Assembly (NCBI GenBank): GCA_016178045.1
Contig: JACOUE010000040.1
Coordinates: 1-45,146, forward strand
DNA from: Chloroflexota bacterium
GTDB lineage: Bacteria > Chloroflexota > Dehalococcoidia > SM23-28-2 > JACOUE01
DNA: 45,146 nucleotides
Direction: 5' to 3'
Both the position numbers and the translations under genes were made by a program. Positions 1 to 45,146 of this stretch are shown in pieces (position 1 is the stretch's first letter; the number at the start of each line of letters is the position of its first letter). A model generated the notes under the pieces. The model had not been told where the DNA came from, ran no database searches, and saw only the letters and a program-made list of their open reading frames with translations.

Positions 1-1
1 T

Positions 2-1063
2 CTCGACCGGCCGGTGCGGATCGCCCTGCTGACGGGGAGCCTCAAGGCGGCGGACAAGGCCGCCGCCCAGGACGCCGTCGCCCGCGGCGATGCCGACATC
101 GTCGTCGGCACGCACGCCCTCATTCAGGAGGACGTCAGCTTCGCCCGCCTGGGCCTCGCCGTCATCGACGAGCAGCACCGGTTCGGCGTCGTGCAGCGGG
201 CGGCGTTGCGGGAGAAAGCCGACATGTCGGCTCACGTGCTGGTGATGACGGCCACGCCCATACCCCGTACCCTGGCCCTCACCGTCTATGGCGACCTCGA
301 CATAAGCGTGCTGGACGAGATGCCGCCCGGCCGGCCGCCAGTCAAGACCTACCGCCTCCGCCCGGAGCAGCGCCAGAAGGCGTACGACTTCGTCCGGAAG
401 CAGGTGCAGGCGGGACGGCAGGGCTACGTCATCTGCCCCCTGGTCGAGGAGTCCGAGGCGGTGGCGGTAAAGGCCGCCGTCCAGGAGTACGACCGCCTCC
501 GTGAGCACGTCTTCCCCGATCTCCGCCTGGGCCTCGTCCACGGCCGCCTACCCGCCGGAGAGCGCGACACCGTGATGCGCGCCTTCCGCGACGGCGACCT
601 CGACGTCCTGGTCTCCACCGCGGTGGTGGAGGTGGGCGTCGACGTGCCCAATGCCACCGTTATCCTCATCGAGGGCGCCGACCGGTTCGGCCTGGCGCAG
701 TTGCACCAGTTCCGGGGCCGCGTCCGCCGCAGCGAGCGCCAGGCCTACTGCCTGCTGCTCTCGGACAACCCCTCGCCGGAGGCGCAGGAACGCCTCCGCA
801 TCATGGAGACGGTGCACGATGGCTTCCGCCTGGCCGAGGAGGACCTCCGCCTGCGCGGGCCCGGCGAGTACTTCGGCGTGAGGCAATCGGGCCTGCCCGA
901 CCTGCGGGTGGCCAGCCTCAGCGACGTCGCCCTCATCGAGGAGGCGCGGCGGGAGGCGACGCGTCTGCTGGAGGAGGATCCCGATCTGTCGCGGCCGGAG
1001 AACCGGGCGCTGGGACGGCGGGTGGCGGAGCTCTGGGAGCGCCTCACCACCGAAGTGAGCTGA
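2..1063 (+). CDS. recG: ATP-dependent DNA helicase RecG (3' part; 5' end outside window)
   Basis: RecG remodels stalled replication forks and Holliday junctions. The window opens inside the gene, so the N-terminal wedge domain and Walker A are off the left edge. What remains is the second half of the helicase core: the DEQH Walker B box followed by RFGV, the TATPIPRT motif III, the helicase C-terminal lobe with VSTAVVEVGVDVPNA and QFRGRVRRS, and the C-terminal LRGPGEYFGVRQSG segment typical of RecG (related Mfd and PriA lack it). The reading frame is open from base 2. The TGA stop shares its A with the ATG of the next gene, so the two are probably translationally coupled. Very sure of the family. 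Confidence 0.95.
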   Translation, partial: LDRPVRIALLTGSLKAADKAAAQDAVARGDADIVVGTHALIQEDVSFARLGLAVIDEQHRFGVVQRAALREKADMSAHVLVMTATPIPRTLALTVYGDLDISVLDEMPPGRPPVKTYRLRPEQRQKAYDFVRKQVQAGRQGYVICPLVEESEAVAVKAAVQEYDRLREHVFPDLRLGLVHGRLPAGERDTVMRAFRDGDLDVLVSTAVVEVGVDVPNATVILIEGADRFGLAQLHQFRGRVRRSERQAYCLLLSDNPSPEAQERLRIMETVHDGFRLAEEDLRLRGPGEYFGVRQSGLPDLRVASLSDVALIEEARREATRLLEEDPDLSRPENRALGRRVAELWERLTTEVS

Positions 1064-1548
1064 TGGTCGAACCCTCCGCCGACGCCGAGATCACCGTCGT
1101 CTCCATCAAGTACGACGGCTCCTTCCACCGCCGCCAGACCGGTTGGTTGATCGAGCAGCGCGGTCCGCTCATCATCCTCCGTCACCGGGCGGGCGTGCCC
1201 GTCGAGTTCCCGCACTCCACCTGGGAGCCGGAGACCGATGCCATCGCCCACTACTGGACCGACCGCTGGTACATCATCTACCGCGTGGTGGACGAAAGCG
1301 GGTCGGTCATCCGCTGGTACTGCAACTTCTCCACCCCCGCCGAGTTCGACGGCGAGTCCATCCGCTACATTGACCTCGACCTGGACATCACGGTGCAGAA
1401 GGACTTCACCTATTACATCCACGACGAGGAGGAGTTCAAGGCCAACACGAAGCAGTTGCACTACCCCCGGAAGGTGGTGAAGGCGGTGGGCACGGCGCTG
1501 GACGAGGTGCTGGGGATGGTGGAGCGTCGGGAGTTCCCCTTCGACTAG
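1063..1548 (+). CDS. DUF402 family protein
   Basis: A 161-aa protein of the DUF402 family, the fold shared by FomD and Ntdp-type nucleoside phosphatases, which bind a divalent metal and hydrolyse phosphate or cytidylyl groups. The family signature is visible: a WYCNF strand, then an acidic run (RYIDLDLDI at about residues 101-109) and a second acidic cluster (HDEEEFKAN, about 120-128) that would hold metal. Length is normal for the family. Its ATG overlaps the recG stop by one base, so it is read from the recG transcript. The substrate cannot be told from sequence; nucleotide phosphatase activity is inference from the family. Confidence 0.8.
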   Translation: MVEPSADAEITVVSIKYDGSFHRRQTGWLIEQRGPLIILRHRAGVPVEFPHSTWEPETDAIAHYWTDRWYIIYRVVDESGSVIRWYCNFSTPAEFDGESIRYIDLDLDITVQKDFTYYIHDEEEFKANTKQLHYPRKVVKAVGTALDEVLGMVERREFPFD

Positions 1549-1561
1549 GCCCGCGTTGACC

Positions 1562-1685
1562 GTCGTTGCGAGCCTGCCTGCCGGCAGGCAGGCGCCGCGA
1601 AGTAATCTCACGAGTCGTTTATTCGGTTCGGGGGAGGGTCTGAGGGCGCGGGATTGCTTCGGGGCCGTTGGCCCCTCGCAATGAC
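1562..1685. repeat. Palindromic intergenic repeat (MITE/REP-like) with nested hairpins
   Basis: Outer arms GTCGTTGCGAG (1562-1572) and CTCGCAATGAC (1675-1685) are inverted copies with one mismatch. A second inverted pair lies inside: CGAAGTAATC (1598-1607) against GATTGCTTCG (1652-1661). The left part contains a perfect 22-bp palindrome at 1572-1593, whose half is GCCTGCCTGCC; the right part contains GGGGCC-GTT-GGCCCC. No ORF of its own. The pattern is that of a non-coding, mobilisable intergenic repeat. A near copy of the 22-bp core lies inside the aminotransferase gene at 7337-7355. Confidence 0.75.
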
Positions 1686-1710
1686 ACCGGCGTCCGGGAG
1701 AGCGCGGCCA

Positions 1711-1740
1711 TGTGCGCATACGCCTCGTATACGCTAGAAT
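1711..1740 (+). promoter_or_regulatory. Possible sigma-70 promoter of argS
   Basis: A TAGAAT hexamer at 1735-1740 is a good -10 box 46 bases ahead of the argS start. The matching -35 region, TGTGCG at 1711-1716 with an 18-base spacer, is poor. Weak call based on the -10 box and position alone. Confidence 0.3.
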
Positions 1741-1756
1741 CGTGGCGTGACGAATA

Positions 1757-1778
1757 CCGCCCCGACTCGTCGGGGCGG
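1757..1778 (+). other. Hairpin in the argS leader
   Basis: CCGCCCCGA (1757-1765) pairs perfectly with TCGGGGCGG (1770-1778) around a CTCG loop, giving a 9-bp GC stem that ends eight bases before the TTG start of argS. No T-run follows, so it is not a typical terminator. It may be another short palindromic repeat or may shape translation of argS, which has only a weak AGG at 1782-1784 as ribosome site. Confidence 0.5.
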
Positions 1779-1786
1779 CTCAGGTT

Positions 1787-3472
1787 TTGGCCGTGACGCG
1801 TGGTGAGCTGAGTCGAACCATAAAGCACGACATCGAAGTCCTGGTCGCCGAGGCCGTCGCGAAGGCGCAGGAAGCGGGCGAGCTGCCCGCCCTGGCCCTC
1901 CCTGAATCCCCCGTCGAGCGGCCGCCGCGGCCTGAGCACGGGGACTACGCCTCCACCCTGCCGCTGCGCCTGGCCCGGGCCGCGGGCGCCGCGCCCCTGG
2001 AGATCGCCGGGATCATCGCCAGGCACGTCCAGCCCACGGAGGCCATCGCCAGCGTGGAGGCGGCGCCGCCCGGCTTCGTGAACTTCCGCCTCTCGGAGGC
2101 GTGGCTGGCGGCGCAGGTGGACGCCATCGTGGCCGCCGGCGAATCCTTCGGCGACGTCCCGCTGGGCCTGGGGCAGAAGGTGCAAGTGGAGTTCGTGTCC
2201 GCCAACCCCACCGGGCCCCTCACCGTCGCTACCGGCCGCGGCCTCGCCATCGGCGATACGCTCGCCTCCGTGCTCGCCGCCGCCGGCTACCAGGTGGAGC
2301 GCGAGTACCTGGTGAACGACGCCGGTACGCAGACGGAGACGTTCGCCTCCACCCTCTATGCCCGCTACCAGCAGCTTTTCGGGCGGGAGGTGGAGGTGCC
2401 GGCGGGGGCCTACACCGGCGACTATGTGGTGGACCTGGCCGGCGAGATCCGGGACGACTACGGCGACAAGTTCCTCGACGGCGGCCAGCCCTACCCGCCG
2501 GAGGTGCACGACATCGGCATCCAGAAGATGGTGCGCCTGATCCAGGACGACCTGGCCGCCATGGGCGTCCGCTATGATGTCTGGTTCAGCGAGCATTCCC
2601 TCTACCAGTCCGGCACCTACGAGAAGGCGATGGCCCTCCTCAAGGAGCGCGGCTTCGTCAGCGAGAAGGAGGGCGCCGTCTGGTTCGCCTCCTCGACGCT
2701 GGGCGAGGACAAGGACAACGTCCTCGTCCGCTCCAGCGGCAGGCCCACGTACTTCGCCTCCGACGTCGCCTACCACTACGACAAGTTCTTCGTCCGCGCC
2801 TTCGACCGGGTGATCGACGTGTGGGGCGCCGACCACCAGGGCCACGTGCCGCGTATGAAGGCAGCGGTCTCCGCCCTGGGCGTGGACCCGGAGCGTCTGG
2901 TCATCATCATCCACCAGCTGATCACCATCCGCCGGGGTAGCCAGGAGGTGCGGGTCTCGAAGCGAGCCGGCGACATCGTTACCCTGCGGGAGGTGGTCGA
3001 CGAGGTGGGGCCGGACGCCGCCCGCTTCTTCTTCGTCACCCGCGCCGCCGACTCCCACATGGACTTCGACATCGACCTGGCCCAGCGCCAGAGCGCCGAG
3101 AACCCCGTGTACTACGTCCAGTACGCCCACGCCCGCATCGCCGGCATCCTCGCCCACGCCCAGGAGCGGGTGGCCGACTTCGTGGACGGCGACGTGTCGC
3201 TGCTCAGCCACGAGGCGGAGCTGGCCCTCATCCGCAGGATGCTCCAGTTCCCGGAGCTGATCGAGTCCATCGCCCTGAGCCTGGAGCCGCACCCTCTCCC
3301 CTACTACGCTATGGACCTGGCGACGTCCTTCCACGACTTCTACGAGAAGTGCCGCGTCGTCAGCGACGACGTCGCCCTCTCCAAGGCGCGGCTCAAGCTG
3401 GCGGCGGCGGCGAAGCTCGTGTTGGCGCGGGCTCTGCGCCTCATGGGTATGACCGCGCCCGATCGGATGTAG
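1787..3472 (+). CDS. argS: Arginyl-tRNA synthetase
   Basis: Class I aminoacyl-tRNA synthetase that charges tRNA-Arg. The 561-aa length is normal. The N-terminal Add-1 domain spans about residues 1-110, the Rossmann catalytic core about 130-400 and the DALR anticodon-binding domain with many helices to the C-terminus. The motif SANPTGPL (138-145), EYLVNDAG, and the KMSKR loop as RVSKRAGDIV (389-398) identify ArgS. Oddity: the HIGH signature reads TVAT (146-149), so both histidines are replaced. The start is TTG at 1787; a GTG at 1793 would be as good, and no strong ribosome site separates them. Preceded by a repeat element, so it probably has its own promoter. Confidence 0.96.
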   Translation: MAVTRGELSRTIKHDIEVLVAEAVAKAQEAGELPALALPESPVERPPRPEHGDYASTLPLRLARAAGAAPLEIAGIIARHVQPTEAIASVEAAPPGFVNFRLSEAWLAAQVDAIVAAGESFGDVPLGLGQKVQVEFVSANPTGPLTVATGRGLAIGDTLASVLAAAGYQVEREYLVNDAGTQTETFASTLYARYQQLFGREVEVPAGAYTGDYVVDLAGEIRDDYGDKFLDGGQPYPPEVHDIGIQKMVRLIQDDLAAMGVRYDVWFSEHSLYQSGTYEKAMALLKERGFVSEKEGAVWFASSTLGEDKDNVLVRSSGRPTYFASDVAYHYDKFFVRAFDRVIDVWGADHQGHVPRMKAAVSALGVDPERLVIIIHQLITIRRGSQEVRVSKRAGDIVTLREVVDEVGPDAARFFFVTRAADSHMDFDIDLAQRQSAENPVYYVQYAHARIAGILAHAQERVADFVDGDVSLLSHEAELALIRRMLQFPELIESIALSLEPHPLPYYAMDLATSFHDFYEKCRVVSDDVALSKARLKLAAAAKLVLARALRLMGMTAPDRM

Positions 3473-3522
3473 CGATTCCCCTGGGCGTAACGGTTCCTGC
3501 TCCTTCGCGTTCCACTAGAGGT

Positions 3523-4740
3523 ATGCGGTACATCCTGTACGCGGCGCTGGCCACGGCCGCGCTCGCCTTCGCGGCGGGATGCGCTGGCGGCGGCGGGCCA
3601 TCGCCCACCGCCTCCCCCTCCCAGTCGCCTACTCCGCCGCCGACCACGGCACCGCCCGTCCCCGCCAGGCCCGCCGCCTTCGACGCCTACCCCGCAGCGG
3701 TCGCCGACTATCTGACGGCCGCCGGCGGCTCCTCCTCCTGCCTCGACGAGCTGTTCGCGGCCTGGGACCTGCCCTCGGACGGCACGCCGTCCTGCGTCGC
3801 CGCCGACGTGGACGGCGACGACGAGGACGAGTACGTCGTGCGGTTCACCCGGGAGGCGGAGGACGCGGCCCCTCCGGGCAGCCTGGCCGGCCGCATCGTC
3901 GTCTTCGATGCGACGGACGGGGGCTATTCCGTGGTTTATGAGCTGGCGAACGCGACAAACCCGGTGATCTTCGCCGTGGACGACTTCAACGCGAACGGCC
4001 CCGCGGACGCGGCCCTGACCACCGAGGACTGCGGCGCCCACACCTGCTTCCTCGCCCTCCACCTGGTCGGTGTGGAAGTCGACCGCTACGTCCTCCTGGT
4101 CCGGCCCAGCGAGCGTGATCCGGAGGGCGTGATCTCGGCCCCCGTCGCCGAAAACCAGGTCCGCTTCGAGGACACGGACGGCGATGGCGTACCCGAGCTG
4201 CTGTTCCGGGAGGGGGTCATCGGTTCAGCGGGCGCGGGCCCGCAGCGGGAGAGCGTCCGTACCTACAAGTGGGACGGCCGGCGCTTCACCTTCGCCTCGC
4301 TGGAGTACGAGCCTTCGGACCTGCGCTACTTCAAGGTGCGCGACGCCGACGAGGTCTTCGCCAAGGGCGACTACACCGGCGCTCTCGCCCTCTACCGCGA
4401 GGCCCTCGATAACCCCGCCCTCCAGGACGCGGAGGGCATCGGCGACCCGGCGGAGCTGCTCGCCTACGTCCGCTTCCGCATCGGACTGGCGCAGGCCGCC
4501 CTCGGCAACAAGGCCGACGCCCTCGCCGCCCTTGACGACGCTATAGCGGCGGCCCCCGAGACCCTTCACGGAAAGATGACCGTCCGCTTCCGCCAGGGGT
4601 ACGCCAAAGTCGGGGTGGTCGCGTCGGGCTGCATCGCCGCCCGCGACTTCATCGCTGGCCACCTCGAGGGGTTTGCGAACGCCTGGGACTACGGTTACGC
4701 TAACCCCGAGTTCGATGCCGAAGCCGTCTGCCCCTTCTGA
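3523..4740 (+). CDS. Predicted lipoprotein with acidic FG-GAP-like and TPR-like segments
   Basis: A 405-aa exported protein of unknown role. Residues 1-20 form a signal peptide ending in a lipobox-like AAGC, followed by a Ser/Thr/Pro-rich linker of about 25 residues, as in surface lipoproteins tethered to the membrane. Three acidic loops, DVDGDDEDEY, DFNANGPADA and DTDGDGVPEL, look like calcium-binding repeats of FG-GAP/VCBS type. Near the C-terminus a TPR-like helix pair appears (FAKGDYTGALALYREAL and QAALGNKADALAALDDAI). The start was set at ATG 3523, since an upstream open frame lacks a signal peptide and overlaps argS. The next gene begins five bases after the stop, so they are likely co-transcribed. 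Function unassigned. Confidence 0.8.
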   Translation: MRYILYAALATAALAFAAGCAGGGGPSPTASPSQSPTPPPTTAPPVPARPAAFDAYPAAVADYLTAAGGSSSCLDELFAAWDLPSDGTPSCVAADVDGDDEDEYVVRFTREAEDAAPPGSLAGRIVVFDATDGGYSVVYELANATNPVIFAVDDFNANGPADAALTTEDCGAHTCFLALHLVGVEVDRYVLLVRPSERDPEGVISAPVAENQVRFEDTDGDGVPELLFREGVIGSAGAGPQRESVRTYKWDGRRFTFASLEYEPSDLRYFKVRDADEVFAKGDYTGALALYREALDNPALQDAEGIGDPAELLAYVRFRIGLAQAALGNKADALAALDDAIAAAPETLHGKMTVRFRQGYAKVGVVASGCIAARDFIAGHLEGFANAWDYGYANPEFDAEAVCPF

Positions 4741-4745
4741 GCCCC

Positions 4746-5555
4746 GTGCCTGATCTCCCCGTCTCCGCCAGCGGCAAGACCGCCGCCGAGGTGGCCCGAC
4801 TCTGCGCCGCCGAGGCCGGGCGCATCATCCTCGCCGCCTTCGGCCCTCAGCACGAGGTGCAGGTGAAGGGCCGGGGTAACGTCCTCACCGACGCCGACCT
4901 CCAGGCCGAGCACGCCGTGCTCGACATCCTGCGCCAGGAGTTTCCCGACCACGCCGTCCTCTCCGAGGAGACGGCGGCCCACGCCCGCTCCGAGGGCTGG
5001 ATGTGGGTGGTCGACCCCCTGGACGGGACGCACAACTACTCGCGGGGCATACCCTACTTCTGCTTCAACATCGCCCTCTGCCGGCAGGGCGAGCCGGTGC
5101 TGGGCCTGACGAGCGACCCGGTGCGCGGCGCGGAGTTCTTCGCCGTCAAGGGCGGCGGCGCCACCCTGAACGGCGCGCCCGTGCGCGTGTCGACGGTCGG
5201 CAGCGTGGCCGAGGCCGTGGTGGGCGCCGACCTGGGGTACGAGGACGCACGGGCGGCGCGGCTCCTCACCCTGATCCACGAGCTGTGGCCGGGGATGCAG
5301 AGCGTGCGGATCATGGGTTCGGCGGCGCTGGGTCTGGCCTACGCCGCCTGCGGCCGCTACGACCTCTTCGTCCACCACTACCTGTTCCCCTGGGACGTGG
5401 CCGCCGGCATCCTGCTGGTGCGGGAGGCGGGCGGCGCCGTCGTCGGCCGAGACGGGGGCGCGGCCAGCATCTACGGCCAGGGCGTAGTAGCGGGGGCCCC
5501 GAAGGTGGTGGACGACTTCCTGCGCCTGGCCAAGGGCAAGCCCTGGCGGGACTAG
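4746..5555 (+). CDS. Inositol monophosphatase family protein
   Basis: A 269-aa member of the Mg-dependent, Li-sensitive phosphatase family (IMPase, SuhB, HisN-like, CysQ). All metal and catalytic motifs are present: the LSEE glutamate pair (about residue 61), VDPLDGTHNY (about 89-98) and the C-terminal WDVAAG (about 215). The substrate may be inositol-1-phosphate, histidinol phosphate or a nucleotide 3'-phosphate; the sequence does not decide. Start is GTG at 4746, five bases after the lipoprotein stop, suggesting a shared transcript. An alternative frame through this region is only an overlap. Confidence 0.88.
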   Translation: MPDLPVSASGKTAAEVARLCAAEAGRIILAAFGPQHEVQVKGRGNVLTDADLQAEHAVLDILRQEFPDHAVLSEETAAHARSEGWMWVVDPLDGTHNYSRGIPYFCFNIALCRQGEPVLGLTSDPVRGAEFFAVKGGGATLNGAPVRVSTVGSVAEAVVGADLGYEDARAARLLTLIHELWPGMQSVRIMGSAALGLAYAACGRYDLFVHHYLFPWDVAAGILLVREAGGAVVGRDGGAASIYGQGVVAGAPKVVDDFLRLAKGKPWRD

Positions 5556-5628
5556 GTCCGACCCGCGGCGCGTACGCGGGCGGTGTCGTTGCTTCGCATA
5601 GCAATAGCTTAAGTCCGCCGACTTATCG

Positions 5629-5655
5629 TGTAACGGTCGCGGCGGTGGCTTCATC
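5629..5655 (+). promoter_or_regulatory. Possible ECF-type promoter before the HD-GYP gene
   Basis: TGTAAC at 5629-5634, a 17-base spacer and CATC at 5652-5655, about 30 bases ahead of the start codon. This resembles the AAC/CGTC type of ECF sigma promoters and matches the TGTAAC-N17-CGTC before the sigma gene at 38848. Low confidence because a single short motif in GC-rich DNA can arise by chance. Confidence 0.3.
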
Positions 5656-5683
5656 TTATGATTGTTGGAGAGGCGGTATCCTC

Positions 5684-7093
5684 GTGCGAATTGTGCTAAT
5701 TTTGGCCGCTCCGCTTATCATCCTGGGCGCCTTGCTGGTGATTCCCGAACTCGAATGGGAGGCGCCGGAATTTCACTTTTACGTCGTGTCAGCGGCCTCA
5801 CTGATGGCGGCATTGATATGCGGTGCTCTAGTTTTGTCGGCTCGCTCTATACGCGAGACGCGGGTACTCTTTCTCGCGCTTAGCTTCATGGCCCTGGCGG
5901 TGTTTTTCTCTGTGCACGGTCTCACCACGCCGGGCCATTTCTACGACGAGCCGTATTCTGTGCTGGAGGCGTCGCCGTGGCTCAGCACGTTCACGGGGGG
6001 CGGGTTTGCCGTGCTGAGCGTCATCTCGGTTCGCGGTCTCACCGATGACCACGTTGTGCGCTTTTCTGGGGCGGTGTTCGCGATAGCCGCGGCTGCCCTG
6101 CTGGCGTTCATGGGCGTGAGCCTGGCCGCCCCTGGCTGGTTGTCCTGGCTGGCTACCGATAGAAATCCGATCCGTTATGCTCTGACTGTGCCTATCGTCG
6201 GAATGATGGGCTTTGCCGCCTGGCGCTATTACCAGTCGTACCAGCTGGCGCGGCTTACCTCTCAGCTTGCGATGGTTGTGGGACTAGTGTTGCTGGCCGA
6301 GGCTCAAGTGGCGCTGGCCCTCAGCGAACCCTGGTACTGGTCCTGGTGGGAATATCACGCTTTGTTCTTGGCCGCCTTCACGGCAGTCTTGGCAGGTTGG
6401 CTTTGGGAGAGTAAGCGTGGCGGTAATGTCCGGGTCATAGCAGAGGCCCTGCTGATGCGTGATGCCTTGGCCCAGCTCAACAGAGGTCGGGATGCGTCCC
6501 TGGTCAAGCTTGCCGACGAGATCGAAGCGCACGATATCGCGACCTTCGGGCATGTGGGGAGGGTAGCAGCGTACGCCTTCGTGATCGGCAGGGAGTTGGG
6601 GCTCTCGGCGGCGGCTCTGCGTAAGCTGGTGCTGGCGGCGCAGCTACACGATATCGGCAAGATCAGCCTCTCGCCAGGTCTGCTGAAGAAGCCCGGAAAG
6701 CTGACTCCAGAAGAGTTCGACCAAATGAAAACCCACACCGTCAAGGGTTGGGACGTGTCGCAGCGGGTGAAGGCCCTGCGCGAGATGGGCGGTATAATCC
6801 GCCATCACCACGAACGCTTTGACGGCATGGGCTATCCCGATAGCTTGAGGGGCGAGGAGATACCGTTGGACGCGCGCATCATCTCTGTTGCGGACACATT
6901 CGATGCAGTCACCTCCAATCGGCCCTATCGACCGGCGATGACCGTAGCCGATGCGGAGGGAGAGCTACGCCGAGTCGCCGGGTCACAACTGGATCCGCGG
7001 TGCGTTCAGGCGTTGCTGGCGGCCCTCGACCGTCAGGAGATACAAGTATCGGCCGAGCCTGAGTCTGCATCAGCCGCCGCAACAGCGGGCTGA
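5684..7093 (+). CDS. Membrane HD-GYP domain protein (predicted c-di-GMP phosphodiesterase)
   Basis: About 469 aa. Residues 1-240 hold seven to eight hydrophobic segments forming a membrane sensor of unknown ligand; a short linker leads to an HD-GYP domain (about 270-450). Catalytic features are intact: LHDIGK with H322/D323, THTVKG, the HHHERFDGMGYP box with GYP at 383-385, and SVADTFDAVTSNRPYR. HD-GYP proteins hydrolyse cyclic di-GMP, so this enzyme would oppose the GGDEF cyclase at 8667-9923. The start was placed at GTG 5684 because GGAGAGG sits ten bases upstream and the membrane region begins at once; the longer open frame overlaps the phosphatase gene. Base composition is less GC-rich than its neighbours. 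Confidence 0.9.
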   Translation: MRIVLILAAPLIILGALLVIPELEWEAPEFHFYVVSAASLMAALICGALVLSARSIRETRVLFLALSFMALAVFFSVHGLTTPGHFYDEPYSVLEASPWLSTFTGGGFAVLSVISVRGLTDDHVVRFSGAVFAIAAAALLAFMGVSLAAPGWLSWLATDRNPIRYALTVPIVGMMGFAAWRYYQSYQLARLTSQLAMVVGLVLLAEAQVALALSEPWYWSWWEYHALFLAAFTAVLAGWLWESKRGGNVRVIAEALLMRDALAQLNRGRDASLVKLADEIEAHDIATFGHVGRVAAYAFVIGRELGLSAAALRKLVLAAQLHDIGKISLSPGLLKKPGKLTPEEFDQMKTHTVKGWDVSQRVKALREMGGIIRHHHERFDGMGYPDSLRGEEIPLDARIISVADTFDAVTSNRPYRPAMTVADAEGELRRVAGSQLDPRCVQALLAALDRQEIQVSAEPESASAAATAG

Positions 7094-7149
7094 CATAACT
7101 CCCGCGGACGATCAGAAAGCAGCCGCCGGTGCGGAGGGCGCGACCGGCG

Positions 7150-8352
7150 CTACAGCGTTCTTACGAACCGCCGCATGCGGGCCAGCGCCTCCTCCAGCAG
7201 GGCCTGCGGCGTCGCGTAGCAGATGCGGACGTGACCGTGCCCGCACTCCCCGAAGGCGGAGCCCGGGATGACCGCCACCTTCTCCTCCTCCAGCAGCCGC
7301 TCGGCGAACTCGACGTCGTCGAGGCCGGTGGAGCCGTGCCTACCGGCAGGCAGGCGGATGGAGGGGAAGGCGTAGAAGGCGCCCCGGGGCTCGGAGCAGG
7401 CGAGGCCCATGTCGCGCAGGGCGGGGACGACGAACTGCCGCCTGCGGTCGAAGTCGGCGACCATGCGCTGCGACTCGGCCTCGCCGCTGCGGATCGCCTC
7501 GAGGGCGGCGTACTGGCTGGGCGTGGGGGCGGACATGATGATGTACTGATGGACCTTCATCATCGCCTCCAGGAGGTCGGCGGGGGCGCAGGCCCAGCCG
7601 ACGCGCCAGCCGGTCATGGCGTAGGCCTTGGAGAAGCCGCCCAGGAGGATGGAGCGCTCGCGCATGCCGGGGAGGGAGGGGAAGCAGGTGTGGGGGATGC
7701 CGTAGGAGAGGCGGTCGTAGATCTCGTCGGCGATGACGATGAGGTCGCGCCGCGCCGCCACGTCGGCGACGTCGAGGAGGTCTTCGCGGGTCATCTGGGC
7801 GCCCGTGGGGTTGGACGGGTAGCCGATGAGCAGGGCCTTGCTGCGCTCCGTTATCCGCGCCTCGATCTCCTCTGCGTGGACGCGGAAGCCCTGCTCCATG
7901 CTCGTGGGCACGGGGACGAAGACGCCGCCGGCCAGGATGCAGGCGGGCAGGTACGCCACGTAGTAGGGGTCGGGCGAGAGGAGCTCGTCACCCGGGTCTA
8001 GGAGCGAAAGGAGGGCGAGCAGCAGCCCTTCGCTGACGCCGGTGGTGATGATGATCTCGTTCTCGGGGTCGTAGCGGACGCCGTAGAGGCGCTCCAGGTG
8101 GCCGGCGACGGCCTGGCGGAGCTCGGGGAGGCCGTAGTTGGAGGTGTAGTGGGTGTGGCCCTCGTCGATGGCCTTCACCGCGGCCCGCGAGAAGGCGTCC
8201 GGGGTCACGAAGTCGGGCTCGCCGACGCCCAGGGAGATGACGCCGTCCATGTTGGCGATGAGCTCGAAGAAGCGGCGGATGCCGGAGGAGGGGATGGCGC
8301 GCACCTTCTCGGACACAACGTTTCGCTCGATCTTGGGTGGCACCTCGCTCAA
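7150..8352 (-). CDS. Pyridoxal-phosphate aminotransferase, class I/II
   Basis: A 400-aa fold-type I aminotransferase of the aspartate/alanine aminotransferase group. Visible landmarks are LGVGEPDF (substrate loop), HYTSNYGLPELR, the SNPTG box (180-184), DEIYDRLSYG, and the PLP lysine K242 in GGFSKAYAMTGWR. The amino-acid substrate cannot be fixed; such proteins in this lineage are often annotated as aspartate or LL-diaminopimelate aminotransferases. Oddity: residues 334-340 (LPAGRHG) do not fit the family pattern between FPSIR and STGLDDVEF, and the DNA there is a palindromic repeat copy (7337-7355). The ATG overlaps the stop of the upstream DUF6504 gene in an ATGA arrangement, so the two are translationally coupled. 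Confidence 0.92.
   Translation of the reverse strand: MSEVPPKIERNVVSEKVRAIPSSGIRRFFELIANMDGVISLGVGEPDFVTPDAFSRAAVKAIDEGHTHYTSNYGLPELRQAVAGHLERLYGVRYDPENEIIITTGVSEGLLLALLSLLDPGDELLSPDPYYVAYLPACILAGGVFVPVPTSMEQGFRVHAEEIEARITERSKALLIGYPSNPTGAQMTREDLLDVADVAARRDLIVIADEIYDRLSYGIPHTCFPSLPGMRERSILLGGFSKAYAMTGWRVGWACAPADLLEAMMKVHQYIIMSAPTPSQYAALEAIRSGEAESQRMVADFDRRRQFVVPALRDMGLACSEPRGAFYAFPSIRLPAGRHGSTGLDDVEFAERLLEEEKVAVIPGSAFGECGHGHVRICYATPQALLEEALARMRRFVRTL
7337..7355. repeat. Palindromic repeat core inserted inside the aminotransferase gene
   Basis: These 19 bases match 1575-1593, the core of the intergenic repeat upstream of argS, at 18 of 19 positions. On the coding strand they are read as the extra residues LPAGRHG. 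The reading frame is kept. Confidence 0.7.
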
Positions 8353-8612
8353 GTAGCGCTTCCTCCTAACTCGCTGGCGGACCAGGCGTCGTGTCGGAAA
8401 TAGTAGCAGAGGCGCAATCTAGTGTCACCTTCTAAAGTGAGAACGAAGCAGCGCCGTTCAGGTTCCTGCCACTGGCGCTCGATCTCGATGACTTCTCGCA
8501 TAACCCCCTGCCACTCGACGCGGAGGGGGCGCTCCGGGTAGCGGGCACCGGCGTAAGCCTCGACGCGCACCGGCGATTCTTCGGCGCTCACAACTGGCGA
8601 CCCATGTAACAA
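8349..8612 (-). CDS. Small DUF6504-like protein
   Basis: An 87-aa protein, easily missed because it lies within a longer meaningless frame. The pattern PLRVEWQGVMREVIEIERQW, then ERRCFVLTLEGDTRLRLCYY and a final aromatic stretch, matches the small beta-rich DUF6504 type, in which a short strand set ends in a W or Y followed by a charged tail. No function is known for the family. A TTG start at 8612 is chosen because GGGAGG (8618-8623) lies a few bases upstream; GTG at 8591 is an alternative. The stop overlaps the aminotransferase start (ATGA), so it is the first gene of that operon. Confidence 0.7.
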   Translation of the reverse strand: MLHGSPVVSAEESPVRVEAYAGARYPERPLRVEWQGVMREVIEIERQWQEPERRCFVLTLEGDTRLRLCYYFRHDAWSASELGGSAT

Positions 8613-8666
8613 CCGTCCCTCCCCACCAATCTTACTAGTGGGGACAACTTTCGCTGGAGCCGGGGG

Positions 8667-9923
8667 ATGACCTCCACTACCGCTCATATTGACCTGCTGG
8701 AACTGAAGAAGAATGAGCACTCGGCTTTCGTATCCGCACGCCTGATCCTCGTCTCGCTCTTCATCGGCCTGTGGGCCCTGATGTTCGCTATCCGCATGCC
8801 GATGCCCTACGGCTTCCTCATCGCCCTGGTCACGGAAGTGGCGGTGCTGGTGGCTTACGGTCAAGTGGCGGCTCGCGCCAGAGACGCTCGACAGATGGAT
8901 CGGTACCACTATGGGCTGTTGGCGGCCGAGGTCCTGTTTCATACCGCCATGGTCTACTACTTGGGCGGTGTCAGCTGGCTGGGCGCGATCGCCTACATGT
9001 ACGCCATCATCTACGCTTCGGCTTTCCTCCACCCGCGGGAGGCTGTCGTCTTTACCGGGCTGGTAAGCATGGCGTTTTTGACCATCGTTTCCCTGGACGG
9101 GGCGGGGGTAATCCCGCACCAGTGGTACCTGGCCCAGAACGCGGAACGCTACCGGGACGTGCGTTTCCTGGTCACCACCTGCATCGCATTCACCGGCGTG
9201 CTGATGACGGTCAGCTTCTGGATGATCCGCATGGGGAGCTACGTCCGCCGACAGCGGGACGAGGCGCTGAAGGCGAACGTCCAGCTCAGCGCGGCGGAAG
9301 CGGAACTACGACAGTTGAACGAGGGCCTGGAGCAGAAGGTGCGCGAGAGGACGGCGGCCCTCCAGCGGATGGCGGAGATGGACCCCCTGACCGAGCTGCT
9401 GAACCGGGGCGCCATCGCCCGCCGCTGCCAGGAGCTCCTCACGCTGGTCCGGCGAGGCGCGCGTCCCCTCACCGTCATCATCGGCGACGTCGACCGGTTC
9501 AAGGGGTGTAACGACCGCGGCGGTCATCTCTTCGGCGACGCCGTGCTGAGGGGCGTCTCGCGGGCCCTGCGCGCCTCCTGTCGCAGCTCCGACCTGGCCG
9601 GTCGCTGGGGCGGCGACGAGTTCATCATCGTGGTGCCCGACACAGACTGCGAGGGGGCCCAGAACCTGGTCGCCAGGTTCCAGTCGCGCCTGGACGAAGA
9701 GCTGCCGCTCGGACTGGGCGATGCCGCGGAAAGACCGACGGTCAGCTTCGGCCTGGCATCCTACCCCGATCACGGCAGCGGCATGGAGGATCTGATCCGG
9801 GCCGCCGACCGCGCCATGTACAGCGCCAAGGAGCAGGGCGGCGGCCGCTGGGAGATCGCGCCGTTGCCGGCCCCTACCGCCGCCGAGAAGCCTCCCGTAG
9901 AGTCACGGTATCACCCGGCCTGA
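8667..9923 (+). CDS. Membrane GGDEF diguanylate cyclase
   Basis: A 418-aa protein. Residues 25-200 carry about six hydrophobic segments (membrane sensor), 205-240 form a coiled coil (ALKANVQLSAAEAELRQLNE and following), and 245-400 a GGDEF domain. The active-site signature GGDEF is intact at 315-319, and RSSD at 306-309 is a correctly spaced RxxD inhibitory site, so the enzyme should make cyclic di-GMP and be shut off by its product. Motifs MDPLTELLNRGA and DVDRFKGCND are also present. It starts from ATG 8667, divergent from the DUF6504 gene with only 54 bases between. Its 3' end overlaps the convergent MOSC gene by 50 bases. Confidence 0.92.
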   Translation: MTSTTAHIDLLELKKNEHSAFVSARLILVSLFIGLWALMFAIRMPMPYGFLIALVTEVAVLVAYGQVAARARDARQMDRYHYGLLAAEVLFHTAMVYYLGGVSWLGAIAYMYAIIYASAFLHPREAVVFTGLVSMAFLTIVSLDGAGVIPHQWYLAQNAERYRDVRFLVTTCIAFTGVLMTVSFWMIRMGSYVRRQRDEALKANVQLSAAEAELRQLNEGLEQKVRERTAALQRMAEMDPLTELLNRGAIARRCQELLTLVRRGARPLTVIIGDVDRFKGCNDRGGHLFGDAVLRGVSRALRASCRSSDLAGRWGGDEFIIVVPDTDCEGAQNLVARFQSRLDEELPLGLGDAAERPTVSFGLASYPDHGSGMEDLIRAADRAMYSAKEQGGGRWEIAPLPAPTAAEKPPVESRYHPA

Positions 9924-10377
9924 GGACGCCGGGCCGCCGCACCACCCCCACGATCCCCCTCCGGCCGTAGGCGCGCTTGGGCACCTGGGGGTGCCAGCAC
10001 ATCAGGTTCTTGCAGGGGTCGTTCTGGCCGGTCACCTCGAACTCCACGCCCGAGGAGAACTGCATCACGTCCCCGGCCTTGAGCCCGCTCAGGTCGCCCA
10101 AGCCCTCGACCAGCACGTTCTCGCCGAAGCCGCCGGGCGGGATCTCGGCCCCCAGCTCGCGCGCCAGGTCGTCGAAAACCTCCTTGGCCACCACGCTTAT
10201 CTGGCGCAGGTTCGTCTCCACCTCCCCCGCCTTCCGGTTGAGGCGCGTCTTCCCGGCGTGGTAGTCGCCGACCAGGCCGAACCGGCCCACGATCACCTCG
10301 GGCTCGGGGTTCTTGGGCACGCCGCCGTCGGGACGGCGGCAGACGGCGACGACCGTGCCATGGCGGTCGGTGCTCAT
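9874..10377 (-). CDS. MOSC domain protein
   Basis: A 167-aa single-domain MOSC protein. MOSC domains bind sulfur or selenium carriers and occur in molybdenum cofactor sulfurases and in mARC/YiiM-type enzymes that reduce N-hydroxylated compounds. Key features seen are [21 protein letters not shown], the [11 protein letters not shown] turn, and the conserved cysteine C122 in NDPCKNL. The physiological substrate is unknown. The ATG overlaps the gatA stop as ATGA, so it is the last gene of the gatC-gatA transcript, although the roles look unrelated. The last 50 bases overlap the GGDEF gene on the other strand. Confidence 0.88.
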
Positions 10378-11843
10378 AGCGGGGGTCTCCTCTTATGCCA
10401 TTCCGTGGCCTGCTCGTAGGCGTAGGCCACGCGCAGGACGGTCGCCTCGTCGAACGGCTTCCCAATTACCTGAAAGCCGACGGGGAGGCCCCCGGGGAAG
10501 CCGCAGGGGACGGAGATCGCCGGCAGGCCGGCGATGTTCACCGGTATCGTGAAGACGTCGCTGAGGTACATCTGGAGGGGGTCGTCCACCTTTTCGCCGA
10601 TCTTGAAGGCGGGGGTGGGCGAGACGGGGGCCACCAGGGCGTCGTGGCTCTGGAAGGCGGCGTCGAACTCGCGGCGGATGAGGGTGCGCACCTTCTGCGC
10701 CTTCAGGTAGTAGGCGTCGTAGTAGCCGGCGGAGAGGGCGTAGGTGCCGAGCATGATGCGCCGCTTCACCTCGTCGCCGAAGCCGAACTGGCGCGTCTTC
10801 TCCATGTTGTCCCACATGTCCTGTCCCTCGGTGTGGGAGAAGCCGTACTTGACGCCGTCGTAGCGGGCCAGGTTCGCCGAGGCCTCGCTGGGGGCGATGA
10901 TGTAGTACACGGCGAGGGCGTGCGGCGTGGAGGGGAGGGACACCTCGCGGTCCACCTCCGCGCCTAGGTCCTCCATGGTGCGGAGGGCGGCCTCCATGGC
11001 GTCGCGGACGCCCTGGTCCATGCCCTCGGGGAAGTACTCCCGGGGCACGCCGAGCCGCAGGCCCCTCAGGTCCGGGACCAGGGACTGTTCGTACTCGGGC
11101 ACGTCGACCTCGGCGGAGGTGGAGTCGCGGGGGTCGTGGCCGGCGATGCAGCGGAGGACGATGGCGGCGTCCCGCACGCCCTTGGTCAGCGGCCCGATCT
11201 GGTCCAGCGACGAGCCGAAGGCGACGAGGCCGAAGCGGGAGACGCGGCCGTAGGTGGGCTTGAACCCCACCACGCCGCTGAGGCAGGCGGGCTGCCGGAT
11301 GGAGCCGCCGGTGTCGCTGCCCAGGGCGAAGAGGGCCTCGCCGGAGGCGACGGCGGCGGCAGAGCCGGCGGAGGAGCCGCCGGGCACGCGCTCCAGGTCC
11401 CAGGGGTTGTGGGTGGGGTGGAAGGCGGAGTTCTCGCCGGAAGAGCCCATGGCGAACTCGTCCATGTTGGTCTTCCCCACCATGACGAAGCCCGATTCTT
11501 TCAGCCTCTCGATTACGAAGGCGTCAAAGGGGGGCACGAAGTTGTCCAGGATGCGGGAGCCGCAGGTAGTGCGGATCCCTTTGGTGCAGATGACGTCCTT
11601 GATCGCCCCCGGTATGCCCATCAGGGGCGAGGTCTCGTCGCGGGCGAGCCGCCCGTCCGCCTCGCGCGCCTGTTGCAGCGCCTCGTCCTCGCAGAGCGTG
11701 AGGAAGGCGCGGATGCGGTCGTCCACCTGATGGATACGGTCGAGGACGGCCCGCGTCAGCTCCAGCGAGGACACCTCTCGGCGGGCCAGGAGCTCGGCCG
11801 CCTCGTGGACGGTGAGGGCGTATAGGGGCTCAGGCACGGGCAT
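10374..11843 (-). CDS. gatA: Aspartyl/glutamyl-tRNA amidotransferase subunit A
   Basis: A 489-aa amidase-signature subunit of GatCAB, which converts mischarged Glu-tRNA-Gln (or Asp-tRNA-Asn) to Gln-tRNA-Gln. It releases ammonia from glutamine. The Ser-cisSer-Lys triad is complete: K82 ([11 protein letters not shown]), S157 ([11 protein letters not shown]) and S181 ([11 protein letters not shown]). Spacing agrees with known GatA. gatC lies 88 bases upstream, separated by a palindromic repeat; gatB is not in this window, so the three subunits are not in one operon here. The downstream MOSC gene overlaps the stop. Confidence 0.96.
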
Positions 11844-11852
11844 TCCAGCCCG

Positions 11853-11908
11853 GGCACTGAAGTGCGCGGCTCGGTTTGCTCAAGCCGCGGACTCCAGTCC
11901 GCGGTGCC
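11853..11908. repeat. Nested palindromic repeat between gatC and gatA
   Basis: Two hairpins lie side by side: GCACT-GA-AGTGC (11854-11865) and CCGCGGACT-CC-AGTCCGCGG (11885-11904), the second with a perfect 9-bp stem. GGCAC (11853-11857) and GTGCC (11904-11908) could pair around both. The layout of an outer arm with two inner hairpins is like the element at 19597-19666. In the mRNA it would sit between the two amidotransferase cistrons. Confidence 0.65.
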
Positions 11909-11931
11909 GTCCCCAAAACGGACATGGGTCG

Positions 11932-12222
11932 CTATTCCTCCAGCACCGCCCGCACCCGGAAGCAGTCGTCCTCGCGCTGGGGGGCGTTGGCCAGCACCGT
12001 CTCCTTCTCGAAGGGCGGCCGCGGGTCGTCTTCGCGCATGACGTTCTGGAGGGGGAGGGTATGGGAGGTGGGCGGTACGTTCTCCGTGTCGACCCGTCGC
12101 AGGGCCTGGAAGTAGTCGAGGATCGAGGAGAGCTGCTCCTGGAACCTGGCGATGTCGTCCTCGCTCAGGCCCAGGCGGGCCAGCTTGGCGATATGCTGGA
12201 CTTCGTCACGGGTTAACGGCAT
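11932..12222 (-). CDS. gatC: Aspartyl/glutamyl-tRNA amidotransferase subunit C
   Basis: A 96-aa GatC, the strap that wraps GatA onto GatB. The family pattern is clear: EVQHIAKLARLGLSEDDI at the N-terminus, FQEQLSSILDYFQALRRVD in the middle, and the C-terminal LRVDTE...NAP segment with NAPQREDDCFRV. Length is typical. First gene of the gatC-gatA-MOSC operon, with a TATAAT box 40 bases upstream. Confidence 0.93.
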   Translation of the reverse strand: MPLTRDEVQHIAKLARLGLSEDDIARFQEQLSSILDYFQALRRVDTENVPPTSHTLPLQNVMREDDPRPPFEKETVLANAPQREDDCFRVRAVLEE

Positions 12223-12261
12223 GACCGGTCACCGGGGCAAAAGCGGGGCAATTCGGAAACC

Positions 12262-12289
12262 ATTATATCAGCGGGGCGTTTTACCGTAA
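12262..12289 (-). promoter_or_regulatory. Promoter of gatC
   Basis: On the minus strand a perfect TATAAT -10 box (12267 down to 12262) lies 40 bases ahead of the gatC start. TTACGG (12289 down to 12284), with a 16-base spacer, is a partial match to -35. The perfect -10 and its position make the call. Confidence 0.5.
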
Positions 12290-12381
12290 GGAGTCTAGTA
12301 AAGGCATTGGGTGGGTGTCGTACCGGGGCGGCCGAATCTTTGGCCTTCCTCATTTCGTTGTGTTAAGGAAGGGATCAGCGT

Positions 12382-14748
12382 TTGGCGAGGAGTCATAGTT
12401 ACAGGTACAGCCGCGCCCGGCGGGTCATCAGCGCCCGTCGCGCCGCCTCCCAGGTTCGCTGGCAGAAGGCGCTCACCCTGGCGGTGTTCTTCTTCCTGCT
12501 ATCGTTGATAGGCGCGGGGAGCGCCAGCTTTGCCGTCTACCGCAGCTACGCCAGCAACCTGATACCGCCCGAGGAGGCGATTGTCGAGAACAGCATCGGG
12601 ACGAGCCTGGCCTTCGACCGCAACGGCAAGCTGCTGTACGAGTACTTGGACCCGTTGGGCGGCCTGCGCAACCCTGTGCCCCTGAAAAAGATCTCGCCCT
12701 ACCTCATCGCCGCGACCATCGCCACCGAGGACGCCAGCTTTTACAGCAACCCCGGCGTCAACTTCAAAGGCCTGGCCAGGGCGGCCTGGGAGAACCTCAC
12801 GCCCTTCGGGCCGGGCTTCTTGAAGGGAAGTGGAGGCAGCTCCATTACCCAGCAGCTGGTGAAAAACGTCTACATCAGCCCCGAGGAGCGCTTCGACCGC
12901 AAGTTCGAGCGCAAGGTCAGGGAGACGGTTATCGCCCTGGAGCTGAAGCGCCGCTACGATGACGACCAGATCCTGGAGTGGTACCTGAACCAGATCTACT
13001 ACGGTAACTTCGCCTACGGGGTGGAGGCCGCCGCCCAGCGCTATTTCAACAAGCCCGCCAAGGACCTCACCCTGGCCGAGGCGGCGATGCTGGCCGGCAT
13101 CCCCAGCGCGCCTGCCTACTACTCGCCCATCATCAAGGGCAACCGCAAGGCCTCCATCGAGCGCCAGCACGACGTGCTGGACCTGATGTGGAGGCACCGG
13201 GACGCTATCAAACGCTTCATGGACATAACCCCGAAGGTGATCGAGAAGGCCAAGAAGGAGGAGCTCACCTATCACACCGCGACCTTCCAGATCAAGGCGC
13301 CCCACTTCGTCTTCTACGTCGGGGACGTTGTCGCCAACATGTGCAAGAAGGGCCTGTTCGACCCGCCCGGCGACATCCCCTGCGACAAGGTGGTCTTCCA
13401 GGGCGGCCTCCGCATATACACCACCCTTGACTACGGCCTTCAGCAGATCGGCGAGCAGACGGTAGAGGAGAGCGTAGCCGCCAACGAGAACCTGTACGGC
13501 GGCCACAACGGCGCCCTCGTCGCCATCCGTCCCAAGACGGGCGAGATCCTGACCATGGTGGGCAGCCGCGACTTCTTCCGCAAGGACATAAACGGCCAGG
13601 TCAACGTGACCACTCGCCCCCGCTCTCACGGCTCCACCATGAAGCTGTTCACCTACATGACCGGCTTCGAGAACGGCTGGGTCCCTTCGAGCATCGTGCA
13701 GGACGCCCCTCTGGTCCTGGACGGCAATCCGGTCAACAACTGGAACTTCTCCTACCAGGGGAACATCACCGTACGGACAGCCATCTCCCAGTCCGTGAAC
13801 ACGCCGGCGGTGCGGAGCGTGCTGGAGCTGGGTGAGGACGAGGTGATCAACACCGCCCACAAGCTCGGCATCACCGACCTCCGCCGCACGGACTGCGGGC
13901 CCACCATCACCCTGGGCGCCTGCGAGGTCAAGCTCCTGGACCAGACCTACGCCTTCAGCGTCATCGCCAACAACGGCGTGATGAAGGGGATGCCCAGCGT
14001 CGAGAACCTGCCGGACGGCTTCCGCGAGCTCGACCCGGCGTCGGTGCTGCGGATCGAGGACACGGCCCGCAACGTCCTGTACGAGTACAAGCCCGAGGCG
14101 GACGAGGTGGTCCAGCCCGCCCTCGCCTACATGTTCACGGACATCGTCTCGAAGGATGGCATCAACTGGAGCCGCCTGACCATCGACCGGCCGGCCGGCA
14201 CGAAGACGGGGACCAGCGAGGAGTTCCGCGACAACGTGGTCGAGGGTTACACGCCGGACCTCACCGCCGGCGTCTGGATCGGCAACGCCGACGGCACCCC
14301 CATGGCGGAAGGCGCCTTCAGCGCCGCCGGCGCCGGCCCCATGTGGCGCAACTTCATGATCCGCGCCCACGAGTACCTGGGCCTGCCGCCCAGGGAGTTC
14401 GAGGTGCCGGACGACGTCATCCTAGCCCCCTGCGCCGGGCGGACGGAGGTCTTCGCCGAGGGGGTGGAGGTGACGAAGGTCGGCATCTGTATTCCCCCGG
14501 TCACGGTCGTGGAGGGCGAGAATGGTGAGGAGGGGGAGAGGGCGACGGCCACTCCTATCAGGATTCCTGTCTTCCCCCGGCCCACAGCTACCGCTACACC
14601 CTCACCGGAGCCGGAACCCACGCGGACCAAGAAGCCCAAGCCCCACGAGAGTCCGGAGGCCACGGCGACGCCCATAGCCATACCTACGGCGACGGCTACG
14701 CCCCTGCCCGATGTCAACGGGCCGCCCGGCTTACAGGGGCGCGATTAG
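12382..14748 (+). CDS. Class A penicillin-binding protein (bifunctional peptidoglycan synthase)
   Basis: A 788-aa cell-wall synthase. A basic N-terminus leads to one membrane anchor (about residues 35-58), then a GT51 glycosyltransferase (about 85-265; catalytic E116 in ATEDASF, SSITQQLVKN, LNQIYYGNFAYG). The transpeptidase domain (about 380-680) has all three motifs: S418-x-x-K421 (HGSTMK), SVN in ISQSVNTP, and KTG at 608-610. The last 75 residues are a low-complexity Pro/Thr/Glu/Lys tail outside the membrane, of the kind seen in monoderm PBPs. TTG start at 12382 is supported by AAGGAAGGG eight bases upstream; no ATG fits. Polymerises and cross-links peptidoglycan. Confidence 0.94.
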   Translation: MARSHSYRYSRARRVISARRAASQVRWQKALTLAVFFFLLSLIGAGSASFAVYRSYASNLIPPEEAIVENSIGTSLAFDRNGKLLYEYLDPLGGLRNPVPLKKISPYLIAATIATEDASFYSNPGVNFKGLARAAWENLTPFGPGFLKGSGGSSITQQLVKNVYISPEERFDRKFERKVRETVIALELKRRYDDDQILEWYLNQIYYGNFAYGVEAAAQRYFNKPAKDLTLAEAAMLAGIPSAPAYYSPIIKGNRKASIERQHDVLDLMWRHRDAIKRFMDITPKVIEKAKKEELTYHTATFQIKAPHFVFYVGDVVANMCKKGLFDPPGDIPCDKVVFQGGLRIYTTLDYGLQQIGEQTVEESVAANENLYGGHNGALVAIRPKTGEILTMVGSRDFFRKDINGQVNVTTRPRSHGSTMKLFTYMTGFENGWVPSSIVQDAPLVLDGNPVNNWNFSYQGNITVRTAISQSVNTPAVRSVLELGEDEVINTAHKLGITDLRRTDCGPTITLGACEVKLLDQTYAFSVIANNGVMKGMPSVENLPDGFRELDPASVLRIEDTARNVLYEYKPEADEVVQPALAYMFTDIVSKDGINWSRLTIDRPAGTKTGTSEEFRDNVVEGYTPDLTAGVWIGNADGTPMAEGAFSAAGAGPMWRNFMIRAHEYLGLPPREFEVPDDVILAPCAGRTEVFAEGVEVTKVGICIPPVTVVEGENGEEGERATATPIRIPVFPRPTATATPSPEPEPTRTKKPKPHESPEATATPIAIPTATATPLPDVNGPPGLQGRD

Positions 14749-14842
14749 CGGTAGTGGTCGGATCCATCTCGTTGGCCCCAGCCCCTTGCAGGTGATAGGC
14801 TGAACCTGAGCGACACGGCCTGAAGGCCCGCGGGAAATAGAG

Positions 14843-14947
14843 TTGGAGAACGAGCCGAACCCTCTTTCCGAGGTGCACCGCGGCCGTCGCCCCGGCGACA
14901 TCTTCCTGTCACGGCCTCAGTTGCGCCGCATGGTGTTCACCGCTTAG
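14843..14947 (+). CDS. Possible 34-aa small ORF before the permease
   Basis: TTG-started frame coding for 34 residues, including HRGRRPGDIFLSRPQLRRM, ending nine bases before the permease ATG. Its basic, Arg/Pro-rich make-up is like the hydrophilic N-terminal region of the permease itself (MPYLRIVPRRREF at its residue 80). It may be a leader peptide, a remnant of an N-terminal duplication, or nothing. Weak ribosome site. Low confidence. Confidence 0.22.
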   Translation: MENEPNPLSEVHRGRRPGDIFLSRPQLRRMVFTA

Positions 14948-14955
14948 CTCGATCC

Positions 14956-17181
14956 ATGGAGAACAAAGGTCCGCGGTCTTTCATACGCATCAAGCGGTCC
15001 CGGGAACGTCCCCGGGAAGGCGGGGGCCAAGAAACTGTTCACGAGGATGCTGCGCCTCCGGAGAGGCAGGCGCCCCTTCCCGGCGAGCTGCACACACGTA
15101 TCGTAGTCCCGCGCCAGGAGCGAGGCGCCCGCGTTAGGGACCCAGACGCGGACGTTGAGCTGCGTGAGGTTCGCTACGGCTCAGCCTCACGAATGCCGTA
15201 TCTGAGGATCGTCCCCCGCCGAAGGGAGTTCATCAGGGTAGCTCCCGGCGAGCTGGAAGCCACGAGGCTGGCCAGCCGCCCACGGGACATTGTCGGTCGT
15301 TACCTGGCGGACATCAGGCGCGTGGCTATCGGCAGCCCGTTCGCCACTTCTCAGGCCATCCACGAGCGGTTGACCAAAGTCAAGGCGCTTGCAGTCTTCT
15401 CGTCCGACGTCCTATCGTCCTCCGCCTACGCGACGGAGGAGATCCTCATTGTCCTGCTGCTGGCGGGATCGGGCGCTCTCCCCCGTGCGCTGCCGGTCGC
15501 CGGGGTAATCGCCCTGCTCCTGGCTATCGTGACGCTTTCCTACCGGCAGACGATCAGAGCCTACCCCAGCGGCGGCGGGGCGTACATAGTCGCGCACGAT
15601 AACCTAGGCCAGGCGCCCGGGCTCCTGGCGGCAGCGGCCTTGATGGTAGACTACGTGCTTACCGTGGCCGTCAGCGTCGCAGCGGGAGTAGCGGCCGTCA
15701 CCTCGGCAGCCCCCGAACTCCACGACCTTCGGGTTCCTATAGGGGTGTCGATTGTCGGAGTCATCACGGTCGGGAATCTAAGGGGGATCAGGGAGTCGGG
15801 AACCATTTTCGCCGCTCCCACCTACTTATTCATCCTGGCAATGGCGACAGTCATCGTCACGGGCCTCGTGAAGGTCGCGGTGGGGGACGCCCCAGGGTCA
15901 CTCCTGCACGGAGCGCCGCCGCGAGAGACGGTGGTCGCGACTCAAGGACTCACCCTCTGGCTGGTTTTGCGGGCCTTCTCGTCCGGCTCTGTGGCCTTGA
16001 CAGGGACAGAGGCTATCTCTAACGGCGTGCCCGCCTTCAAGCCGCCCGAGAGCCGGAACGCTCGCACGACATTAACCGTGATGGCCTTCATACTGGGATT
16101 CCTATTCCTCAGTGTCACGTTCCTTAGCAGCCGCTACGGGCTCGTGCCCAGCGAGAACGAGACGATCGTGTCCAAGCTCGGACGCGAGATCCTAGGCCAG
16201 AACCCTCTGTATTACACGTATCAAGTAGCGACGGCTCTTATTCTCTTTCTGGCCGCCAACACAAGCTTCGCCGACTTCCCCCGGCTCTCGGCGATCCTGG
16301 CCAAGGACCGGTTCCTGCCCCGCCAGTTCGCTTTCAAGGGGGACCGGCTGGCTTTCTCCAACGGCATTCTCTTCCTGGCGGGAACGTCATCTCTCTTCCT
16401 GGTGGTCTTCGGCGGCGAGGTGACAAGGCTTATCCCGCTGTACGCGGTGGGGGTGTTCGTCTCGTTCACTCTGTCGCAATCTGGGATGGTGAGACATTGG
16501 TGGCGACTAAGGGAACCGGGCTGGCGCACAAGCCTGGTGATTAACGGGGTAGGTGCCGCCGCGACCGCCGTCGTCGCCGTCATCATCGCCGGCACTAAGT
16601 TCACCCACGGCGCCTGGATGTCCATCCTGCTGATGCTTGCTCTGATACTGCTGTTCACGCTGATACGGCGGCACTACCATTGGTTTGAGGGGAAAATCAG
16701 GGTGCCGGAGGATACTCTGGACATTAAGCCACCAGCGAGCGTGCCGCTGGTAAACCTACCGGCACGCCAGCACGTCATAGTGCCCGTGGACGACATTAGC
16801 AAGGTCACGATGGCAGCCGTGGACCTTGTCCGCGAGCTCTCCAGCAGGGTTACGGCGGTGCACGTCGCCGACGACAGGGAGGAGGCCGAGCAGTTCCGGG
16901 CGCGCTGGGAGAAGATGATCCCCGATATTCCCCTGCTGATCATCGAGTCCCCCTACCGGGCGTTCGTGGCGCCGATCTTGGCCTACCTCGACTCGCTGGA
17001 GAGGGTCGAGCCGGACACGGCTATAACAGTCGTGCTTCCCAGGGTCGTCACGCATCGCTGGTGGGAGCGGCTTCTCCACAACCAGGACGCGCTGCGCCTG
17101 AAGCCCCACCTGAACAAGAGGCCCGCGGTCAGGACGATCGACTTTCCCTATGAACTGGAGAGAGGCCCTGCCAGCGCCTGA
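14956..17181 (+). CDS. APC superfamily amino-acid/potassium permease
   Basis: A 741-aa transporter. The first 120 residues are hydrophilic and Arg-rich; then HERLTKVKALAVFSSDVLSSSAYATEEIL leads into about 12 membrane segments (130-575) with the APC core motif SYRQTIRAYPSGGGAY. A cytosolic C-terminal domain of about 140 residues follows, containing VIVPVDDISKVTMAAVDLVRE, reminiscent of universal-stress-protein folds. This layout matches APC-type permeases with a regulatory tail found in Actinobacteria and Chloroflexi; the solute (amino acid or K+) cannot be read from sequence. ATG 14956 is used; ATG at 15193 (MPYLRIV) is a possible shorter start. The end overlaps the convergent protease gene by 34 bases. 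Confidence 0.88.
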   Translation: MENKGPRSFIRIKRSRERPREGGGQETVHEDAAPPERQAPLPGELHTRIVVPRQERGARVRDPDADVELREVRYGSASRMPYLRIVPRRREFIRVAPGELEATRLASRPRDIVGRYLADIRRVAIGSPFATSQAIHERLTKVKALAVFSSDVLSSSAYATEEILIVLLLAGSGALPRALPVAGVIALLLAIVTLSYRQTIRAYPSGGGAYIVAHDNLGQAPGLLAAAALMVDYVLTVAVSVAAGVAAVTSAAPELHDLRVPIGVSIVGVITVGNLRGIRESGTIFAAPTYLFILAMATVIVTGLVKVAVGDAPGSLLHGAPPRETVVATQGLTLWLVLRAFSSGSVALTGTEAISNGVPAFKPPESRNARTTLTVMAFILGFLFLSVTFLSSRYGLVPSENETIVSKLGREILGQNPLYYTYQVATALILFLAANTSFADFPRLSAILAKDRFLPRQFAFKGDRLAFSNGILFLAGTSSLFLVVFGGEVTRLIPLYAVGVFVSFTLSQSGMVRHWWRLREPGWRTSLVINGVGAAATAVVAVIIAGTKFTHGAWMSILLMLALILLFTLIRRHYHWFEGKIRVPEDTLDIKPPASVPLVNLPARQHVIVPVDDISKVTMAAVDLVRELSSRVTAVHVADDREEAEQFRARWEKMIPDIPLLIIESPYRAFVAPILAYLDSLERVEPDTAITVVLPRVVTHRWWERLLHNQDALRLKPHLNKRPAVRTIDFPYELERGPASA

Positions 17182-18353
17182 TCGAGCTCCTCGACGCTGG
17201 TGATGCGGGCGGCCACGCGGACGAACTCCCCCACGGAGCCTGTCTTCTCCCGCAGGGCCTGGAGCTTCGGCCCGATGGGGTCGATGGAGGCGGGGGAGTC
17301 GGCGTAGGAGCCGCTGAAGGCGAAGTAGGCCTGGTTGATCTTGCGGATGTAGACGCCCTTCGAGACGAACAGCCGGCGCTTCGCCTCCATCAACCGCTCG
17401 GCCCGGACGACCCGCCCGTCGGCGAGCAGCTCCTCCACGTGCCGGCGCAGCGCCCGCATCGCGCTCACGAAGTCGAACCGCGACGCTGCGGGTGGGGCCT
17501 GCGCCGGCTCCGGTGAGGGGTAGCGCTCGAACAGCAGCCCCGCCAGCTCCGAGGAGGCGATGTTGGCCACTGTCTCGTTGAGGGTGCGCGTGTCGCGGCT
17601 ATCGAAGAAGGCGCGGCCCAGGGGGTGGAGGGCCAGATAGTGGTGGACCCACTCGTGGATGACGGTGCCGACGAGCGGCCGGTAGCCGCTGAGCTCCGGC
17701 ACCACGCTCGGATAGGTGGCGACCCCCTGCACGCTCACCACCAGCGATGACACGCCCTGGGCGTCCACCTCGTCCTCCAGCCGCTCGACCTGCGGGAGGT
17801 CGAGCCCGTGCCTGAGCAGGAAGGTGTCGTCCAGCTCGATGCGCTCCCGGGGCGAGACGGCGAGGATGCGGGGCGGGTTGTCCAGCTCGAAGTCCACGGG
17901 CGGGAAGACGAACGACCAGCCGTCGAAGAGGGGAGGGCTTATCGTCAGCCCCTGCTCCTCCAGCAGCCGCGTGATGCGGCCCTCCAGGATGTCCTCGACG
18001 CGGTTCTCGAGCTGCGCCCGCTCCGCCCGCTTCTCCGCCAGCGTTTCGGCCCCGACCGGCCCGCGGCCTTGCTCCAGGGCGGCGATATCGCGGACGACAG
18101 TGAAGTAGCGCTCAACGATGGCGTTCACATCGGCCTCGGAGTCGCCTCGGGCGAAGACGTGGCCGACCTTGTAGAGGACCTTGCCCAGGAAGTGCCGCAT
18201 CTCCCAGCGGACCACGTTGTACGAGTAGCGGTCGGCGAGGCGGGCGACGGCGCCGCCGGAGGCCTCCCGCTGCATGAGGGCGACGCCGCCCCAGGCGCTC
18301 ACGGCGACGAGGGCGGCCAGGAGTCCGAGAGACAGGGAGAGGCGGGGGTGCAT
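17148..18353 (-). CDS. Membrane-anchored HExxH putative zinc metalloprotease
   Basis: A 401-aa protein with an uncleaved N-terminal anchor (about residues 5-26) and an outer domain. HEWVHHYL at 233-240 gives the HExxH zinc motif, and NETVANIASSELAG at 259-272 supplies the downstream glutamate expected of a gluzincin third ligand. Residues 75-135 are helical and charged. The precise family was not recognised; length and layout suggest an uncharacterised extracytoplasmic peptidase. A TATAAT lies at 18392-18387 on its strand, within the divergent region shared with the LLM oxidoreductase gene. Moderate confidence in protease function, high that it is a real gene. Confidence 0.78.
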   Translation of the reverse strand: MHPRLSLSLGLLAALVAVSAWGGVALMQREASGGAVARLADRYSYNVVRWEMRHFLGKVLYKVGHVFARGDSEADVNAIVERYFTVVRDIAALEQGRGPVGAETLAEKRAERAQLENRVEDILEGRITRLLEEQGLTISPPLFDGWSFVFPPVDFELDNPPRILAVSPRERIELDDTFLLRHGLDLPQVERLEDEVDAQGVSSLVVSVQGVATYPSVVPELSGYRPLVGTVIHEWVHHYLALHPLGRAFFDSRDTRTLNETVANIASSELAGLLFERYPSPEPAQAPPAASRFDFVSAMRALRRHVEELLADGRVVRAERLMEAKRRLFVSKGVYIRKINQAYFAFSGSYADSPASIDPIGPKLQALREKTGSVGEFVRVAARITSVEELDQALAGPLSSS

Positions 18354-18416
18354 GGTGACCTGCTCGGGGGCACGGGGCCGGTTACAATTATAGGAGGGCG
18401 GTATCTGCGGGAAAAC

Positions 18417-18432
18417 CTAACGTTTACGTTAG
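18417..18432. promoter_or_regulatory. Inverted-repeat operator before the LLM oxidoreductase gene
   Basis: CTAACGT-TT-ACGTTAG: perfect 7-base arms with a 2-base centre, directly abutting the -35 box of the promoter at 18433-18461. A repressor bound here would block RNA polymerase. A copy agreeing at 12 of 16 positions is found at 21632-21647. Size and symmetry fit a TetR- or MerR-type dimer; no such regulator gene is in the window. Confidence 0.75.
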
Positions 18433-18461
18433 TTGCCACCTCCTAGCCCAGGACTTATAAT
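18433..18461 (+). promoter_or_regulatory. Sigma-70 promoter of the LLM oxidoreductase gene
   Basis: TTGCCA (18433-18438), a 17-base spacer, and a perfect TATAAT (18456-18461), ending 39 bases before the start codon. Very good match to the vegetative consensus. Confidence 0.8.
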
Positions 18462-18500
18462 AGCGCCGTTTTCAGGGGCGCAGCGGAGAGGAGGGCCACC

Positions 18501-19562
18501 GTGAAGTTCGGCACTTTCCACCTCTTTCAAAAGCCGCAGGGCTGGTCCGACGTCGACGTGTACCGCAACGAGCTCGACCAGATCCGGCTGGCCGAAGACC
18601 TGGGGTTCGACGCCGTCTGGCTCGCCGAGCACCACTTCCAGTGGTACGGCGTCGCCGCCGACCTGATGGTGATCGCGGGCTGGGTCGCGGCCCGCACCCA
18701 GCGGGTGCGCATCGGCACCGCCATCGTCGTCCTCCCCTTCCACCACCCCCTGCGCCTGGCGGAGCAGGCGGCCATGGTGGACATCATGAGCGAAGGCCGC
18801 CTGGACTTCGGGATCGGCCGCGGTTACCAGGCGGCGGAGTACGCCGGCTTCGGGATCTCCATGGACGAGAGCCGCGCCCGCTTCGACGAATGCCTGGACG
18901 TGCTGCTGAAGGCCTGGACCGAAGAGTCGTTCTCGTACGAGGGCAAGTACTGGCAGGTGAGCGACGTGTCCGTCCTGCCCAGGCCGGTGCAGCAGCCCCA
19001 CCCGCCGGTCTACGTCGCCTCCTGGATGACGCCTGAGACAATCAAGTTCGCCGCCGAGCGCGGCTTTCCCATCCTGTCCCCCGCCGGCCTGGCCTCCGAC
19101 CAGATAAAGACAAACCACGAGCTCTACCGCGAGACTTTGGCCGCCAAGGGCCGCGACACATCGAACCTGGAGCTGCCGGCCCTGGTCCACATCTACGTGG
19201 ACGAGGACGAGGAGCGCGGCCGCCAGGTGGGCATCGAGCACTCGATGCGCTACGGGGCGTCGCTGGTGACCCTGGGGACGCCCGTCCAGAAGGGCGGCCA
19301 GCTCTCCGATCAGTACAAGCACTACGCCGAGTTCGGCGACCCGCGCCGCCTCATGAAAGAGACCCGCGAGGAGCTACAGATGTTCGGCAACCCGGACACG
19401 GTGGCCCGCAAGATCGAGTGGATGCGCGATGAGCTCGACGTCCACTACGTGATGTGCTGGATGAACATGGGCGGCCTGGAGCAGGAGCGCATCATCAAGT
19501 CGATGCGCCTCTTCGCCAAGGAGGTCATGCCTCGCTTCGGCAAGGTGCCGAGCGAGGCGTGA
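18501..19562 (+). CDS. Luciferase-like (LLM) flavin/F420-dependent oxidoreductase
   Basis: A 353-aa TIM-barrel enzyme of the bacterial luciferase-like family, which uses FMNH2 or reduced F420 to oxidise or reduce organic substrates. Typical features: MKFGTFHLFQ strand 1, AEDLGFDAVWLAEHHF (about 31-46), RIGTAIVVLPFHHPLRLAEQ, GRLDFGIGRGY, and a C-terminal FGNPDTVARKIEWM. The FMN branch resembles alkanal monooxygenases, but F420 genes (npdG, cofE) lie directly downstream, so F420 use is plausible. GTG start at 18501 with GGAGAGGAGGG just upstream. Preceded by a strong promoter with an abutting operator, so likely induced by a substrate. Confidence 0.9.
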   Translation: MKFGTFHLFQKPQGWSDVDVYRNELDQIRLAEDLGFDAVWLAEHHFQWYGVAADLMVIAGWVAARTQRVRIGTAIVVLPFHHPLRLAEQAAMVDIMSEGRLDFGIGRGYQAAEYAGFGISMDESRARFDECLDVLLKAWTEESFSYEGKYWQVSDVSVLPRPVQQPHPPVYVASWMTPETIKFAAERGFPILSPAGLASDQIKTNHELYRETLAAKGRDTSNLELPALVHIYVDEDEERGRQVGIEHSMRYGASLVTLGTPVQKGGQLSDQYKHYAEFGDPRRLMKETREELQMFGNPDTVARKIEWMRDELDVHYVMCWMNMGGLEQERIIKSMRLFAKEVMPRFGKVPSEA

Positions 19563-19596
19563 CCGCGCCTCCGCTCGATTCGCAGCCCGGCGGCCG

Positions 19597-19666
19597 CTAA
19601 CCCCACAGCGTGGGACAGGCTTTAGCCTGTCGCCTGTCAGGCTGAAGCCTGACCTTCGGGGGTTAG
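19597..19666. repeat. Nested palindromic repeat with three-way-junction potential
   Basis: Outer arms CTAACCCC (19597-19604) and GGGGTTAG (19659-19666) enclose two hairpins: GACAGGC-TTTA-GCCTGTC (19614-19631) and GTCAGGCT-GA-AGCCTGAC (19636-19653). Single-stranded DNA or RNA would fold as a cloverleaf-like junction. No coding content. Lies between the LLM gene and npdG. Confidence 0.75.
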
Positions 19667-19738
19667 GGTGACCGGACGTCATCGGGGCTATCCTTACGGG
19701 GCAGCTACAGTGCATAATTCGTAGCGGGCTTCTTCCCT

Positions 19739-20389
19739 ATGACGCGAGTAGCGCTTATCGGCGGCACCGGGCCCGAAGGTCTGGGCCTGGCCGTCCGCTT
19801 CGCCAGGGCCGGCGACGAAGTGTTCATCGGCTCGCGCACTAAAGAGCGGGCCGCGGAGGCGGCGGCCAAGGTCAAGGAGAAGGTGCCGGACGCGCGGGTC
19901 AAGGGCCTGCCGAACGCCGAGGCGGTGGAGAAGGCCGAGATGGTCTTCCTCACTGTACCTTTCGCCGCCCACGCCGAGACCCTGGAGTCGCTGGCGGAGA
20001 CCATCGGCGAGAAGATCCTGGTGGACGTGGTGGTGCCGGTGGAGTTCGGGGAGGACGGCATCAACGCCGTCACCGTGGCCGAGGGCTCGGCGGCACAGCA
20101 GGCGCGGGCGCTGGTCCCGAAGGCGAAGGTGGCGAGCGCCTTCCACCACCTGGACGCCAGCGACCTCCAGCGCATCGAGCGGCCCATGCAGGGCGACGCT
20201 ATCGTGTGCGCCGACCACAAGGGGGCCAAGAAGAAGGTGATGGAGCAGGCGGAGAAGATCGAGTACATCCGCGCCCTGGACGGGGGCGGGTTGACCAACT
20301 CGCACTACCTGGAGGAGTGGACGGCGCTGCTCCTCAACATCAACAAGATCTACAAGGCCCACACCGGCGTACGCATCGTAGGGGTATAG
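19739..20389 (+). CDS. npdG: NADPH-dependent F420 reductase
   Basis: A 216-aa Rossmann protein that passes hydride between NADP(H) and coenzyme F420. The N-terminal GGTGPEGLG (residues 8-16) replaces the plain GxGxxG and, followed by IGSRTKERA, is characteristic of F420:NADP oxidoreductases, whose basic residues bind the NADP phosphate. VFLTVPFAAHAETLE, AFHHLDASDLQ and the C-terminal NSHYLEEWTALLLNINK agree with the family. Length normal. No clear ribosome site precedes the ATG; a CATAAT box at 19713-19718 would give a very short leader. cofE follows after seven bases, so the pair is an operon for F420 metabolism. Confidence 0.92.
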   Translation: MTRVALIGGTGPEGLGLAVRFARAGDEVFIGSRTKERAAEAAAKVKEKVPDARVKGLPNAEAVEKAEMVFLTVPFAAHAETLESLAETIGEKILVDVVVPVEFGEDGINAVTVAEGSAAQQARALVPKAKVASAFHHLDASDLQRIERPMQGDAIVCADHKGAKKKVMEQAEKIEYIRALDGGGLTNSHYLEEWTALLLNINKIYKAHTGVRIVGV

Positions 20390-20396
20390 GCGCGAC

Positions 20397-21152
20397 GTGG
20401 CGCCCGAGATTCGCGTCATCGGCCTCACCGGTCTGCCCGAGGTCCGTCCCGGCGACGACCTCGCCGCCCTCATCATCAAGACCGCCGAAGACCAGGGAGC
20501 CGGCATCGAGGCGGGGGACGTGGTGGTCGTTACTCAGAAGGTCGTCTCCAAGGCGGAAGGGCGTGTCGTCGTACTGGCGGACGTGACGCCTTCGCCCTTC
20601 GCCGAGGACCTGGCCCGCCGGACCGACAAGGACCCGCGCCTCGTCGAGCTGATCCTGCGCGAGAGCCGCCGCATCGTCCGCCAGGAGGGGAGCGTCCTCA
20701 TCACCGAGACGAAGCACGGCTTCGTCTGCGCCAACGCCGGCGTAGACGCTTCCAACGCCGGGGGCGAAGGCTACGTCTCCCTTTTGCCCGAGGACCCAGA
20801 CCGCTCGGCCGCCGCCATCCACTCCGCCCTCCGGGAGCGGCTGGGCGTGGAGGCGGCGGTGGTCGTCACCGACACCTTCGGCCGGCCCTGGCGCGAGGGC
20901 CACACCAACGTGGCGGTGGGCGTGGCGGGCATGTCGCCCTTCGTGGACTATGTAGGGCAGGCGGACCCGGACGGCTATCTCCTGCGGGTGAGCACGATGG
21001 CCGCCGCGGACGAGCTGGCGGCGGCGGCGGAGCTGGTGATGGGCAAGCTCTCGCGGGTGCCGGTGGCGATCGTGCGGGGGTTTCGCTACGAGCGCGGCTG
21101 CGGCGCCGCCCGCGACATGGTGCGGCCGCCAGAGCGCGACCTGTTCCGCTGA
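20397..21152 (+). CDS. cofE: Coenzyme F420-0:L-glutamate ligase
   Basis: A 251-aa CofE, the GTP-dependent enzyme that adds glutamate residues to F420-0 in the last steps of F420 synthesis. Signature blocks are VIGLTGLPEVRPGDDLA, VVVVTQKVVSKAEGR, ETKHGFVCANAGVDASN, VVVTDTFGRPWREGHTNVAVG and the C-terminal GAARDMVRPPERDLF. About 250 aa is normal for the stand-alone archaeal-type form; the fused nitroreductase-like domain of mycobacterial FbiB is absent. GTG start, seven bases after npdG. Confidence 0.93.
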   Translation: MAPEIRVIGLTGLPEVRPGDDLAALIIKTAEDQGAGIEAGDVVVVTQKVVSKAEGRVVVLADVTPSPFAEDLARRTDKDPRLVELILRESRRIVRQEGSVLITETKHGFVCANAGVDASNAGGEGYVSLLPEDPDRSAAAIHSALRERLGVEAAVVVTDTFGRPWREGHTNVAVGVAGMSPFVDYVGQADPDGYLLRVSTMAAADELAAAAELVMGKLSRVPVAIVRGFRYERGCGAARDMVRPPERDLFR

Positions 21153-21215
21153 CCGAGATGTTGTCGTAGAGGACTTCTAGACCGACACTGAGCGCTGTGT
21201 AGAAAGGAGGCCACC

Positions 21216-21548
21216 ATGTCCTTGTACCTCACCTGCTTCAGTTACACACCCGAGACGTGGAAGGCTATGACCGAGCGACCGGAAGACCGACGGGATATGG
21301 CACGAGAGATCATCGAGTCGGTCGGCGGCAGGCTCCAGGGCTTCTGGTACGCCTTTGGCCAGTACGATGGCTATACGCTCTGGGAAGCGCCTGACAATGT
21401 CAAGATGGCGTCCGTAGCCCTTGCCCTTTCCTCCCGTGGGGCTATCAAATCACAAGAGACGGTTGTCCTTCTGACCGTGGAGGAGACCCTTGAAGCCCTG
21501 AGAGGAGCAGCACAAGTGCCCTATCGTCGCCCGGGTCGAAGCGACTAG
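21216..21548 (+). CDS. GYD domain protein
   Basis: A 110-aa protein with the alpha-beta GYD pattern: YLTCFSYTPETWKAM at the N-terminus, GGRLQGFWYAFGQYDGYTLWEAPDN (the GxYD core) and VKMASVALALSSRGAIKSQETVVLLT. Function of the family is unknown; it resembles small dimeric ferredoxin-like folds. An ideal ribosome site, AAAGGAGG, lies six bases before ATG 21216. It follows cofE by 63 bases on the same strand and may belong to the F420 group by context only. Confidence 0.82.
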   Translation: MSLYLTCFSYTPETWKAMTERPEDRRDMAREIIESVGGRLQGFWYAFGQYDGYTLWEAPDNVKMASVALALSSRGAIKSQETVVLLTVEETLEALRGAAQVPYRRPGRSD

Positions 21549-21588
21549 AGGCTGACCCCTTGACATTTACGGAGAATACTGCGCTGAC

Positions 21589-21617
21589 TTTACAACCGCA
21601 ACAAGCGTGGATATACT
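21589..21617 (+). promoter_or_regulatory. Promoter of the 465-aa gene
   Basis: TTTACA (21589-21594), 17-base spacer, TATACT (21612-21617). Start of transcription would be near 21624, just ahead of the operator at 21632-21647. Confidence 0.65.
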
Positions 21618-21631
21618 CGATGCCGCAAACA

Positions 21632-21647
21632 TTAACGTGCACGTAAG
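21632..21647. promoter_or_regulatory. Inverted-repeat operator overlapping the ribosome site of the 465-aa gene
   Basis: TTAACGT-GC-ACGTAAG matches the operator at 18417-18432 at 12 of 16 positions, with the TAACGT and ACGT cores conserved. Its right edge runs into AAGGAGG (21645-21651), the ribosome site of the gene starting at 21657, and it lies just downstream of the promoter. A bound repressor would block early transcription. Confidence 0.65.
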
Positions 21648-21656
21648 GAGGCAGCC

Positions 21657-23054
21657 ATGGCTGGCCCCAACGATCAGGGCGGTCGCCTGGTCGACCACCC
21701 GGGCGTAAAGACGTTCCTCGACTACCCTCTCATCCAGTCCGTCCTCAACCGCCGCTCACGCCGCTTCGCCCTGGGGACGGAGATACCGGGCGGCCCCACC
21801 AAGTACAAGTCGGCCCATCCGCCGACCCCGCTCGACGAGGTCGAAGAGGCGATCCTGGTCCAGGCCGGCACGGGGCTCACCGGCCTCATCCTCAGCGATC
21901 TCCCCTACCTGGACGACCAGGACCGGGACGCCGGCGGCAACACCGTCATCCAGTTCAAAGGGCTCACCTACCCCAGCCCCTGCGCCTCCCATGACACCCA
22001 CCTTATCTACTGGAACGACGAGGCCACCTACGTCATCAAGCACGAGAACTTCCAGCCCACCCGCATCCGCGAATACGAGACGATGGACGACCTGGAGAAG
22101 CTGCTCGTCGGCTTCCGCGCCAGCCGCGTGAAGCTGTTCGACGGCCGGCCTCAGTACCCCCACCGCTACCCCGTCATGCTCCCCTTCAACTACTGGAGCT
22201 CGGACGTCCCCGGCTCGACGGTCATCCTGCCCATCATCGACACGACCTTTGAGTTCATCAACGTGCTCCTCCTGATGTGCGGCTGGCCCGACGGCGGCTT
22301 CTACTTCATCGACGACATGAACGGTAACGTCCCCGCCGGGACGGAGCGCTGGGCCAAGGAGGGCCTCCTGCTGGAGCGGCTGCGGGTGCCGCTGTCCCTG
22401 CTGGGCAACGTCAACATCCTGGAGGGCGGCTTCGTGATGCAGACCATCGCCCTCACCATCCAGGCGATGGGCCTCGGCGGCTGGATCCACGCCCATCCGG
22501 CGGCCATGGTCCTGCTTGGCGGCACGCCCGTCGCCAAGGGGCTCGGCTTCCACTACATCACCCCCAAGATCGGGCGGCCGTCCCGGGGCACCGGCTGGTC
22601 GGCGGCGCCCTGCCCGGTCGGGCTCGACGGCCTAATCAAGGCTTACTGCCCACCCTACTACCCGAGCATGGACGCCGCCGTCGACGCTGTGGTCGAGGTC
22701 AAGTTCGGCAAGCAGGGCATCTACACGGAGAACAGCGCCCAGCCGTTGCCGGTGCGGGCCCCCAACGAGTTCATCGCCGCCGTGCCGAGGCACGACGAGC
22801 GGGTCGTCCAGTGCGTCAAGGACATCTGCAACTACATCTGGGACACCTACGGCAAGATCCCGCCCACCGCCGACCCTGTCACCACGCCCGGCGCCTGGGT
22901 GCAGGCCCACCACCTGGACACCGACTTTTACGACCGCCACTACCAGCCGGGGGCCTACACGGAGACCCAGGCCAACCACATGTCGGTCTGGCACGGGCCC
23001 GAGGTGCAGGCCTGGAAGGAGAAGGCGATGGAGCGGGCGGCGGTCGCCGTATAG
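21657..23054 (+). CDS. Uncharacterised 465-aa protein, faint nitroreductase-like N-terminus
   Basis: Not recognised as a named family. Residues 25-80 have a nitroreductase-like pattern: VLNRRSRRFALGTE (the R-x-S-R-R-F entry motif), then PLDEVEEAILVQAGTGLTG (as in P-x-x-E-x-x-x-x-L-x-x-A-G-x-x-G). The rest is unusual, rich in Pro, Trp, Tyr and His, with no signal peptide or membrane helices; a central Gly-rich hydrophobic block (QTIALTIQAMGLGGWIHAHP) could bind flavin phosphate. The ribosome site AAGGAGG is ideal. It has its own promoter and an operator shared with the LLM gene 3.2 kb upstream, and lies downstream of F420 genes, so a flavin or F420 redox role is a reasonable guess, no more. 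Confidence 0.75.
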   Translation: MAGPNDQGGRLVDHPGVKTFLDYPLIQSVLNRRSRRFALGTEIPGGPTKYKSAHPPTPLDEVEEAILVQAGTGLTGLILSDLPYLDDQDRDAGGNTVIQFKGLTYPSPCASHDTHLIYWNDEATYVIKHENFQPTRIREYETMDDLEKLLVGFRASRVKLFDGRPQYPHRYPVMLPFNYWSSDVPGSTVILPIIDTTFEFINVLLLMCGWPDGGFYFIDDMNGNVPAGTERWAKEGLLLERLRVPLSLLGNVNILEGGFVMQTIALTIQAMGLGGWIHAHPAAMVLLGGTPVAKGLGFHYITPKIGRPSRGTGWSAAPCPVGLDGLIKAYCPPYYPSMDAAVDAVVEVKFGKQGIYTENSAQPLPVRAPNEFIAAVPRHDERVVQCVKDICNYIWDTYGKIPPTADPVTTPGAWVQAHHLDTDFYDRHYQPGAYTETQANHMSVWHGPEVQAWKEKAMERAAVAV

Positions 23055-23076
23055 GCCCTACGAGGCGAAGGTCACG

Positions 23077-23107
23077 AGAAGGGCGGTGGCGTCAACGCCG
23101 CCCTTCT
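23077..23107 (+). terminator. Strong hairpin after the 465-aa gene
   Basis: AGAAGGGC (23077-23084) pairs with GCCCTTCT (23100-23107) and GGCG (23088-23091) with CGCC (23096-23099) around a TCAA loop, with a three-base bulge. A 12-bp stem directly after the stop at 23054 is terminator-like, although no T-run follows; it may act as an attenuator or 3' end stabiliser ahead of the small gene at 23140. Confidence 0.5.
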
Positions 23108-23139
23108 TCAGCTGGCGGGGCCAGGGGAGGAGACCAGCG

Positions 23140-23361
23140 ATGATGGTGATTTCGGGAGCGGGCGAGTTCGAGATGACGGTGAGCAGGGTCATCACCCGTG
23201 ATAACGCCCTCGTGCTCATCGGCACCATGGGCGTGTGGGAATCGGAGACCATCATCGAGCCGCGGGACATCCTCCGGCTGACGCGGGTGTCGCTGACGCC
23301 CCGGGTCTTTCTGTACCTGCTGGGGCTTCCCTTCCGGCTCATGTTCCGTCGTCGCGGCTAG
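23140..23361 (+). CDS. Small hypothetical protein
   Basis: A 73-aa protein, not recognised. It begins MMVISGAGEFEMTVSRVI and contains a hydrophobic strand (ALVLIGTMGVWE) and a C-terminal LTPRVFLYLLGLPFRLMFRRR, which would lie along or in the membrane with basic residues at the cytoplasmic face. ATG 23140 is chosen because GGGGAGGAG precedes it by about seven bases; a longer frame from 23086 has no ribosome site and would include the hairpin. Same strand as the 465-aa gene and separated from it by the hairpin. Confidence 0.55.
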   Translation: MMVISGAGEFEMTVSRVITRDNALVLIGTMGVWESETIIEPRDILRLTRVSLTPRVFLYLLGLPFRLMFRRRG

Positions 23362-23457
23362 CGCCGCTACCAACTGCGGGGCAGGGACGGGTCGCTGCTA
23401 TTGTCCTGCGAGTGCTGGGCCTAGTATAGCATCCGTCGGGGTAGCCGCAGAGTTTCC

Positions 23458-24099
23458 CTAAGAGGACGGCTTAACCCCTACGGCTCGGTACCAGGTTCCG
23501 AAGAAGCGCTCTCTGATCTCCAGCGGCCCCAGCAAGCGTTCTAGATTAGCCCAGGGGCGGCGGGATGCCTCCGGGTGCCAGTTGATGGGGACGCGGAGGA
23601 CGAAGAAGTAGAGCTGGAAGAGCGCATTCAGCGGGGCGAGCCAGCCAGCCGGGCGCTTGAGACCCAAGGCCACGAAGCGCCCCCCAGGCTTCAGGTGGTC
23701 CACTGCCTTTTTGGCGGCGGCGGGGGAGGTCATGATGTCGTGAACGTAGCAGGCCAGGATTCCTTGGAACCGCTCCCCCAGGTCCAGTTCTTCGGCGTTG
23801 GCCTGCACTAAGGACACGTTCTGCCAGCCGGCGGCCTCGACCCGCTGGCGGGCGCGGGCCAGTTGGTCGGGGCTGAGGTCCGCCCCGACAACCCGTCCCG
23901 CTGGCCCTACTGCCTCGGCTAGCGCGGGCAGACTGAGGCCGGTGCCGCAGCCCAGATCCAGGGCAGAGTCACCCGGACGGAGTGCCAGTTGGGCCACCGC
24001 TTCACGACGTTGGCGGGCCGTCAAACGGGGAACGGCCAGCAAGTCGTAGAGGCGGGCCAGCCACCGGTATCCGCGGACAGTACGGTCCGTGTCGGTCAC
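23458..24099 (-). CDS. Class I SAM-dependent methyltransferase
   Basis: A 213-aa methyltransferase of the UbiE/Methyltransf_11 type. Motif I LDLGCGTGLSLP (about 48-59) binds S-adenosylmethionine, followed by VGADLSPDQLARAR (acidic ribose contact), the VQANAEELDL loop and LKPGGRFVALG. The acceptor is not evident: residues 155-175 are hydrophobic (LAPLNALFQLYFFVLRVP), which suggests a lipid-like or membrane-near substrate. GTG start at 24099. Its start is 18 bases from the end of the broken His-rich gene upstream on the same strand, so they probably formed one operon. Confidence 0.85.
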   Translation of the reverse strand: MTDTDRTVRGYRWLARLYDLLAVPRLTARQRREAVAQLALRPGDSALDLGCGTGLSLPALAEAVGPAGRVVGADLSPDQLARARQRVEAAGWQNVSLVQANAEELDLGERFQGILACYVHDIMTSPAAAKKAVDHLKPGGRFVALGLKRPAGWLAPLNALFQLYFFVLRVPINWHPEASRRPWANLERLLGPLEIRERFFGTWYRAVGVKPSS

Positions 24100-24117
24100 G
24101 GGAGTGCGCCTCGCGGG

Positions 24118-24358
24118 CTATTCGTGGGCCTCGTGGACGCACTCCCCGCCGTGTTCCTCCCCGGGAATGTTGTCGTGGGCTTTGATCTCGGTGCCCTTGC
24201 CGTTGAATTGCGGCACGGCCATTTCGTGGGCGTGGTGGGTGCCCATGTTGCAGGCGGCGGCGGCGGCGGCGGCGGGTGCCTCCTCATGGGCCAAGGGCGG
24301 GAGCGACAGAGCCTAGAGAGGCGAGGGCGAGGACGATTGCAAGGATAAATCGGCGCAT
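24118..24358 (-). pseudogene. Secreted His-rich small protein, broken by a one-base frameshift
   Basis: From ATG 24358 the frame reads a clear signal peptide (MRRFILAIVLALASLGSVAP) and then stops at TGA 24286-24284. If one base is removed at about 24290-24292, the frame runs on as ALA|HEEAPAAAAAACNMG..., with a proper AxA cleavage site, then a His/Glu-rich tail (THHAHEMAV, GEEHGGECVHEAHE) to TAG at 24120-24118. The length is 3n+1, as expected for a single inserted base. The product would be a secreted protein of about 79 aa, with mature part rich in His plus two Cys, suitable for binding metal (inference). Either a recent pseudogene or a sequencing/assembly error in a GC-rich spot. A GCC triplet run (about 24253-24271) codes the poly-Ala stretch. 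Confidence 0.65.
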
Positions 24359-24485
24359 GGCGGTCCCCTCAGAAGTTTGTGGCGTAAGTCTACGGGTCGG
24401 CCAGACGGTTGTCAGTCAGGCAGCACCTGAAACTGCTGTGGGGCTTTGCCTTACGCCTACCAGGGACTTTGGTCTGAAGTCACCG

Positions 24486-25373
24486 CTACCAGCTGCGCGG
24501 GAGCGACGGGTCGCCGCCCTTGCCGCCCTCGGCGAAGGCGAAGCTGCCGTCGTCCTGGCGCACCACCCAGCGGCCCACGTCCGTGATCTGGCCCCGCTGG
24601 TCAAGCTCGGTGCGCAGGAGGGCGAGCTCATCCTCGGTGGGCGTCTCCAGCGTCTCGATCTTGGCGGCGATCAGGGGCTGGAACGACATCTCCGCCAGCA
24701 CGTCGTCCACCGTCACGAAGGGCGAGACGCCGGCAAGCCGAAGGCGCCGCTCCTGGTAGTCGAAGACGGCCCAGGGGGTGACGACGCGCCAGGGGCCGGT
24801 GCCGCGGGGCAGGCCGGCGCGCTCCCGCGCCCCCTCCGACCCGTCGAGGAACCCGGGCGAGGAGACGAAGTCCACCCGCGGCACGAACTTCCGCTTCTGC
24901 TGGTCGGTCATGAGGATGGTGCGCCAGCAAAGGGAGGCGATGGAGTCGGCGCCGCCGGGCCCGCCGAAGCGCCGGTGCTCGCCCTCGTAGTCGCCCAGGG
25001 CGGTCGAGTTGATGTTGCCGTAGGGGTCGACCTGGAGTGTGTTGAGGATACCGCAGTCCATGAGGCCCACCTGGGCCTGGAACCCGACCGAGTTCATCGT
25101 CCCCCACTGGAGGGCGCGGTAGCTGGCGCGGGCGCTGACCATGGTCATGATCGGGTCCAGCGGGAGCATAGGCTCCGGGGCGAGGACGCCGTCCTCGGTC
25201 ACGTAGATGGCGCTGGGGGCGTACAGCTTCTTGCCCAGCAGGATGGCGGCCATGGGGGAGCCGCCGCCCGCTACCCAGTAGGTCCTCCCGTCCTCGATCA
25301 TGCGGGCGACCAGGCAGATCTGGTGCTCGCGCTCGTTGAAGTTGGCGGCCTTTTCCCCTTTGGGCTTGTTCAT
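24486..25373 (-). CDS. CoA-transferase family I, beta subunit (GctB/IpdB-like)
   Basis: A 295-aa subunit of a two-part CoA-transferase or related CoA-thioester hydrolase. Seen: ICLVARMIEDGRTYWVAGGGSPMA (CoA-binding Gly loop), the VTEDG stretch with E60 in the place of the family's catalytic glutamate region, DPYGNINSTALGDYEG, FGGPGGADSIASL and VTPWAVFDYQERRLRL. The pattern is closer to glutaconate CoA-transferase B and IpdB of steroid-ring degradation than to acetate CoA-transferases; substrate not determinable. Its ATG overlaps the stop of the selenoprotein-like gene (ATGA), and the alpha subunit lies beyond that gene, so all three form one operon. Confidence 0.87.
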   Translation of the reverse strand: MNKPKGEKAANFNEREHQICLVARMIEDGRTYWVAGGGSPMAAILLGKKLYAPSAIYVTEDGVLAPEPMLPLDPIMTMVSARASYRALQWGTMNSVGFQAQVGLMDCGILNTLQVDPYGNINSTALGDYEGEHRRFGGPGGADSIASLCWRTILMTDQQKRKFVPRVDFVSSPGFLDGSEGARERAGLPRGTGPWRVVTPWAVFDYQERRLRLAGVSPFVTVDDVLAEMSFQPLIAAKIETLETPTEDELALLRTELDQRGQITDVGRWVVRQDDGSFAFAEGGKGGDPSLPRSW

Positions 25374-25897
25374 CTGTCGCTTACCTCCCCGGCCCTCAGA
25401 AGGGGCAGGAGTTGCCGGCGGAGCTCCTCGCTCTTGCCGATAACCGGGCAGCCCGTCGCGATCAGGGGCGAGGGGGCGGCCTCCCAGCGCGCCTCCTCAC
25501 CGTAGAGGTAGTATACATCCCAGGCCACGGGGCCTTGTAGCGGCCCTTCGAAGCCCACGTGCTCGGCGAACCAGCGGCCCGCTGTCCTACTCTCGTCCCA
25601 CAGGTGTACCACCCGCGGATCCGACAGGACTTTTCCGCTCCACTTCGAACGCTCGTCGCCGGGGTACATGGGGAGCCAGACGGCGTAGACCTGGAGCTTC
25701 GCGGACGCGTGCTTTTCGAGCACCTCCTCCTGCACCCAACTGGCGCCGGCCGAGCAGACGGGTCACGTCGGCGATAGCAGCAGGATGAGGCGAGGGGAGT
25801 CCGCGTCCCGGTTGAACAAGTCGCGCAGCGTCCCGATGTCGCGCAGGTCCGCGAGAGCGGGCCGTCCGGGGTTAGCCGCTCCTGAGTGTGGTCCCAT
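25370..25897 (-). CDS. Thioredoxin-like protein with in-frame UGA: candidate selenoprotein (UxxC)
   Basis: From ATG 25897 one frame runs 176 codons to the TGA at 25372-25370, with a single internal TGA at 25765-25763 (codon 45). The sequence around it is RLILLLSPT-U-PVCSAGASW: a hydrophobic beta strand ending in a U-x-x-C motif exactly where a thioredoxin-fold protein has CxxC. The downstream part (residues 49-175, with VYAVWLPMYPGDERSKW, VAWDVYYLYG and a second cysteine in IATGCPVIG) is plainly coding and continues the fold. No other frame explains it. A stem-loop follows the UGA directly (25757-25724). The gene lies between the two subunits of a CoA-transferase and overlaps the next start by four bases. 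A Cys-to-stop mutation or an error is the alternative. Confidence 0.72.
25724..25757 (-). other. Candidate bacterial SECIS stem-loop
   Basis: Five bases after the UGA, CUGCUC (25757-25752) can pair with GAGGAG (25729-25724, one mismatch); above an internal loop GCGCC (25746-25742) pairs with GGUGC (25736-25732), leaving an AGUUG apical loop. The loop carries a GU and lies 21 bases from the UGA, in the range usual for bacterial SECIS. GC-rich DNA folds easily, so this is supporting rather than decisive. Confidence 0.45.
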
Positions 25898-25919
25898 CAG
25901 CCGCTGCCTTCTCTAGACG

Positions 25920-25941
25920 CCCTCTCCCTCGAGGGAGAGGG
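25920..25941. repeat. 22-bp perfect palindrome in the CoA-transferase operon
   Basis: CCCTCTCCCTC followed by its exact reverse complement, three bases after the stop of the alpha subunit gene and 22 bases before the selenoprotein-like start. In RNA it is an 11-bp stem without a T-run. Could be a short intergenic repeat or a processing hairpin that tunes subunit expression. Confidence 0.7.
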
Positions 25942-25944
25942 TAA

Positions 25945-26925
25945 TCACGGTGCGTATCCGTCCTTGATAGTCGCGCGGGCCTTCAGGCCCTCCAGGTTCT
26001 GCTCCCCCACCAGCTTCTCCAGCATCTCCGCGTGGCTGGAGACGCTGTGCACCCACTTCTGGAGGTACTGCTCGACGAAGCCGCGCAGGGTGGCGCCCAC
26101 CACCTCGATGACGTGAGGAATGTCCGAGGCGTAGCGGCCCTGCATCTCGCCCGGGTAAGCGCCGAACGGCAGGTGGACCACGGCGTCGACGACGTAGTAG
26201 GGGATGGTGGTGCGGCCGGGGTCGCGCCTTATCTCCTCCGTGTCGATGATCTCCTCCGTAGAGACGATCACCTTGCGAGAGGCCAGGGCGGCCTCGGTGT
26301 GGGAGATGCCGGTGCCGAAGATGCGGGCGTTGCCGTAGACGTCGGCCTGGTGCACGTGGATGAGGGCGACGTCCGGGTTCAGGGCGGGGACGATGGTGAT
26401 GGGCTCGCCGGCGTAGGGGTCGGTGATGAGCTTGGCGCCGGAGTAGTTGAAGCCGTCGGTCCCGCCGAAGGAGCGGACGGGCAGGAAGGGGAGGCCCATG
26501 GCCCCGGCCATGAGACGGTTGGTCATCACCACGTTGGAGTACTCGTAGGCCTTGACGCGGCCTTCACGGACGGCCTGCTCTACCACCGGCCCGAAGAGGA
26601 AGAAGCCGACGTCCAGCTTTGAGGCGCATCCGGCCCCTACCAGCAGGGCCGCCGACACCCAGGTGAACTTGGCGCCCACCCACAGGTCCTTTTTCCCCTG
26701 GCGGATGACCTCGCGGATGAGGGCGGAGGGGCCGCGCTGGAGGTAGTTGCACTCGTAGACGATGTAGTCGCCATCCTGCACGAGCTTCTCGACGGCCTCC
26801 TTCTCCGACATCAGCTTGGGGACCAGCGCCCGGTTCTTGTGATCGCGCACCCACTCGCGGAAGCCGTCCGGGTCGACCTTGAGGTAATCGCCCCGCCCTT
26901 CGGCCAGTATCTCCAGCGTCTTCAT
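25945..26925 (-). CDS. CoA-transferase family I, alpha subunit (GctA/IpdA-like)
   Basis: A 326-aa alpha subunit. Seen: MSEKEAVEKLVQDGDYIVYE at the start of the domain, RGPSALIREVIRQGKKDLW, the Gly-rich VGAGCASKLDVGFF, PFLPVRSFGGTDGF, and IVPALNPDVALIHVHQADVYGNAR (a family hallmark). With the beta subunit it would move or hydrolyse CoA on a carboxylic acid, probably in acid or ring breakdown. ATG 26925 is chosen because CAGGAGAGAGG precedes it; the upstream in-frame extension lacks a ribosome site. First gene of the operon alpha - thioredoxin-like - beta. Confidence 0.88.
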   Translation of the reverse strand: MKTLEILAEGRGDYLKVDPDGFREWVRDHKNRALVPKLMSEKEAVEKLVQDGDYIVYECNYLQRGPSALIREVIRQGKKDLWVGAKFTWVSAALLVGAGCASKLDVGFFLFGPVVEQAVREGRVKAYEYSNVVMTNRLMAGAMGLPFLPVRSFGGTDGFNYSGAKLITDPYAGEPITIVPALNPDVALIHVHQADVYGNARIFGTGISHTEAALASRKVIVSTEEIIDTEEIRRDPGRTTIPYYVVDAVVHLPFGAYPGEMQGRYASDIPHVIEVVGATLRGFVEQYLQKWVHSVSSHAEMLEKLVGEQNLEGLKARATIKDGYAP

Positions 26926-27021
26926 CGGCCTCTCTCCTGGGCTACAAACTCCCCTTCGTGGCGCCAACGGCAATAATCCCGCCTGGGTTGGCGGCTGTCA
27001 ATGGCCGTGGACGGCGCGCGC

Positions 27022-27771
27022 CTATTCGCGGTAGGCGTCGATGATGGCCGGTCCCCAGAGGGTGGCGACGATGGCGCCGAGGGCGAGGAAGGGGCCGTAG
27101 GGGATGTAGTCGCGCATCCTTACCCTCCTCGTCAGGAGCAGGAACGTGGAGACGATGCCCGCCGCGAACACCCCGGCGAAGAACCCGACAAGGACAGCGG
27201 GGAAGCCGGCCGTCAGCCCCATCAGGGCCAGCAGCTTGACGTCGCCGCCGAAGAACGCCTCCGTGCGGAACAGCGCCAGGCCGAACAGGGCGAGGAAGAC
27301 GCCGATGGCCACGGCCACGGCGCCGCCGACGACGACACCGGCGGCCCCGCGGTCTGGCCAGCCCCAGGCGAAGACGGCGGCGAGGACGATCGCCGGGTAG
27401 ACGATGCGGTTGGGGATGAGCCTGCGCTCCAGGTCGGTCACGGCGAGGGCCAGGAACAGGGTGGAGAAGAACCCGCCCAGGAGGGCCGCCCCGAATCCCT
27501 CAAGGGCGTAGTAGGCGAGGACGAAGGCGGCGGCGCCACCCGTCGGCAGGACAAGGGCCCTGAGAGGGAGCGCCTCGCCGCAGTCGCGGCAGAGGCCGCG
27601 GCTCCAGACGTACCCCACGTACGGCATAAGGTAGACGCCGTGGATTTCGCCCCGGCAGGCGGGACAGCGGTATATCGGGCCGGTGACGAGGCTTTCCGAG
27701 TATGAGCGGTCGAGGAGGATGTCCAGCAGGTGCCCAAACAGAAGCCCGACGAGGGCTGGGATGAGAACCAT
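27022..27771 (-). CDS. Prepilin peptidase (type IV leader peptidase, A24 family)
   Basis: A 249-aa membrane aspartic protease that cleaves and may N-methylate prepilins. The two catalytic aspartates are D113 (VTDLERRLIPN) and D177 (GGDVKL), in the usual membrane frame. The N-terminal part carries two CxxC pairs (C36/C39 and C61/C64), the zinc motif of full-length PilD/TcpJ-type enzymes with a methyltransferase loop; dedicated TadV enzymes lack it. About seven hydrophobic segments. It lies divergently from the Tad pilus operon, whose Flp and TadE/G leaders are its likely substrates. Confidence 0.92.
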   Translation of the reverse strand: MVLIPALVGLLFGHLLDILLDRSYSESLVTGPIYRCPACRGEIHGVYLMPYVGYVWSRGLCRDCGEALPLRALVLPTGGAAAFVLAYYALEGFGAALLGGFFSTLFLALAVTDLERRLIPNRIVYPAIVLAAVFAWGWPDRGAAGVVVGGAVAVAIGVFLALFGLALFRTEAFFGGDVKLLALMGLTAGFPAVLVGFFAGVFAAGIVSTFLLLTRRVRMRDYIPYGPFLALGAIVATLWGPAIIDAYRE

Positions 27772-28111
27772 CAGGAGGCTCCCGCGTCTCTGGAGCCCCC
27801 GTCGGTCGGTAACATAACGGTAACAAACACGGTGGAGTCACGTCTTAAGTTTAGAACGCTTCTACAGTCGAGTCGGTGAACGTTCGGGGAAAAATGGTGA
27901 GCTGAGAGGACAGTGGAGAGCGTTTACCGGCCAGTCGCATGGAAGGGGGTGGTCCTGAGGGCCGACGCACGGAACACAACGAAAAGGAACGGGGCTGGAC
28001 ACGTAGCTCCCTCCCCGTCCCGGACGGCCGGGTCCTGACGGATCCGACGTCTTTGAATGTATAGCACACGGCCACCAAGGTGGCAAGAAACAAAAAAAGG
28101 AGGCACCAAAG
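27772..28111. promoter_or_regulatory. 340-base non-coding region between prepilin peptidase and flp
   Basis: No credible ORF. Close to the peptidase start are two direct GGTAACA copies (about 27806-27824). Toward flp, a weak promoter may be CTGACG (28035-28040) and TATAGC (28060-28065) with a 19-base spacer. Then come a GCCACC-AA-GGTGGC hairpin (28071-28084), an A-rich stretch, the ideal ribosome site AGGAGG (28098-28103), and a second hairpin GCACC-AAA-GGTGC (28103-28115) that contains the GTG start of flp. The two hairpins look alike. Such a leader could control pilin translation. No cyclic-di-GMP riboswitch signature was seen. Confidence 0.4.
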
Positions 28112-28297
28112 GTGCTTAGCAGGATCAACGAAGTTCTTCTTAGCGTTATCGCCCGCTTCCAGAGCGAGCGCGGTCAGGCCCTGGCCGAGTACGGCCTGAT
28201 CCTGGCTCTCATCGCTGTGGTCGCCATCGCCGCTCTGACGGCGCTGGGTCTGGCGGTATCCGGCAAGCTCGACGAGATCACCTCGGCCTTCGGGTAA
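28112..28297 (+). CDS. flp: Flp/Fap-type pilin
   Basis: A 61-aa major pilin of the Tad system. The leader ends in SERG, followed by QALAEYGLILALIAVVAIAAL: cleavage after G21 leaves glutamate at position +5, then the hydrophobic helix. This is the Flp class (AEYGLI with adjacent Glu-Tyr). GTG start at 28112 with AGGAGG eight bases upstream. First gene of the Tad operon; a hairpin after it (28324-28350) may raise its level relative to downstream genes. Confidence 0.93.
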   Translation: MLSRINEVLLSVIARFQSERGQALAEYGLILALIAVVAIAALTALGLAVSGKLDEITSAFG

Positions 28298-28323
28298 GCC
28301 GCTGAACAAGGAAGACCGATCCG

Positions 28324-28350
28324 GGGGGTTAACGCCGGGTGTTAACCCCC
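28324..28350 (+). terminator. Hairpin between flp and the TadE-like gene
   Basis: GGGGGTTAAC (28324-28333) pairs perfectly with GTTAACCCCC (28341-28350) around a 7-base loop. No T-run follows, so it is more likely a partial terminator or 3'-end stabiliser of the flp message, a common way to make pilin in excess of assembly proteins. Confidence 0.6.
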
Positions 28351-28397
28351 TGAATCCCTTCCCCAAGCCCGCGACGGCACATCAGGAGGGGGACAGA

Positions 28398-28829
28398 ATG
28401 CGGTTTCGCAGGTTTCTTGGCAGGCGGAAAGGGGCCGGCGAGCGCGGCCAGGGACTGGTCGAGTTCGCCCTGATCGCCCCCATCCTCCTCATCCTCATGT
28501 TCGCCATCGTGGACTTCGGCATGGGATTCAGCGCCTGGATCCAGGTCACCAACTCGGCGCGGGAGGGCGCCCGCCTGGGGGCCGTCCGCGCCAGCGAAAG
28601 TCTGATCGAGACGCGCGTGCGCGAGACGGTCGACCTCCCGGACGAGGACGCGAACCTCAGCATCTCCGTCGAGAACGCCCAGGGCGATCCCGGCGAGTCG
28701 GTCGTGGTCGCGGTGGGGTACGAGTATAACCTGATCACGCCGCTGGCCGGCATCGTCCAGTTCGTCAGCGGTAACAGCATCGGCCCCACGTTGGCGATGG
28801 AGGCGGAAGCCGACATGCGGCTGGAATAG
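28398..28829 (+). CDS. TadE-like pseudopilin
   Basis: A 143-aa minor pilin-like protein. After a basic N-terminus, ERGQGLVEFALIAPILLILMF gives the TadE leader and hydrophobic helix (cleavage near GQ/GL, Glu in the helix start). Residues 50-70 carry NSAREGARLGAV, a TadE family mark; the remainder is a small extracytoplasmic domain. The gene is preceded by GGAGGGGGA and ATG 28398. Second gene of the Tad operon. Confidence 0.88.
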   Translation: MRFRRFLGRRKGAGERGQGLVEFALIAPILLILMFAIVDFGMGFSAWIQVTNSAREGARLGAVRASESLIETRVRETVDLPDEDANLSISVENAQGDPGESVVVAVGYEYNLITPLAGIVQFVSGNSIGPTLAMEAEADMRLE

Positions 28830-28839
28830 GTAGGGGTTG

Positions 28840-29931
28840 ATGAAGAGGCGGCCGGTAGGAAATGAAGACAGCCAGCGGGGCCAGGTGCTAATCCTGGCCA
28901 TTTTGGGTATGGGTCTCCTGATGGGGTTCGTGGCCTTGGCTGTGGACGTCGGCATGTTCATGCACGAGCGGCGCGCCCTCCAGAACGCCGCCGACGCCGC
29001 CGCCCTCGCCGGCGCCTACGAGTTGCCGGACGACCCCGAATCCGCTGACGAGCAGGCCCGCGCCTGGGCGGCCGGCAACGGCATCGCCCCAGAGGAGATC
29101 GAGTCGGTCGAGGTCACGACCACCTACGCCGCCGACGACACCGTCGTCGTCAACGTTACGCGGGAGGTGGGCTTCATCTTCGCGCGGGTGCTGGGCCTCA
29201 CCTCCGGCACCGTCAAGGCCACCGCCACGGCGGTCATCGGGACTGCGGGAGGCATGGACGGGGTGTCACCCTTCTCCGTGGAGGACAGCGTCTTCCAGAA
29301 TCTCGACCCGGGCGATACCACGACGCTCAAGTACAACGCCACCAATCCGACAGATGGGAACTTCTTGCCCCTGTTGCTCGATGCGCCCGGTGCCCAGGAG
29401 TACGAGGACAACATCGAGGAAGGCAGCCAATCGTACCTGTGCGCCCAGGGACAGGAGCGCGACAACTGCTCCAGCACTACTGACACGCAGACTGGAAACA
29501 TGGTGGGGCCCACGCGCGACGGCATCCGGTGGCTTATCAATAACACCAGCGATGACTGCGATACGTTCGACGAGGTATTCTCCGTTAGCCCCGCTGACGC
29601 CGACAAGTACGTCCTCAACTTCGGCTGCGACCGCTTCCGGAACCCGGACGCCGCCAGTTATCGGGTTATCGTTGTCCCGGTCATTGATTCACTGTGTAAC
29701 GGACAGTGTGAGGTCGACGTCCTTAGATTTGCACTGTTCTTTATTGAGGGCCTCAACTGCGGCGGCGGCGGTGGCGGCGGCCAGGGTGGAGGCCAGGGCG
29801 GTGGCGGCGGCGGCCAGGGCAACACCTGCGAGGTCACCGGCCGCTACGTGGAGGCCCGTCTGGACATCGGGGCCTTCGTGGCGCCGTACGACGTATCGGG
29901 GTCACTGACCTTTGTGCGGCTGATCGAATAA
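28840..29931 (+). CDS. TadG-like pilus-associated protein with Gly-rich segment
   Basis: A 363-aa membrane-anchored protein. SQRGQVLILAILGMGLLMGFVALAVDVG is the TadG N-terminal helix; ALQNAADAAALAGAYEL is the signature of Flp-associated TadG proteins. The outer domain has several paired Cys (DDCDTF, FGCDRF, NGQCEV), consistent with disulfides outside the cell. Oddity: a 21-residue Gly/Gln stretch (29758-29820, pattern GGGGQGGG), a flexible insertion. A TTG three bases upstream is an alternative start. Ten bases after the TadE-like gene. Confidence 0.85.
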   Translation: MKRRPVGNEDSQRGQVLILAILGMGLLMGFVALAVDVGMFMHERRALQNAADAAALAGAYELPDDPESADEQARAWAAGNGIAPEEIESVEVTTTYAADDTVVVNVTREVGFIFARVLGLTSGTVKATATAVIGTAGGMDGVSPFSVEDSVFQNLDPGDTTTLKYNATNPTDGNFLPLLLDAPGAQEYEDNIEEGSQSYLCAQGQERDNCSSTTDTQTGNMVGPTRDGIRWLINNTSDDCDTFDEVFSVSPADADKYVLNFGCDRFRNPDAASYRVIVVPVIDSLCNGQCEVDVLRFALFFIEGLNCGGGGGGGQGGGQGGGGGGQGNTCEVTGRYVEARLDIGAFVAPYDVSGSLTFVRLIE

Positions 29932-29953
29932 GCACAAGAAAACGGGAGGCGAC

Positions 29954-30847
29954 ATGCTCAAGACAGAAACTCTGACCAAAGGAAACCGGGGCATGCTATT
30001 TCTGGCCCTGTTCTTCGGCGTCATGTTCGCCGTCCTCGTCACGGTTTACCTCTCGCGAGCGGGCGGGGGGACGGATGGCGGTGGGGCCGGCGTCCCTGTG
30101 GTTGTGGCCGCCCAGGACATCCCGGCGGGCACTCAGATCACCAAGAACATGCTCACCATCAAGAAGATGCCCTCGTCGCTGGTCCTGCCCGACGGCTTCG
30201 AGGACCAGGCGGACGTGGCCGGCAAGGTTGCCGTCTATCCCATCACCGCCGGCGAGCAGGTCCTGGGCGGCGACTTCGCGGCCGGGCTTCTGGAGAACGC
30301 TTCTCTGGCTGACATCGTCCCGGCTCGGCGCCGGCTGCTGCCCTGCGAGTCCCCCAACCCCAACTGCGGCCTGAGGGCCGTCTCCGTCGGGATTGCCGAC
30401 GACACCGCCAGCGGGGGCCTCATTCGTCCCGGCGACCACGTGGACGTGATCCTGGCCCTGCACGACGCTTCCGCCGTGACCGTCCTCCAGGACGTTGAGG
30501 TGCTGGCCATCGGCTCCGAGGTGACCCCGAAGGTCACCACGGGGCAGACGGACCCGGGCGTCAACCCGGACTCCGTGGACCAGCGCCAGGTGGTGCAAGA
30601 GGGCGACGAGAACCCGCAGGCCACCACGGCGACCCTCGCCGTCACGCCGGCGGAAGCGCAGGTCCTGGCGGCGGCCGAGGAGTTCGCCGAAGGGACAAGG
30701 TCGGCGGGCTTCGACTGCGAGGGCTCCATCCGCCTGACCGTCCGGAACCGTAACGCCCAGCAGTCGGAGCCGATTGAGGCGCGCATCGTACGCCTCGACG
30801 GGCGGGGGCCCTGCGGCGAGTATTTCACCGGTATCTGGGGAAGCTAA
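29954..30847 (+). CDS. cpaB: Flp pilus assembly protein CpaB/RcpC
   Basis: A 297-aa protein with one N-terminal membrane anchor (about 13-35) and a SAF domain (VVVAAQDIPAGTQITKNML, about 48-67). RAVSVGIADDTASGGLIRPGDHVDVIL follows, as in CpaB/RcpC. In diderms CpaB works with the secretin CpaC; no secretin gene is present here, in line with a single-membrane envelope. GGGAGG ribosome site before ATG 29954. Confidence 0.88.
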   Translation: MLKTETLTKGNRGMLFLALFFGVMFAVLVTVYLSRAGGGTDGGGAGVPVVVAAQDIPAGTQITKNMLTIKKMPSSLVLPDGFEDQADVAGKVAVYPITAGEQVLGGDFAAGLLENASLADIVPARRRLLPCESPNPNCGLRAVSVGIADDTASGGLIRPGDHVDVILALHDASAVTVLQDVEVLAIGSEVTPKVTTGQTDPGVNPDSVDQRQVVQEGDENPQATTATLAVTPAEAQVLAAAEEFAEGTRSAGFDCEGSIRLTVRNRNAQQSEPIEARIVRLDGRGPCGEYFTGIWGS

Positions 30848-30854
30848 GAAAGTC

Positions 30855-32105
30855 ATGGCCCGCAACCCCAAAGTCATCGTCGTAGACCAGGACCAGATAG
30901 GCCGGTCCGAAGTCCAGAAGATGCTGGCCCTCTCGGGCTTCGCCGTGCTGGGCGAGGCCGGCTACGGGATCGAGGCCCTGGCCCTGGCCAAGGAGGTGGC
31001 CCCTGACGTCTGCGTCGTGGCCCTGGAGGAGCCCGTTGTGCGGGCCCTCCAGACGGTTGAGTCGCTGGCCGACCTCCTGCCGCAGTCGCCGATCATCGTC
31101 TACTCCTCCCTGAAGGACCAGGCGACGATACGTCGCGCCATGCAGGCGGGGGCGAAGGACTACCTGAACGCTCCTCTCAAGGAAGAGGAGCTGATCAGCT
31201 CCGTCCACGCCGCCCTCGCCCAGGAAGAGCGGCGGCGCCAGCGGCTGGCCGGCGACGCCGAGGAGCCGGTGGCGGTGGGCACGGTGATCACGGTGTTCGG
31301 GGCCAAGGGCGGCATCGGCAAGACGACCATCGCCGCCAACCTGGCCACAGCCCTGGTGCAGAAGACGAACCAGTCCGTGGTGCTGGTGGACCTGGACACC
31401 CGTTTCGGCGACGTGGCGATCCTCATGGACGTCCCGGTGGAGCGCAGCATCGCCGACCTGGCCGCGGCCGAGGAGGAGATCGACAAGGAGATGGTGCAGA
31501 GCTGCCTCTACACCCACAACACCGGCGTCACCGTCCTCCCCGCGCCCATCCGGCCGACCGAGTGGCGGAGCGTCCACGCCGGCCACATCGAGCGGATCGT
31601 GAACCAGCTGGCCCAGAGCTACGACTACGTCATCCTGGACGTGCCGGGGACGTTCAACGACATCGTGGCCCGGGCCCTGGAGCTGGCGACAATCCTCCTG
31701 CTGGTAGCCACCGTGGACATGGCCAGCCTGAAGGACACCCTCCTCGCCATCGACATGCTGCGTTCGTGGAACTACCCGCAGGACAAGATAAAGCTGGTGA
31801 TCAACGCCACCAACGATGCCAACGACGCGAACCCCAACGACGTGAAGCGGATGCTGGGGCGGGACGTCTTCTGGTTCATCCCCTACGACCGGAACATCAG
31901 CGCCGCTACCCAGGTGGGTATGCCTATCGTGGTGGCCAAGCCGCAGTCGAAGGCGGCGGCCGCCATGACCGACATGGCGCAGGCGTTGGCGGGCATCCGG
32001 AGGCAGCAGCCGCCGTCGCAGCAGAAGCCGCCGAGCGGTAGAGGTCTCATCTCGCGAATCATCAACCAGCGGTCGGAAGAGAAGACGGAAGTAAAGGTGG
32101 AGTAG
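30855..32105 (+). CDS. tadZ: TadZ/CpaE-like localisation ATPase with degenerate receiver domain
   Basis: A 416-aa protein: residues 5-125 form a receiver-like domain, 140-380 a MinD/ParA ATPase. The deviant Walker A is KGGIGKT (151-157), then VVLVDLDTRFGDVA and YDYVILDVPG. The receiver has VVDQDQIG acid residues, but the phospho-acceptor position reads VCVVALEE (A56 instead of Asp), so it is a pseudo-receiver, as in many TadZ. TadZ places the pilus machine at the cell pole. The start is ATG 30855, seven bases after the cpaB stop. Confidence 0.9.
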   Translation: MARNPKVIVVDQDQIGRSEVQKMLALSGFAVLGEAGYGIEALALAKEVAPDVCVVALEEPVVRALQTVESLADLLPQSPIIVYSSLKDQATIRRAMQAGAKDYLNAPLKEEELISSVHAALAQEERRRQRLAGDAEEPVAVGTVITVFGAKGGIGKTTIAANLATALVQKTNQSVVLVDLDTRFGDVAILMDVPVERSIADLAAAEEEIDKEMVQSCLYTHNTGVTVLPAPIRPTEWRSVHAGHIERIVNQLAQSYDYVILDVPGTFNDIVARALELATILLLVATVDMASLKDTLLAIDMLRSWNYPQDKIKLVINATNDANDANPNDVKRMLGRDVFWFIPYDRNISAATQVGMPIVVAKPQSKAAAAMTDMAQALAGIRRQQPPSQQKPPSGRGLISRIINQRSEEKTEVKVE

Positions 32106-32109
32106 CGTC

Positions 32110-33465
32110 ATGACCCAGTGGCAGACGGAGCGAATGCGGGGGGCCCCGGTGCGGCCGGAGGTGGGGTCGGCGCGTACGACCCCGGGCCGCTACAACGAGG
32201 ACATGGAGGGGCTGATCTTCCGCCTCCATCAGCTGCTCATCGAGGAGCTGGACGCCGACCAGATCGGCGCCATGGGCCGCGAGGAGCGCCGCAAGGTGGT
32301 GGAGCAGGCCGCCCAGACCCTTCTGCGGCGGGAGATGCCCACGGTGGGTGGCATTACCCGCGACCAGATCGTGAGCCGCGTGGTGGATGAGGTCGTGGGC
32401 CTGGGGCCCATCGACGCCATGATGCGCGACGCGTCCGTCTCCGAGGTGATGGTCAACCACGTCGACGAGGTGTACTTCGAGCGCGAGGGCATCATCTACC
32501 TGAGCGACGTCCGCTTCCGCGACCAGGACCACGTCATGCGCATCATCGAGCGCATCGTGGCCCCCCTGGGCCGCAGGGTGGACGAGTCGTCCCCGATGGT
32601 GGACGCCCGCCTTCCGGACGGCTCGCGGGTGAACATCGTCATACCGCCGGTGGCGCCCAAAAGCCCCAGCATCACCATCCGCAAGTTCCGCGCCGACAAG
32701 ATGACGATGCAGGACCTGATGGCGGCCGGCACTATCACCGAGGACATCGTCGGCTTCCTGGAAGCGTGCGTTAAGCTGCGGATTAACATCCTCATCTCGG
32801 GTGGAACCGGCACCGGTAAGACGACGTTCCTCAACGCCCTCTCCGCCTACATCCCTGATACCGAGCGGATCGTGACTATTGAGGACCCGGTAGAGGTGAA
32901 GCTCCAGCAGCCGCACGTGGTGAGCCTGGAGGCCCGGCCGTCGAACCTGGACGGCCGCGGCGAGATCACCCAGCGGGACCTCCTGCGCAACTCCCTACGC
33001 ATGCGCCCGGACCGCATCATCATCGGTGAGGTGCGCGGTCCCGAGGCATTCGACATGCTCAACGCCATGAACACGGGCCACGAGGGCTCCCTCTGTACCG
33101 TCCACGCCAACTCGCCTCGCGACGCCCTGGCCCGTATCGAGAACATGGTGCTGATGGCGAACCTGGATCTGCCCGACCGCGCCATCCGCGAGCAGGTGTC
33201 TTCGGCCCTGCACCTGATGATCCAGCTCGCCCGCTTCAGCGACGGCGTGCGCCGCGTCACCCACATCACGGAGGTGGCGGGCATGGAGGGCCTGGTGATC
33301 ACCTTGCAGGACCTCTTCCGATTCGAGCAGACGGGCGTGGGGGCCGAGGGCGCCATCATGGGTGCGGTCCGGTCGACGGGGATCCGTCCCACCTTCGCCG
33401 AGCGGTTCGAAGTGGCGGGCATCAAGCTTCCGGACAACGCCTTCATGGCCCGGGTGGGGAGCTAG
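32110..33465 (+). CDS. tadA: Tad secretion ATPase CpaF/TadA
   Basis: A 451-aa type II/IV secretion ATPase that powers Flp pilus extension. Landmarks: [24 protein letters not shown] (N-terminal domain), Walker A GGTGTGKT (231-238), [10 protein letters not shown] (Asp box), [11 protein letters not shown] (Walker B) and the His box [13 protein letters not shown]. All catalytic parts are intact. Four bases follow the tadZ stop. The next gene, tadB, starts one base after its stop. Confidence 0.95.
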
Positions 33466-33466
33466 A

Positions 33467-34444
33467 GTGGACCTGCTCCTTCTCCTTATCGGCGCCAGCC
33501 TGACGCTGGCCGTGTTCACCGCCGTGGTCGCCGTGCGCCAGTGGCGGCGCCCGGGGGAGACGATGACGGAGCGCCTGGAAGACCTGCGCAAGGAGCGGCC
33601 TCAGCCCACGCTGGAGGACGAGCCGCACCTGATGCGCAAGCGCAGCTACAGCAGGCTGCCTCAGCTCAGCGAGTTCCTCGCCGGGCTGCGGGGCTCGGAG
33701 AAGGTGGCCCTGGAGCTGGAGCGCGCGGGCATCCCCCTGCGAGTAGGGGAGTACTACCTCATCCGCGGTGTGACCTCATTCGTCTTCTTCCTGATCCCCT
33801 TCGTCTTCAACCGGGGGTTTATTGGCTTCGTCTTCGCCGTCGGGTTTGCGACGCTCGGCTTCTTGCTGCCCGCGCTCTACGTCTCGGGGAAGAAGCAGGG
33901 GCGGGCGAACCGGATCAACGCCCAGTTGGTGGAGCTGCTGGGCCTCGTGTCCAACTCCCTGAAGTCCGGCTACGGCCTGATGCAGAGCTTCGAGTTCGCC
34001 TCGCGGCAGATGCGCCCGCCTATTGTGCTGGAGCTGAGGCGGATGCTCCGGGAGAACAGCCTGGGCATGCCCGCCGAGGAAGCGATCAACAGCCTGGGCC
34101 AGCGTATCGCCAGCCCGGACCTAGACATGGTACTCACCGCCATCAACATCCAACGGGCCGTCGGCGGCAACCTGGCCGAGATCCTGGACAACGTCGCTTT
34201 CACGATGCGGGAGCGGGAGCGCATCCGCGGCGAGATACGGACGCTCACCGCCCAGCAGCGGATGACCGGGATCATCATCTCCGGCCTGCCGGTCGGGATG
34301 GCGTTGCTGTTCATGCTCATCAATCCGGAGTACATGAGTGTGCTCTTCACGGAGACGGTGGGCCGGGTCATGCTGGCCATGGCCGTGGGCTTTGAAGCGG
34401 TGGGGATCTTCGCGATGAAGCGAATCATGGCGATCGAGGTATAG
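33467..34444 (+). CDS. tadB: Tad membrane platform protein TadB
   Basis: A 325-aa inner-membrane protein of the GspF/T2SSF class. One N-terminal hydrophobic segment, a cytosolic stretch (40-100), two closely placed membrane segments (about 105-150), then the T2SSF domain (LLGLVSNSLKSGYGLMQSFEFAS, LGQRIASPDLDMVLTAINIQ, GGNLAEILDNVAFTMRER) and a C-terminal membrane pair. GTG start at 33467, immediately after tadA. Works with tadC as the platform that TadA drives. Confidence 0.9.
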   Translation: MDLLLLLIGASLTLAVFTAVVAVRQWRRPGETMTERLEDLRKERPQPTLEDEPHLMRKRSYSRLPQLSEFLAGLRGSEKVALELERAGIPLRVGEYYLIRGVTSFVFFLIPFVFNRGFIGFVFAVGFATLGFLLPALYVSGKKQGRANRINAQLVELLGLVSNSLKSGYGLMQSFEFASRQMRPPIVLELRRMLRENSLGMPAEEAINSLGQRIASPDLDMVLTAINIQRAVGGNLAEILDNVAFTMRERERIRGEIRTLTAQQRMTGIIISGLPVGMALLFMLINPEYMSVLFTETVGRVMLAMAVGFEAVGIFAMKRIMAIEV

Positions 34445-34449
34445 GCGAC

Positions 34450-35361
34450 GTGCTGGTACTGATCGGCCTCTGTGCTTTTGCGACCGCGGCGTTCCTGCTG
34501 CTCGCGCTCTCGCGCCGGGGCGGCTCCGTCCTTGCCGCCCGCATCGATTCCTTCAAGGAGCAGGCGGTCATCACCGCGGAAGGGGAGGGCGACCTCATGA
34601 CCCCCTTCAGCGAGCGCATCGTCAAGCCGACGCTCGCGGGGCTGGCCCGCGCCGTCACGTCCGTCCTCCCGGCCTCCGTGCTCGCAAACATCGAGAACCA
34701 GTTGGTGATGGCGGGCAACCCCATCACTATGAACGGCTTCCTCACGTTGTGGCTGGCCACGGCCAGCTTCTTCGTGGTCGTGGTGACGGGGCTGGTCGTG
34801 CTGGTGTTCGGGAAGGTGGGCCCCCAACAGGCGCTGGTGGTGCTCGTGTTCGGCTCCTTCGGCCTCGTGCTCCCCGTCTTCTGGCTAAAGGGCCGGGTGA
34901 AGACGCGGCAGAAGCTGGTCCTGAAGGCCCTGCCCGATGCCCTCGACCTTATCACGACATCCGTGGAGGCCGGCCTCGGACTGGACGCCGCCCTGGCCCG
35001 CGTAGCCGAAAAGACGCGGGGCCCCCTGGCCGAGGAGCTCTCGCGGATGCTGCGCGACGTGGCGATGGGGCGACTGCGCCGCGAGGCTCTCGCCGACATG
35101 GGCGGCCGCACCGGCGTGGAGGAGCTCATCGCCTTCATCAACGCCGTGATCCAGGCGGAGCAGCTCGGCGTCGGCATCGCTCAGGTGCTGAGGGTTCAGT
35201 CCGAGCAGCTGCGGATGCGCCGGCGACAGCGGGCGGAGCAGGCCGCCCACGAGGCGCCCATCAAGATGATCTTCCCGCTGGTCCTGTTCATCTTCCCGGC
35301 GTTCATGCTGATAATCCTGGGACCGGCGGTCATCACAATTGGAGAGTCCTTACTCAAGTAA
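34450..35361 (+). CDS. tadC: Tad membrane platform protein TadC
   Basis: A 303-aa T2SSF-type protein, partner of TadB. N-terminal and central hydrophobic segments, then LKALPDALDLITTSVEAGLGLDAALARVAE, FINAVIQAEQLGVGIAQVLRVQSEQLR and a C-terminal helix pair (IKMIFPLVLFIFPAFMLIIL). GTG start at 34450, five bases after tadB. Last recognisable Tad gene; XRE regulator follows by 18 bases. Confidence 0.9.
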   Translation: MLVLIGLCAFATAAFLLLALSRRGGSVLAARIDSFKEQAVITAEGEGDLMTPFSERIVKPTLAGLARAVTSVLPASVLANIENQLVMAGNPITMNGFLTLWLATASFFVVVVTGLVVLVFGKVGPQQALVVLVFGSFGLVLPVFWLKGRVKTRQKLVLKALPDALDLITTSVEAGLGLDAALARVAEKTRGPLAEELSRMLRDVAMGRLRREALADMGGRTGVEELIAFINAVIQAEQLGVGIAQVLRVQSEQLRMRRRQRAEQAAHEAPIKMIFPLVLFIFPAFMLIILGPAVITIGESLLK

Positions 35362-35379
35362 CGTTGAGAGGTGGTTGGA

Positions 35380-35748
35380 ATGGCTCTGGGTCAGACAATC
35401 AGGAGCCACAGGGAGGAGTTGGGCATGAGTCAGGCGCGCCTGGCAACGGCGGCCGGCCTCAGCCAGGGGTACCTGTCGCAGATCGAGAACGGGGAAGTAA
35501 GCAATCCCAGCGCGGCTGTACTGTTCCGCCTGGCGCAGTCGCTGCACGTGGACCCGCGCGTCCTGCTGGAGGCGGCCGGCTATGAGCAGCCGCGGGAACG
35601 GAACGGGGAGGAGGAGTTCGACATGCCGGTCGACCCCGACCTGCTCCGCTTCCTGGCCAGCCAGTCGCGGGAGCAACAGCGGGCCCTGCTACGCTTGCTC
35701 CAGGAGATCGAGGATAAGCTGGCCGTGGCGGAGGGGCAGCGCCGCTAG
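35380..35748 (+). CDS. XRE-family regulator with C-terminal helical module
   Basis: A 122-aa protein. Residues 2-65 form a Cro/CI helix-turn-helix (MSQARLATAAGLSQGYLSQIENGEVSNPSAAVLFRLAQSL), residues 84-115 a helical module (VDPDLLRFLASQSREQQRAL and following). A second regulator (36669-37139) has the same two parts, and a free copy of the module occurs at 37143-37322. It follows tadC on the same strand and could control the Tad operon. ATG 35380 is preferred over GTG 35371 because GAGAGGTGG lies at the right distance. Confidence 0.85.
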   Translation: MALGQTIRSHREELGMSQARLATAAGLSQGYLSQIENGEVSNPSAAVLFRLAQSLHVDPRVLLEAAGYEQPRERNGEEEFDMPVDPDLLRFLASQSREQQRALLRLLQEIEDKLAVAEGQRR

Positions 35749-35775
35749 AGGCAGGCCGGCGGCCGTAGTATACTC

Positions 35776-36156
35776 ATGCAAACTGTCCGGACCGGAGAGA
35801 AGGGTTTGCTGCGCATCCTCAACGAGACGAAGGGCACCGTGGTGGCCGACAAGGCACAGACAGCCCGCAGCCTGTGGTCAAAGTTCTGGGGCCTGATGCT
35901 CCGCAGCGGCCTGCCCGACGGTGGAGGGCTGCTGCTGTCGCCCTGTTCGTCCATCCACACCTTCTTCATGCGCTTTCCCATCGACGTGGTATTCGTGGAC
36001 CGGGCGAACACCGTGGTCAAAGTGGTGCCCGCAATGCGTCCGTACCGGGTGACGATGGCCTTCAGAGGCGCCCGTTCCGCCCTGGAGCTTGCCGCCGGAG
36101 CGGCCGAGCGGGCTAGGGTGGAGCGGGGCGACGTCCTGGTGGTCAGCGATGACTGA
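35776..36156 (+). CDS. DUF192 family protein
   Basis: A 126-aa DUF192 protein. The family pattern is clear: VADKAQTARSLWSKFWGLMLRSGLPDGGGLLLSPCSSIHTFFMRFPIDVVFVD, then NTVVKVV and the ALEL/AAG end motif. DUF192 proteins are small beta-rich folds of unknown role, sometimes exported; this copy lacks a signal peptide. ATG 35776 follows the XRE regulator by 27 bases. A hairpin ends the unit. Confidence 0.88.
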   Translation: MQTVRTGEKGLLRILNETKGTVVADKAQTARSLWSKFWGLMLRSGLPDGGGLLLSPCSSIHTFFMRFPIDVVFVDRANTVVKVVPAMRPYRVTMAFRGARSALELAAGAAERARVERGDVLVVSDD

Positions 36157-36180
36157 ACTACGGTTCGGGGATGAAAAGGG

Positions 36181-36205
36181 GGAAGCCCCGATCATCGGGG
36201 CTTCC
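36181..36205. terminator. Bidirectional terminator between DUF192 gene and convergent small gene
   Basis: GGAAGCCCCGAT pairs perfectly with ATCGGGGCTTCC (12-bp arms, one-base centre). On the minus strand it is followed by CCCTTTT, so it would end the 36490-36272 transcript; on the plus strand the T-run is missing. Confidence 0.7.
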
Positions 36206-36271
36206 TGCCGGGCTGGCTCGCGGGTGCGGGCGGGCTCGTCCCAGGCAAACGCTTTCGGGCTTGCTCCCGGC

Positions 36272-36490
36272 CTAGCGGCTCCGCAGGGCGGGGGCCAGGC
36301 GCTTCCACAGCATCGCCCGCTCGTCGGCGCCGTGAGCGGCGCGGGCGCGGGCGAGCTTTCGCCTCAGCCTTGCCACGTGAAGCAGTTGCCGCACCTCGGG
36401 GTCGGTCACGGCGGCCTTCCTGACCTCAATGCCGAGCATCCCATCGAGGGAGGCGGCCAGGGCGTCTTCTTTCGTCGTAGTCACGGTCAT
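36272..36490 (-). CDS. Small protein homologous to the anti-sigma repeat (stand-alone copy)
   Basis: A 72-aa protein with the same pattern as the repeats of the 283-aa protein at 37421-38272: ASLDGMLGIE (compare DLIEG), then DPEVRQLLHVARLRRKLARAR (compare AELAALLRIARIRRQ), and MLWKRLAPALR (compare VWELVVAKLQ). No membrane segment. It may compete with or mimic the repeat; this is inference. It faces the XRE gene at 36669 across an AT-rich region rich in inverted repeats, so both could be controlled from there. Confidence 0.7.
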   Translation of the reverse strand: MTVTTTKEDALAASLDGMLGIEVRKAAVTDPEVRQLLHVARLRRKLARARAAHGADERAMLWKRLAPALRSR

Positions 36491-36564
36491 GTCTTACGGA
36501 AAGTTGACAGAATATCGATACTAAAACCGTTCTTCCTGAATCGATTGTCAGTGCAATGTATATT

Positions 36565-36633
36565 ATTGATATATCAATCAGGTGTGAAAAGTCAAGTGTT
36601 AGGGTTGACTTTTTGAGAAAAATCGTTCAGAAT
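36565..36633. promoter_or_regulatory. AT-rich divergent control region with two inverted repeats
   Basis: Between the minus-strand repeat gene and the XRE gene, base composition drops sharply. ATTGATATATCAAT (36565-36578) is a perfect 14-base palindrome. AAAAGTCAA (36587-36595) and TTGACTTTT (36605-36613) form a 9-base inverted repeat with 9-base spacer; its right arm is also the -35 of a promoter TTGACT (36605-36610), 17 bases, CAGAAT (36628-36633). Spacing and position fit binding of the XRE regulator to its own control region (inference). Confidence 0.6.
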
Positions 36634-36668
36634 CTTTGATACACGCTCTCGGGCGAGGGAAGGTTACT

Positions 36669-37139
36669 ATGAAGCTAGGCGACAAGATCAGGGAACTGCG
36701 CGACCAGATCGGCATCACCCAGGGCCAGCTGGCCGGCTCGGCCGAGGTCAGCCAGGGCTACCTCTCGCAGTTGGAAAACGGCGACGTCAAGAACCCCAGC
36801 GCCGCCGTCCTCCTGCGCGTGGCCCAGGCGATGAAAGTTGACCCCGACGAGCTCTTCGAGGCGGCGGGCTATTCGACCATGCGCACCCTCCGTCAGATCT
36901 ACCAGGACTATGAAAACCAGGTAGACCCTGACCTCCTCCGCTACATGGGCCGCCTTACCCGAGACCGCCAGCGCCGCCTTCTCTTCCTCCTGGAGAGCAT
37001 GGAGAACCTGATGAAGGTGAACGAGAACCACACCGAACCCACGGAAGACACTGAACCGGCGCCTCATCAGGAAGACAACGGACGCCGCGAAGAGGAAGTA
37101 TACGAGCAGGACGTACCCCTCAAGAGCTATCAGGGGTAG
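36669..37139 (+). CDS. XRE-family regulator with C-terminal helical module (second copy)
   Basis: A 156-aa protein: helix-turn-helix at residues 2-65 (ITQGQLAGSAEVSQGYLSQLENGDVKNPSAAVLLRVAQAM), module at 84-115 (VDPDLLRYMGRLTRDRQRRL and following), then an acidic 40-residue tail (NHTEPTEDTEPAPHQEDNG). HTH and module are close relatives of those in the 35380-35748 regulator, so the two arose by duplication. ATG 36669 with GGGAAGG upstream. Its promoter overlaps an inverted repeat, suggesting autoregulation. Confidence 0.85.
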   Translation: MKLGDKIRELRDQIGITQGQLAGSAEVSQGYLSQLENGDVKNPSAAVLLRVAQAMKVDPDELFEAAGYSTMRTLRQIYQDYENQVDPDLLRYMGRLTRDRQRRLLFLLESMENLMKVNENHTEPTEDTEPAPHQEDNGRREEEVYEQDVPLKSYQG

Positions 37140-37142
37140 GTG

Positions 37143-37322
37143 ATGGCGGACTTCGCCGAGAACCGGTTGGCCTTAGCGGAAAAGGTCGACCCGGACCTCC
37201 TGCAGTTCCTGGCCAGGATGCCCCGCCGCCAGCAGCGGCAGGTCCTGCTCCTCCTAATGGTGGTGGAGAACCTGCTGTACGAGATGATGCGGGAGCGTCG
37301 GCTGCGGGAAGACCTGGAATAG
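37143..37322 (+). CDS. Stand-alone C-terminal module of the XRE regulators
   Basis: A 59-aa protein without DNA-binding domain. Residues 14-45, KVDPDLLQFLARMPRRQQRQ and on to ENLL, repeat the module found after the HTH in both XRE regulators (VDPDLLRF/Y...R..QR..L.LL..E.L). It could pair with the regulators by the module and form inactive mixed dimers, or be a co-regulator; inference from sequence only. ATG 37143 lies three bases after the XRE stop (GTG 37140 is also possible), so both come from one message. A strong terminator follows. Confidence 0.7.
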   Translation: MADFAENRLALAEKVDPDLLQFLARMPRRQQRQVLLLLMVVENLLYEMMRERRLREDLE

Positions 37323-37340
37323 CGCAAACCGGCCGCTAAA

Positions 37341-37376
37341 AGAGAGCAGGGCCCCTTCTCAGGGGCCCTGCTCTCT
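37341..37376. terminator. Strong bidirectional hairpin terminator
   Basis: AGAGAGCAGGGCCCC (37341-37355) pairs perfectly with its reverse complement at 37362-37376 around a TTCTCA loop: a 15-bp stem between convergent transcripts. The T-rich flank is weak on both strands (CTCTTTTAG on the minus side). Confidence 0.75.
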
Positions 37377-37420
37377 TGCGGGGGGTGCTTCTATGACGGC
37401 CGGGAATTGTCTCAGTTACG

Positions 37421-38272
37421 CTACAGCCCGATGACGCTGAAGAGCCGGGCTATAGGGTGATCGGCGAGGCCGGTGAAGGGCAGCGGCGCCACCACCAGGG
37501 CGACGTCAGCCAGGGCGAAGACCACAAGGAGCACCTTTCGCCAGGCCCTGCCCTGGCGGCGGCTGGCCTTCGGCTGCCGCCGGCCGTTGCCCTGGCGGCT
37601 CAGGCGACGCCTGAGCCGGGCCCAGAGGCGGTTCTGCATCGGCCGACCGGATTCGGCCAGGGCGCTGCCCAGGGCTCGTCGCGTCCGGGCCACTTCCATG
37701 AGCCCTGACAGTTTCGAGTCCGGCGCCTCCCATACGGGCTCGCCCAGGATGAGGCGGTCCACCGCCTCGGTCAGCTCCTCGGCGTCCTTGTTCTTCCGGA
37801 AGAAGGGCAGGCGGGAGCGGGACCCCTTTTCGCCCTTCTTCTTGCCCGAGCGAAGGCGGTCCTGCACCCGCGCCCAGACCTCGTCGCGGTAGTCGCCGGA
37901 AAGGGAAGCGGCGCGCTGGGCCAGCTCCCGCCGCAGGGCGATGACGTCGGCCAGCTCCGGAGAGTCGAACTCCGGCGGGCCGTTTGATTGCGGCGGCGGG
38001 TCGGCGGGCGGAGGGTCCATGGGGGGGTCGTTCCCCTCGTCCTCCTTATCACGCTCCCGCAGGCGGCGCTGGAGCTTGGCGACGACGAGCTCCCAGACCT
38101 CCTGCTCGTGGGCGGCGCTGGCGGCAGCCGCCTGCATGGCGGCCTGGCGGCGGATCCTGGCGATCCGCAGCAGGGCGGCCAGCTCGGCGTCGTCCGCCAC
38201 GTCGGGCTCGCGGCCCTCGATGAGGTCGTCGAGCGCCCTGACGAGCCTGTCGGCCCGCTCCTCTTCGTTCAT
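37421..38272 (-). CDS. Membrane-anchored triple-repeat protein, predicted anti-sigma factor
   Basis: A 283-aa protein with three versions of one helical repeat: residues 7-71 (RALDDLIEG, ELAALLRIARIRR, VWELVVAKLQRRL), 104-141 (ELADVIALRRELAQ, VWARVQDRL) and 164-224 (VDRLILGE, LSGLMEVARTRR, LWARLRRRL). A Pro-rich acidic linker (residues 75-100) and a Lys/Arg-rich linker join them; one membrane segment lies near 246-263 and the C-terminus is outside. It begins exactly after the sigma factor stop (TAG then ATG), so they are co-translated; the arrangement predicts an anti-sigma factor that holds the sigma at the membrane. No zinc-binding HxxxCxxC motif is present, so it is not a ZAS-type. Confidence 0.72.
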   Translation of the reverse strand: MNEEERADRLVRALDDLIEGREPDVADDAELAALLRIARIRRQAAMQAAAASAAHEQEVWELVVAKLQRRLRERDKEDEGNDPPMDPPPADPPPQSNGPPEFDSPELADVIALRRELAQRAASLSGDYRDEVWARVQDRLRSGKKKGEKGSRSRLPFFRKNKDAEELTEAVDRLILGEPVWEAPDSKLSGLMEVARTRRALGSALAESGRPMQNRLWARLRRRLSRQGNGRRQPKASRRQGRAWRKVLLVVFALADVALVVAPLPFTGLADHPIARLFSVIGL

Positions 38273-38848
38273 CTAGGGTGTGCCCTCCTGCATGCGCTCG
38301 CGGAGCTTGCGCAGGGCGCGGAATATGGTCACCCGTACGTTGACCTCGCTGGTGCCCAGGATCTGGGCGATCTCACGGTTGCTCAGCTCGGCGTCGAACT
38401 TGAGGGAGATGACTTCCTGTTCCCGGGGCGGCAGCTGCTGCAGGAGCACGCTCAGCGCGGCCACCCGCTCCTGGTGGAGCAGCGCCTCTTCCGGGCTGGG
38501 CGGCTGGTGGTTCAGGCCTGACTCCCAGGCGGCGTCGTGCATGGCCTTGGCCGCCGGCTTCTGCTTGCGCCAGTGCGACGCCACCTCGTTCCGGGCGATG
38601 GTGAAGAGCCACGACCCGAAGGCGTCCTCCGAGCGGAGGGACTGCTTCTTGGTAAACGCCTTCTCGAAGACGTCGGAGACGATGTCGAGGGCCAGTTCCT
38701 TGTCCTGGACCTTGCCGTAGACGTAGGCGAAGAGCTTGGGGAAGTACTGGTTGTACAGCTCCGTAAAGCCGCTCAGCCCGTCGGCCGGATCGCCGCTGGC
38801 GGGGAGCGCCAGGGCGAGATGGCTGGCTTTATCCGCGGTAACAGGCAT
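38273..38848 (-). CDS. RNA polymerase sigma factor, ECF type
   Basis: A 191-aa ECF sigma factor. Region 2 is FTELYNQYFPKLFAYVYGKVQDKELALDIVSDVFEKAF with WLFTIARNEVASHWRK; region 4 is LSVLLQQLPPREQEVISLKFDAELSNREIAQILGTSEVNVRVTIFRALRKLRE, a complete helix-turn-helix. A 25-residue linker lies between. ATG 38848 with GAAGAGGAAG upstream. The downstream gene is its probable anti-sigma partner. A possible self-directed promoter lies at 38972-38946. Confidence 0.93.
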   Translation of the reverse strand: MPVTADKASHLALALPASGDPADGLSGFTELYNQYFPKLFAYVYGKVQDKELALDIVSDVFEKAFTKKQSLRSEDAFGSWLFTIARNEVASHWRKQKPAAKAMHDAAWESGLNHQPPSPEEALLHQERVAALSVLLQQLPPREQEVISLKFDAELSNREIAQILGTSEVNVRVTIFRALRKLRERMQEGTP

Positions 38849-38945
38849 CTTCCTCTTCCCTTCGACCGAAAGGAGCGACGGGGGTCCTTCCCCTCAACGA
38901 GGCGAAGGCGGGCGTTCGCTCGGGGTCTTTGGTGTCGCCATAAGA

Positions 38946-38972
38946 GACGCCACCCTCAGGAGAGCCGTTACA
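38946..38972 (-). promoter_or_regulatory. Candidate ECF promoter of the sigma gene
   Basis: On the minus strand, TGTAAC (38972-38967), 17 bases, CGTC (38949-38946), about 100 bases ahead of the sigma gene. The AAC / CGTC pattern is that of many ECF promoters, which are commonly autoregulated. A similar pair precedes the HD-GYP gene at 5629-5655. Confidence 0.4.
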
Positions 38973-39130
38973 CGGGTTTAGCATTGAAATCGTGTCTGGT
39001 TGTCCTTCAAGCATTGCCCGGTTTCTCCGTATGCGCACTGACAAGTATCGCCCCCGCGGGTTAAAGCGACGGTGAAACTGAACCCACCTCTGGTTAACAC
39101 CCGGTAAATTCCCGCTCCAGCCGCGAGGGC

Positions 39131-39757
39131 CTAGAGGACGACCACTTGGGCGGCGGCGCCGACCAGCGACGCGAACTTCTCCGGGTCGCCGCCGGTGGCG
39201 TACCCGTAATGCATCGGGATGGCCACCCTGGGGCCGATGGCCTTCACCGCCTCCGCCGCTTCCGCCTCGTCCATCGTGTAGGTGCCGCCGATGGGCACGA
39301 GGGCCACGTCCACCGGCCCGAACCCGGCCATCTCCGGCACGCGGTCGGTGTCGCCGCCGTGGTACACGGTCTGGTCGCCCACCTTGAAAACGAACCCCAC
39401 GTTGAACCCGCGGGGGTGGTGGCCGTTGTAGCCCGCCACGGCCCGCACCTCCACCCCCTTCTCCGTCGCCGTCTCGCCCTCGCTGATGGGGACGACCCTG
39501 GCCCTGGTCTTCCCCTGGAGCTGCCCGGCGCAGTGTCGGTTGACGACGACCACCGTGTCGTCCGTGGCGACAGCGTTCACGGCATTCGGGTCGAGGTGGT
39601 CGAAGTGCTCATGGGTGATGAGGATCAGGTCTGCCTTCTCTCCGCCCGTGAGGCGGTGAGGGTCTACGTAGACGACGGCGCCGCCGCTCTTGACCTTGAA
39701 GCTGCTCTGGATGAACCGCTCGAACTCGACGCTGCCGATGGTGGTGCGCTTGGCCAT
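39131..39757 (-). CDS. Metallo-beta-lactamase-fold hydrolase (UlaG/YtkL-like)
   Basis: A 208-aa metal-dependent hydrolase. The metal-binding motif HEHFDHLD (49-56), then GGDTD and a final HYGYATGGDPEKF give the metal ligands of the UlaG-type branch (L-ascorbate-6-phosphate lactonase relatives). GYNGHHPRGFNVGFVF is characteristic of the group. The natural substrate is unknown. A very good GGAAGGAGG ribosome site precedes ATG 39757. It follows the cyclase fusion gene by 28 bases on the same strand. Confidence 0.88.
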   Translation of the reverse strand: MAKRTTIGSVEFERFIQSSFKVKSGGAVVYVDPHRLTGGEKADLILITHEHFDHLDPNAVNAVATDDTVVVVNRHCAGQLQGKTRARVVPISEGETATEKGVEVRAVAGYNGHHPRGFNVGFVFKVGDQTVYHGGDTDRVPEMAGFGPVDVALVPIGGTYTMDEAEAAEAVKAIGPRVAIPMHYGYATGGDPEKFASLVGAAAQVVVL

Positions 39758-39785
39758 TGGGCACCTCCTTCCATCGATTTACGGT

Positions 39786-41117
39786 CTAACCTTCCGTGGT
39801 TTCCACCAGAAAAAGGCGCCACTCGTCGGGGACGCCCCTGAGGACGTGAGATCCCCGGTCTTGGAATCGGATGCCCGAGCCGGCGACCAGGTCCTTGACC
39901 GTGTGCGACACCAGCACTTCGCCGGGGGCGGCTTTAGCCGCCACCCGGGCGCCGATATGGACGGCGATGCCGCCAACGTCCTCGCCCATCAGCTCGCACT
40001 CGCCGGTATGGAGGCCGGCCCTGACCTCGAGGCCCAGTGATCGGGCGGACTGGCCGATCGCGCAGGCGCAACGAACACCGCGGGCGGGGCCGTCGAAGGT
40101 GGCCAGGAAGCCGTCGCCGGTGGTCTTTACCTCGCGCCCGCGAAAGCGGGCGAGCTCTTTGCGCGCAAGCGAGTTGTAGCTGTCCAGGAGGTCACGCCAG
40201 CGGCGGTCGCCCATCTCGGCGGCGCGCTGGGTGGAGCCGACGATGTCGGTGAAGAGGACGGTGGCGAGCACCCGGTCGGGATGGGGGGTTGGGCGGACGC
40301 CGGTCAGGAACTCTTCGATCTCGTCCAGGATGGCGTCGCCGTCGCCGACCCAGGGCAGGTGGTCGTCGCCGGCCATCTCGACATATCTGGCGCCAGGGAT
40401 GCGCGATGCCGTGTAGCGGCCGCCTTCCACGCGGGAGATCTGGTCGCCTGTCCTATGGAGGACTAAGGTGGGGACACGGATGGTGGGGAGGATGCCACTG
40501 ATGTCGATGTCGTAGTTCATGAGGAGGAGGGCGCCGGCGGAGCCCGGGCTGGCCGATAGGCGCTGAAGCCGGGTCCACCACTGCTTGAAATGGGGGTCGC
40601 TGGCTAGGCTCGGGGCGAACCGGGGCAGGTCGACCCCCTGACCCCAAGTCCGCTCTATTGCCTCCATCGCCTTCTCCATCTGGTCATCGCTGCGAGGCGG
40701 CAATATCGCAGGGCTGGGCCGCCAGGTGCCGTACATAGCCAGAGCGGAGGTTCTTTCGGGGTAGGTAGCAGCGAAGAGAGCGGACATGGTGGCGCCCTCA
40801 CAGATGCCGAACAGGGCCGCCCGTTCCGATTCAGCGGCGTCCAAGACCGCGCGGACGTCATCCATGCGCTGTTCCAGCGGGGGGATCTCGCTGGGGGAGA
40901 CGCGGTCGGAGAGCCCCGTCCCCCGCTTGTCGAACAGGAACAGGCGTGCGAAGGAGGCGAGACGGTTATAGAAGCGGGCGAGGGACGGCTCTTCCCAGCC
41001 GCACTCCAGATGTGAGACGTACTGGGGGACGACCACGAGGTCGAGGGGGCCGTCCCCCACCACCTGGTAGGCGATGTGTACGTCGCCGCTCTTGGCGTAC
41101 TTCGTCTCGGGCTTCAT
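39786..41117 (-). CDS. Alpha/beta-hydrolase fused to class III nucleotide cyclase
   Basis: A 443-aa two-domain protein. The N-terminal alpha/beta hydrolase (about 8-255) contains DKRGTGLSD and the nucleophile elbow GICEG with C106 in place of the usual Ser, and PTLVLHRTGDQ before a probable His in GDDHLPW. The C-terminal cyclase (about 265-440) has the metal aspartates FTDIVGST and TTGDGFLATF, and GLHTGECEL, so catalysis is expected. Such hydrolase/adenylyl cyclase fusions are frequent in Actinobacteria and Chloroflexi; the ligand is unknown. ATG 41117 is chosen because the longer frame upstream is low-complexity and overlaps glcF. Confidence 0.88.
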   Translation of the reverse strand: MKPETKYAKSGDVHIAYQVVGDGPLDLVVVPQYVSHLECGWEEPSLARFYNRLASFARLFLFDKRGTGLSDRVSPSEIPPLEQRMDDVRAVLDAAESERAALFGICEGATMSALFAATYPERTSALAMYGTWRPSPAILPPRSDDQMEKAMEAIERTWGQGVDLPRFAPSLASDPHFKQWWTRLQRLSASPGSAGALLLMNYDIDISGILPTIRVPTLVLHRTGDQISRVEGGRYTASRIPGARYVEMAGDDHLPWVGDGDAILDEIEEFLTGVRPTPHPDRVLATVLFTDIVGSTQRAAEMGDRRWRDLLDSYNSLARKELARFRGREVKTTGDGFLATFDGPARGVRCACAIGQSARSLGLEVRAGLHTGECELMGEDVGGIAVHIGARVAAKAAPGEVLVSHTVKDLVAGSGIRFQDRGSHVLRGVPDEWRLFLVETTEG

Positions 41118-41158
41118 GCGTGCTCTCCAGGCAGGCAACCTACAGCGCTGCGCGCAAA

Positions 41159-42448
41159 TTATACCCCCGTCGTCTCGCGCTGGTAAGCCTCGTCCAGCAG
41201 CTCGACGACGTGGACGACCCGCCCCGGGAGCCGGTGGCGGCGCAGGCCCGCCTCCAGCTGGAGCATGCAGCCCGGGTTCGCCGTAGCGATGACGGCAGCG
41301 CCGGTGGCGCCGATGTCCCGCATCTTGTCGTCCAGCAACCGCAGGGACATCTCGCGGTTCGTCAGGTTGTAGACGCCGGCGCTGCCGCAGCAGCGGTCGG
41401 CGTGCTCCATCTCGACCAGGCGGAGGCCGGGGACGGCGGCCAGCAGGGCGCGCGGCGGTTTCGTGACCCGCTGGGCGTGGGCCAGGTGGCACGAGTCCTG
41501 GTACGTGACCTCCGCCTCCAGACGCCCCTGCGGCGCCGCGAGGGGAAGCTCCGCCAGGAACTCGGTGATGTCTTTGACCATGGCGGCCAAGCGCTCGGCC
41601 TTCTTGGCGTACTCGGGGTCACCGGCGAGCAGCTCGCCGTACTCCTTCATGGCGGCGCCGCAGCCGGCGGCGTTTACGACGACGGCGTCGAGCTCGGCGG
41701 CCAGGAAGGAGTCGACGTTGCGCCTGGCCAGCCGCTCCGCTGTGGGGCGATCGCCGTTGTGGGCGAAGAGGGCGCCGCAGCACGTCTGCCGGGGCGGCGC
41801 CAGCACCTCGCAGCCGTTTCGCGCCAGCACCCGCGCCGTGGCGTCGTGCACGCGGCCGTACACGAGCGGCATGACGCAGCCGGTGAGGAGCGCCACCCGG
41901 TGGCGCGGCGGGCCCTCCGGCTGGGCCAGGACGCCGGTTCGCCGGAACGTGCGGCCCGTCAGCCTCGGCGCGAGCAGAGAGAGGTCGCGCAGGGGCGGGG
42001 GGAACAGTCGCTCGACCAGCCAGCGCAGGCCCGACCGCTGGTACAGGCGGAGGAGGAGGGACGCCGCCTCGAGCCGGCCGGGGTGGGGGATGAGCTGTCG
42101 CAGGAGGAAAGCGCGCAGCCGCCAGGATAGCGGGGCTTTGCGGTTCGCGAGTATCTCGGCGCGGGCGCCCTCCATGATGCGGCCGAAGGGCACGCCCGAG
42201 GGGCATACGGCCTCGCAGTTGCGGCACTGGAGGCAGAGGTCCAAGTGGCCGACGGCCGCCGGCGTCGGTTCGATGCGGCCCTGGGCGATGGCCTTGATGA
42301 TATAGAGCCGCCCCCGCGGCGACTCTGTCTCCAAGTTCAGCGCGGTGTAGGTGGGGCAGTGCTGGAGGCAGAGGCCGCAGTGAACGCAGCGGCTCAGGTC
42401 CGCCTCGGCCGGCGCGTAGGGGCCGGAGAAGCCTTTACCGCCCGCCAT
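41159..42448 (-). CDS. glcF: Glycolate oxidase-type iron-sulfur subunit GlcF
   Basis: A 429-aa (Fe-S) subunit that passes electrons from the flavin subunits. Two ferredoxin motifs are intact: CVHCGLCLQHCP (21-32) and CLQCRNCEAVCP (about 72-83). Two CCG domains follow (TGCVMPLVYGRVHD...CCGALFAHNG and DSCHLAHAQR...DRCCGSAGVYN). The ATG shares one base with the glcE stop, so the genes are translationally coupled. Members of this family oxidise glycolate or D-lactate; which one is not evident. Confidence 0.92.
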   Translation of the reverse strand: MAGGKGFSGPYAPAEADLSRCVHCGLCLQHCPTYTALNLETESPRGRLYIIKAIAQGRIEPTPAAVGHLDLCLQCRNCEAVCPSGVPFGRIMEGARAEILANRKAPLSWRLRAFLLRQLIPHPGRLEAASLLLRLYQRSGLRWLVERLFPPPLRDLSLLAPRLTGRTFRRTGVLAQPEGPPRHRVALLTGCVMPLVYGRVHDATARVLARNGCEVLAPPRQTCCGALFAHNGDRPTAERLARRNVDSFLAAELDAVVVNAAGCGAAMKEYGELLAGDPEYAKKAERLAAMVKDITEFLAELPLAAPQGRLEAEVTYQDSCHLAHAQRVTKPPRALLAAVPGLRLVEMEHADRCCGSAGVYNLTNREMSLRLLDDKMRDIGATGAAVIATANPGCMLQLEAGLRRHRLPGRVVHVVELLDEAYQRETTGV

Positions 42449-43740
42449 TACAGTCTCCCCAGGAACCGGCCGGGGCTGAGGACGCCCCGCGGGTCGAACT
42501 GCTCCTTGACCCGCCGTATGAGGGGGAAGTCCGGCCGCTGCGAAGTGTCGCCGAAGACGTCGATGCGCTCCTTCATGCCGGCCGGGCAGGACTGCAGGAC
42601 GAGGTGTCCCCCGAGCCGGCCCGTCTCCGCCCGCGCCGCCGCGACCGCAGACTCGGCGTCATCGGGGTGCGACCAGCGGGCGAAGGCGATGCCGCACGCG
42701 GGCCAGGCAACGATGGCGCCCGGCGCGATACGCTCGAGCCTCTCGACCAGCGCCGGCAGGTCGGAGGGGAGGACGGAGGCCTTGCACAGGAGGCCGCCCT
42801 CCGGCTGAGCGACGAGCTGGTGTGCCGTCTGCGCGGCCCGGCCCTGATCTCGCTCGACTGAGGCGCCTGCCGTCCGGGCGATGCGCTCTATCTCACGCTG
42901 TGAGCGTTCTACCGCTTGTGGGCTGCCTGCGAACTCCGCGAGCAGGACGCCAGGCCTGGCGTCGCCCAGGCCCGCGGCAGTCGCCGCCGCCGGGTTCAGG
43001 TACTGCACGGCGCGGACGCTCAGGCCCGCCCGCTGCGCTTCCGCCGCCAGTCTGTGGGCCTCGGCCGGCCCCGCGCAGCGGATCGTGAGGCTCGCCTCGG
43101 CCTTGGGCAGAGGCGCCACCTTGAACGTTGCCTCCGCAATGACGCCGAGGGTGCTGAAGGAACCGATGTACAGCTTGCACAGGTCGTACCCGGCCACGTT
43201 CTTCACCACTCTGCCGCCCGCCTTCGTAATCCGGCCGTCCGCGGTCACCACCCGCATGCCGATGGTGAAGTCACGGGCGGTGCCGTAGGCGTGGCGCCAA
43301 GGGCCGGAGCCGTTGGCGGCGAGGACGCCGCCGATAGTCGCGGACTCGGCGGCGGGCGGGTTAAGGGGGAGGAACTGGCCGCTCTTGGCCAGGTGGCTCT
43401 GGAGCCCGGCCAGCGTGATCCCCGCCTGGCAGGTCACCGTCAGGTCCGCCGGCTCGTGCTCGAGGACGCGGTCCAGCCGCGCCAGGCTCAGGGCGATATC
43501 GTACCGCCGGGGCACGTTCCCGACGGGCATCATCGTGCCGCCGCCCCGGGGGATGACGGCCAGCCCCTCGCCGTGAGCGAAGCGCATCACCTCCGCCACC
43601 TCCTCGACGGACCCCGGGGCGACGACCGCCTGGGGTTGTACGCCGTCTACGGCGAAGTCCGCCGCCCGTTCGGGCGGGAGCACGCCTTCATCGCCCAGGA
43701 GGGAGACGAGGGCGTCGGGGACGGTGGCCTGCTTCACCAT
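42448..43740 (-). CDS. glcE: FAD-binding subunit GlcE
   Basis: A 430-aa FAD-linked oxidase. The PCMH FAD domain has VIPRGGGTMMPVGNV (about 62-76), ESATIGGVLAANGSGPWRHAYG and GGRVVKNVAGYDLCKLYIGSFSTLGV, the order typical of GlcE. The C-terminal half is less conserved but ends in FDPRGVLSPGRF, as usual. Starts at ATG 43740, seven bases after the glcD stop. Confidence 0.9.
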   Translation of the reverse strand: MVKQATVPDALVSLLGDEGVLPPERAADFAVDGVQPQAVVAPGSVEEVAEVMRFAHGEGLAVIPRGGGTMMPVGNVPRRYDIALSLARLDRVLEHEPADLTVTCQAGITLAGLQSHLAKSGQFLPLNPPAAESATIGGVLAANGSGPWRHAYGTARDFTIGMRVVTADGRITKAGGRVVKNVAGYDLCKLYIGSFSTLGVIAEATFKVAPLPKAEASLTIRCAGPAEAHRLAAEAQRAGLSVRAVQYLNPAAATAAGLGDARPGVLLAEFAGSPQAVERSQREIERIARTAGASVERDQGRAAQTAHQLVAQPEGGLLCKASVLPSDLPALVERLERIAPGAIVAWPACGIAFARWSHPDDAESAVAAARAETGRLGGHLVLQSCPAGMKERIDVFGDTSQRPDFPLIRRVKEQFDPRGVLSPGRFLGRL

Positions 43741-43747
43741 GCTGACC

Positions 43748-45015
43748 CTAGACGTAGGCGTCGGGCCCGACCTTCGCGACGGCGGCCCGCATCCGCGAGG
43801 AGACTTCGCCGCAGCCCTTGCCGGAGGGGAAGACCTTCCCCGGGTTGAAGCCGTCGGCGCTGCCGAACGCCTGCTTGAGGCCGGCCATAACCGCCAGGTC
43901 GTCCTCGGAGAAGATCCACGACATGTAGTTGCGCTTCTCGTAGCCGACGCCGTGCTCACCGGTGATGGAGCCGCCGGCGTCCACGCACAGGCGCATAATC
44001 TCCTCGCCGCAGTCCAGCACCCGCTGCGCCTCGCCGGGCACCGACTCGTCGAAGAGGACGTTGGGGTGGAGGTTGCCGTCGCCGGCGTGGAAGACGTTGG
44101 CGACGCGGAAGCCGTACTTGTCGCAGGCATCGTAGACGCCGCGCAGCACCGCTGGCAGCTTCGTGCGGGGGACGACGCCGTCGAGGATGTAGTACGAGGG
44201 TGCCAGCCGGCCCAGGGCCCCCAGGGCCCCCTTGCGGCCCGCCCAGAGGCGCTCCCGCTCCTCCAGGGAGAAGCCCACGCGCAGCTCGCGGGCGCCCAGC
44301 TCCTGACATATGCCGCGCACCGTCTCCGCCTGCTCGCGCGCCTCCTCGTCCAGTCCCTCCACCTCGATGAGGAGGGCGGCGCCGGCGTCGGGCGGATAGC
44401 CGGCGTGCACGAAGGGCTCAACCGCCTCCATCGTCGCCTTGTCCAGCATCTCGAGGGCGACGGGCACCAGCCCCTGGGCGATAATGGCCGACACCGCCTC
44501 GCTGGCCTGGTCGACCTCGTCAAAGATGGCGAGGAGGGTGACCGTGGCCTCGGGCCGGTGGAGGAGGCGGACGATGGCCTTGGTGACGATCCCCAGCGTG
44601 CCCTCGGAGCCCACGACGACGCCCGTGAGGTCGTACCCGGGGGCGTCCAGGGGGCGGCGGCTTTCGTGACGTCCAGGTTGATGACGCCTGGCTCCACCAC
44701 GGCGATGCGGTTCTCGGGGTCGACTTCCAGGATGCGGTTGAGCCGCGCGGTGACGATGACGATGCCGCCGTCGCAGGGGATGGCCCCGCCGGAGAGGCCG
44801 GTGCCGGCGCCGCGGGCGGTCACGGGGACGCCGTAGCGCTTCGCCAGCCGCACCACGCCCGCCACCTGCTCGGCGCTGTCGGGCAGGACGACGGCCTCGG
44901 GGAGGCCGCGCTCGATGGTGGCGTCGTACTCGTAGACCAGGAGGTCCTCGGGGCGGTGCAGCACCCAGTTGCGGCCGGCGACGCGCTGGAGGTCGCGGAT
45001 CAGCTTGCGCTTCAT
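43748..45015 (-). pseudogene. glcD: glcD, FAD-binding glycolate/D-lactate oxidase subunit, with internal deletion and frameshift
   Basis: From ATG 45015 the first 122 residues are a good GlcD (VTARGAGTGLSGGAIP, IAVVEPGVINLDVTKAAAP). At about 44650 the frame changes: the continuing GlcD sequence (LDAPGYDLTGVVVGSEGTLGIVTKA) is in another frame and runs to TAG 43750-43748 with all later motifs (HAGDGNLHPN, GSITGEHGVGYEKR, FNPGKVFPSGKGC). About 60 residues expected between them, which include the FAD-binding block with SSxxxTIGGNVxxNAGG, are missing. The two halves together give about 422 residues rather than about 480. So this copy cannot make a working FAD domain, unless the assembly lost a segment between short GCCCC repeats. 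Confidence 0.8.
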
Positions 45016-45111
45016 ATCTGGCGAGGGGCTATCGTCCTACAAGTCTACCACCGGCTTCTGTCAGGTGTATACTAACGTCGCGTGCGCCGAAACCGGCGAT
45101 AGGTTCGCATA

Positions 45112-45146
45112 ATGGTGAGAATTACGGAGAAAACCATCGTTGCCGC
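45112..45146 (+). CDS. Possible start of a gene running off the right edge
   Basis: ATG 45112 opens a frame reading MVRITEKTIVA to the window end. A TATACT at 45068-45073 could be a -10 box; the -35 and ribosome site are weak. Too short to identify. Confidence 0.3.
   Translation, partial: MVRITEKTIVA

Follow-up and report, generated by a model that had tools for sequence, protein, structure and literature searches.

Selenocysteine (Sec, U) at the first redox position of thioredoxin (Trx)-type proteins is known from several described families. According to the available part of PMC2398784, the GOS_C selenoprotein has a Trx-like fold and a UxxC motif, and the accessible portion of PMC13188914 (Table 1) lists a Sec-containing thioredoxin, a thiol:disulfide interchange protein, TlpA (UGC) and a Redoxin-family protein, each with a Trx-type domain and with Sec as the first redox residue, next to the SaoT and HUIPC-type selenoproteins (NF040730, NF047660), which are Trx-like and feature UxxC. 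The gene described here resides in a stretch of DNA of 45,146 nucleotides (the window), and a joint reading of the evidence points, with a probability of roughly 0.87, to a genuine selenoprotein of an apparently undescribed family, most likely a thiol/disulfide-type redox enzyme.

The Trx-like fold and UxxC are shared with GOS_C (NF045500, Omp28_seleno), as far as the available description of the latter goes, but NF045500 spans 377 positions, as opposed to the 175 residues of the window gene. Identity with GOS_C was rejected, as NF045500 matches in the window's genome lie elsewhere and none of 12 family members matches the model at E<=0.1. SaoT and HUIPC-type proteins are similar in being Trx-like and UxxC, and differ in that their NCBIfam models match 0 of the 12 members at the same threshold; the Trx-type selenoproteins found in the accessible Table 1 of PMC13188914 differ in like manner, PF00085, PF13098, PF08534 and PF00578 matching 0/12 (E<=0.1). 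The AhpC-TSA, Redoxin and Thioredoxin models of Pfam match neither the window nor these 12 of the 36 members, for which no NCBIfam or Pfam match is better than E 0.018; the window protein itself has no significant match in Pfam or NCBIfam. No entry of the 119-family catalogue, in the portion of PMC13188914 available, was identified with the family, one entry ('Redoxin family protein'; HEU0032618.1, MBA3499694.1) having been compared through PF08534 only, which has no match. Among the matches listed, the family was not recognised in the available parts of the selenoprotein literature, PMC9312934, PMC2398784, PMC12013277 and PMC5029168 included. The view of the original prediction, in which this was not a described selenoprotein, holds against Pfam, NCBIfam and the accessible Table 1 of PMC13188914, with the proviso on the Redoxin entry, and the family is apparently undescribed.

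Features of the window at and around the candidate selenoprotein gene
Feature	Position	Strand	Remarks
Candidate selenoprotein gene	25370..25897	-	175 residues + stop; Sec = residue 45, Cys48; basis: frame and homologues
Putative Sec UGA codon in SPT-U-PVC	25763..25765	-	TGA in 35/36 family genes
bSECIS-like hairpin GCGCC-AGUUG-GGUGC	25732..25746	-	covariation; codon-shuffle control
CoA-transferase family protein (PF01144)	24486..25373	-	ATG overlaps selenoprotein stop by 4 bases (ATGA)
CoA-transferase family protein (PF01144), upstream neighbour	25945..26973	-	47 bases from selenoprotein ATG
Perfect 22-base palindrome CCCTCTCCCTCGAGGGAGAGGG	25920..25941	.	between upstream CoA-transferase-family gene and selenoprotein

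The reading frame goes from an ATG (25897-25895), with an in-frame TAG just 5' of it, to a terminal TGA (25372-25370) on the minus strand, and is open end to end except for a single internal TGA (25765-25763), around which the residues read LILLLSPT-U-PVC. A standard gene caller had been predicted to shorten the gene to a start at 25735; the mechanical list of open reading frames does so, giving 25370..25735 only (121 aa, GTG start), with loss of the active site. The call of just the part located 3' of the TGA is what favours a real stop codon, in which case the locus would be a pair of short ORFs, a gene in decay or the product of a sequencing error. This is very improbable, as 35 of the 36 genes, which come from 35 genomes, have TGA at this codon, and purifying selection acts on both flanks, pN/pS being below 1 in the 22 codons 5' and in the 50 codons 3' of the TGA in 8/8 pairs chosen by the analyst. 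Even less probable is that TGA is read as Trp or Gly throughout the organism: TGA is the terminal codon of both the selenoprotein frame and the gene upstream of it, genes for Sec are present in the genome, and the lone family member devoid of the TGA has Cys. A stop codon, gene decay, sequencing error and an alternative code were accordingly rejected in view of the TGA kept in 35/36 genes, the selection on both sides and the presence of Sec genes. That one frame codes on both sides of a single UGA, as originally claimed, is thus borne out by homologues and by pN/pS ratios; their alignment runs through the UGA, with U in 35/36, Cys in 1/36 and conserved flanks, and no homologue was seen to end at this codon.

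Relatives were monitored in several genome sets. They reside in 10 of 400 genomes drawn from the phylum (single-sequence query) and in 24 of 393 drawn from the class (profile search), the genome of the window being included in both counts, and in 4 of 64 genomes from the group of locus L026, the relative in Gemmatimonadota. Two of the 30 candidate stretches obtained by scanning species genomes are relatives, one from a Gemmatimonadota and one from a Latescibacterota MAG. In viral contigs 19 stretches matched a pattern, none of which was confirmed as a relative, and plasmid searches yielded no relatives. The window's genome is the sole representative of its taxonomic family in the genome set. 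Upon removal of duplicates (L028, L030, L025, L052, L094, L095) and of a weak partial match (L097, E 8.7e-4, restricted to profile positions 79-127 and devoid of the active site), the final set consists of 36 genes in 35 genomes, with TGA in 35 and TGC in one at the Sec codon.

SPT-[U/C]-xxC is found at the Sec site in every one of the 36 genes. The alignment and the tree comprise 34 rows, L021 and L051 having been left out as frame-shifted; residue 45 is written as Cys in all rows, and its codon was counted separately in the 36 genes. S42, P43, T44 and C48 are invariant in the 34 aligned members, and Pro directly follows U in 15 of them, so that the wider motif is SPT-U-xxC and the family signature SPT-U-xx-C-xxG ... 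WD-x-[YF]. The window gene falls in an 11-row clade (clade I; support 100/99). The lone Cys member (L023, TGC) is found amid Sec members in a clade of 8 rows (support 96/95), a placement that fits a change from Sec to Cys, though this is one case in a tree rooted at midpoint.

The machinery for Sec was found in the genome carrying the window (contig C53 of 85 contigs, 2.03 Mb, 89.78% complete), in which tRNA-Sec with anticodon TCA (79.3 bits), selA (566.8 bits vs. a cut-off of 267.9), selB (308.4 bits, or 332.5 when joined in frame with its neighbour, vs. 242.25) and selD (372.7 bits vs. 125) all score over their cut-offs. The absence of such machinery, which would have spoken against Sec, was not seen. 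The selD gene (L012, contig C16 of this genome, G000) itself has a TGA, in GGUASK, and is likely a selenoprotein gene too; the sequence fits the UxxK motif, by which Sec-containing SelD is denoted in the accessible Table 1 of PMC13188914.

Among the other family-carrying genomes, counted without G762, tRNA-Sec is over cut-off in 29 of the 33 searched, and tRNA-Sec and/or selA (E<=1e-3) in 32 of 33; in the remaining carrier, G561, neither selA (E<=1e-3) nor tRNA-Sec over cut-off was found. At the same threshold, selA is present in 20 of the 24 carriers of the class, including the window's genome and G512, in which the match is weak (2.1e-15), vs. 271 of the 393 genomes of the class overall. The presence of selA was hence rejected as a discriminator of carriers, being uninformative because the class is rich in Sec. 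In the second query set, selA is found in 11 of 11 genomes, one of which (G305) is common to the class set. The claim that the UGA denotes Sec has thus stood, with TGA in 35/36 genes, TGC in 1/36 and the Sec machinery in the genome.

The bSECIS model, as given in the available text of PMC13188914, features a G in the first two loop positions, a spacing of 16-37 nt, a stem of 4-16 bp and a loop of 3-9 nt; the free-energy criterion is <= -7.5 kcal/mol. The hairpin following the UGA in the window is made up by a 5 bp stem and an AGUUG loop with G at loop position 2, with 21 nt from the UGA to the apical loop, and the conserved hairpin agrees with the model in loop G, spacing, stem and loop size. 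Covariation was monitored in the 20 of 36 genes in which the hairpin is in the same register, leaving out L022-L024, L032-L038 and L046-L051, where it is in another register or different. In the 20 genes 98 of 100 cells are paired, vs. 29-58% with the partner slid. Columns 21 and 33 are hardly constrained by the protein, because both are third codon positions, and hold C-G in 15 genes, G-C in three and U-A in two; all 20 are Watson-Crick pairs, an excess greater than at any other of the 136 third-position pairs. L017 and L039, the rows with U-A, are in different clades of the tree, and therefore at least these U-A changes look independent. When columns are fixed in 35 genes and the register is not chosen, standard pairing at the five stem positions is found in 28, 31, 33, 27 and 20 genes, respectively; pairing is incomplete because 16 of the 35 genes use another register or hairpin. 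In L032 and L037 the hairpin is displaced by one register and made of other bases, and in L024 there is a hairpin with the same AGUUG loop.

Averaged over the 36 genes, the best bSECIS-like hairpin has a free energy of -8.4 kcal/mol, vs. -4.4 in synonymous-codon shuffles, the corresponding figures being -2.2 and -1.8 in a control region 60 nt downstream. Taken singly, 9 of 36 genes reach P<=0.05 in the shuffle test (median 0.10) and 0 of 36 in the downstream control, and the hairpin alone reaches -7.5 kcal/mol in 19 genes, vs. 4 downstream. The shuffle test is not significant for the window's own sequence (P 0.285). In the 48 nt following its UGA the minimum-energy fold (-17.4) is a hairpin other than the conserved one, as is the best contiguous bSECIS-like hairpin (-6.4 kcal/mol). 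The Cys member L023 retains a hairpin of another sequence (-8.9, P 0.09). No Rfam match was detected in the window.

The thioredoxin-like nature of the protein, put forward in the original prediction, is backed by fold prediction, in the absence of a significant sequence profile. Searches against sequences of solved structures gave weak matches only, the best being at E 0.055 in one search and, in another, at E 0.17 to the protein disulfide oxidoreductase 1a8l; among 12 members, weak, non-significant matches to Trx-fold proteins include YtxJ (0.025), BrxC (0.051) and MauD (0.055). The fold was modelled from 3 sequences, with residue 45 as Cys. The best of five models has a mean pLDDT of 74.5 and a pTM of 0.77 (pLDDT of the others 71.4, 66.0, 59.9 and 59.5), and shows the strand-helix order of the thioredoxin fold, residue 45 being located after strand 36-41 and just before helix 46-61. 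The claim that the UGA in SPT-U-PVC takes the place of the first redox Cys after a beta strand agrees with this model, as with the motif found in all 36 genes. In Foldseek, ranks 1-4 are held by the four chains of the DsbE entry 3gl3 (best E 3.4e-5, TM 0.56-0.57/0.68-0.70), and ResA 1su9 is at rank 6 (E 1.6e-4, TM 0.53/0.66); these matches support a predicted thioredoxin-like fold, nearest to DsbE.

Rank 5, one place ahead of ResA, is held by human Prx6 (E 1.2e-4, TM 0.47/0.39), and glutathione peroxidase (GPX) and tryparedoxin peroxidase folds come below ResA. The protein might on this account be a peroxidase-type selenoenzyme, in which Sec45 would reduce peroxides and Cys48 would act as the resolving residue, as in atypical 2-Cys peroxiredoxins. 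The reading is rather improbable, as the DsbE chains rank higher, with better TM-scores, and the motif PxxxTxxU, given for Sec-Prx in the accessible part of PMC13188914, is absent, Thr being directly before U in the family.

Similarity to TlpA/ResA/DsbE (CcmG) proteins resides in the predicted fold, with the redox pair at the helix start as in 3gl3 and ResA 1su9, in an N-terminal hydrophobic stretch carried by members of clade I, and in a DsbD_TM protein adjoining the gene at locus L057. The family differs from them by SPT-U before xxC, by Sec in 35 of 36 genes, and in that a cis-Pro before the third core strand was not seen in the alignment, the place having been located by strand order, not by coordinates. 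W126-D127 is found in 33 of the 33 rows with letters at these positions (the 34th row, L022, ends earlier), and Ala at 125 in 27 of 34. In the model, by strand order, the place near the start of strand 127-132, where a cis-Pro would normally stand, appears to be taken by Trp-Asp. An N-terminal hydrophobic stretch or a lipobox is present in 10 of 12 genes of clade I (the 11 tree rows plus L021), and for this reason a site of action outside the membrane is probable for many relatives, judging from their N-terminal sequences. The exceptions are L021, whose start is near a contig end, and the window gene, which lacks the hydrophobic stretch and whose product is probably cytosolic.

The neighbourhood of the gene varies among family members. 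In the window the candidate gene is flanked by two genes encoding CoA-transferase-family proteins, and the palindrome preceding it is found in single copy (0.01 expected). A partnership with CoA-transferases as the general role of the family was rejected, since the two window proteins have no match at the other 33 loci (tblastn E<=1e-3), where flanks differ and some contigs measure only 3 kb. Elsewhere in the window reside a type IV leader peptidase gene (27022-27771), RcpC/CpaB and T2SSE genes of the Flp-pilus type (29954-33465), and one frame (39786-41492) in which an alpha/beta hydrolase domain is followed by an adenylate/guanylate cyclase domain. Besides the DsbD_TM protein of L057, a related membrane protein is found at L056 and L058, that of L056 being weakly like ArsG-family transporters. 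Neighbours at the remaining loci are varied. A small protein devoid of Pfam or NCBIfam matches is encoded at two clade I loci, L055 (6647-7192, -) and L054 (6691-7149, -), the two copies being alike over a stretch of 53 residues in the C-terminal part. At L083 (1143-1718, -) a frame was noted which by eye resembles DUF3179, one of the listed selenoprotein families, and which is located near the family relative of G193.

Genes for mercuric reductase (MerA) scoring over the NCBIfam equivalog cut-off (454.45) reside near 3 of 34 loci, L054 (511.7 bits), L058 (462.2) and L066 (522.6), which belong to genomes of three different families. At L058 MerA lies about 1.2 kb upstream on the same strand, at L066 about 1.4 kb away on the other strand. 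At L054 (G337:C1:609000-624000) a MerR-family regulator, a second member of the selenoprotein family (not of clade I), MerA, a protein of 153 residues and a clade I member follow each other on one strand; as calculated from coordinates, adjacent genes overlap at their ends, save after MerA, where about 370 bases intervene. Two paralogues of the selenoprotein family thus flank the mercuric reductase.

This gene order, the occurrence of MerA in genomes of three families, a further MerR-family regulator at L056, and W126-D127 in all rows with letters there, speak for a Sec/Cys pair that would mainly capture and deliver a metal or metalloid, e.g. Hg(II), rather than exchange disulfides, the UGA still being read as Sec. 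Metal handling is a live alternative, and the main one, because MerA is near 3 of 34 loci and Trp-Asp appears in place of the cis-Pro, and is nonetheless unlikely. No MerA-like neighbour was found at 30 of the 34 loci (tblastn E<=1e-3, with contigs as short as 3 kb), and at the remaining one, L083, the match is a shortened flavoprotein scoring higher with another model; the 3/34 is a raw count and not an enrichment. MerR-family regulators were found at L054 and L056 only, and are under every equivalog cut-off, with CueR or CadR/PbrR scoring above MerR. A mer system beside the window gene was not detected, MerA and MerR-type queries having no match in the window. More specific, and a shade less likely still, is the idea of a nearly all-Sec family in which Trp-Asp took the place of the cis-Pro so that the Sec/Cys pair could hold soft metals, and which in some lineages would work on both sides of the membrane, capturing Hg(II) as the partner of MerA; if true, this would be a selenium-based arm of mercury detoxification.

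The genuine selenoprotein of thiol/disulfide type is the preferred reading, and no result obtained speaks against Sec. Coding on both sides of the UGA, conservation of the UGA, the Sec machinery, the covarying hairpin and the predicted fold are all supported by computation, and on these sequence-based grounds the UGA at 25765-25763 very probably specifies Sec. A thiol/disulfide role is moderately favoured. What takes place in the cell, in terms of Sec insertion, chemistry and substrate, we infer as follows. SelB and tRNA-Sec(UCA), guided by the hairpin just 3' of the codon, would decode the UGA at residue 45 as Sec, and the resulting protein would be small, adopt a thioredoxin fold and carry its Sec45-x-x-Cys48 pair where a helix starts. 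The Sec45 selenolate would attack a substrate disulfide, or other oxidised or metal-bound sulfur; Cys48 would resolve the selenenylsulfide, and the pair would then be re-reduced by a cellular thiol system. The window's copy is probably co-translated with a CoA-transferase-family gene.

The mercuric reductase loci pose a direct question on selenium and mercury chemistry in bacteria. Gene callers in which TGA is a stop cut these genes at the active site, so that a redox protein conserved in several groups of bacteria would be missed or shortened. Cys/Sec pairs underlie one of the two main strategies of selenoprotein discovery, according to the accessible part of PMC13188914, and a recent tool, as described in the available part of PMC12013277, filters its candidates by requiring that the ten best matches include either a known homologue with Sec or two or more with Cys. 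Being nearly all Sec among the sampled genomes (35/36), the family could be missed by such methods, and more families of this kind may therefore exist.
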